Source of the DNA: a bacterium
GTDB lineage: Bacteria; Lernaellota; Lernaellaia; JACKCT01
Assembly: GCA_019912885.1 (NCBI GenBank)
Contig: JAIOHV010000071.1
Coordinates: forward strand, 1 to 34,117
Length of the DNA: 34,117 nucleotides
Direction of reading: 5' to 3'
The notes below the pieces were generated by a model that was not told the DNA's origin, made no database searches, and saw nothing but the letters and a program-made list of their open reading frames with translations. A program made the translations under genes and the position numbers. Shown one piece after another: positions 1 through 34,117 of the stretch (the first letter of the stretch is position 1; each line of letters starts with the position of its first letter).

Positions 1-199
1 CGGGCACGGCGACAAGCGCGGTGCCTTTCGCGTCGATCGTCATTTCGGCGCCGCCCATCAGAAGCGGCGCAAGACCGATCGCGAGCGCGAGGACGGCGAC
101 AAAAACCGCCGCGCGCCGGCGCGCCTTGTTGTCGCGCCGGAGTTGCTCGACGATGAGCGTCTTCGCGTCAACCGCAAATCGGGGCTCAAGGGCGCTCAT
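1..199 (-). CDS. Partial membrane protein, possible anti-sigma or sigma-linked regulator
   Basis: Reading leftward from an ATG at 199, the frame stays open to the window edge (66 residues; the 3' end is outside). The N-terminal ~28 residues are charged and include an Arg/Lys-rich stretch. A hydrophobic segment follows (about residues 30-48, AAVFVAVLALAIGLAPLL), so the rest would lie outside the cytoplasm or begin further membrane passes. Its start overlaps the stop of the sigma factor gene in an ATGA arrangement, which implies translational coupling. Membrane proteins encoded directly behind ECF sigma factors are often their anti-sigma factors, so that is the natural inference. No family signature is visible in this fragment, and a FecR-like or other sigma-dependent protein is equally possible. 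Confidence 0.6.
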   Translation of the reverse strand, partial: MSALEPRFAVDAKTLIVEQLRRDNKARRRAAVFVAVLALAIGLAPLLMGGAEMTIDAKGTALVAVP

Positions 200-759
200 G
201 CCTCGTCCCCCCACGCGCCGCGAAGGGCTTTTCGAAGCGCCCCGAACGCGCGGTGCTTTCGCACGCGGACGGTGCCCGGATCGAGGCCGAGCTTCGCGGC
301 GATCTCCACGAGGTCCATATCGTGGAAATGGTGCAGGATAACGACCTCGCGCTGGTAAGCGGGCAACGTCTCGATCGCCGCGCGCACCGCCTCGTGCATC
401 AGCATGTCGGGCTCGTCCGGCGGAAGGGCGGGCTCCGGCAACTCGCCGTCAAAGGTCAGTTTTTGCGGATCGCGTCCGGCGCGGCGGAACGAGTCGATCG
501 CCAGGCGGTCGCTGATCGTGAATACCCACGGCAAAACGGGCGTGCCCACGCGGTAACGCTCACGGTTGGCGTGCAGCTTCAGGAACGTCGCCTGCACCAG
601 GTCGTCGGCCTGCGTGGGCCCGACCTTCGGCAGGAGCCGCGCGAAAAGGATCGGGCGCAGCGTATCGTGCAGGGCGACAAAGGCCGTCTCGTCGCCGTCG
701 GCGTAGCGTTCCATCAGTCCTTCGATTTTCCCGCGGCGATCGTTTTCCGCCGCGACCAT
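196..759 (-). CDS. RNA polymerase sigma factor, ECF (sigma-70 group 4)
   Basis: The 187-residue length fits ECF sigma factors. Sigma region 2 lies at about residues 15-90, with ADDLVQATFLKLHANRERYR for core binding and -10 melting and then PWVFTISDRLAIDSFRR. Region 4 is at about 120-180: TLPAYQREVVILHHFHDMDL, then a helix-turn-helix around LGLDPGTVRVRKHRA. No region 1 or 3 is present. I chose the ATG at 759 over a TTG at 774 because GGA lies about 7 nt upstream of it. The gene overlaps the downstream membrane gene by 4 nt (ATGA), so the pair probably forms a sigma/regulator unit for an envelope or stress signal. The ECF assignment is firm; the regulon is unknown. Confidence 0.9.
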   Translation of the reverse strand: MVAAENDRRGKIEGLMERYADGDETAFVALHDTLRPILFARLLPKVGPTQADDLVQATFLKLHANRERYRVGTPVLPWVFTISDRLAIDSFRRAGRDPQKLTFDGELPEPALPPDEPDMLMHEAVRAAIETLPAYQREVVILHHFHDMDLVEIAAKLGLDPGTVRVRKHRAFGALRKALRGAWGDEA

Positions 760-961
760 CAGGATTCCGAACAAAACGGCCTCCGCCCGCGGGAAAAGAC
801 CCGGCCTGGCGCCGAAGTCTTGGCCCGTCGGGGCGGAAATGCAAGGCGAAGCCGCAAGACCTCGCCGGCCGCATGCCTTCAGATACGCGCGACCCGGGCC
901 GAGGGTTTCCGCACCGCGCCGGTGGCGTGGCGAAAATCGGGAGGCGAAGCTCCGAATTTCG

Positions 962-988
962 TTGACGATCCGGGCAAGACTCTATAAA
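962..988 (+). promoter_or_regulatory. Candidate sigma-70-type promoter for the outer-membrane gene at 1158
   Basis: TTGACG at 962-967 and TATAAA at 983-988 are separated by 15 bp (TAAAAG two bases on would give 17). This AT-rich patch is rare for the window and lies in the 398-bp gap between the divergent sigma factor and outer-membrane genes. It would give a leader of about 160 nt. The rest of the gap (760-961 and 989-1157) shows no convincing gene; the plus frame there is open from 990 but has non-coding-like composition before the signal peptide at 1158. Confidence 0.4.
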
Positions 989-1157
989 AGTGTCATGCTT
1001 ATTCAGGCTCTTTATCGATTTTCGAGTCGCGTATTTGCGCCGGCGGACCCTTGCCTCGACAAAGCCGTTCGTCCGTTTCGCCGCGCCAACGCGCATCGTC
1101 GTCCGCGTCATGCCGCACCGCGCGAGACCCGCGCGGTCTTTGAAGGGGGTTGTCGTC

Positions 1158-2444
1158 ATGCACATGAAAAGTATCGTTCTCGCCTGCATTGCCCTTTTGA
1201 TGTTTGGGACATTCGCATTCGCGGGCGATTTCGAAACGAGCCCGCGTTTCCTTTCGCTGGCCGACACCGGCAACGCGATTTTCAACCCGAACTACCAGAT
1301 GCCGGTGTTCGAAAACATCGCGGCCGCGGTCGATCGCACGCAGTACTACGTCGGCGGCGAGTCGCGCACGAACGCGTTGTTCGGCGTGGGCTCGGAAAAC
1401 GACGTCGATTACTCGATGCTCGACGCGCACGCCATGGCGGGCGTGAAGGCCTCCTTCCCGCTTAACCAGGTGAAGGACGAAAACGACTGGTTCCAGCGCG
1501 TCGCCATCGTTTTCCAGCCGGGCGTGGACGTGGAGCTTTTACGCACGCGCATCGACGATCCGGACACGGCGCTCGAACTGACGGACGCGCGCGTCAAGGG
1601 CGGCCCGGCGATCAAGCTCGGCGCCGCTTACGGGTTCCACAAGATTTTCGCGGCGGGCCTCGGATTCACGATGTACCCGACGTCCGTTCAGTACAACAAC
1701 TTCACCGGAACGCAGGACACGCCCAACGGCAACGACAACGTGGAATTCCAGGATAACTGGACCGCCGCGGCGCCGTTCGCGATCACGCCCGAGGTCGGCT
1801 TCCTTTGGCGCACGCCCGATCGCATGCAATTCGGCCTGACCTACGACATGGGCTACTTCGCCAAGTCGCAGCGCGACATCGAGCACAAGACCGCGGACGG
1901 CAACATCGACTACGAAACCGAGACGGTCGTGTTCAAGCCGCATCACTTCGGCCTTGGATGGGCGTACGAAATCCCGCAGGTCGAGAAATTCTACGTCGCG
2001 GCGGACATCGACGTGTATTTCAGCCAGTCCTACGAGGGCGACACGTACGACCCGCGGCGCGGCCAGACGTTCTACTCGCGCAACACGTCGCCGAGCAAGG
2101 ACGATCCGACGGCCGGCAAGGACGATCCGAGGGATCCGAACCGGGACAATCTCGGCAACAAGTTCTACGCCTCGGTCGCCTCCGGGTACGTCGTGTCCGC
2201 GTCGGTCGAAAAGACGTGGCAGCAGATCGCGCTCGCGGGCGGCATGGGTTACGCCTTCGAGCAGGGCCTCGACAAAGATCGCCCGGCTTCGACCTTTTTC
2301 ATGACCGCCGGGCCGCGCCTGTTCTTTGACGACACGATCTTCCTGGCCTGGGGCGGGCGCTTCGACATCGGCTTCGCGAGCGCGGAGACCACCTACCTGC
2401 TCACCGGCGGCGGCACTTCGATGTCGCTTGGCGGAACGTTTTAA
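1158..2444 (+). CDS. Outer-membrane beta-barrel protein, unassigned
   Basis: I place the start at ATG 1158 (GGGGG lies upstream; ATG 1164 is an alternative). It opens directly into a signal peptide of about 22 residues (KSIVLACIALLMFGTFAFA followed by GDFE). The 428-residue product has many alternating hydrophobic/polar stretches with aromatic girdles (for example IKLGAAYGFHKIFAAGLGF, MQFGLTYDMGYFAKSQ), long polar loops rich in Asp, Asn and Gly, and ends in Gly-Gly-Thr-Phe, a C-terminal Phe being typical of BAM substrates. This supports a barrel in the outer membrane, perhaps a FadL-like or general porin-type protein, but I see no family-defining motif. It is monocistronic, with a strong hairpin downstream at 2515. 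Confidence 0.75.
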   Translation: MHMKSIVLACIALLMFGTFAFAGDFETSPRFLSLADTGNAIFNPNYQMPVFENIAAAVDRTQYYVGGESRTNALFGVGSENDVDYSMLDAHAMAGVKASFPLNQVKDENDWFQRVAIVFQPGVDVELLRTRIDDPDTALELTDARVKGGPAIKLGAAYGFHKIFAAGLGFTMYPTSVQYNNFTGTQDTPNGNDNVEFQDNWTAAAPFAITPEVGFLWRTPDRMQFGLTYDMGYFAKSQRDIEHKTADGNIDYETETVVFKPHHFGLGWAYEIPQVEKFYVAADIDVYFSQSYEGDTYDPRRGQTFYSRNTSPSKDDPTAGKDDPRDPNRDNLGNKFYASVASGYVVSASVEKTWQQIALAGGMGYAFEQGLDKDRPASTFFMTAGPRLFFDDTIFLAWGGRFDIGFASAETTYLLTGGGTSMSLGGTF

Positions 2445-2513
2445 CGCGAGAAAAGAGCAAAGAGGAAAGAAGCGCGAGGAAATAGTAAAGAGGAAACAGG
2501 AAAGAGGAATCGC
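2445..2513 (+). repeat. Purine-rich GAGGAAA-type run starting at the stop codon
   Basis: Directly after the TAA at 2442-2444 comes an almost pure A/G tract made of irregular GGAAA/GAGGAAAC units (for example GAGGAAACAGGAAAGAGGAA). Related tracts follow the stop codons at 13126 (+) and 17822 (-) in the same sense orientation. Confidence 0.7.
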
Positions 2514-2514
2514 A

Positions 2515-2545
2515 AACGGCGCGCGGTGAAGTACCGCGCGCCGTT
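2515..2545 (+). terminator. Perfect 13-bp hairpin, probable transcription terminator
   Basis: AACGGCGCGCGGT (2515-2527) and ACCGCGCGCCGTT (2533-2545) are exact reverse complements around a 5-nt loop. It sits 70 nt after the barrel gene stop. There is no T-tract behind it (CGCCTATCC follows), so it would be a non-canonical or 3'-end-protecting hairpin rather than a classical intrinsic terminator. Confidence 0.6.
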
Positions 2546-2555
2546 CGCCTATCCC

Positions 2556-2775
2556 GTCATCCTGAGCGCGTGATCCGTCATCCTGAGCGCATTTCCGTCA
2601 TCCTGAGCGCCTGAGCTGTCATCCTGGGCGGCTGATCCGTCATCCTGAGCGCCTGATCCGTCATCCTGAGCGTCTGATCCGTCATCCTGAGCGCCTGATC
2701 CGTCGTCCTGAGCGCCCTTTCCGTCATCCTGAGCGTCAGCGAAGGATCCGGCTCGCCCCAGCCGACGGCCACGTC
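2556..2775. repeat. 21-bp tandem array (9 units) ending in half of a dispersed inverted-repeat element
   Basis: GTCATCC or a one-base variant recurs at 2556, 2577, 2597, 2618, 2639, 2660, 2681, 2702 and 2723, that is a 21-bp period with one 20-bp step. The unit is GTCATCCTGAGCG plus about 8 variable bases, often CCTGATCC. The last unit runs on into GTCAGCGAAGGATCCGGCTC and GCCGACGGCCACG, which match the left arm of the roughly 104-bp element seen at 15605 and 30698. The array therefore looks like local amplification of that element's end. The minus strand is open through it only because 21 is a multiple of three. Confidence 0.85.
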
Positions 2776-2802
2776 ATTGCCGATTGCCGGCGCCTGATCA
2801 CC

Positions 2803-2838
2803 GTCCATTCGGTCCATCACGTCCATTTTGTCCACGGG
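2803..2838. repeat. 9-bp-period array, four GTCCATnnn units
   Basis: GTCCAT or GTCCAC begins at 2803, 2812, 2821 and 2830, exactly every 9 bp. It lies about 70 bp from the 3' end of the minus-strand lipoprotein gene. It is one of seven such loci in the window. Confidence 0.8.
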
Positions 2839-2904
2839 TTTTCGGGAACCGCCTTCGCCAAGGCTTCGGCGCCTGGCTGCCTGCGCTCCCAAGCGCCGCG
2901 CGCT

Positions 2905-3624
2905 CTATTCCGCTGTCGGCGCGTCACTCTCGGCGGGCGCGTCAGCCGCCGGCGCGGCCTCGCTCCCCGCGGCTTCCCCCTCGGCGGTCGGCGCTTCCTG
3001 GGCGCCCTCGCCATCGGGCTCGACCTTGCGGACCTTGAGTTGCACGTTGCCCTTTTCAGGTCCGAATTTCGCGCCAGGCAGGGAGCCGGGGATCGGCGGG
3101 GGCCCAGCGGCGCCGGGGTTGGCGCCGCGGATGTCCTTGATGTAACGGAGCGAAAAGATCTTCCACTTGTTCTGCACCTTGGAGACGAAGTTGATATCCA
3201 GGTTCACCTTGCTGCCGTCGGGCAACTCGGCGATGACCGTCGATCCGCGATGCAGCGCGAACGGTCCCTGGCTCCACACCTCACGGCCGAGACGGAACGC
3301 GACGTATTTCAGCTCCTTCCCCAGATAATCCCGGTTGCGCGTCTGAAAGTCGCGCAGGACGAACTGGTGATAGACCGTGACGCCCTGCTTGTTCATCTGT
3401 TTGGCGAACGGCTTGAGGTCGTTGCGATCCAGGAGCAGCGTCTCGAAAAGCTCGTAATCCTTGGCGGAGACCGCATCGAGATACTTTTGCGCGAGCTCCT
3501 CCGGAGAATCGGCGCCCGTGGGCGCCGCGGCTTCGCGCGAACCGCAACCGCCGCACGAGGCCCCGAACAGGACCGGCACGGCGGCGACAACGACAAGGCA
3601 GATAATGCGACGAATTTTTTTCAT
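2905..3624 (-). CDS. Lipoprotein with Ala/Glu/Pro-rich tail, function unknown
   Basis: The 239-residue product begins with a lipoprotein signal (KKIRR, a hydrophobic core, then LFGASC with the lipidated Cys at 24) and is therefore predicted to be membrane-anchored and exported. The body (about residues 38-160) begins with SPEELAQKYLDAVSAKDYE, the kind of helix that opens NTF2-like folds, followed by strands around VYHQFVLRDF, KYVAFRLG and KWKIFSLRYI. An NTF2-like fold is an inference. The last ~35 residues are low-complexity Ala, Glu, Pro and Asp. The ATG at 3624 is the only start that gives the signal peptide. The gene is transcribed divergently from the YbhN-like gene. Confidence 0.75.
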   Translation of the reverse strand: MKKIRRIICLVVVAAVPVLFGASCGGCGSREAAAPTGADSPEELAQKYLDAVSAKDYELFETLLLDRNDLKPFAKQMNKQGVTVYHQFVLRDFQTRNRDYLGKELKYVAFRLGREVWSQGPFALHRGSTVIAELPDGSKVNLDINFVSKVQNKWKIFSLRYIKDIRGANPGAAGPPPIPGSLPGAKFGPEKGNVQLKVRKVEPDGEGAQEAPTAEGEAAGSEAAPAADAPAESDAPTAE

Positions 3625-3777
3625 TGTCAGATTTAGTTGGCGTTCATGGGGGCAAAGATCGAAAGGTTGTATCGGGATCGAGCCGGAAAATCAAGCCGGA
3701 CGGGTCGTTTGGGCCGTCGCCTTGACAGCGCGATCCGCGCATTGGACAAGGATCGTTCCCATGACTTTCCGGGGGCC

Positions 3778-4740
3778 GTGAGCATCGTGACGACCTCGAC
3801 GCGCAAGGGCTTGATCTGGGCGATCGGTGTCGCCGTTTCGATCGGCACGCTCATTTTCCTCGTTCGTCTAGTCGATTTCGGCCGCGTGGCCGAGCGCATC
3901 GCGGACGCGCGCGGCTGGCCCTTGGCGCTGGCGATCGTCAACTCGCTGGTCGCGAATCTCCTGTTTTCCGGCTGGCAGTGGCGCACCGTCTTCGCCGAAA
4001 TGGGTGATCTGCTGCCGATTTCCGAGCACATCTTCGTGAAAACAGCGATTTACCCGCTGCGCGCCGCCACGCCCGGCCGTGCGGGCGGGGAAATCGGCCG
4101 GGCGATCTACATGCAGCGCGTGCACAACATCCCGATCGCGCGCACGGTGGCGGCCACGGCGGTCTTGTTCACCGTCAACCTCGGGATCTTCCTTGCGCTG
4201 TCCATCATCGGGTTTCTGACGATCGGAAGCTTCGCGCTCGCCGGGCTATGCGCGCTCGCGCTTTTCGCGCTCGTGCTGGCGACCTTCATGTCGCGCGCCT
4301 ACCTGCGATCCAAGGCGGACTTGCCGCGCGATACGTGGTGGGGCCGCCGGCTCATCGACATCTCCCCCGCGGCGAAGATCACCACCAGCGGCTTCCTGCC
4401 GATCGTCCTTCTGGGAACGCTGACGATCGTCGGTGAAGTGGTGGAACTGGCGCTTGTCGCGCACGCGATCGGCGTTCCCCTGACCATCCGCGACGCGCTC
4501 GCGTTCGGGCCGATCATCCTGCTCGCGGGCACGATGCCGTTCACCTTCATGGGGATCGGCCTGCGCGAGGCGGCGACGGTTTACCTTCTCAGCGCGTACG
4601 CGACGGCGGAGAAACTATTTGCCGTCGGCCTGTTGTATTCCTTCACCGACAAGTTGCTGCTTGCGCTGATGGGCCTTGCGACGCTGTTCCCGTTCATCCT
4701 CGCCTGCGGCGCCGAGAAAAAGCCGAAGCCGCAACAATAA
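3778..4740 (+). CDS. YbhN/AglD-type integral membrane protein (LPG synthase TM-domain family, UPF0104)
   Basis: The product is a polytopic protein of about 320 residues with roughly seven or eight hydrophobic segments. The family signature is visible: early SGWQWRTVFAEMG, then YPLRAATPGRAGGEIGRA, and near the end LLAGTMPFTFMGIGLREAAT, corresponding to the conserved P-x(n)-G-x-G-x-R-E region. Members are homologous to the flippase part of MprF and are thought to move or help modify lipid-linked substrates in the inner membrane; the substrate here is unknown. The frame is open upstream to 3637, but third-position GC falls there, so I prefer GTG 3778 (GTG 3787 is also possible). A purine-rich repeat starts immediately after the TAA. 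Confidence 0.85.
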   Translation: MSIVTTSTRKGLIWAIGVAVSIGTLIFLVRLVDFGRVAERIADARGWPLALAIVNSLVANLLFSGWQWRTVFAEMGDLLPISEHIFVKTAIYPLRAATPGRAGGEIGRAIYMQRVHNIPIARTVAATAVLFTVNLGIFLALSIIGFLTIGSFALAGLCALALFALVLATFMSRAYLRSKADLPRDTWWGRRLIDISPAAKITTSGFLPIVLLGTLTIVGEVVELALVAHAIGVPLTIRDALAFGPIILLAGTMPFTFMGIGLREAATVYLLSAYATAEKLFAVGLLYSFTDKLLLALMGLATLFPFILACGAEKKPKPQQ

Positions 4741-4915
4741 GGCTGGAAGGCGGGAAGGCTGAAAGGTCATCGCAGATTGCATCCGCAGATTGCGCAGGTT
4801 TCGCAGATTGCGAACTCCCGCGTGGTCTTGCGGGTTAGAACTCAATCCTCGATCCTCGATCCCTCCGCGCCCTCTGTGTCTCATCCGTGCGCTCTGTGTA
4901 CCGCTGAATTGCGAT
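4741..4915. repeat. Intergenic repeat cluster between two converging genes
   Basis: After the stop at 4740 comes GGCTGGAAGGCGGGAAGGCT and GAAAGGTCATCGCAG (the GGAAG family with its GTCATCGCAG tail). Irregular GCAGATTGC units at 4770-4812, ATCCTCGATCCTCGAT at 4848-4862, and a pyrimidine run with CTCTGTGT/CCGTGCGCTCTGTGT follow. Read from the other strand, that last run is an ACACAGAG/CACGGA purine repeat directly after the ceramidase-like gene's stop. No coding potential is visible. Confidence 0.7.
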
Positions 4916-6172
4916 TCAAAACGCTCCGGCAAGACTCGTCAGCACGGCATGCTCCGCGCCCGCGAACGCATCCCACGCGCCGCGCCCGTGAAAGCCCATC
5001 GTGTTTTCGTAGATCGTCATGCCGGCGTATTCGCCCTCGCGCGACGGCGCGATGAGCATCTCTGACTCCGGGTGGATGTAGCCGCAGTAATCGTCGCTAT
5101 GCCCGACGACGCACGCCGCGAGCCCTAACTCGCGCCCGCGCTCGCGCGTCACCAGACCGGCGCCGACGCCGTAATCCGACGGCTGGAAAACGAGGGCCGC
5201 GCCGCAAATGCGCAGACCCGAAACCGAGGTGACGCGCGGTACCGGAAAACCCGACTGCACCACGCGATCCCAGATCTTCACGAGCGGCCAATACAACGGC
5301 GCGGTCGCCTTGTAGCCCGGAGGAAACGGTTTCGCGCCCGCCTTCGGCAGCGTGAGGGATTCGCGCGAAAACGCGATGCGCCCGCGTTCGGGCGCGCCCA
5401 TGGCGTCGCCCATCCGGTGCGCCGCCGCGACGATGGGATCGACCACGCGCGCGAAGTGCTCGCCCACCGGCAGCGGCTCCTTAGGAAACCAGATCGACAG
5501 TCCGCCCACCGCGCCGTTCAGGAACAACGTCGTCGGATACCGCTCCTCGAGTGCCGCGGCGACGCGCCCCGGATAGTCCGCGGACATCGCGTGGAACTCG
5601 CGCTCGGCGACAATCACCGGATGCCCCGGATACTGCACGATCGCGCCGAGCGGCCGCCCGTCCTCGCCCGTGAACGTCAGGAGCGTGAGCGTCTCGTCGA
5701 TCGGCCCGTCGGCGCGCCGCCGATTTTCCTGCAAGCCGGCGAGCCGCTCGGCGTGAAACGCCACCCGCGCGTGATCGCGCGCCTGCCAGGCCTTGACGGC
5801 CGCCTCGGCGAATCGACGCGCCAGAAACTCGAACACCTCCGGCCGATACGGTCCGCAGAACCATCGCGCGACGGGATGATCCCAGTAGTTGCCCGGCGCG
5901 GAGTGCGTGTGCTGGGCGTGCAACACGAGATGGACGCCCTCGGGCAGATGCTCCGCCGCGAAGCGCCGGAAAGCGTCGGTGATCTTCTCCTGCGGCGTCA
6001 GAAAATCCGCCGCCACGACCACGACGCCGTGGTTGTCTTCCGATAACGCGATCGCGCGCGCGCGCGGCTCGTCACGCACTTCCGAAAAGATGCGCGGCTT
6101 GCGCGTGACGTACCCCGCCATGCTCGTCGGAAACGGCGGCTTGATGCTGACGTTGGCAAACCCGGCTTTCAT
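4916..6172 (-). CDS. Neutral/alkaline non-lysosomal ceramidase-like hydrolase (N-terminal domain only)
   Basis: The 418-residue product matches the N-terminal domain of neutral ceramidases, which cleave the N-acyl bond of ceramide with a Zn2+ ion. The opening FANVSIKPPFPTSMAGY (5-21) is the family start, the zinc-site segment HAQHTHSAPGNYW spans 85-97, and NGAVGGLS and a late GHSDDYCGYIHP region fit the conserved glycine-rich and Tyr-containing segments. Characterised bacterial ceramidases are much longer and have a C-terminal immunoglobulin-like domain, which is missing here. There is no signal peptide, so the protein appears cytoplasmic, unlike secreted ceramidases. The substrate may therefore differ. 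The ATG at 6172 has AGGAG 7 nt upstream. Family assignment is fairly sure, reaction less so. Confidence 0.8.
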   Translation of the reverse strand: MKAGFANVSIKPPFPTSMAGYVTRKPRIFSEVRDEPRARAIALSEDNHGVVVVAADFLTPQEKITDAFRRFAAEHLPEGVHLVLHAQHTHSAPGNYWDHPVARWFCGPYRPEVFEFLARRFAEAAVKAWQARDHARVAFHAERLAGLQENRRRADGPIDETLTLLTFTGEDGRPLGAIVQYPGHPVIVAEREFHAMSADYPGRVAAALEERYPTTLFLNGAVGGLSIWFPKEPLPVGEHFARVVDPIVAAAHRMGDAMGAPERGRIAFSRESLTLPKAGAKPFPPGYKATAPLYWPLVKIWDRVVQSGFPVPRVTSVSGLRICGAALVFQPSDYGVGAGLVTRERGRELGLAACVVGHSDDYCGYIHPESEMLIAPSREGEYAGMTIYENTMGFHGRGAWDAFAGAEHAVLTSLAGAF

Positions 6173-6187
6173 TGTCCGCTCCTGGTG

Positions 6188-6216
6188 AGACCCGCTCCGT
6201 AACGGTCGCGGTTCGT
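6188..6216. repeat. Dispersed GACCGCTCC...GGTCGCGG hairpin motif
   Basis: ACCCGCTCCGTAACGGTCGC with flanking GAG and GGTTCG. Close copies lie at 13221-13241 and 27737-27765. The arms (GACCG/CGGTC in the best copy) can pair around the CTCCCTGA loop. Confidence 0.6.
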
Positions 6217-6247
6217 ATCTGTAAGGCGTGCCCGTTCCCGGACGTCA

Positions 6248-6393
6248 CAGCCTGAAAGTCTGAAAGTCTGGAAGGTCATCGTGAATGGGGCATCGGGAAT
6301 TGCGAATGGAGAATAACGAACGCAGGCGCCGTCGCCGCGTAGCGCTTCCTTGCGATGGACATTCCCAATTCGCAATTCCCAGTTCCCCATTCG
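6248..6393. repeat. GAAAGTCT run plus a ~112-bp inverted repeat
   Basis: 6251-6280 is the 8-bp-period run CTGAAAGTCTGAAAGTCTGG ending in AAGGTCATCG, the same family as at 4741, 15476, 15749 and 27601. It is followed by two ~33-bp arms in inverted orientation, 6282-6314 and 6360-6393. Both carry GAATGGGG, then GGGAATTGCGAAT, when read toward the centre, and a ~45-bp spacer separates them. It occupies the gap between the divergent ceramidase-like and SGNH genes, and its right arm ends 22 bp before the SGNH start. Confidence 0.75.
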
Positions 6394-6414
6394 AATCGAC
6401 ATTCCACCGCCCCG

Positions 6415-7668
6415 ATGCTAGTCAAAGTCGCCGTGACACGCGAGACGCCAAACCGCGACGCCGAGCCGGAGCTGCTCGCGACATCCTCTCCGCCCGCCCG
6501 CGAGCCGTACGGGCGATTTTCGCTCATGTTCGCGCCGGGCGTGGCTTTCCTTTTCGTCGCCGCCGCGCTGTTTTTCGCGGCGGATTTCCTGCTCACGCAC
6601 GTGGTCGCCCTGCGCATCGACGCGGGCGATTTCCGCGTGCCGCGTTCGTCCGTCGCGGGGATCGACGACCTGCTCGATGCGGCGGCCGGGGCGGCCGGTC
6701 CGAAGATCGTCATGCTCGGCGATTCCGTCGTGCGAGGCGATCACGTCGAGCCGCAAAACGCGTTGCCGCCGCGCATCGCGCGCGCGCTTGCCACGCGCCC
6801 AAAACGCGCGCGCGTTTTCAATCTGGGCCTTTCCGCGGCGAACAATTCTGACAAGCTGCTCGTGCTCGAACGGCTACTCGCTCGCGGCGGGACGCCGCCG
6901 GATCTCGTCGTGATCGAGGAGAACCTCAAGTTCTACACGAGCGAGTATCGCCTGCAGTCGGCGCGGTATCCGCGCCTTGTGACCCCGGACATGCGCCGCA
7001 CGAGGCCGAATCGATACGCGCGCGTATTGGAGCTTCCCGCCCCGCGGCGCGACGCGCTCTGGTCCGGCGCGGAATACGCGGCCGGGCGCGCCGCCGAACG
7101 CCTTACCATCGCGCGTCATCGTGACGGGATCGCCGAGTGGCTCGGCGCGGGCGATCACCCCGCGCGCCGCGCGCTCGCGGTGTGGAACGTCGTAAAACGG
7201 CGGATCCGCTACGGTGAGTCAGGGCCGCAAACGAAGTCACCCCGCTCCGAGCGGGGTGACGGAGTGCGCGGTCGACCCCTCCCTGGCATCGCCGCTTTCT
7301 TTTCGCCGCCGTCCGAAGCGGTCACGCTCAATCCCGCGCCGCCGGATCTTGTCCTTGACGTGCCCGAGCAAAATCTGCGCGACGGCGTCAACATCCGCGC
7401 GCTCGAGATGATCGGCAAGCTGTGCCGCGAGCGCGAAATCGCCTGCCTGGTCTACCTCACGCCGATGAATCCCAGCGCTGTCGTGAGCGGGCGCACGATG
7501 TCGTCCTACCGGGTGCGCACGCGCACGGCGGCGGGCGCAAACGTCGGGTTCATCGATCTGACGACGCTTCTGCCCGCGTCCGAATTCCGCGACCTGGACC
7601 ACCCGCGCGCGGATGGCATGGACGCGCTCGCCGAACGCCTCGCCGCCGAAATCGAGGCGCGCCTGTGA
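6415..7668 (+). CDS. Membrane-anchored SGNH-type hydrolase, likely polysaccharide O-acetylation partner
   Basis: The 417-residue product has one hydrophobic anchor at about 38-60 and an extracytoplasmic domain. SGNH hydrolase hallmarks are present: block I IVMLGDSVVRGD (98-109, nucleophile Ser104) and a terminal D-x-x-H in DLDHPRADG (about 393-401). LGLSAANNSDKL supplies the Gly/Asn region. The next gene encodes an MBOAT acyltransferase and overlaps by 4 nt (GTGA). In AlgI/AlgJ/AlgX-, PatA/PatB- and Dlt-like systems the MBOAT moves acetyl groups across the inner membrane and an SGNH protein transfers them to a glycan; that role is inferred from this pairing. The ATG at 6415 excludes upstream repeat sequence that is also open in this frame. 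A dispersed repeat is inserted in frame at about residues 268-294. Confidence 0.8.
   Translation: MLVKVAVTRETPNRDAEPELLATSSPPAREPYGRFSLMFAPGVAFLFVAAALFFAADFLLTHVVALRIDAGDFRVPRSSVAGIDDLLDAAAGAAGPKIVMLGDSVVRGDHVEPQNALPPRIARALATRPKRARVFNLGLSAANNSDKLLVLERLLARGGTPPDLVVIEENLKFYTSEYRLQSARYPRLVTPDMRRTRPNRYARVLELPAPRRDALWSGAEYAAGRAAERLTIARHRDGIAEWLGAGDHPARRALAVWNVVKRRIRYGESGPQTKSPRSERGDGVRGRPLPGIAAFFSPPSEAVTLNPAPPDLVLDVPEQNLRDGVNIRALEMIGKLCREREIACLVYLTPMNPSAVVSGRTMSSYRVRTRTAAGANVGFIDLTTLLPASEFRDLDHPRADGMDALAERLAAEIEARL
7218..7296. repeat. Dispersed palindromic repeat inserted in frame inside the SGNH gene
   Basis: 7218-7240 and 7261-7274 are identical, in inverted orientation, to 22022-22044 and 21984-21997. 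The outer flank GGCATCGCCGCT (7285-7296) also recurs as AGCGGCGATGCC at 21962-21973. Between the two identical blocks the copies differ. Here the centre forms a perfect 25-bp palindrome (7236-7260, 12-bp arms GTCACCCCGCTC/GAGCGGGGTGAC around one base). The reading frame stays open, adding roughly 27 residues (GPQTKSPRSERGDGVRGRP and onward). Confidence 0.85.
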
Positions 7669-8798
7669 TCTCCTCGGCGCTGTACCTGCTCGTGCTTGTG
7701 CCTGCGGGCGTCGCCTGCGCGTGGGCGATCCGCAACGCGCGCGCCAGGCAGGTCTTTATCGCCCTGTTTTCACTCGCGGTGCTGGCGCAATACGCCGGTG
7801 CGTTCGCGCTTCTTGTCGCGGGCGCGAGCGCGTCGGTTTTGCTGTTGACGCGCGCGGCCGAACGCCGGCCCAAACGCCGGCGCGCGCTTGTCGCGGCGGC
7901 CGTCGCCGCGCCGCTGGCGCTTCTTGTCGCCGTGAAATGGCCGGGATTTCCGTGGCCCGCGCCGGAGGCCGACTGGATCGCGCCGCTTGGCGTTTCGTAT
8001 GTCACGTTTCAGCTCATCCACTACGCGATTGAGCGCGGGCGCGGGCGTGTCGCGGATGAAGGCGCGGCGACGTTTTTCGGATACGCCCTCTTTTTTCCGA
8101 CGCTCGCGGCCGGGCCGATCAAGCGGTTCGGCCCTTGGGCCGAGCAGGCGCGCAAAAGCGGGCGGCCGGCGACAAGCGACCTGTCCGTGGGCGCGTTTCG
8201 CGTGGCGATCGGGTTTTTGAAAAAGACGGCCGTCGCGCAAACCGCGTACGTCGCGCTTGACGGATGGGCGGACGCCGGCGGGCCGACCCTCGTCGCGTGG
8301 GGCTGCGCGTACCTCTACTTCATCTACATCTACGCCGATTTTTCCGCGTATTCCGACATCGCCATCGGCACCGCGCGGATGATGGGACTCCGCATCGAGG
8401 AAAATTTCCGCTGGCCGATCCTGGCGACCAACCCCAGCGAGTTCTGGAAACGCTGGCACATGTCTTTGACATCGTGGCTTCGCGACTACGTTTTTATTCC
8501 GCTTGGCGGCTCAAAGGCCGGTGGCGCGCGCACGATCGTCAACACCGTCGTCGTCATGGCGGCCATCGGAATATGGCACGGATTCGCGTGGAACTTTCTG
8601 GCGTGGGGCGTTTACCACGCGCTGCTTTTGATCGCGTATCGAGGTGTGCGTCGCGTGTTGCCGCTTCATGCCGCGCCGCGCATCGCGCGCGTTTGCGGAT
8701 GGGCGATCACCTTCCATCTCGTCGCGGCCGGATGGATTTTGTTCGACCGCCCGATTGAGGCGGCGTGGCCGATTCTGAAGGCGTTTTTCTTCCTCTAG
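7665..8798 (+). CDS. MBOAT family membrane-bound O-acyltransferase (AlgI-like)
   Basis: The 377-residue polytopic protein starts at GTG 7665, overlapping the SGNH stop as GTGA. Family motifs are clear: YVTFQLIHYAIERGRG and FFPTLAAGPIKRF in the first half, YIYADFSAYSDIAIGTARMM, then NPSEFWKRWHMSLTSWLRDY (about 256-275), FIPLGG, and GIWHGFAWNFLAWGVYHA with the conserved membrane-embedded His at about 305. AlgI/DltB-type MBOATs use this channel to pass acetyl (or alanyl) groups to periplasmic or surface acceptors. With the coupled SGNH protein this suggests O-acetylation of an exported polysaccharide or cell-envelope glycan. No polysaccharide biosynthesis genes are adjacent, so the acceptor is unknown. 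It is slightly shorter than typical AlgI. Confidence 0.9.
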   Translation: MISSALYLLVLVPAGVACAWAIRNARARQVFIALFSLAVLAQYAGAFALLVAGASASVLLLTRAAERRPKRRRALVAAAVAAPLALLVAVKWPGFPWPAPEADWIAPLGVSYVTFQLIHYAIERGRGRVADEGAATFFGYALFFPTLAAGPIKRFGPWAEQARKSGRPATSDLSVGAFRVAIGFLKKTAVAQTAYVALDGWADAGGPTLVAWGCAYLYFIYIYADFSAYSDIAIGTARMMGLRIEENFRWPILATNPSEFWKRWHMSLTSWLRDYVFIPLGGSKAGGARTIVNTVVVMAAIGIWHGFAWNFLAWGVYHALLLIAYRGVRRVLPLHAAPRIARVCGWAITFHLVAAGWILFDRPIEAAWPILKAFFFL

Positions 8799-8858
8799 GA
8801 GTGCGATTCGTCGCGCCCGTGCCGGTGTCCGCATGTTTGCGGGGAAGGTGTAAGCGCC

Positions 8859-8979
8859 GTCATCCTGAGGTGAGCGCAGCGAGCCGAAGGATCCGGCCCC
8901 GCGCGGGTGACGCGTGGACGCCGGCAGGGGCCGGCCAGATCCTTCGCTTCGCTCAGGATGACGTCGCCCTCAGGATGAC
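8859..8979. repeat. ~104-bp dispersed inverted-repeat element, copy 1
   Basis: The ends GTCATCCTGAG (8859) and CTCAGGATGAC (to 8962) are perfect 11-bp terminal inverted repeats. Inner arms GCCGAAGGATCCGG and CCAGATCCTTCGCTTCG continue the inversion. A second truncated right end CTCAGGATGAC sits at 8969-8979. It lies between the 3' ends of the converging MBOAT and DUF4398 lipoprotein genes. The sister copies are at 15605-15707 and 30698-30802. Confidence 0.85.
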
Positions 8980-8985
8980 GTCGCA

Positions 8986-9036
8986 CGCGGGACGAAGGCG
9001 AACGTGGGACGAAGGCGAACGCGGGACGAAGGCGAA
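8986..9036. repeat. 17-bp tandem repeat, three units
   Basis: CGCGGGACGAAGGCGAA occurs three times head to tail (8986-9002, 9003-9019 with one change, 9020-9036), ending 8 bp before the lipoprotein stop codon. The gap 8799-9044 contains nothing else beyond this, the inverted-repeat element and a short GCCCGTGCC stretch near 8816. Confidence 0.9.
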
Positions 9037-9044
9037 CGCGTGAT

Positions 9045-9386
9045 TCACCGCCGGTGCCGCGGTGCGCCGTAGTCGCTCGCGTCGCCTCGGCAGTTTCGCG
9101 CCTTGATCGCGGTGATCTGCGCGTCCTGCGCGGCGACGAGCGCCTCGTCGTATTTCGATTCCGCCATCGCCGCGTTCGAGGCGGCAAGTCGCGCTTCGGC
9201 CGCGCGCAGCATGTCCGGGCAACGCTCGCCCGCGCCACGCGCGCGCGCGTCAACGATCGCCTGCCGGGCGGCGGCGAGTTCCGCATCCGGCTTGTACGCG
9301 CCGCACGACGCGCCGAGAAGGCACGGCGCGCATACGACGATCGCGAACCACGCCGCGCGGCGGACGGTGGGTCTAGAACATCGCAT
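9045..9386 (-). CDS. DUF4398-like helical lipoprotein
   Basis: The 113-residue product has an Arg-rich N-terminus, a hydrophobic core and a lipobox GASC with Cys28, so it is probably a lipid-anchored periplasmic protein. The mature part is a helical hairpin: AELAAARQAIVDARARGAGE, then CPDMLRAAEARLAASNAAMA, then SKYDEALVAAQDAQITAIKA. This matches the two-helix heptad pattern I associate with DUF4398, a family often found beside OmpA-like envelope proteins. I chose ATG 9386 because the longer frame upstream adds Arg/Ser-rich sequence antisense to the small gene there. It overlaps the end of that 40-residue gene by 14 nt, so the two are likely co-translated. Confidence 0.75.
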   Translation of the reverse strand: MRCSRPTVRRAAWFAIVVCAPCLLGASCGAYKPDAELAAARQAIVDARARGAGERCPDMLRAAEARLAASNAAMAESKYDEALVAAQDAQITAIKARNCRGDASDYGAPRHRR

Positions 9387-9495
9387 AGACAAACGACGCG
9401 CCCTTTTTCGACAGCAGCGCCAAAAGCGCGATGACGACAAAAAGGAAAACACCGAAGGCCGCATCGCGTCCGAGCCTGACGAAAAAAGTCTTCAT
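9373..9495 (-). CDS. 40-residue single-pass membrane peptide
   Basis: An ATG at 9495 opens a frame of 40 codons ending in TAG at 9373-9375. The product begins MKTFFVRLGRDAAFG, continues with the hydrophobic run VFLFVVIALLALL (about 16-28), and ends SKKGASFVYAMF. GAAGG lies 5 nt upstream of the ATG; the moaC stop is only 6 nt upstream; its 3' end overlaps the lipoprotein start. The position, ribosome-binding site and clean membrane-peptide composition argue that it is real although very short. A function cannot be given; it might associate with the lipoprotein that follows. Confidence 0.65.
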   Translation of the reverse strand: MKTFFVRLGRDAAFGVFLFVVIALLALLSKKGASFVYAMF

Positions 9496-9501
9496 TCGCC
9501 T

Positions 9502-9975
9502 TCACCCTACCCGATAATCGCCGCTTTTTCCGCCCGTCTTTTCGATCAGGCGAACGCGCTCGATCGTGATGCCCTTGGTGACCGACTTGCACATGTCATA
9601 CACCGTCAGCGCGGCGACGCTCGCGGCGGTCATGGCTTCCATCTCCACGCCCGTCAGCGCGGTGGTGACGACGCGGGCGACGATCGAAAGCGATGCGGCG
9701 TCGTTGTCGAACGCGAAGTCGATCGACACGCCATTGATCGGCAGCGGGTGGCAGAGCGGGATCAGTTCGGGCGTGCGCTTGGCGGCCTGGATGCCGGCGA
9801 TCTGCGCGACCGCGAGCACGTCGCCCTTTTTCACCTGCCCGTCGCGCACGAGCGCGAACGCCTCGGCGCCAAGGCGCACGATCGCCTCCGCGGCGGCGGT
9901 GCGTTTCGCGTCCGGCTTGTCCGACACGTCCACCATGCGCGCGCGGCCGGATGTGTCGATGTGCGTGCTTTTCAA
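9502..9975 (-). CDS. moaC: Cyclic pyranopterin monophosphate synthase MoaC
   Basis: MoaC converts the MoaA product (3',8-cyclo-7,8-dihydro-GTP) to cyclic pyranopterin monophosphate in molybdenum cofactor synthesis. The 157-residue product has the normal length and the family motifs throughout: MVDVSDKPDAKRTA near the N-terminus, ELIPLCHPLPING (70-82) with the active-site His, TGVEMEAMTAASVAALTVYD (108-127), then MCKSV with the catalytic Asp127/Lys130 pair, and the terminal KTGGKSGDYR. It is followed by a small membrane peptide and a lipoprotein gene on the same strand. moeA lies upstream on the same strand, separated by a repeat-filled gap of 133 bp, which fits a shared cofactor pathway though not necessarily one transcript. 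Confidence 0.97.
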   Translation of the reverse strand: MKSTHIDTSGRARMVDVSDKPDAKRTAAAEAIVRLGAEAFALVRDGQVKKGDVLAVAQIAGIQAAKRTPELIPLCHPLPINGVSIDFAFDNDAASLSIVARVVTTALTGVEMEAMTAASVAALTVYDMCKSVTKGITIERVRLIEKTGGKSGDYRVG

Positions 9976-10011
9976 GTTTTTCCCTTTCCCAGGAGCGGTC
10001 TAACAGGGGCG

Positions 10012-10103
10012 ATGGACAATATGGACATCATGGACCCAATGGACCTCTGACAGACGTGCGTGTCCTCCGTGCCTCCCCGGTGTTCTCCGTGCACCGTCGA
10101 GAT
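10012..10103. repeat. 9-bp ATGGACnnn array plus CTCCGTG run between moaC and moeA
   Basis: ATGGAC starts at 10012, 10021, 10030 and 10039, exactly 9 bp apart. It is followed by a CTCCGTGCCTCC / TCTCCGTGCACC run (about 10057-10102), which in the moeA sense direction is a GCACGGAGAACACC purine-rich repeat lying 7 nt after the moeA stop. No gene is visible in 9976-10108. Confidence 0.8.
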
Positions 10104-10108
10104 GCGTT

Positions 10109-11341
10109 TCAGTCCGCGTCCAGGAACCAGAACTTCACCGCGTCGCCCGGCCCATGCTCGCTCACCTCGGCCGGGACATACGCCAGCCTTCGCCCGCGCG
10201 CCATCGGCGCGAGCAGGCCGGAACTCTGCGAGCCGGATGGCGAAAGATCGTAGCCGCTTTCCGTCGCCGTCGCATTGACGCGCACGAACATCGCGCGGCC
10301 CGGGCGCTTCTTGAATCCGCCGGGGAAGCGCCCGAAGGCATGCGGCCGTTCGACATCCCGAAAACCCGCCAAAAGGCGCAGAAGCGGGCGGACGTGCATT
10401 TCGAAGCAAACGAGCGCGCTTGACGGGTTGCCCGGCAGGCCGAAATACGCGCGCGTTCCGCCGCCGTTCGGCGCGCGGCCAAACGAGAGCGGTTTTCCGG
10501 GCTGCTGCGCCACCGCGTCGAACACCAGGTCAACACCCACCGAACGCAGCACGTCCTTCACCAGATCGCGCTCGCCGACCGACACGCCGCCCGTCGTCAG
10601 GACCACGTCCGCGTCCGCCGCGCTGGCCAGCGCCGCTTCAATCGCGCCCGCGTCGTCGCCCGCGATGCCAAGATCGATCGGCTCGCCACCGGCCTCGCGC
10701 ACCGCCGCGACAAGCGCGGGGCCGTTGGAGTTGACGATCATCCCCGGCAAAAGCGGCATCCCCGCCGGTACAAGCTCCGCGCCGGTCGCCAGCACCGCCA
10801 CGCGCGGCGCGCGCCCAACGGTCACGTGCGCAAGGCCAAGCGACGCCAGCACGCCGATGTGCGCGCTCGTGACGCGCTCGCCGGCGGTGAAGACGACCTC
10901 GCCCGCGCGCGCGTCAAGCGCCGCGGGTCGGATGTTTTCGCCGGGCGCCGCGGATCGCGTGAAGACAAGACCGTCGCCGTCGGCGCGATAGAGCTCAAGC
11001 GGCACGACGGCGTCGCCGCCGGGCGGAATGCGGCCGCCGGTCATGACCTTCACGGCCGTGCCGGGATCGACCCTGGGCAAATCGCCCGGCCCGGCGAACA
11101 CGGTTCCGGCGACGCGAAGCCGCACGGCCCTATCCTCCGACGCACCCCGGATATCCGCGACGCGCACCGCCGCGCCGTCCATCGCGCTCGTGACAAATGG
11201 CGGCACGTCGGCGGGCGCAACGACATCCCGCGCCAGCGCGCGCCCCAGGGCACCTGCCAGATCGGTCTCGACAACGCCAAGGGACAAGGCGCCTTCGCGC
11301 ACGAGGCGCAACGCGTCGGATACGGAAACCATAGGCGGCAT
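10109..11341 (-). CDS. moeA: Molybdopterin molybdenumtransferase MoeA
   Basis: MoeA inserts molybdate into adenylylated molybdopterin. The 410-residue length is normal and the motifs are in order: PPFVTSAMDGAAVR (47-60), VKVMTGGRIPPGGDAVVPLE (98-117), GMIVNSNGPAL (200-210), the MPT-binding LTTGGVSVGERDLVKDVL (248-265), QQPGKPLSFG (279-288) and FGLPGNPSSALVCFE (300-314). The C-terminal beta-barrel domain IV is present (about 330-410). Two ATGs fit (11341 and 11332); neither has a strong ribosome-binding site. The frame is open further upstream but crosses repeat DNA and antisense arsA sequence, so the extension is rejected. It shares the strand with moaC. Confidence 0.96.
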   Translation of the reverse strand: MPPMVSVSDALRLVREGALSLGVVETDLAGALGRALARDVVAPADVPPFVTSAMDGAAVRVADIRGASEDRAVRLRVAGTVFAGPGDLPRVDPGTAVKVMTGGRIPPGGDAVVPLELYRADGDGLVFTRSAAPGENIRPAALDARAGEVVFTAGERVTSAHIGVLASLGLAHVTVGRAPRVAVLATGAELVPAGMPLLPGMIVNSNGPALVAAVREAGGEPIDLGIAGDDAGAIEAALASAADADVVLTTGGVSVGERDLVKDVLRSVGVDLVFDAVAQQPGKPLSFGRAPNGGGTRAYFGLPGNPSSALVCFEMHVRPLLRLLAGFRDVERPHAFGRFPGGFKKRPGRAMFVRVNATATESGYDLSPSGSQSSGLLAPMARGRRLAYVPAEVSEHGPGDAVKFWFLDAD

Positions 11342-11380
11342 GGGTGTGAGGTTAGGGCCGCGCGGGGGGCAAGGGCAAGC

Positions 11381-11487
11381 ATGGACGCAATGGACAACAT
11401 GGACAATTATGGACATGATGGACGGATGAAACATTTGAATTCTCCGTGTCCTCCGTGCCTCCTCCGTGCTCTCCGTGTTCCGTCGGT
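11381..11487. repeat. ATGGACnnn array plus CTCCGTG run between moeA and the ArsA-like gene
   Basis: ATGGAC starts at 11381, 11390, 11399, 11409 and 11418 (9-bp period with one 10-bp step). It is followed at 11442-11484 by TCTCCGTGTCCTCCGTGCC and further CTCCGTG units. The gap lies between divergent genes, and any promoters must sit in or beside the repeats. Confidence 0.8.
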
Positions 11488-11504
11488 GCGCTGAAGGGGC
11501 TTTG

Positions 11505-12674
11505 ATGCGCGTCATTTTGTTCACCGGCAAGGGCGGCGTCGGCAAGACGACCATGTCCGCGGCGACCGCGGTGGCGTGCGCGCGCGCGGGCAAGCGGACG
11601 ATCGTGCTTTCGACGGACGCCGCGCACTCGCTTGGCGATGCGTTCGGCGTGACCATCGGCGGCGAACCGATCACCATCGAAAAGAACCTGACCGCGCTCG
11701 AGGTGAACGTCCACCTGGAGCTCAAGCGCAACTGGGGCCGCATCCAGAAATACATTTCGCAGTTCCTGCTCTCGCAAGGCTATCGGGACATCGTCGCGGA
11801 GGAGCTCGCCATCCTGCCCGGGATGGAAGACCTGTTTTCGCTCATCAAGCTGCTCGACCTGGAATCCGGGGGGAAATTCGACGTCGCCATCATCGACTGC
11901 GCGCCGACGGGCAGCACGTTGCAACTGCTCGGCCTGTCCGACGTGCTCGCGTGGTACATGGAGCGTTTCTACGACATCGAAAAGAAGATCGCGCTGGCGC
12001 TGAAGCCGGTGATGGAGCGCATCATCAAGGCGCCCATGCCCGACAAGGAGGTGTACGCGAACATCGAGCGCATCTACGAGCGGCTGATGAGCGTGCGCGA
12101 ATTGTTGGCCGACCCCAAACGCAGCACCGTGCGCCTTGTGACGAACGCGGAAAAAATGGTCATCCAGGAGACGCAGCGCGCCTTCACGTACCTTTCGCTG
12201 TTCGGTTATCCGGTCGACGCGGTGATCGCCAACCGCCTGTTGCCGGACGCCGCCAAGACAGGCTGGTTCAACGAGTGGGCGAGACTTCAGGACAAATACA
12301 TGAGCCAGATCCGCGCCTCGTTCGATCCGTTGCCGATATTCAAGGCGCCGCTCTACCCGCACGAGATGATCGGGCCCGACGCGCTTGGCCGGCTTGCCGC
12401 CGACGTGTACGGCGATACCGCCGCGGACGGGATCCTTTTCGCGGACAAGCCGTTCACGCTCGCGGGGGAGCCGGGCCGCTACCAGATGGCGATCGAATTG
12501 CCGAACGTGGAAAAGGGCGATATCAACCTCTGGTCAAAACACGGCGAGCTCATCATCTCCATCGGCAACTTCCAGCGGAATTTCATTTTGCCGCGCACGC
12601 TCGCGGATCATCACGTCACCAAGGCGAAGCTCGAAAAAGGCGTCTTCCACGTGACGTTCGAAAGGCACGAGTGA
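11505..12674 (+). CDS. ArsA/Get3-family ATPase with C-terminal crystallin-like domain
   Basis: The 389-residue single-NBD member of the ArsA/GET3 group has the deviant P-loop TGKGGVGKTT (7-16), switch I TDAAHSLGDAF (37-47) and switch II DCAPTGSTLQLL (about 130-141). A long helical region follows (YMERFYDIEKKIALALKP and on), as in tail-anchored-protein or metalloid-linked ATPases. The last ~65 residues (GRYQMAIELPNVEKGDINLW to the end) have the beta-sandwich pattern of the small heat-shock/alpha-crystallin-like tail found on some bacterial ArsA proteins. Only two Cys are present, so the Get3 CxxC and the arsenite-binding Cys set are missing and a role in arsenite export is unlikely. ATG 11505 has AAGGGG upstream. 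The next gene overlaps the stop by one base. Confidence 0.88.
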   Translation: MRVILFTGKGGVGKTTMSAATAVACARAGKRTIVLSTDAAHSLGDAFGVTIGGEPITIEKNLTALEVNVHLELKRNWGRIQKYISQFLLSQGYRDIVAEELAILPGMEDLFSLIKLLDLESGGKFDVAIIDCAPTGSTLQLLGLSDVLAWYMERFYDIEKKIALALKPVMERIIKAPMPDKEVYANIERIYERLMSVRELLADPKRSTVRLVTNAEKMVIQETQRAFTYLSLFGYPVDAVIANRLLPDAAKTGWFNEWARLQDKYMSQIRASFDPLPIFKAPLYPHEMIGPDALGRLAADVYGDTAADGILFADKPFTLAGEPGRYQMAIELPNVEKGDINLWSKHGELIISIGNFQRNFILPRTLADHHVTKAKLEKGVFHVTFERHE

Positions 12675-13126
12675 TGGACCCGAAGGCCGCGGACGCGCTG
12701 CGCGAGTTTTTCGAGAGCTTCGATTCGGCGCGCGGGCATTTTCGAAACGCGGAGCGCGAGCTGCTGCTCGCGCAGCACGACGTGCTTGAGGTCTTCATCC
12801 GTACCGCGGAAAAAGCCGACATCGAGATCCTCGGCCTGCCGCTGCACATCCTGCGCGCGCTCGCCGCGCTGGTGGAGTTTTTGGCAACACTCGTCCCGGA
12901 GGCGGGCAAGGAGGCGGAATACGCCGAATCGCGCCGCCGCGCCGTCGATGACCTCATCACCGCGATCGAAACCGAGCTTGCCCGAACGCGCCTTGCCGAG
13001 CCGTCCGACAAGCGCGAGGCGAAGATCGAGGCGCTGACGGGGCTTATCCGCTATCTGTCCGCCGAGCGCGACGCCGCCGCAAGCGCGGCGGCAAGGCCGC
13101 GGATCGAGAAGATCGAGATTGAGTAG
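12674..13126 (+). CDS. Helical protein coupled to the ArsA-like ATPase, function unknown
   Basis: The 150-residue product has no signal peptide or membrane segment. The sequence is strongly helical and charged: ADALREFFESFDSARGHFRN, AERELLLAQHDVLEVFIRTA, a hydrophobic middle (ILRALAALVEFLATLV), then Arg/Glu-rich helices ending in PRIEKIEIE. The ATG at 12674 shares one base with the ArsA-like stop (TGATG), a classic re-initiation arrangement, so the two products are made together and may interact. I do not recognise a family. A purine-rich repeat begins right at the TAG stop. Confidence 0.75.
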   Translation: MDPKAADALREFFESFDSARGHFRNAERELLLAQHDVLEVFIRTAEKADIEILGLPLHILRALAALVEFLATLVPEAGKEAEYAESRRRAVDDLITAIETELARTRLAEPSDKREAKIEALTGLIRYLSAERDAAASAAARPRIEKIEIE

Positions 13127-13360
13127 GAGACAGGAGATAGAAAATAGGAAACAGGAAATAGTGTCGCGGCGCGGGCGTATTGCGGTTTTTCCAATGGCTC
13201 CCTCAAGGGACGAACGGGGCGACCGCTCCCTGACGGTCGCGCCTCTGATGCGTGCGCGGCTCTGATGCGGGGGCGACACCGAATTCGGATAAACCGTCGT
13301 TTACGGAACACCGCGCGGTGCGTTTTCTAACTCCTATTTTCTATTTCCTATTTCCTGTTT
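13127..13360. repeat. Gap bounded by inverted GGAAATA-type runs
   Basis: 13127-13160 reads GAGACAGGAGATAGAAAATA then GGAAACAGGAAATAG. The inverse pyrimidine form, CTATTTTCTATTTCCTATTT followed by CCTGT, occupies 13334-13357. The ~170 bp between them hold the GACCGCTCCCTGACGGTCGC hairpin motif (13221-13241), a CACCGCGCGGTG palindrome around 13311-13322 and no visible gene. The whole could be one composite unit with inverted ends. Confidence 0.6.
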
Positions 13361-13378
13361 ACGGCGAATGCCGTAAAC
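13357..13378 (+). promoter_or_regulatory. Hairpin just upstream of the ABC-F start codon
   Basis: GTTTACGGC (13357-13365) and GCCGTAAAC (13370-13378) are exact complements around a GAAT tetraloop, ending 9 nt before the ATG at 13388. No Shine-Dalgarno sequence stands between hairpin and start. It may limit or time ribosome access. Leader-based control is known for several ABC-F genes, but its operation here is an inference. Confidence 0.5.
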
Positions 13379-13387
13379 AACGCCGCC

Positions 13388-15475
13388 ATGAGCCTCGTCG
13401 TTTTCGACAACGTATCGCTGAACTTCGGCCAGAAGACGATCCTCGACAACGCGTCGCTGCGCATCGCCGCGCACGACCGCATCGGGCTCGTGGGGCTGAA
13501 CGGAACGGGCAAGTCCACGATTCTGCGGCTGATTCTCGGCAAGCAGTCCGTCGACGGCGGGCAGATCGTGCGCGCGCGCGGACTGCGTATGGGGTATCTG
13601 CCGCAGGAGATCGGCGAACTCGGCGGCGGGCGCCTGCTCGCGACCGTGCTCGCCGCCGCGCCCGGACGCGAGGCGCTATTGACGCACCTCGCGCAAACGG
13701 AAGCGCAGCTTGCGGAATCGACCGACGCCGACGAGCAGATGGAACTTGCCGAGACGCTCGCCGATCTGCACGACGAGATCACGCACTTCGAAACCGCGTT
13801 CGCGCCGCACGCCGCGGAGAAGATTCTGCTCGGCCTGGGTTTCGAGGAGAGGGATTTCGATCGCCATCTCGCGGAGTTTTCCGGCGGTTGGCGCATGCGC
13901 GCGGCGCTGGCGGGGCTGCTTTTCCAGAAGCCCGACCTTCTGCTGCTGGACGAGCCGACCAATCACCTGGACGTGCCGTCGCTGCTGTGGTTCGACGATT
14001 TTCTGAAGAACGAGAAGCAGGCGACGTTCGTGATGATCAGCCACGACCGCGAGTTCCTGAACCGGCAGATTGACCGCGTCGTGGCGCTCGAGATCGAGGG
14101 TGTGCGGACGTATTCCGGCAATTTCGAGCAATACCTCGTCCAGCGCGAGGAAGAAGAACGCATCCTGATCGCGCGCGTGAAGAATCAGGAGCGCATGATC
14201 GCGGAGACGGAGCGCTTCATCCGGCGCTTCCGCGCGAAATCGACCAAAGCGCGGCAGGTGCAGGACCGCGTCAAGAAGCTCGAGAAAATTGAGCGCGTCG
14301 AGGCGCCGATCAGCGCGCGCACGCTCGAGTTTTCGTTCGATCCCACGCCGCGTTCCGGGCGCGACGTCATCCGCGTGGCGCACCTGTCCAAGTCATTCGG
14401 CGATCTGCGCCTGTTTCGCGATCTGTCGCTCACGGTGCATCGCGGCGACCGCATCGGCATCATCGGGCGCAACGGCGCGGGCAAGACGACGCTGCTCCGG
14501 ATGATGGCCGGCGAGCTTTTGCCTGACGCGGGGCAGGTGCAGCCCGGATCCAACGTCGAGGCGGCGTATTACGCGCAGCACCACGCGGATCAACTCTCCG
14601 GCGAGGCGTCGATCCTCACGGAGGTCTGGTCGATCGACCGGTCCGCCGGTCAGACGCGCGTGCGCACGATCTGCGGCATTTTCCTTTTTTCGGGCGACGA
14701 CGTGGAAAAGCCGTGCGGCGTGCTGTCGGGCGGCGAAAAGGCGCGCGTCGTGCTCGCGAAACTCATGATGAAGCCGGGCAACCTTTTGCTGATGGACGAG
14801 CCGACCAATCATCTCGATCTTTACGCGACCGAGGCGCTCGGCGAGGCGCTCGAAACGTACGACGGCACGATCGTGTTCGTCAGCCACAACCGCGCATTCG
14901 TGAATCGGCTGGCGACGAAGATCTGGGACCTGGACGGCACGGGTGTGACGGAATACCTCGGCAATCTGGACGACTATCAGTATCACCTGCAACAGCGCGC
15001 CAAGGCCGCCCTGGCCGGGGTTGTGGCGGATCGCGGCATGATCGGGGAACGCATCGCGAAAACGCGCGAGGCCGAGGCGGCCGCGCGAAACGCCCGAACG
15101 TCGTCTTCACCGGCGACGGCGGGCGGCTCGCCGAAGAAGGCCGCGCCCGAAAGCGAGGCGCCGCGCGCGCCGGAAACCGCGGACGCCCGCAAGGAGGCGC
15201 GGCGCGAGGCCGTCAGGCGCCGCGAGGAGCACCGGAAACGCTTTGGCCCGCTCGAAAAAGAGGTGGCCGATCTGGAAAAGCGGATCGCGCGCCTGGAGGA
15301 AGAACAGACCGCGTTGTCGAACAAGCTCGCCGATCCGGAGTTCTACGCCGACGTCGCCCGCTCGCGCGATGCCTCGATTGCTTACAAGCGCAATCAGGAA
15401 AAAATCGACGAGCTCATGGCACGATGGGAGGGCAAGCAGAAACAACTGGAAGAGGCCGAAAGACTGGAAGTCTGA
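13388..15475 (+). CDS. ABC-F family ATPase (Uup/YheS-like ribosome-associated protein)
   Basis: The 695-residue protein contains two ATP-binding cassettes and no membrane domain, the ABC-F layout of translation factors that act at the ribosomal E site. Cassette 1: GLVGLNGTGKST (33-44), signature FSGGWRMRAAL (~163), LLLLDEPTNHLDV (~185) and ISHDREFLNRQIDRVVALE. An interdomain linker follows (about 235-310, charged helices around RFIRRFRAKSTKARQVQDR). Cassette 2: IGRNGAGKTTLL (~359), LSGGEKARVVLAKLM (~446), LLLMDEPTNHLDL (~466) and FVSHNRAFVNRL. A Lys/Glu-rich coiled coil fills the last ~110 residues (from EEHRKRFGPLEKEVADLEKR), as in Uup and YheS. Both catalytic glutamates are intact. The final codons and stop lie inside a GGAAG-type repeat. 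Confidence 0.95.
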   Translation: MSLVVFDNVSLNFGQKTILDNASLRIAAHDRIGLVGLNGTGKSTILRLILGKQSVDGGQIVRARGLRMGYLPQEIGELGGGRLLATVLAAAPGREALLTHLAQTEAQLAESTDADEQMELAETLADLHDEITHFETAFAPHAAEKILLGLGFEERDFDRHLAEFSGGWRMRAALAGLLFQKPDLLLLDEPTNHLDVPSLLWFDDFLKNEKQATFVMISHDREFLNRQIDRVVALEIEGVRTYSGNFEQYLVQREEEERILIARVKNQERMIAETERFIRRFRAKSTKARQVQDRVKKLEKIERVEAPISARTLEFSFDPTPRSGRDVIRVAHLSKSFGDLRLFRDLSLTVHRGDRIGIIGRNGAGKTTLLRMMAGELLPDAGQVQPGSNVEAAYYAQHHADQLSGEASILTEVWSIDRSAGQTRVRTICGIFLFSGDDVEKPCGVLSGGEKARVVLAKLMMKPGNLLLMDEPTNHLDLYATEALGEALETYDGTIVFVSHNRAFVNRLATKIWDLDGTGVTEYLGNLDDYQYHLQQRAKAALAGVVADRGMIGERIAKTREAEAAARNARTSSSPATAGGSPKKAAPESEAPRAPETADARKEARREAVRRREEHRKRFGPLEKEVADLEKRIARLEEEQTALSNKLADPEFYADVARSRDASIAYKRNQEKIDELMARWEGKQKQLEEAERLEV

Positions 15476-15545
15476 AAGTCCGGAAGTTCATCGCAGAATC
15501 GCAATTCAACACCAAGGCACGAAGAGCACAAAGAAACACCGATGC
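15461..15545 (+). repeat. GGAAG-type run overlapping the ABC-F stop codon, plus CACGAAGAGCAC run
   Basis: AAAGACTGGAAGTCTGAAAG at 15459-15478 includes the last residues (Arg-Leu-Glu-Val) and the TGA (15473-15475) of the ABC-F gene. It goes on as TCCGGAAGTTCATCGCAG and then CAAGGCACGAAGAGCACAAA. The stretch 15476-15783 has no gene; it holds this, short GATG(C/T)(C/T)ATC-like units near 15560-15600, the inverted-repeat element at 15605 and the CCTTCCAG run at 15749. Confidence 0.75.
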
Positions 15546-15604
15546 CCGGTGTCCTTTATGTCATCAGCGATGTTATCGGCGATGCCATCAGCGATGCGCG
15601 CGAC

Positions 15605-15707
15605 GTCATCCTGAGCGAAGCGAAGGATCTGGCCGGCACCTGCCGACGGCCACGCGTCAACCGGCGGGGCGAGATCCTTCGGCTCGCTACGCTCGCCTCA
15701 GGATGAC
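15605..15707. repeat. ~104-bp dispersed inverted-repeat element, copy 2
   Basis: The ends GTCATCCTGAGCGAAGCGAA and GCTACGCTCGCCTCAGGATG-AC are inverted, with inner GGATCTGGCC / GGGGCGAGATCC. The total is 103 bp, against 104 bp at 8859 and 105 bp at 30698. The centre (about 15637-15665) differs between copies while the arms are conserved. Confidence 0.85.
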
Positions 15708-15748
15708 AGGCTTGCCGCGCCGTCTGTGTCATGCGGCCCCCTCGGCCT

Positions 15749-15790
15749 GCGATGACCTTCCAGCCTTCCAGCCTTCCAGCCTTTCAGTCT
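15749..15790 (-). repeat. 8-bp CCTTCCAG array overlapping the msrB stop
   Basis: CCTTCCAG at 15756, 15764 and 15772 and CCTTTCAG at 15780 are spaced exactly 8 bp. In the msrB sense direction this reads CTGAAAGG(CTGGAAGG)x3 followed by TCATCGCAGG, and the TGA stop (15784-15786) lies inside the first unit. Confidence 0.85.
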
Positions 15791-16371
15791 TTTTTCGGTT
15801 CGAGCTTCAGCGCCACCGAATTCATGCAGTAGCGTTTGCCGGTCGGCGGCGGGCCGTCGTCGAACACGTGTCCCAGGTGCGAGCCGCAGCGCGAGCACAC
15901 GACCTCGGTGCGTTTCATGAACAGGGAGCGGTCGGTTTCAAGATCCACCGCTTCCTTGTCGATGGGCTCCCAGAAGCTCGGCCAGCCGGTACCCGATTCG
16001 TATTTCGTCTCCGAATCGAAAAGCGGCTGACCGCAGGCGGCGCAGTGGAACACGCCGGGCGTTTTCGAGTGCACGTATTCGCCCGTGCCCGGCCGCTCGG
16101 TACCTTTGTCGCGCAGGACGTGAAACTGTTCGGGCGAGAGCAACTCCCTCCACTCGGTATCCGTTTTTTCGATCTTCCGGCTCATCGGAATCTCTCCGCG
16201 CAGGGTGGCTTTGTAAATCGCGTTCGCGGCGCTCGATGCGGACCCCGCCGTCACGCGTTTTCCGTCGAAGACCGGCATGCTCGCGACGGAACGGTCGCAG
16301 GCGGCCTGAATCGAAATCAGGGAGAGCGAAAATACGGCAGCCCACACGATTCGGTATGTGCGGATACTCAC
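15784..16371 (-). CDS. msrB: Lipoprotein peptide-methionine (R)-S-oxide reductase MsrB
   Basis: MsrB reduces the R-isomer of methionine sulfoxide in proteins. The 195-residue product has a complete catalytic domain (about 63-195): zinc ligands CAAC (110-113) and CSRC (159-162), GTGWPSFW (127-134), GSHLGHVFDDGPPPTGKRYC with catalytic Cys182, then MNSVAL. The first 62 residues are an export signal with a lipobox-like IQAAC (Cys25) and a linker, so the enzyme is probably envelope-anchored, unlike cytoplasmic MsrB. The start is GTG 16371, overlapping the upstream gene's stop as GTGA. It is the last gene of a three-gene coupled operon with two Cys-rich anchored proteins, which could serve as partners, substrates or redox relays. 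Confidence 0.93.
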   Translation of the reverse strand: MSIRTYRIVWAAVFSLSLISIQAACDRSVASMPVFDGKRVTAGSASSAANAIYKATLRGEIPMSRKIEKTDTEWRELLSPEQFHVLRDKGTERPGTGEYVHSKTPGVFHCAACGQPLFDSETKYESGTGWPSFWEPIDKEAVDLETDRSLFMKRTEVVCSRCGSHLGHVFDDGPPPTGKRYCMNSVALKLEPKKD

Positions 16372-16742
16372 GGGATTTCCTCCAGCCGCCCGCGTAGCGC
16401 GCGCCGGCGGGCTTTGTCTTCACAATACCGCCGAAGGCGCGCATCCGTTACATCCGAGCAAAGGTTTTGTGCGATACCCGCCCGCCCGGCGGGCAGAAGC
16501 CGCGTCAGTTCGAGCAGACACGCATCCGCCATCATGGGATCGCGCGCCTCGCGGCACGCCTGGCGTGCCAGCAGCGGCTCGGTCGCCGCGCGCGCGACCG
16601 CGAGATCATAGAGGCACTCGTCACGCAGCGGGCGCGACTGCGCCAGGCACGCCTCGACCGGATCCTTGGGCGCTCCGCCACAGGCCGGTAACAAGGTCGT
16701 AAGGACAACGGCGAATCCCATCGCGCGCATCGTCCGTCTCAC
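16368..16742 (-). CDS. Cys-repeat lipoprotein upstream of msrB
   Basis: The 124-residue product has a lipoprotein signal (MGFAVVLTTLLPACGG, lipid Cys at 21). The mature chain holds three Cys pairs: CLAQSRPLRDEC, CREARDPMMADAC and CSDVTDARLRRYC, each C-x(10-12)-C with Asp/Arg between, followed by helical Leu/Ala sequence. This is the same unit as in the upstream gene, suggesting disulfide-stapled helical repeats in the periplasm. GTG 16742 overlaps the upstream stop by 4 nt (GTGA); ATG 16730 is the alternative. Its own stop overlaps msrB in the same way. I recall similar C...RD.C repeats in hypothetical proteins elsewhere, without known function. Confidence 0.72.
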   Translation of the reverse strand: MRRTMRAMGFAVVLTTLLPACGGAPKDPVEACLAQSRPLRDECLYDLAVARAATEPLLARQACREARDPMMADACLLELTRLLPAGRAGIAQNLCSDVTDARLRRYCEDKARRRALRGRLEEIP

Positions 16743-17539
16743 GGCCCCGCCTCCCGGGCCACGCTTTTCGCGACGGTGAGCGCCCCGTCGCGGCACGCGC
16801 CCGCGTCATCCGGGTCGAAGCGGTCGCACCAGTCGCGCGCATCGGGCAAGCCGCGCGTGGCGGCGAGCGCAGCGCCCAAACCCGTCAGGCATGCGTGGCG
16901 ATCGTCCGTGCGCTCCAGCAGATTGCACACGGTCTGCGCCGCGGCCGGATCGGTCGTGCCGACGTGCCGCGCGAGGCCGCGATAACACGCGGCTCGCACG
17001 AGGGCGTCGTCCTGCCGAAAACAAAGAAGCTCCGTCGAGCCGAGACTCTCGGTCGCCTTGGCGCCGGCGATCTCCTCGACGCACCACAAATCGGTTCCGC
17101 CAGCCGCGTTGCACGCCGCCAACGCGCCGCCGGCGTCCGATGGCGCGGCCGCGCGCGCACGCGCGATGCGGCAATCCGAGCGAAGCGCGGGATCGTCGAT
17201 GGCGTCGCAATCCGCTCGCTCGGCGGCGGGCGTCTCGCCGCCGACGGCGGTGTTGCAGTCCAGCCGAATATCGACGGCGGAGATGCCGCCGCAAATGAGC
17301 GCGGCGAGCGCCGGATCGTCGGCCGCGGTCACGAGCGCGCGGCGAAAGTGGCAATAGTCGGCGACGCGGCCGGGGTACTCCTCGCACAGGCGGCCACGAC
17401 CGAAAAAGCGCATGAGAATCAGCCCGACGGCAACCGCGACGAGAAGCAGCACGCCATAGAGCACGACGGCGACCGCGCGCCGGCGGCGGTCAAGCCGCGC
17501 GATGCGATCGAGTTCAAGAGCGGGATCGCGATCGAACAT
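16739..17539 (-). CDS. Single-pass membrane protein with seven C-x(9-11)-C repeats
   Basis: The 266-residue product has a short cytoplasmic N-terminus rich in Asp/Arg, one membrane segment (about 22-45, AVAVVLYGVLLLVAVAVGLI), then a long extracytoplasmic region. That region carries seven Cys pairs: CEEYPGRVADYC, CGGISAVDIRLDC, CDAIDDPALRSDC, CNAAGGTDLWC, CFRQDDALVRAAC, CNLLERTDDRHAC and CDRFDPDDAGAC, about 20-40 residues apart. Between them the sequence is helical and Ala-rich. This is a regular repeat, probably paired helices held by disulfides. It is the first gene of the operon ending in msrB, with 4-nt overlaps throughout. I chose ATG 17539 (GGGGCG upstream); the frame extends to 17566. 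No function is assigned. Confidence 0.72.
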   Translation of the reverse strand: MFDRDPALELDRIARLDRRRRAVAVVLYGVLLLVAVAVGLILMRFFGRGRLCEEYPGRVADYCHFRRALVTAADDPALAALICGGISAVDIRLDCNTAVGGETPAAERADCDAIDDPALRSDCRIARARAAAPSDAGGALAACNAAGGTDLWCVEEIAGAKATESLGSTELLCFRQDDALVRAACYRGLARHVGTTDPAAAQTVCNLLERTDDRHACLTGLGAALAATRGLPDARDWCDRFDPDDAGACRDGALTVAKSVAREAGP

Positions 17540-17594
17540 CGCCCCGATATTGCCACGAAGGGCCAAGGGCGTCGCTTACCGGAACGGCGAAATG

Positions 17595-17725
17595 TTGCGT
17601 CGAAGCAGGTGAGGACACCTGCGGTCCCGGGGACCGGCCGCCGCGGTAGTCAACGCCGGCGTTATTTGAGGGCGTATCGGAGAGTTGAGCTTGCATCGAA
17701 GCAGGCAGGACGCCTGCGGTCCCGG
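17595..17725. repeat. Two copies of a CAGG-hairpin repeat, 96 bp apart
   Basis: 17595-17630 and 17691-17725 share TTGC(G/A)TCGAAGCAGG and CCTGCGGTCCCGG. The middle differs (TGAGGACA against CAGGACG), yet each forms its own hairpin, CAGGTG/CACCTG in the first and CAGGC/GCCTG in the second. Together with the pyrimidine run at 17776 this fills the gap 17540-17821, which holds no gene. Confidence 0.75.
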
Positions 17726-17775
17726 CGAACGCATCCCGCTATTCGCGAGCGGCGTCCTGCAACCACGCCGCGCGT

Positions 17776-17821
17776 CCCCTCTTTCCTCTTTTCTCTTTCC
17801 TCTTTCCTATTTCCTACTTCC
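17776..17821 (-). repeat. GGAAA-type purine run directly after the nuclease-like gene's stop
   Basis: On the plus strand this is TCCCCTCTTTCCTCTTTTCT then CTTTCCTCTTTCCTATTTCC. In the sense direction of the minus-strand gene it is an uninterrupted A/G run (GGAAGTAGGAAATAGGAAAG and on) that begins at the base after the TGA. Confidence 0.75.
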
Positions 17822-19111
17822 TCATTCGACGCAACCGTCGCCCGTCCAGACATCCTCGTTCCAGGCGTCCACGGTCATCGTCGCGCCGTAGTGATCGGAG
17901 AGCGGCAGCGACATCTCGCCATCTTCGGTCGGGATGTCCTGGAGATCGTCGAGAACTCGCCGCGTTTGGCCGACGGTCTGAATGTCCGCGTTGACGCGCA
18001 GGAGCACGTGGTCAATGACGTGGCTGTTTCCGCCGCCGACGAGCGGGTTGTCGCCGCACCACGTGCAAATCGGGTCTATCGAAAACGGGTCGGGATACCA
18101 CTCGTCAAAGTCCGCCTCGAAAAACAACTCCACGTGATCGCCGAGTTTTTCCGTCACCTCGCCGCCGTAATCGCCGCCCGCGTTGAAATCGCCGAGCACG
18201 ATCTGGGCGCCGGCGCCGGCCGAGGCGTCGGCCTGGTCGATGATGTCGCGCACCTGCGCGAGATTCTCCGCGCTGTAATCCGCGAATTCGCCGCCGTAAG
18301 GCAGAAATTCGATGGAGGTGGTCAGGTGCGTGCAGTAGATATCGGTCGCGAGCCGAGCGCTGTCGATGCGCGCGGACAACACGCCGCGCTCAATGAGAAA
18401 CGAATCCATCGGCGTGTACGCCGTCTGCGCCAACGGAAGGCGCGAAAGCAGAAGAAGGCCGTTTGCGCCTTCGTATTGCCTCGGCGGCGGGCCTGGATTC
18501 GTGCAGATGTCCACCATGTCGTCAAACGGTTTATCGATGTTCGACGCGAGGCAGTAGAAACAATCGAGCTCCAGGTTGTTGAGCGGTGCGGCGCAATTGG
18601 CGATGACGCACCCGACGAAATCGTTGGTGCTCACCTCGTCGCATCCCGCGTCCTCGGCGCACGTCACGAGATCATCGATATCGACGCACGTCGCGGGCTC
18701 GTCGGGCAGCGCTTCCCACTCCGCGTGCGTGTTGTAGCGGAAACTGTAGGGGAACGCCGAAGCGGTCGCCGCGAGAATGGCCGCGATGTCTTCTTCGGTC
18801 CACACCTCCTGCAGGCAGACGACGTCGGAGTCGAGATTCGTGAGCGCATCGCCGATGAATGACAGGCGATCCGCGGCATACGGCACGAATCCGTGCGCGA
18901 GGCCGGCGTTGAATGTCGTGAAGGTCACGGGATCGGGAACGCAGGCGTCATCGTCGCCGGTGTCGTCATCGGCGCCGTCGTCGTCATCCGCGTCGTCGTC
19001 GTCATCGTCGTCGTCGTCATCGCCATCGTCGTTCGACGGCGGGCAGCCGGCGTTCGCGAGGAGCGTGGCGATCAGCAAGGCGAGCAGAAACAAGAAACGC
19101 GGCCGGAGCAT
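17822..19111 (-). CDS. Endonuclease/exonuclease/phosphatase-fold lipoprotein with poly-Asp linker and Cys-rich insert
   Basis: The 429-residue product has a lipoprotein signal (FLFLLALLIATLLANAGC, Cys23), then an Asp tract to about residue 56 with only Ala, Gly and Thr interruptions. The catalytic fold follows: FTTFNAGLAHG (Asn), VVCLQEVW (metal-binding Glu), LLLLSRLPL, IYCTHL, IVLGDFNAGG (Asp/Asn), VIDHVLL and PLSDHYG (Asp-His). Those motifs mark a Mg2+-dependent phosphodiesterase of the DNase I/sphingomyelinase superfamily. Being exported and lipid-anchored, it may act on extracellular nucleic acid, phospholipids or sphingolipids. Between the Glu motif and the RLPL strand lies an extra segment of about 85 residues with eight Cys. 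ATG 19111 has GGGGGTG upstream. Monocistronic. Confidence 0.85.
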   Translation of the reverse strand: MLRPRFLFLLALLIATLLANAGCPPSNDDGDDDDDDDDDDADDDDGADDDTGDDDACVPDPVTFTTFNAGLAHGFVPYAADRLSFIGDALTNLDSDVVCLQEVWTEEDIAAILAATASAFPYSFRYNTHAEWEALPDEPATCVDIDDLVTCAEDAGCDEVSTNDFVGCVIANCAAPLNNLELDCFYCLASNIDKPFDDMVDICTNPGPPPRQYEGANGLLLLSRLPLAQTAYTPMDSFLIERGVLSARIDSARLATDIYCTHLTTSIEFLPYGGEFADYSAENLAQVRDIIDQADASAGAGAQIVLGDFNAGGDYGGEVTEKLGDHVELFFEADFDEWYPDPFSIDPICTWCGDNPLVGGGNSHVIDHVLLRVNADIQTVGQTRRVLDDLQDIPTEDGEMSLPLSDHYGATMTVDAWNEDVWTGDGCVE

Positions 19112-19200
19112 GGGGCACCCCCGAAAACGTGGATGAGGCGCGGCGAAGCGCGAAACACAATCATATCGCAACGCGCGGCGCGAGGCTGTCAAGTCGGGAA

Positions 19201-19230
19201 TTGACGGGAACGCGAATCGCGGGACATACT
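19201..19230 (+). promoter_or_regulatory. Weak candidate promoter for the DUF5678-like/protease/acyl-CoA synthetase genes
   Basis: TTGACG at 19201-19206 and CATACT at 19225-19230 are spaced by 18 bp. Transcription from it would start around 19237, at the edge of the AAGGAG ribosome site (19237-19242), which counts against it. It is the only promoter-like pair in the 136-bp gap. Confidence 0.3.
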
Positions 19231-19247
19231 TAAAAAAGGAGATTGCG

Positions 19248-19490
19248 ATGGTAAAACACGTGCTCGAACAGGAAATTGAAACGTTCGAAAGACATCGAGC
19301 CGAGCTTGTCGGACGCGCGCGTGGTGATTTCGTTTTGATCAAGGGCGAACGCATCGTGGGTATTTTTGACAGCGAAATCGATGCGATAAACCGCGGGTAC
19401 GAAGAATTCGGGAATGTCCCGTTTCTCGTTCAACAGATTCTGGAAATCGACATTCCGCTCCAGTTCACCTCGCTCGATTTTCGTCACTGA
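19248..19490 (+). CDS. Small DUF5678-like protein paired with a retropepsin
   Basis: The 80-residue soluble protein has no signal peptide. The core GDFVLIKGERIVGIFDSEID (26-45), followed by AINRGYEEFGNVPFLVQQI, has the two short strands and helix pattern I associate with DUF5678, small proteins of unknown role often encoded beside aspartyl proteases. It ends IPLQFTSLDFRH. AAGGAG at the proper distance from ATG 19248 gives the strongest ribosome-binding site in the window. Its codon usage is less GC-extreme than its neighbours. The next gene's GTG follows the TGA with no gap. Function unknown; it could be a substrate, inhibitor or partner of the protease. Confidence 0.72.
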   Translation: MVKHVLEQEIETFERHRAELVGRARGDFVLIKGERIVGIFDSEIDAINRGYEEFGNVPFLVQQILEIDIPLQFTSLDFRH

Positions 19491-19925
19491 GTGCCCTCCT
19501 TCACCGGCCAGATAGGGGATCTTCGCGCGATTGGGCCAATCACCGAGATTCGCGTCGGGTTGCCACCCCGCCTGGCGCGTGAGCGAAGCGAATCCGGCGC
19601 GAGTCCGCTCGAACCGATTACTGTCGCCGCCATGGTCGATACCGGCGCGTCCGCGACGGTCCTGAGGTCCGACGTCATAAAATCATTGGGCCTGAAAACC
19701 ATAGGGCGGTCCTGGGTCCAGACCGTGTCGTCGACGGAACCAATCTCGGTGGATCGGTTTATCGTCAGCCTATATCTCCCCGAAGGGGTTACCGTGTCGT
19801 CCGCCGTCGTTGTGGAGGCGCCGCTCGAAGGGCAGCACATCCAGTGCCTGCTCGGCCGCGATATCCTCTCGCATGGCATCCTCGTCTATATTGGCTACCT
19901 GAATCAGTTCACGCTGAGCTTTTGA
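19491..19925 (+). CDS. Retropepsin-like aspartyl protease
   Basis: The 144-residue single-domain protein has the active-site motif AAMVDTGASATVL (46-58; Asp50-Thr-Gly-Ala) and the later hydrophobic strand with LLGRDIL (about 119-125), which corresponds to the conserved hydrophobic-Gly-Arg-Asp-hydrophobic element of clan AA proteases. A single domain of this size would have to work as a homodimer, like retroviral protease. There is no signal peptide or membrane segment, so it should be cytoplasmic. The GTG start abuts the stop of the small upstream gene, and the stop is 2 nt before the acyl-CoA synthetase start, so all three may be one transcript. Substrate unknown. The segment RLARERSESGASP (27-39) looks like a loop insertion. 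Confidence 0.83.
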   Translation: MPSFTGQIGDLRAIGPITEIRVGLPPRLARERSESGASPLEPITVAAMVDTGASATVLRSDVIKSLGLKTIGRSWVQTVSSTEPISVDRFIVSLYLPEGVTVSSAVVVEAPLEGQHIQCLLGRDILSHGILVYIGYLNQFTLSF

Positions 19926-19927
19926 AC

Positions 19928-21775
19928 ATGGCCGCGGAAGAAATCGAATACGCCGAAAAGCCGGCCGTCGCGCCGGAGTTCGAAACCGTCCCCGCCATCT
20001 TCGCGGATCGCGTGAAGAAATACGGCAAGCGCACGGCCCTGCGCCGCAAGGAGTTCGGCATCTGGCGCTCGTATTCGTGGGACGATTACGACGCGTCGGT
20101 GCGCGAGGTCTTCGGCGGGCTCGCCGCGCTTGGCGTGACAAAGGGCGAGTGCGTTGCGCTGATATCGGAAAATCGCCCGGAGTGGCTTTTTTGCGATCTC
20201 GGTATTCTGCACCACGGCGCGGTGACCGCCGCGATCTACGTGACGAACGCGGCAAGCCAGGTCGCCTACATCCTTGCGCACAGCGAGGCGCGCATTTTCT
20301 TCGTGGAAAACGAGGAGCAGCTCGACAAGTGGCTCGAGGTGCAAGGCGACGTGCCGGTGGAGCACGTGATCGTGTTCGAGCGCGAGGGGCTGCGCGATTT
20401 TTCCGATCCGCGCGTGATGTTTTTCGACGAGTTCCTCGAATCAGGGCGCCGGTTCAATGCGGCGAACCCGGATGAATTCGAGGCGCGTGCGTCAACGGTA
20501 AAAGGCGGCGACACGGCGATCATCGTTTACACCTCCGGCACGACCGGCCCGCCGAAAGGCGCGATGCTGACGCACCGCAATCTCATCTGGACGGCGGCGT
20601 CGATGGGGCTGACCAATCCCATCAGCGAGCAAGATGAGGTGCTCTCGTTTTTGCCGCTGTGCCACATCGCCGAGCGCGTGATGACGACGGTGAACCAGCT
20701 CGGCTACGGCTACACGGTGAACTTCGCCGAGAACCTGGAGACGGTGCCGCAAAACCTGCGCGAGGTGAGCCCCACGGTGTTTTTCGCCGTGCCGCGCATC
20801 TGGGAGAAGTTCCACTCGCGCGTGAAGATCACGATGTCCGAGGCGACTTGGGTGAAGCGCCAGGCGTACGCCGCGGCGACCGCCATCGGGCGCCGCAACG
20901 CGAAAAAGCTCGTCACCGGCAGAACGCTGTCCGCCGGTGAGCGCCTTTTGGGGTGGATCGCACATTTGGCGGTGCTGCATCCACTGAAAAAACGCCTGGG
21001 GCTTGAGCGCGTGCGTTTTGCGATTTCCGGCGCGGCACCGATTTCGCGAGAGATTCTGGAATATTTCCACGGCCTCGGGCTGTGGGTGCGCGAGGTGTAC
21101 GGGCAGACGGAGTGCTCCGGCCCGGCCACGATCCACTTCGCCGATCGCGTCGTGCCGGGCACGGTCGGGCGCGCGATTCCGGGCTGCGACGTGAAGCTGG
21201 CCGACGACGGAGAGATCCTGATCCGCGGCGACAACGTCTTTAAGGGCTACTTCAAGAACGAGGCGGCGACGGCCGAGGCGATGGCAGAAGGCTGGCTGCA
21301 CTCGGGCGACGTCGGCGAGATCGACGCGGACGGATTCCTTCGCATCACCGACCGGAAGAAGGACCTCATCATCAACGCGGCGGGAAAGAACATCGCGCCG
21401 CAGAACATCGAGAACCAGCTCAAGGCGAGCGCGTACATCAACGACGCGGTGTGCATCGGCGACAAGCGGCCGTTCGTCGCGGCGCTCATCCTCATCGACG
21501 AGGAGCACGTCATCAAATACGCGCAGGACAACCGCATCCCGTTCACGACGTACCAGAGCCTCGCGAAAAGCCCCCCGATCCGAAAGCTCATCGAGGCAGA
21601 GGTGGACCGCGTCAACGGCGAGCTCGCGCGCGTGGAGCAGGTCCGCAAATTCACGATCCTCGACAAGCGCCTGGACCAGGAAGACGACGAACTGACGCCG
21701 ACGATGAAGGTCAAGCGCAAAAAGATCGGCGAGATGTACGCGGACGTGATCGAGGCGATGTACCGGGGGCGGTGA
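19928..21775 (+). CDS. Long-chain acyl-CoA synthetase (AMP-binding superfamily)
   Basis: The 615-residue enzyme activates fatty acids to acyl-adenylates and then acyl-CoA. Motifs in order: P-loop IIVYTSGTTGPPKGAMLTHR (~198-217), SFLPLCHIAERVM, the ARISGAAP equivalent FAISGAAPIS (~361), VREVYGQTECSG (~388), WLHSGDVGEIDADGFLRITD and DRKKDLIINAAGKNIAPQNI with the hinge and substrate-binding segment, and the C-terminal acetylation-site-like TPTMKVKRKKI. Length and layout match the FAA1/FadD15-type cytoplasmic ligases. ATG 19928 starts 2 nt after the protease stop; there is no obvious strong ribosome site, so translation may depend on the upstream genes. The link to the protease pair may be positional only. 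Confidence 0.95.
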   Translation: MAAEEIEYAEKPAVAPEFETVPAIFADRVKKYGKRTALRRKEFGIWRSYSWDDYDASVREVFGGLAALGVTKGECVALISENRPEWLFCDLGILHHGAVTAAIYVTNAASQVAYILAHSEARIFFVENEEQLDKWLEVQGDVPVEHVIVFEREGLRDFSDPRVMFFDEFLESGRRFNAANPDEFEARASTVKGGDTAIIVYTSGTTGPPKGAMLTHRNLIWTAASMGLTNPISEQDEVLSFLPLCHIAERVMTTVNQLGYGYTVNFAENLETVPQNLREVSPTVFFAVPRIWEKFHSRVKITMSEATWVKRQAYAAATAIGRRNAKKLVTGRTLSAGERLLGWIAHLAVLHPLKKRLGLERVRFAISGAAPISREILEYFHGLGLWVREVYGQTECSGPATIHFADRVVPGTVGRAIPGCDVKLADDGEILIRGDNVFKGYFKNEAATAEAMAEGWLHSGDVGEIDADGFLRITDRKKDLIINAAGKNIAPQNIENQLKASAYINDAVCIGDKRPFVAALILIDEEHVIKYAQDNRIPFTTYQSLAKSPPIRKLIEAEVDRVNGELARVEQVRKFTILDKRLDQEDDELTPTMKVKRKKIGEMYADVIEAMYRGR

Positions 21776-21828
21776 GGGTCCATGTCGCTGGGAGCGCAGG
21801 CGTCTCGCCAGCTTTGACATCGTGGCGC

Positions 21829-21861
21829 GTCCATCATGTCCATTCGGTCCATCAAGTCCAT
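21829..21861. repeat. 9-bp GTCCATnnn array, four units
   Basis: GTCCAT starts at 21829, 21838, 21847 and 21856. It lies 53 bp after the acyl-CoA synthetase stop, following GCTGGGAGCGCAGGCGTCTC (21789-21808), whose GGGAGCGCAGGC core also occurs in the minus sense just after the lipoprotein stop at 2905. Confidence 0.8.
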
Positions 21862-21960
21862 CGCCACCGGCCCGTCTGATTTTCGCTCGGTGAAGGCTTC
21901 GCTTCAACGTCGGATCGCCGATGAAGGGCGCGTTTTGTATGGGCGCCTTGAAATAGTCGA

Positions 21961-22160
21961 GAGCGGCGATGCCGGGGCGTTGCCGACCGCGCACTCCGCC
22001 CGCCTTCGCTGGCGCTACGGCGTGACTTCGTTTGCGGCCCTGACATCGCGCCGACGACATCGCGCCGGCGTGACTTCGTTTGCGGCCCCGACATCGCGCC
22101 GACGACATCGCGCCGGCGTGACTTCGTTTGCGGCCCTGACATCGCACTTCGCGCCTCGGA
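21961..22160. repeat. Palindromic-repeat relative followed by a 48-bp tandem array
   Basis: 21961-22044 is the inverted sister of the element inserted in the SGNH gene (7218-7296). Its right part then repeats: GTGACTTCGTTTGCGGCC begins at 22022, 22070 and 22118, exactly 48 bp apart, separated by TGACATCGCGCCGACGACAT-like spacers; the third unit decays after ~25 bp. The 477-bp gap 21776-22252 holds these repeats and no credible gene, although a plus-strand frame is open through the array. Confidence 0.85.
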
Positions 22161-22252
22161 CATCGCAAACACGCGCCCCGCTTGACGGCATAGCCCCCAC
22201 AGGCTAAAGCACCTTGAATCTCGTTGCTTTTCCGCATCCATCGGGGGATCTG

Positions 22253-24067
22253 ATGTCGCGTCGGACGGCTCTTGCCGCCGCGTTCGTTAGCGTTGCGTTC
22301 GTCGCGCTCGCGCTTTTCGCGTTTGCGTCCGTTGCGCTTGCGCAGGATGCGCCCGCAACCAACGGGGGCGGGGCGCAACCCGCCGAGCCCGGAGCCGAGC
22401 CGGCCCCCACGCCCGAGGGCGAGGCCGGACCCGTTCCCGCCGGCGACGGCATTCTCGTCACCGATCTCGCGGCCGAGGAAGGTGTGCCCGAGCCGACGCT
22501 CGAAAACACCTTCAACGCCCCGCTCTGCCCGCCCACCGAGGTCGCGGTCAAGGACGCACCGGACGACGCCGGCGCGGCACTCGTGCTCGCGTGGCGCTCG
22601 TGCCCCGTGCGTTATCAGGAAGTCGATAACTACGTGATCTTCCGCGCGCTCAAGGGCGGCGGCGGCCCCGCGTTCATGCGCGTCGCCCAGGTCGCGGCCG
22701 GCGACGGCAAGGTTGAGGATACGGCCGATGGCAAGGCCGCCCGCGTCTACGAGTTCACCGACACCGGCCTGACCGAAGGCGCGACGTACGTCTATCGCGT
22801 CGCGGCCACCGCGGGCGAGCGCTTCGCCTACGCGTTTGTCGCGACGGACGGCGCGCCGCTCGTGGATGTCGGCCCCATCTCGCCCGTGCGCCAGCAGGTG
22901 ACGACGGACGAGTTCGACAAGCTGCACGGCTCGTTCGCGGGTGCGCCGCCGAAAAACGTCAGCGCGAAGGATCGGCCGAACGACGCGGGCGACGGAATCG
23001 TGGTGACGTGGGAGGCGCCGGACGGCGCCGAGGGTATCCGGGGGCTCGCGTACAATGTCTATCGGGGCAAACTCGAGGACGGACCGTTCACGTTCGTGGG
23101 TCAGGCGGGCGGCGACGAGACGAAATACGTCGATACGAACGCGCAGGATCGCGACGGCGGCCGGCCGCCGTTTTATTACGTCGTCGCGTCGACGAACCTG
23201 ACGGCCGACGGCCTCGCGTTTGCGCCGCAGGTGGTCACCGCGACGGCAAGCGCGCAGTTCGTGAACTTCGAGATGTGGAACTACTTCCTGTTCGCCATCG
23301 TGCTGTCGGGTTTCATCGTCTATTTCATCCAGCACATCAAAAGCGGCAAGAAGTTGTTTGTCCGCAAGATCGCGGGCCTGGAGGCCGTGGACGAGGCTAT
23401 CGGCCGCGCGACGGAGATGGGCAAGCCGGTGCTGTTCGTGCCGGGCATCATGGACATGAACGACGTGCAGACCGTGGCGGCAATGTCGATTCTCGGCCGC
23501 GTTGCGCAGACCGTGGCCGAATACGACACGCGCCTCATGGTGCCGACCTCCAAGAGCCTTGTCATGACGACCGGGCGCGAAACCGTGAAAGAGTCGTACA
23601 TCTCCGCGGGCCGGCCCGACGCCTACAACGAGGACATCGTCACCTACCTGACCGATGAGCAATTCGGCTACGTCGCGGGCGTCAACGGCATCATGGTCCG
23701 CGAGAAGCCGGCGACGATCCTTTACCTCGGCTCGTTCTACGCGGAATCGCTCATCATGGCCGAGACGGGCAACTTCATCGGCGCCATCCAGATCGCGGGC
23801 ACGGCGCAACCGGCGCAGCTTCCGTTCTTCGTCGCGGCCTGCGACTACACGCTGATCGGCGAGGAGCTGTTCGCCGCGTCCGCGTATCTTTCGCACGATC
23901 CCAAACAGCTCGGCAGCCTGAAAGGCCAGGATGTCGGCAAGCTGCTCGGCATGCTCGGCATCGTCTTCGGGTCGCTGTTCGCGACCATCGAGGCGGTTTC
24001 GGGCGCGGGCTGGGCCAAATCGGCCATGCATCTCATCTCGGAACTCTTCCGGCCGGCGGCCGGATAA
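22253..24067 (+). CDS. FnIII-like/DUF6754 membrane protein, first gene of a four-gene operon
   Basis: The 604-residue protein has a signal peptide (to about residue 31, ending ASVALAQD), a Pro/Glu/Ala/Gly linker to ~75, and two extracytoplasmic fibronectin-III-like modules (about 90-215 with YVIFRALKG and YVYRVAAT, and 230-335 with IVVTWEAPDG, YNVYRGK and YYVVAS). One membrane helix follows (340-362, MWNYFLFAIVLSGFIVYFIQ). The cytoplasmic-side domain from ~365 matches what I recall as DUF6754: GKPVLFVPGIMDMNDVQTVA (~388), YDTRLMVPTSKSLVM, YVAGVNGIMVREKPATILYL, ESLIMAETGNFIGAIQIAGT, then hydrophobic LGMLGIVFGSLFATIEAV. GGGGGA precedes ATG 22253. Function is unknown; the layout suggests a scaffold linking an outer sensor/adhesion part to a conserved inner complex. 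Confidence 0.8.
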   Translation: MSRRTALAAAFVSVAFVALALFAFASVALAQDAPATNGGGAQPAEPGAEPAPTPEGEAGPVPAGDGILVTDLAAEEGVPEPTLENTFNAPLCPPTEVAVKDAPDDAGAALVLAWRSCPVRYQEVDNYVIFRALKGGGGPAFMRVAQVAAGDGKVEDTADGKAARVYEFTDTGLTEGATYVYRVAATAGERFAYAFVATDGAPLVDVGPISPVRQQVTTDEFDKLHGSFAGAPPKNVSAKDRPNDAGDGIVVTWEAPDGAEGIRGLAYNVYRGKLEDGPFTFVGQAGGDETKYVDTNAQDRDGGRPPFYYVVASTNLTADGLAFAPQVVTATASAQFVNFEMWNYFLFAIVLSGFIVYFIQHIKSGKKLFVRKIAGLEAVDEAIGRATEMGKPVLFVPGIMDMNDVQTVAAMSILGRVAQTVAEYDTRLMVPTSKSLVMTTGRETVKESYISAGRPDAYNEDIVTYLTDEQFGYVAGVNGIMVREKPATILYLGSFYAESLIMAETGNFIGAIQIAGTAQPAQLPFFVAACDYTLIGEELFAASAYLSHDPKQLGSLKGQDVGKLLGMLGIVFGSLFATIEAVSGAGWAKSAMHLISELFRPAAG

Positions 24068-24079
24068 GGAGGGCGACGG

Positions 24080-24760
24080 GTGTTCGTCAAACGCACGCTG
24101 CCGCTCTGGATCACGTTCGTCGTCGGCACGGTCATCATCCTGTCCAAGCTCTCGCCGAAAACAACGGGGCTGGGCGAGGACTTCACGATTTATTTCGACA
24201 TCATCGCCGTGTTCGCTTTCATCCTCGGCGGCGGCAACCTCGTGAAGATCCACGCGGACAAGCTCTCGAAGATGGGCGCGGGCTGGGGCTATTCGGCGGT
24301 GTGCCTCATCGGATTTTTCGCGACGCTTTTCATCGGCCTGTTCGAGATCGGCCACCCCAAGGGCTGGTCCACGGACCCGACGGCCTCGGGCAGCGCGTTC
24401 AACTTCATCTACGACTACGTCTTCAAGCCGCTGGCGGCGACGATGTTCGCGCTGCTGGCGTTTTACGTCGCGAGCGCGAGCTACCGCGCGTTCCGCGCCA
24501 AGAATCTGGAGGCGACCGTCCTTCTGGTCGCCGCGTTCGTCATCCTGCTCGGACGCACGTTCATCGGCTCGTTCGTCTCATTCTGGACCGAACCCGGAAC
24601 GGGCTTTGGCATCCCGGAGCTCGCCGAGTGGATCATGGACTACCCGAACCGCGCGGGGCAGCGCGCCATCATGATCGGCATTGCGCTCGGCATCGTATCC
24701 ACATCGCTGAAGATCATCCTCGGCATCGACCGCGGCTATCTCGGAAGCGGGCAGGAGTAG
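24080..24760 (+). CDS. Six-helix membrane protein of the DUF6754 operon
   Basis: The 226-residue integral membrane protein has about six hydrophobic helices: LPLWITFVVGTVIIL, FTIYFDIIAVFAFILGGGNL, YSAVCLIGFFATLFIGLF, LAATMFALLAFYVASAS, EATVLLVAAFVILLGRTFIG and RAIMIGIALGIVSTSLKIIL. Charged or polar residues inside or next to helices (GGGNLVKIHADK, GRTFIG) may be functional. The start is GTG 24080 with AAGGAGGG upstream, 12 nt after the previous stop; the next gene is 4 nt downstream. I do not recognise a named family. The tight spacing argues that it forms a complex with the products on either side. Confidence 0.78.
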   Translation: MFVKRTLPLWITFVVGTVIILSKLSPKTTGLGEDFTIYFDIIAVFAFILGGGNLVKIHADKLSKMGAGWGYSAVCLIGFFATLFIGLFEIGHPKGWSTDPTASGSAFNFIYDYVFKPLAATMFALLAFYVASASYRAFRAKNLEATVLLVAAFVILLGRTFIGSFVSFWTEPGTGFGIPELAEWIMDYPNRAGQRAIMIGIALGIVSTSLKIILGIDRGYLGSGQE

Positions 24761-24764
24761 CGCG

Positions 24765-25652
24765 ATGGCGTTTTACGACAAGATCCGCAACATCGACCGC
24801 CGCGTCATTTTCCTTTTGATCGGCCTGTCCGTCGCACTGCCGCTGATCTTCACGATCCGATTCCCGGAATTCCCGACGCCGATGGTCAAGCAGATCTTCG
24901 GGCTTATGGAAGACCTGCCGCCGGGCGCCAAGGTGCTGGTGTCCTTCGATTACGACCCCGCGTCCGAGCCCGAACTGCAGCCGATGGCGACGGCCTGGAT
25001 GCGGCAGCTCGCCGAAAAGCGCGCGAAGATCTACATCATGGCGCTCTGGCCGATCGGCCAGGACATGGCGCGCCTTTCGATCGACGCCCTGAAGCGCGAC
25101 CTCGCGGACAAGGAACGAGAAACCGGCGAAAAGGTGCCGTTCGAATACGGCGTCAACTACGTCAACCTCGGTTTCAAGAGCGGGGCGCAGGGCGTCATCA
25201 ACGTCGTGCTCACCGACTTCGAGAAAATGTACCCGACGGACGCCGCCGGCCAGGCGCTTTCCACGATTCCGCTCATGAAGGAGGCGCGAAGCCTCAAGGA
25301 TTTCGACCTCATCGTGAACATCTCCGCCGGCACGCCGGGCCTGAAGGAATGGATCCAGTTCGGCGCGGACCCGGCGGGCGTGCGTATCGTGGGCGGGAGC
25401 ACGGCGGTGCAGGCGCCCCTGCTTTACCCCTACTATCCCAAGCAACTCTACGGGCTTCTCGGCGGACTGAAACCTGCGGCCGAATATGAAAAACTGATGG
25501 GCGACCGCTACCCGCAGTACGCCGACATTCAAAAGAACAAGGGACGCATCCGCATGGGCGCTCAGGCGGTCGCGCATCTAGTGATCATGGCGTTCATCAT
25601 CATCGGCAACATCACTTTCTTCATCGACCGCCGAAGGGAGCGCTCGCGATGA
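24765..25652 (+). CDS. Bitopic protein with large extracytoplasmic alpha/beta domain, DUF6754 operon
   Basis: The 295-residue protein has an N-terminal helix (about 13-32, RRVIFLLIGLSVALPLIFTI) and a C-terminal helix (about 268-287, HLVIMAFIIIGNITFFI) bracketing a ~230-residue domain. That domain alternates strands and helices: KVLVSFDYDPASEPELQPMA, AKIYIMALWPIGQDMARL, YGVNYVNLGFKSGAQGVINV, FDLIVNISAGTPGLKEWIQF, VRIVGGSTAVQAPLLYPYYP. This looks like a Rossmann-type or periplasmic-binding fold, and the D-Y-D-P turn and GGSTAVQAP segment may form a ligand site; no catalytic motif is evident. GGAG precedes ATG 24765. It ends in a basic tail and overlaps the next gene by 4 nt. Family unknown to me. 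Confidence 0.78.
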   Translation: MAFYDKIRNIDRRVIFLLIGLSVALPLIFTIRFPEFPTPMVKQIFGLMEDLPPGAKVLVSFDYDPASEPELQPMATAWMRQLAEKRAKIYIMALWPIGQDMARLSIDALKRDLADKERETGEKVPFEYGVNYVNLGFKSGAQGVINVVLTDFEKMYPTDAAGQALSTIPLMKEARSLKDFDLIVNISAGTPGLKEWIQFGADPAGVRIVGGSTAVQAPLLYPYYPKQLYGLLGGLKPAAEYEKLMGDRYPQYADIQKNKGRIRMGAQAVAHLVIMAFIIIGNITFFIDRRRERSR

Positions 25653-26512
25653 GCCGCGGACGCATCGTCTTTCTTGTCGCCGGGGGCCTTTTCCTCGCGT
25701 TTCTCCTGTTTCGCTCGGCGACGGGCGGCATGGTTCCGCCCTGGCCGCACACGGTCGAAACGCAGGCGATGGAACCGCAATACAACGAGTTCGGCCTGCT
25801 CGTCGGCGAAAACGCGGTCACGACGGGCGCGACGTCGTGGAAGGGCCCGCTGACGTGGTTTGCCGCGTTCCTGACGCTGTGCATCCTCTCATTCCTCTAC
25901 GACGACAATCCGCTCTACAAGTTCGCCGAGCATCTTTTCGTCGGCGTCTCCGCCGCGTACTGGATGGTGATGGGCTTCTGGACGACGCTCGTCCCGAACC
26001 TGTTCGGCAAGCTGACCCCGAATCTCGTCTCGGGCGTGCTCGAGGGCGTCAAGGACAACACGCCGGAGTGGCATTACGTCATTCCGTTGATCTTCGGCAT
26101 CCTGCTCCTGACGCGCATCTCGGAGAAATTCGGGTATCTCTCGCGCCTGTCGCTCGCGTTCATCGTCGGCACGACCGCCGGCCTGAACTTCGTGCAGTAC
26201 CTCAAGAGCGATTTCATGCTGCAAATCACGCAGACCATCACACCGCTCGTCGCGATCGGCGCCGAGGGCTTCTCGTTCTGGGGCACATTTTCCAACATCG
26301 TGCTTTTTGTCGGCGTGATTTGCGGGCTGATCTACTTCTTCTTCTCGAAGGAGCACACGGGCGTGTTCGGCGCGGCCAGTCGCATCGGCATCTGGGTCCT
26401 CATGATCAGCTTCGGCGCGTCGTTCGGATTCACCGTCATGGGCCGCATCGCGCTTCTGGTCGGCCGCATGGAGTTCCTGCTCCGCGACTGGATGAATCTG
26501 GTCGTGGGATAG
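25649..26512 (+). CDS. Polytopic membrane protein, last gene of the DUF6754 operon
   Basis: The 287-residue protein has roughly seven or eight hydrophobic helices. The first (GRIVFLVAGGLFLAFLLF) is followed by a polar segment of ~45 residues and then LTWFAAFLTLCILSFLYDDN. The stretch PLYKFAEHLFVGVSAAYWMV (about 90-109) is the most conserved-looking part, which I recall from unannotated proteins of several phyla. Later helices include YVIPLIFGILLLTRI, LSLAFIVGTTAGLNFV, IVLFVGVICGLIYFFF and a C-terminal pair around SFGFTVMGRIALLVGRMEFL. ATG 25649 overlaps the previous stop as ATGA. With the other three genes it probably forms one inner-membrane assembly. Confidence 0.78.
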   Translation: MSRGRIVFLVAGGLFLAFLLFRSATGGMVPPWPHTVETQAMEPQYNEFGLLVGENAVTTGATSWKGPLTWFAAFLTLCILSFLYDDNPLYKFAEHLFVGVSAAYWMVMGFWTTLVPNLFGKLTPNLVSGVLEGVKDNTPEWHYVIPLIFGILLLTRISEKFGYLSRLSLAFIVGTTAGLNFVQYLKSDFMLQITQTITPLVAIGAEGFSFWGTFSNIVLFVGVICGLIYFFFSKEHTGVFGAASRIGIWVLMISFGASFGFTVMGRIALLVGRMEFLLRDWMNLVVG

Positions 26513-26515
26513 GCG

Positions 26516-26692
26516 CGTCGTGCCCGTGCCAGTGCCCGTGCCCGCATGGACATCATGGACATGATGGACCGCATGGACCGAATCGGCACGAACCCGTCTT
26601 TCGCGGGCGGCTGACCGCTCGCTCGCCCTTCGCGCACCCGCTACGTTCCGACGCTCGTTCCTCTTTCCCCTTTCGCCTTTCCTCACGCGGCT
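26516..26692. repeat. GTGCCC run, 9-bp ATGGAC array and pyrimidine run after the DUF6754 operon
   Basis: 26524-26545 holds CCGTGCCAGTGCCCGTGCCC, a relative of the GGGCAC hexamer array at 27771. ATGGAC starts at 26546, 26555, 26564 and 26573. GTTCCTCTTTCCCCTTTCGC followed by CTTTCC lies at 26660-26686. No gene is visible in 26513-26759. Confidence 0.75.
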
Positions 26693-26759
26693 CTTTCCAC
26701 ATTCGTCGCGCGACTGGTATCATGCACGCCCTGTTGAAATTTCCGGGAGTGGCGTGGCG

Positions 26760-27557
26760 ATGCGATCCGTTTTTGGCGCGGTTTTTTTTGGCCTGTCGAT
26801 TTTCGCTCTGGCCCTTGTTGCCTTTCCCGCGCCCTCGGTCGCGCAGGATGACGGCGAGTCCGACACAACGGCCAAGGACTACGGCCCCTGGCGGCCGAAG
26901 ACATGCCTGAATATCCAGGCGTTCGGATCGATCCATTGGCTCGATCACTCGGACGTCAACAACTACATCGACAAGGGCGGCGTGGAGCCGTTCGGCGTCA
27001 GCGACGCGGATCCGGAAAGCTACGGCGACCGCGCGACGCCCGTTTTCGGCGCGCGCCTCGGCATGGTGTTCAACAGCTTCGTCGCCGACCTGATGGGGCA
27101 ATATTACAAGCAGTGGCGCGACGGCCCGCACACCGGCGCGACGATCAGCGGCTTCCACCTTCTGTTCCACGTCGGCAAGGACGTCATCCGCACGCCGTTC
27201 CAACTTTATCCCTACGCGGGCATTGGCTGGTCGTACACGAACTTCATCGTCAACGGCGACGATCGGCGCAAGCGCGAGTTCCCGGATTACTCCGGCGCCA
27301 AGACGGGCGTTCCGGGCGACGTGGGCCTCGGCTTCGAGCTGCAAAATCCCGCGTGGACCTCACGCGATCCGAACTACCGCGCGGCGATCAACCTGCCCGT
27401 CTTCCTGCACATCGGCTATCAGGGCGAACTCATCACCTACTTCTGGCAGATCAAGCACGGGCGCCTGGAGCGCGCGGTCCTCGACCGCTTCATGGGCCCC
27501 TACGTGCGCGTTGGCGTCGGCATTGGAAAAGGCACCTACGTGAGGCAGACGGAGTAG
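26760..27557 (+). CDS. Secreted, probably outer-membrane beta-barrel protein, unassigned
   Basis: The 265-residue product has a signal peptide (MRSVFGAVFFGLSIFALALV, cleavage probably after PSVA before QDD). The mature part has alternating strand-like segments with aromatic residues: KTCLNIQAFGSIHWLDHS, FGARLGMVFNSFVADLMGQY, ISGFHLLFHVGKDVI, FQLYPYAGIGWSYTNFIVNG, GPYVRVGVGIGKGTYV. It looks like a small 8- to 10-strand outer-membrane barrel of the OmpW/OmpA-like kind, but no family motif is certain. ATG 26760 is preferred over GTG 26754 because GGGAG (26745-26749) is better spaced. It is isolated from the DUF6754 operon by 247 bp of repeats. A GGAAG-type repeat begins near the stop. Confidence 0.7.
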   Translation: MRSVFGAVFFGLSIFALALVAFPAPSVAQDDGESDTTAKDYGPWRPKTCLNIQAFGSIHWLDHSDVNNYIDKGGVEPFGVSDADPESYGDRATPVFGARLGMVFNSFVADLMGQYYKQWRDGPHTGATISGFHLLFHVGKDVIRTPFQLYPYAGIGWSYTNFIVNGDDRRKREFPDYSGAKTGVPGDVGLGFELQNPAWTSRDPNYRAAINLPVFLHIGYQGELITYFWQIKHGRLERAVLDRFMGPYVRVGVGIGKGTYVRQTE

Positions 27558-27645
27558 GATGGAAGAAGCGGGAAAGCGGGAAGATCTTGAATCGCGAATA
27601 GTCTGAAAGTCCGAAAGTCTGGAAGTCTGAAAGGTCATCGCAAGC
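27558..27645 (+). repeat. GGAAG/GAAAGTCT run following the barrel gene
   Basis: From the stop onward: GATGGAAGAAGCGGGAAAGC, GGGAAGATCTTG, then at 27601 GTCTGAAAGTCCGAAAGTCT, GGAAGTCTGAAAGG and the tail GTCATCGCAAG. It is in sense orientation to the gene, as at 4741 and 15476. Confidence 0.8.
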
Positions 27646-27697
27646 GGCCATGGCGCTATCAGGTTCGCATCGCGCCGCCACCCCCGTTCGCCGCCCC

Positions 27698-27765
27698 GTC
27701 CATCATGTCCATGATGTCCATTGTGTCCATGAATTGGAGACCCGCTCCCTGACGGTCGCGGTTCG
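27698..27765. repeat. 9-bp GTCCATnnn array and GACCGCTCC hairpin motif
   Basis: GTCCAT starts at 27698, 27707, 27716 and 27725. It is followed by GAGACCCGCTCCCTGACGGT and CGCGGTTCG (27737-27765), nearly identical to 6188-6216. Confidence 0.8.
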
Positions 27766-27770
27766 TTGTT

Positions 27771-27832
27771 CGGGCACGGGCACGGGCACGGGCACGGGCA
27801 CGGGCACGGGCACGGGCACGGGCACGGGCACG
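27771..27832. repeat. (CGGGCA)n hexamer microsatellite, ten perfect units
   Basis: CGGGCA is repeated ten times without error from 27771 to 27830. The perfection suggests recent expansion or an actively length-varying tract. It lies in the 336-bp gap between converging genes (27558-27893), which contains only repeats. Confidence 0.95.
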
Positions 27833-27866
27833 AATAACCGAATCAGGGACGGGGATGGGATTCACC

Positions 27867-27903
27867 CAATCCTCAATCCTCAATCCTCGATCCTCAATCC
27901 TCC
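27867..27903 (-). repeat. 7-bp AATCCTC array overlapping the folE2 stop
   Basis: AATCCTC or GATCCTC units recur every 7 bp from 27868. In the folE2 sense direction this is GGATTGAGGATCGAGGATTG and so on. The TGA at 27894-27896 and the last residues (Lys-Glu-Asp) are part of the array. Confidence 0.8.
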
Positions 27904-28745
27904 TTCCTCATCTCCACACTTGCGAGCGCACTGTGGTTGTGAATGCTCTCGAAGTTCTCGACCTCGACGGAAAACCACGTGATGGCGGGGTGATCGCGAA
28001 ACGCGATGGTCACGTCGCGCGCCACATCTTCGACAAACGCGGGGTGCGCGAACGCGAGGCGCGTCAGGTGATCCTCGTCTTCCGGGCGCAGGACGGAATA
28101 CACCGGGCTCGACGCCGCGGACTCGATCATCGCGATGACGTCCTCGATCCACAAAAATCCCGTGTGACGAAGCTGCGCGCGCACCTCGCCGCGCTGCGTG
28201 TGCGCGGAAACGCGCGCCAATTCCTTGCTGCACGGGCACAGCGTCTGCACGGGAACGCTTACGCCGAGCACAAAATCGAAACCGTCATCATCGAGCCGGC
28301 CGGTCAGCCGGCAACGGTAGGCCATCACGCCCGGTGCGCCGGAAACGGGCGCGCGTTTTTCGACGAAATACGGAAACGACAGCTCGATATGCGCCACGCG
28401 CGCGCCGAGGGCCTCGCGCACGTTTTCGGCGATTGCGCTAAACGATTTGAGCCCGATGCGCCGCTTGTTCGCCTCGAGGATCTCCACGAAGCGCGACATG
28501 TGCGTGCCTTTGTGCCCGGCCGCGAGATCGACGTAGAGGTTGAACTCGCCGACGGTCGCCTGCTCGCCGCGCGCGCGATCGCGGACGATCACCGGGTAAC
28601 GCACGCCCTTCACGCCGACGCGGTCGAGCGCGATGCCGCGCGTGTCCGCGGTGCTCTGCACGTCGGCCAGGCGCTCGGCGAGAACGCGCGGACCGATGGA
28701 CTCGGTCCCCGGCAGATGGGCGGGATCGGATTCGGGGCGCGCCAT
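27894..28745 (-). CDS. folE2: GTP cyclohydrolase FolE2 (type IB)
   Basis: FolE2 converts GTP to 7,8-dihydroneopterin triphosphate, the first step of folate (and queuosine/biopterin) synthesis, and can use metals other than zinc. The 283-residue product has the family features: VRYPVIVRD, FNLYVDLAAGHKGTHMSRFV (68-87), TLCPCSKELARVSAHTQRGE (168-187) with the conserved Cys, and VEVENFESIHNHSAL near the end. ATG 28745 lies 2 nt after the stop of the YfhO-like gene on the same strand. The frame remains open further upstream, antisense-free but in a different frame from that gene, so the extension is not real. No other folate gene is nearby. Confidence 0.95.
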   Translation of the reverse strand: MARPESDPAHLPGTESIGPRVLAERLADVQSTADTRGIALDRVGVKGVRYPVIVRDRARGEQATVGEFNLYVDLAAGHKGTHMSRFVEILEANKRRIGLKSFSAIAENVREALGARVAHIELSFPYFVEKRAPVSGAPGVMAYRCRLTGRLDDDGFDFVLGVSVPVQTLCPCSKELARVSAHTQRGEVRAQLRHTGFLWIEDVIAMIESAASSPVYSVLRPEDEDHLTRLAFAHPAFVEDVARDVTIAFRDHPAITWFSVEVENFESIHNHSALASVEMRKED

Positions 28746-28747
28746 GA

Positions 28748-30595
28748 TCACTTCCGCGGCTTGCGAAACAGACGGCGCCGCGCCGCCGCGCGCCCGGCCA
28801 CGACGGCGAGCGCCGCGATCGACACGGCGACGCCAAAATAGGTCGGAATCGGGCGGTATTTCAACACGGCGCGGAACTTTCCCTCGGGAACGCTCAGCGC
28901 CAGAAGGCCGTTTTTCTCGAACAGCGGCAGGTTCGCCGCGAAATGCCGGTCGAAATTCTGGTTGATGAGCAGCACGCCGTCCGCGTCGGCGATGCCCTCC
29001 ACGGTGACGGTGTTCGACGTGAACGCGATATGGCTGACGCGCCCCGCCCCTTCCCCGAACCACGCCTCGCCTCGGTACGCGGGATTCTCGTGAAGCGCGT
29101 CGTCCGGCGTCACGAAATATCGCGGGATGACGTTTTCGGGCAACAAGACGTCGCCGTCCCAGTCCACGGTGCCGACGCCGCGCGCCGCGTTGAGGTATTG
29201 CTGCGCGTGCGGAGAACGCGGCGAGCCGCGCACCATGTCGCGTCCACGCACGTGATGGAAGGTTCCGGCCGGCTCGAATGCCGGCGCATCGTGAACGAAG
29301 ATGCTCCCCGCGATCGGCACGTTGACCGCCGCCACCTGCCAGACCAGCGCCGCCCACGCGAGAATGTAAATGCCGTAACGCGCGGCACGCGGCCACGCCC
29401 GCGACAACACGATATCCGCGCCCATCGCGGCGAACAAACAAATCGCCGCCAGCACGAAAAACGTGAATAGCTGATACGGTTCGTGCATCGACCGGAAGAT
29501 CGGCAGATGCCAGAGCGGCCTGAAAAAGTCGATCGGCAGATACGGCCCGAACGAAATCAGCAGAAACCAGGCGGCGACCGCCAGCAGCGGCCATTGCCGG
29601 CGCCACGTCGCGCCGATGCCGATCACCGCCAGCGCGAGCGCGCCGAAGCCCGGCGCGATCGGTTCGTGCGGCGTCGGGGACCAGAACGCGAGCGCGCGCA
29701 GCATCGTCGGAAAATCGTGGAAAAAGTGCGGGTAGCCGCCGAACACGCCAAGATACGTGTTGTAGTCGTCCACCGAACGCACGTTGCGCATGAGCAATTC
29801 GATCATCGGGATGATCTTCGCCGCCGCAAAGACGCACGACAGCACGAACGCCGCGGCGACCGCGCCAAACGCCGCGCCCGCGCACGATCCGCGCGACGTC
29901 CGCGCGCGGACGGCCGCGTCAAGCGGCAGATACACCGCGAAAAACAGCCCCGCGACGACGTAGCCGATGCCAAGCTGCGCAAGCGTGAGGGCAAGCAGCA
30001 AGCCGGCGCCGATGAGATTCGTTTGGTCGAGCCGGCGTTCGGCGGACCCGAGCCCATCGCGAACGCGCGGCAGCAGGAACAGCCACACCCACGGCACAAA
30101 ATTCCAGTACAGTTTGAAGTAGAAACCCCAATACAGGCGCGACAGCCACCACGCCGAACACGCGAACGACGCGGCGGCGAACGCGGCAGCCGCCGGGCTC
30201 GCGCCATACCCTCGGCGCGCGAGCGCGTAGAATCCGAGCGCGCCGATCAGCATGAATAGCGCGATGTTCACTTTCATGCCGACCGCCTCGCCGAGCGCGA
30301 GCGGCACGATCGTGAACGGCGAAAACGTCGGATCCTGCGGGTTGGCGGGCAGCGGATAGCCGCCGCCGAGAAATGGCGTGCGCAGCGGAATCTCGCCGTC
30401 GGTCAGGATCGCGCGGCGAAAGAGATGATCGTACGTCGCCTGCTGGAGATAATCGTGCGTGCGCTCGACGTTATCCGAAAACAGCGCGTGCGGATGCGCG
30501 AACAGGCGCGCGATCCAGAACAACAAGAGGACGACGACGGCGGCGCGCGCCAATAGCTCGTCCTTGTTCTCGGGCGACAGATTCACGCGGAACAA
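28748..30595 (-). CDS. YfhO-like large integral membrane protein (GT-C glycosyltransferase-like)
   Basis: The protein has about 615 residues and roughly 11-12 membrane helices: one near the N-terminus (VVVLLLFWIARLF), a long loop with TPFLGGGYPLPANPQDPTFS, many helices to ~400, a soluble C-terminal domain of about 170 residues (GTFHHVRGRDM through LINQNFDRHF) and a last helix before a basic tail RRRLFRKPRK. That layout, including LINQNFDRHFAANLPLFEKN and FRAVLKYRPIPTYFGVAVS, resembles the YfhO family, in which Bacillus YfhO helps glycosylate lipoteichoic acid. The role in a Gram-negative-type cell is unknown. The start is either TTG 30595 (the first codon after an in-frame TAA) or GTG 30586; neither has a clear ribosome site. 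Probably co-transcribed with folE2. Confidence 0.8.
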   Translation of the reverse strand: MFRVNLSPENKDELLARAAVVVLLLFWIARLFAHPHALFSDNVERTHDYLQQATYDHLFRRAILTDGEIPLRTPFLGGGYPLPANPQDPTFSPFTIVPLALGEAVGMKVNIALFMLIGALGFYALARRGYGASPAAAAFAAASFACSAWWLSRLYWGFYFKLYWNFVPWVWLFLLPRVRDGLGSAERRLDQTNLIGAGLLLALTLAQLGIGYVVAGLFFAVYLPLDAAVRARTSRGSCAGAAFGAVAAAFVLSCVFAAAKIIPMIELLMRNVRSVDDYNTYLGVFGGYPHFFHDFPTMLRALAFWSPTPHEPIAPGFGALALAVIGIGATWRRQWPLLAVAAWFLLISFGPYLPIDFFRPLWHLPIFRSMHEPYQLFTFFVLAAICLFAAMGADIVLSRAWPRAARYGIYILAWAALVWQVAAVNVPIAGSIFVHDAPAFEPAGTFHHVRGRDMVRGSPRSPHAQQYLNAARGVGTVDWDGDVLLPENVIPRYFVTPDDALHENPAYRGEAWFGEGAGRVSHIAFTSNTVTVEGIADADGVLLINQNFDRHFAANLPLFEKNGLLALSVPEGKFRAVLKYRPIPTYFGVAVSIAALAVVAGRAAARRRLFRKPRK

Positions 30596-30640
30596 TTAAC
30601 CACAGAGAACACGGAGAGCACAGAGGTTTTTTCAAACGAA
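30596..30640. repeat. ACAGAGAACACGGAG run abutting the YfhO-like gene start
   Basis: TAACCACAGAGAACACGGAG then AGCACAGAGG begins at the base beside the start codon, so the translation start region of the minus-strand gene is repeat DNA. It is the same family as the runs at 4870-4905, 10057 and 11442. Confidence 0.7.
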
Positions 30641-30659
30641 CGAGAGTGCGCGCGACGTC

Positions 30660-30802
30660 GTCATCCTGCCGAGGCGTCGACATCCTGCCGGGGTATCGTC
30701 ATCCTGAGCGAAGCGAAGGATCTGGCTCGCCCCTGCTGACGTTCACGCGGCTTACGGGGCGGGGCCGGATCCTTCGGCTCGCTGCGCTCGCCTCAGGATG
30801 AC
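30660..30802. repeat. ~104-bp dispersed inverted-repeat element, copy 3, with two partial ends
   Basis: The full copy spans 30698-30802 (105 bp): GTCATCCTGAGCGAAGCGAA, GGATCTGG ... CCGGATCC, TTCGGCTCGCTGCGCTCGCC, TCAGGATGAC. Two degenerate left ends, TCATCCTGCCGAGGC at 30661 and ACATCCTGCCGGGG at 30680, precede it. Together with the ACAGAG run it fills the gap 30596-30861. After it, 30835-30861 carries a TTTGCGCCTTTGCGTGG run that follows the aminotransferase stop. Confidence 0.85.
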
Positions 30803-30861
30803 GGCGCCTCGCCCGCGCTTCGCAAGGCACGTCGCGCTCTTTGCGCCTTTGCGTGGTGAAT

Positions 30862-32103
30862 TCAGAGAAGCTCGTCCGCGTTCTCCCTGATCTTCCGCAC
30901 GATCGCGACAATATCGTCCACGTCATCGCGCGTGCCCATGAGCATGGGGTAATGCATCCACAAGCCGGTTTCCTTCGCGAACGTCCACGCCACGGGCGTG
31001 TCGGCGGCGTCGCGCCCGATGCCCTCGCCGTAGCGCGCGCGAAGCTCGGGCCACTCGTCGGAGCGCGCGGCGAAAAGCTCGTTCGCGAACATCGGCACGT
31101 AAAACGCGCCGGAGAGGATGAGGCCCTCGCCCATCGCGGCCTCGATGAACTTTTCGCGCGGCACGTCGCCGAACTTCGAGCGGTCGTACGTGAAGATGTA
31201 CTGATAATGCGCGCGGCGCGTGGTGCGTTCGTCGTAAGGGACAACGCCGATGCCGTCGATCTTCGCAAGCTGTTCGGAGAGATACGCCGCGTTCTCCTGA
31301 CGGCGCGTCGTGAATTCGTCGAGCTTGGCGAGTTGCGCGCGCAGCACCGCGGCCTGGAACTCGGTGATGCGGTAGTTCCATCCGAACAGGCGGCCCTCGT
31401 AGCTGTCGTAGCCGTGCTCCTTGCGCCCGCAGTTGACGAGGCTCTGGCACTTTTCCTCGAGCGTCTTGTCGCTCGTCAGAATGAGGCCGCCCTCGCCCGC
31501 GGTCATGAGCTTGCTCGACTGAAAGCTGAAGCTCCCTAAATGCCCGATGGAGCCGACGCCTTTTCCGCGCCATTTCGCGCCGTGCGCGTGCGCGCAATCC
31601 TCGATGACCGGCAGGCCGTTGTCGCGCGCGATTTGCATGACGGCGTCCATGTCCGCGATGGACGAACCCAGGTGCACGACGATGATCGCTTTCGTCTTGT
31701 CCGTGATGGCGGCACGGATTTTTTCCGGGTCGATGGTGAAATTGTCGGGGCGGATGTCCACGAACACCGGCACGGCGTTCAAATAGACGGCGCACGCCGC
31801 GGTGGCGACCCAGCTCGCCGCCGGCACGATCACCTCGTCGCCCGCCTTGATCCCCAGCGCACGCAGCGCGACCTCGAGCGTCACCGTTCCGTTGGCGGCG
31901 CAGATGCCGTACTTCGCGCCGTGATACGCGGCGAACTCCTCGGCGAAATGCCGCGCCTGGAAATTCGGCGACGGAAACCCGCCCCACTCGTGCGATTCGA
32001 GCACGGTGATGAGCCCTTCGCGCTCGCGCTCGTCGTACGGCGGCCACACAGGCCAGGGTTTGGTTCGGACGGACGTCCCGCCCTTGATGGCAAGATTCGG
32101 CAT
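30862..32103 (-). CDS. DegT/DnrJ/EryC1/StrS-family PLP aminotransferase
   Basis: The 413-residue sugar-aminotransferase-type enzyme belongs to fold type I. The Schiff-base lysine is Lys198 in GSFSFQSSKLMTAGEGG; VIEDCAHAHGAKWRGKGVGS (167-186) supplies the PLP-binding Asp169 and His, and AANGTVTLEVALRALGIKAG (69-88) the cofactor phosphate region. WNYRITEFQAAVLRAQL is the usual DegT motif. Members transaminate nucleotide-linked keto-sugars, or scyllo-inosose in the AHBA/StsC branch; the opening NLAIKGGTSVRTKPWPVWPP is typical of the latter, StsC-like side. ATG 32103 has GAGGAG 7 nt upstream. No other sugar-nucleotide gene is adjacent, so the substrate stays open. Confidence 0.92.
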   Translation of the reverse strand: MPNLAIKGGTSVRTKPWPVWPPYDEREREGLITVLESHEWGGFPSPNFQARHFAEEFAAYHGAKYGICAANGTVTLEVALRALGIKAGDEVIVPAASWVATAACAVYLNAVPVFVDIRPDNFTIDPEKIRAAITDKTKAIIVVHLGSSIADMDAVMQIARDNGLPVIEDCAHAHGAKWRGKGVGSIGHLGSFSFQSSKLMTAGEGGLILTSDKTLEEKCQSLVNCGRKEHGYDSYEGRLFGWNYRITEFQAAVLRAQLAKLDEFTTRRQENAAYLSEQLAKIDGIGVVPYDERTTRRAHYQYIFTYDRSKFGDVPREKFIEAAMGEGLILSGAFYVPMFANELFAARSDEWPELRARYGEGIGRDAADTPVAWTFAKETGLWMHYPMLMGTRDDVDDIVAIVRKIRENADELL

Positions 32104-32226
32104 CGGATGCTCCTCGCTTTCGCGTCGATCGCGCTTTTTTGTCTGTGCGTTGCGTCGAATGCAAATCACCGCGATCGCGGCGACCGAAACGTAGCGCAAA
32201 ACGCGCGGGAGCGTAAAGCGATACCC

Positions 32227-32260
32227 GGGAACGCCGAGCTCCAGCTCGGCCCGCGTTCCC
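32227..32260 (-). terminator. Strong two-part hairpin downstream of the porin-like gene
   Basis: GGGAACG (32227-32233) pairs with CGTTCCC (32254-32260), and CCGAGCT (32234-32240) with AGCTCGG (32243-32249), leaving a CC loop and a 4-nt bulge. It is 21 nt after the porin-like stop in the minus direction and upstream of the aminotransferase. There is no T-tract. It may be a terminator or another dispersed palindrome. The rest of 32104-32281 shows no gene. Confidence 0.5.
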
Positions 32261-32281
32261 AGGGACGGCTTCGGTAGCGAA

Positions 32282-33490
32282 CTAAAACGCCAGCCGCGCG
32301 CTTGCCCGCCATTGCAGCTCGGGGTCGATCATCGTGCCGTCCGCCGCGCCGCCCTGGTATCGCTCGGTGTAGATGCGCGATTGCAGGTAGGCCGCGAGGT
32401 CGAAATGCGACGTCGGGCGATAGAGAACGCCGCCCCAGAGATGATGAATTTCGTCCTCGTCCGCGGGAAGCGCGTTGCCCGTGATTTGCGAGCGCAAAAA
32501 CGACGCCTCGCCGTGTTTTTGTGAAGCGTTGCCGTCGAGGTAGTCGTAGCGAAAAAACGGGCCGACGCCGATCGGCGTGACGTACCCCGCCCACGCGCCC
32601 GCACCGCGAATCACCCACGGGTCGCCGGTCTCCGATAGCTGGCGCCACATGCCGAACGCGGACACGCCGGAGAACAATCCCTCGCGCGAAAACGCCAGCA
32701 TCGCGACGCCGTCCGTCTGGCGGTCGATGAGATCGCCCGGCGGGTTGTCGTTTGTTTCGTAACGGCCGGCGAACGTGAGCGAGAGGCCGTAGAGCGCCGT
32801 GGCGTCGAACGGCGCGAACGTGACGCGCGCCGCGCCGGCCTTGTGGCGGTTTTCCTCCGTGCGCCGGTAGCCCTCGCCGTTCGTGACCTGCGCCTCGTAG
32901 CTCACCGCGCCGCGTCCAAAATCGCCGAACACCGCCAGACCGAGGTCCGCCTCCGGGCCGAGAAAGCCGTGGTCGTCCGCCGGTGCGCGATCGACAAAAC
33001 GCATCGTCCACGCGCGCTCGGCGACCGGCGTGTAGGCGTTCGGGATCATCCCCGCGCGGATACCGAACGCGAGCATCGGCCGCCACTGGATGTGCACGTT
33101 CTTGAAGATCAGCTCGACGCGGCCGAAATCGTCGGACTCAACGGACTCCAGGTCGCCGTCGCCGTCCACGTCGGCGCGAAACTCCTGCACGCGCGCGGAC
33201 TCGATGAGCACGTGCCCCGTCAGGCCCGGCGTCGCGACGCCCTCGACCGAAAGCTGTGCGCGCGGGATGTCGAAGGCGTTGTAGTCGTTGCGCACGCGGC
33301 GCGGATCGCGGTCGCGGTAATACGAGACGTCGTACAGGTAACGCACGAAGATCTCCGCGCCGAGCACGATGCGCCGGCCGGTGCGTTCCGCGTGCGCGGG
33401 CGACGGCACCACAAGCGTCGCCGTGAACGCGAACGCGAGCGCAAGCGCCAGGATGCGCCATGCGGCGCCAGGGGCGGTGCGTGCGTACAT
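32282..33490 (-). CDS. Porin-like outer-membrane beta-barrel protein
   Basis: The 402-residue product has a signal peptide of about 34 residues (ILALALAFAFTATLVV, cleavage after PAHA). The mature chain has regular amphipathic strands (VLGAEIFVRYLYDVSYYRD, AFDIPRAQLSVEG, LTGHVLIESARVQEF, VELIFKNVHIQWRP, LAFGIRAGMIPNAYTPVAER) and ends with Leu-Ala-Phe, a C-terminal Phe as in BAM-assembled barrels. The FGIRAGMIPNAYTPVAERAW segment resembles the OprO/OprP-like porin family. A D-x-D-x-D-G loop (ADVDGDGDLES, near residue 110) looks like a calcium site in a surface loop. The ATG at 33490 lies directly beside a 9-bp repeat array, with no recognisable ribosome site. Confidence 0.8.
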   Translation of the reverse strand: MYARTAPGAAWRILALALAFAFTATLVVPSPAHAERTGRRIVLGAEIFVRYLYDVSYYRDRDPRRVRNDYNAFDIPRAQLSVEGVATPGLTGHVLIESARVQEFRADVDGDGDLESVESDDFGRVELIFKNVHIQWRPMLAFGIRAGMIPNAYTPVAERAWTMRFVDRAPADDHGFLGPEADLGLAVFGDFGRGAVSYEAQVTNGEGYRRTEENRHKAGAARVTFAPFDATALYGLSLTFAGRYETNDNPPGDLIDRQTDGVAMLAFSREGLFSGVSAFGMWRQLSETGDPWVIRGAGAWAGYVTPIGVGPFFRYDYLDGNASQKHGEASFLRSQITGNALPADEDEIHHLWGGVLYRPTSHFDLAAYLQSRIYTERYQGGAADGTMIDPELQWRASARLAF

Positions 33491-33492
33491 GG

Positions 33493-33534
33493 GTCCATGA
33501 TGTCCATTCGGTCGGTCATGTCCATCCTGTCCGG
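33493..33534. repeat. 9-bp GTCCATnnn array beside the porin-like start codon
   Basis: GTCCAT starts at 33493, 33502 and 33520, with variants GTCGGT at 33511 and GTCCGG at 33529, keeping the 9-bp phase for five units. It begins 2 bp from the ATG, so it occupies the 5' leader of the porin-like gene. Confidence 0.8.
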
Positions 33535-33599
33535 CGGGCCTTTCCGCCTTTTGGACTCTGTCCTAATATGACCGCGCTCGCCGTTTCGAGGGGGACATC

Positions 33600-34117
33600 G
33601 TGGACGCCGAAGACATGCTCCGGGCCGTCATGGAGAACGACATCGAACGCCTGGAGTCGTTTATTTATGCGGACGGGGATCTGAACGCGCGCGACGATGA
33701 AGGCCGGCCCCTCGTGCATCTGGCGCTTTCGGCGTCGCCGGAAATTTTCGCGGCGGTCGTCGCGGCAGGGCCGGATCTATCCGCCGCTGACAAGAACGGC
33801 CGCACGGTCTTGCACGCCGCAACAGCCAAGGGCGCCGAGGATGCCGTGCGCCGATTGCTCGACGCCGGCGCGCCGGTGGACGCGCGCGACCAGTTCGGCG
33901 CGACTCCGCTTCACCGCGCCGCGGGGCTGGGGCACGAAGCGATCGCGCGAATGCTCGCCGGCGCCGGGGCGGATGTCGCGGCGACGGACGGCGAAGGGCA
34001 AACGCCGCTGCATCACGCCGCGATGATGGGGCATGCGAGCCTCGCCCTGTTGCTCGCGGACGCGGGCGCGCCGATCGACGCAAAAAACGGCGCGGGAAAC
34101 ACGCCGCTGTATCTGGC
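33600..34117 (+). CDS. Ankyrin-repeat protein, 3' end outside the window
   Basis: From GTG 33600 (GAGGGGG upstream; ATG 33615 is the alternative) the frame is open to the edge, 172 codons. It contains successive ankyrin repeats of ~33 residues: DLNARDDEGRPLVHLALSA, DLSAADKNGRTVLHAATAKG, PVDARDQFGATPLHRAAGLG, DVAATDGEGQTPLHHAAMMG and a fifth starting PIDAKNGAGNTPLYLA. No signal peptide is seen, so it is probably a cytoplasmic protein-interaction module. Full length and any extra domain are unknown. The gene is divergent from the porin-like gene across ~110 bp, most of it repeat. Confidence 0.88.
   Translation, partial: MDAEDMLRAVMENDIERLESFIYADGDLNARDDEGRPLVHLALSASPEIFAAVVAAGPDLSAADKNGRTVLHAATAKGAEDAVRRLLDAGAPVDARDQFGATPLHRAAGLGHEAIARMLAGAGADVAATDGEGQTPLHHAAMMGHASLALLLADAGAPIDAKNGAGNTPLYL

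Follow-up and report, generated by a model that had tools for sequence, protein, structure and literature searches.

A conserved four-gene DUF6754 membrane module co-occurs with a long MutL/GlmL-family ATPase and a partner protein in many bacterial phyla

Introduction

The roles known for ASKHA proteins are those of chaperone, scaffold, reactivase, or kinase, and none of these proteins is known to drive a transporter. GlmL, the glutamate mutase accessory ATPase (GlmL/MutL; PF13941, NF040745), is thought to be a maturation or repair factor of a B12 mutase. The system described here resembles it through a partner ATPase that matches across the ASKHA core, but this partner is about 600-650 aa long, compared to about 460 for GlmL, and occurs in genomes that lack glutamate mutase, paired with a second, adaptor-like protein (the sandwich protein) and a quartet of membrane proteins (g1 to g4). 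The sandwich protein in turn recalls the N-terminal barrel-sandwich domain of RnfC (PF13375) and the KOW motif (PF00467), although these matches are weak and all below Pfam cut-offs. The region resembling RnfC is a short part of the protein, and no Rnf genes were recognized in the neighborhoods examined.

For group II ECF transporters, competition among different S-components for a single ECF module has been proposed (PMC7755397). The likeness is an analogy only, one ATP-using unit common to several membrane modules (PMC7755397); the quartet system has no ABC ATPase and no sequence relation to these transporters, and transport is only putative here. No ABC-type ATPase was recurrent beside the quartet. 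The first quartet protein, g1, belongs to DUF6754 (PF20539), which is only an unknown-function domain label; among the open-licence papers covered, we found no mention of DUF6754, PF20539, or PF13941. Together, the six proteins appear to form a widespread and apparently undescribed bacterial machine.

Results and discussion

Four genes and their predicted topology

The window, the whole 34,117-nucleotide stretch of DNA that was analyzed, contains four adjacent open frames on the + strand: g1 (22253..24067, 604 aa), g2 (24080..24760), g3 (24765..25652), and g4 (25649..26512). The four genes and tight junctions reported in a first-pass annotation are real, with gaps of 12 nt between g1 and g2 and 4 nt between g2 and g3, and a 4-nt overlap between g3 and g4. 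The g1 product, whose gene heads the quartet elsewhere as well, has a signal peptide, an FnIII-like ectodomain, a membrane helix, a DUF6754 domain, and a C-terminal membrane helix. The ectodomain had been described as a double FnIII; one unit was detected by Pfam, below its cut-off (residues 109-189, 22577..22819; PF00041, E=4e-4), while the second had no Pfam match. The DUF6754 match (residues 334-581, 23252..23995) scored 404 bits (2e-121) against a curated cut-off of 27 bits, making g1 a member of this family. Hydropathy averaged over about 30 relatives gave two membrane helices for the DUF6754 unit, and its AlphaFold model (pLDDT 91) consists of a membrane helix, six beta-alpha units in a Rossmann-like arrangement, and a second membrane helix. 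The domain is predicted to be cytoplasmic because g1 has a signal peptide and positive residues follow its first helix.

The same averaged hydropathy bore out six helices in g2, with both ends predicted inside, and a polytopic g4 with six helices in its conserved part, where an SFLYxDNPxYKFAEH motif lies near the first conserved helix. For g3, an extracytoplasmic alpha/beta domain of about 230 residues had been proposed; hydropathy placed about 235 residues between two helices (domain at about 24864-25568), and the AlphaFold model (pLDDT 94) showed an equivalent layout, with six beta-alpha units flanked on either side by a membrane helix. This domain is predicted to lie outside, since the charge distribution places both g3 termini inside. 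By model and topology, the Rossmann-like domains of g1 and g3 would therefore occupy opposite faces of the membrane. One relative of g4 (locus L053, 10950-13265) carries an insertion of roughly 340 residues between conserved helices.

No Pfam or NCBIfam family matched g2, g3, or g4, and no relative of them was found in the literature. Profiles of the quartet proteins, built from about 30 relatives each, returned no convincing relative among solved structures in the PDB, so that no quartet member matches a characterized complex, as had been suspected. Likewise, the sandwich protein matched no named family above the cut-offs, none of its relatives has a solved structure, and we found no paper on it. 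Foldseek searches with the DUF6754-unit and g3 models gave only weak Rossmann-type matches. Of the two folds proposed for comparison with the g3 domain, the Rossmann fold is thus weakly matched, but no periplasmic-binding protein was present among the best 50 PDB matches.

Homology was not detected between the Rossmann domains of g1 and g3 (hhalign probability 1.9) or between g2 and g4 (2.6). Because each pair is alike only in the order of its elements, we do not claim an inverted-pair model. Apparent g2-g3 fusions at loci L114 and L122 proved to be upstream frame extensions.

The four genes form an old and conserved unit

Of the 48 DUF6754-anchored places read, 45 had the complete quartet with its order unchanged, although the order among four crowded copies at L114 is partly ambiguous. 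The three exceptions were two solo DUF6754 copies (L117, L121) and a contig end (L103). The loci read first came from 18 genomes plus four named MAG contigs of acidobacterial, deltaproteobacterial, and GN15 origin, and in these all four genes had the same order and strand. Conservation of this order in other phyla, which the first-pass annotation had put forward for checking, excludes a chance arrangement. The four proteins also co-diverge, with Mantel r values of 0.69-0.86 compared to a null maximum of 0.35. We considered whether the genes might be a conserved operon whose products serve separate envelope functions and form no complex, which would fit with our finding no fusion among g1-g4; however, different phyla share the order, tandem paralogous copies keep it too, and the proteins diverge in a correlated way, making this explanation very unlikely.

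Several unusual arrangements were also recorded. Divergent quartets at L108 (263-3380) and L109 (1522-4598) keep the gene order beyond the reach of the DUF6754 profile, with all four genes matching weakly, and a further one at L111 (8151-11993) has the same layout, with g2-g4 matching and the first gene not recognized. The solo DUF6754 genes (L117, 8095-9243; L121, 7080-8318) lack g2-g4, and both genomes also carry full quartets.

Profile searches detected DUF6754 in 53 of 193 sampled genomes (about 27%), in 105 copies ranging from one to seven per genome. Independent profiles found g3 in 54 and g4 in 55 genomes, both covering all 53 with DUF6754. Most of the DUF6754 genomes (46/53) share no taxonomic rank below the domain with the genome of the window, and all seven sampled genomes of its own phylum carry DUF6754. 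The sample is a preset one, rich in diderms (Omp85 in 182/193), and one quartet genome, G065, had no Omp85 match.

The DUF6754 domain of g1 had been proposed as the conserved core, and this held: within the quartet, conservation is highest for DUF6754 (median identity 47%, compared to 41% for g4, 39% for g2, and 35% for g3). Among relatives, the g1 ectodomain can be almost missing or reach about 670 residues; members nearly free of it have open frames of 253-285 aa, while the membrane parts stay conserved. Since its length is so variable, the ectodomain is not the conserved function. This bears on whether the quartet could be an envelope sensor or adhesion complex, a role proposed in part by the first-pass annotation, in which the FnIII arm or the g3 domain would bind a ligand and DUF6754 would report to the soluble pair described below. 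The variable ectodomain and the Rossmann-like domains predicted on both membrane faces would suit such a role, but some members do nearly without the ectodomain and no regulator or output gene was recurrent beside the quartet, so we consider it improbable.

A long MutL/GlmL-family ATPase and a sandwich protein accompany the quartet

At five of the loci read first, two further genes lie near the quartet, encoding a MutL/GlmL protein of ~620 residues and a protein of ~375 residues. In the neighborhoods read, no other family was recurrent beside the quartet, and its neighbors gave no hint of a substrate. The larger protein belongs to the MutL family (PF13941; 1e-128, 388-430 bits, above the Pfam cut-off). 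It likely binds ATP, given that its ASKHA motifs DCGSTTTK and DIGGATTD are invariant, and we infer that it also hydrolyzes ATP. The smaller protein has a weak RnfC_N barrel-sandwich match, and a divergent relative has a weak KOW match.

The first-pass annotation had considered the assembly self-contained, with no ATPase attached. This does not hold across genomes: the long MutL/GlmL ATPase is present in 50 and the sandwich protein in 51 of the 53 DUF6754 genomes, compared to 53 of 53 for both g3 and g4. Fisher tests of co-occurrence with DUF6754 over the 193 genomes gave P of about 2e-41 or less, a value that ignores shared ancestry. The sandwich-protein profile matched 52 genomes in all, the one without DUF6754 being a weak match inside an Omp85 protein. 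Strong MutL matches were also found in six genomes lacking DUF6754; five have short, canonical GlmL-type proteins (open frames of 455-503 aa), and the sixth, G092 (85% complete), has the long form, which we define by length, together with g4.

The ATPase and sandwich genes adjoin in 32 genomes, with the ATPase upstream in all 32. In 22 genomes, DUF6754 has at least one of the two within 4 kb. The pair occurs about once per genome; in the genome of the window it is on another contig (C38), apart from the quartet. Two genomes, G063 and G082, have the quartet without either partner and G013 lacks the ATPase, suggesting that the pair may be dispensable or replaced there.

Some genomes with a separate long-form pair also encode fused MutL-sandwich proteins of 875-1033 aa (L099, 6240-9173; L104, 6881-9979; L105, 7135-10101; L106, 7907-10531; L113, 897-3935). 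A divergent version of the pair is surrounded by housekeeping genes.

A simple mutase-helper role does not account for the ATPase

As an alternative, the pair could serve a B12-dependent mutase and match the quartet by phylogenetic coincidence. Membership of the ATPase in the MutL/GlmL family would fit, as would a weak enrichment of methylmalonyl-CoA mutase (38/53 DUF6754 genomes compared to 71/140 others, P=0.009). However, searches of the 53 DUF6754 genomes left 15 with no methylmalonyl-CoA mutase match, and in 22 the pair neighbors the quartet. Across the 193 genomes, the ATPase did not track glutamate mutase E (PF06368), which was strong only in G083, G112, and G124, each with a canonical GlmL; only G124 carries DUF6754, and its canonical GlmL is separate. 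Two long-form members scored 242-244 bits in the NCBIfam GlmL equivalog test, about half the cut-off of 475. Judged from these sequence comparisons, the ATPase is not simply an accessory of glutamate mutase or methylmalonyl-CoA mutase; the coincidence is largely refuted and we give it almost no weight.

A shared ATPase pair may act on the quartet

Gene order, co-occurrence, copy numbers, intact ASKHA motifs, and predicted folds and sides led us to propose that the quartet is the inner-membrane module of a six-protein system, in which the shared pair docks on DUF6754 and ATP changes the state of the module. We assign this reading a probability of about 50%. The soluble pair would dock on the cytoplasmic DUF6754 domain of g1, and ATP binding and hydrolysis would drive, gate, or reactivate the module. 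The change of state would be passed on by the g2/g4 membrane core, reaching both the extracytoplasmic Rossmann-like domain of g3 and the variable g1 ectodomain, with a single pair serving every module of a cell. DUF6754 is the candidate docking site because it is the most conserved part of the quartet and its only large cytoplasmic domain. Such docking is the simplest reading of a pair that is soluble, highly conserved, and about single-copy beside a quartet that is often multi-copy. Median identity falls from the ATPase (60%) and sandwich protein (50%) to DUF6754 and then g4, g2, and g3, a gradient that would follow if a common factor docked on DUF6754. Counting against the six-protein reading are the quartets without the pair in G063 and G082, the missing ATPase in G013, the two solo DUF6754 genes, and the lack of any ASKHA protein known to drive a transporter, and the co-occurrence of pair and quartet could reflect a shared pathway instead of a complex. 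Docking, energy coupling, and any transported or handled substrate are putative.

The main rival is that the pair is a maturation or repair factor, which would load or reactivate a cofactor or state of a quartet that otherwise works without ATP. By analogy with GlmL this is possible, if tentative: the ATPase is a MutL/GlmL family member, one pair for many modules suits a shared factor, and two quartet genomes do without the pair, but searches of Pfam, NCBIfam, and PDB profiles recognized no cofactor-binding motif or known cofactor enzyme in the quartet. A bolder form of the docking proposal is that a complex for transport or for lipid/protein handling is powered by an ASKHA-fold ATPase and not by a motor of the ABC, AAA+, or rotary type, and that several paralogous four-protein modules depend on one shared pair. 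Membrane machines of this kind would be a new class, present in about a quarter of the bacterial families sampled, and we consider this form unlikely.

About 27% of the sampled genomes, from many bacterial phyla, inherit the six genes together. Genes so far scattered as "hypothetical", or carrying a misleading GlmL-type label, can now be treated as a single testable system whose energy source has a name, and the grouping indicates which proteins belong together for co-expression.

Other features around the quartet

An outer-membrane beta-barrel-like gene (26754-27557) follows the quartet in the window. In the first locus set, apart from the window, a single related species has it at this position, and it was rejected as a core part. 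A 48-bp tandem repeat (22018-22145; 2.7 copies, 97% matches) lies just upstream of g1. The period-9 repeat (GTCCATNNN)n has 19 matches in the window compared to 0.12 expected, and about 300 in the genome compared to 0 for a reversed control. Its arrays lie at 2803-2835, 10012-10044, 11381-11423, 21829-21861, 26546-26578, 27698-27730, and 33493-33507, and two of them, in opposite orientations, flank the quartet.
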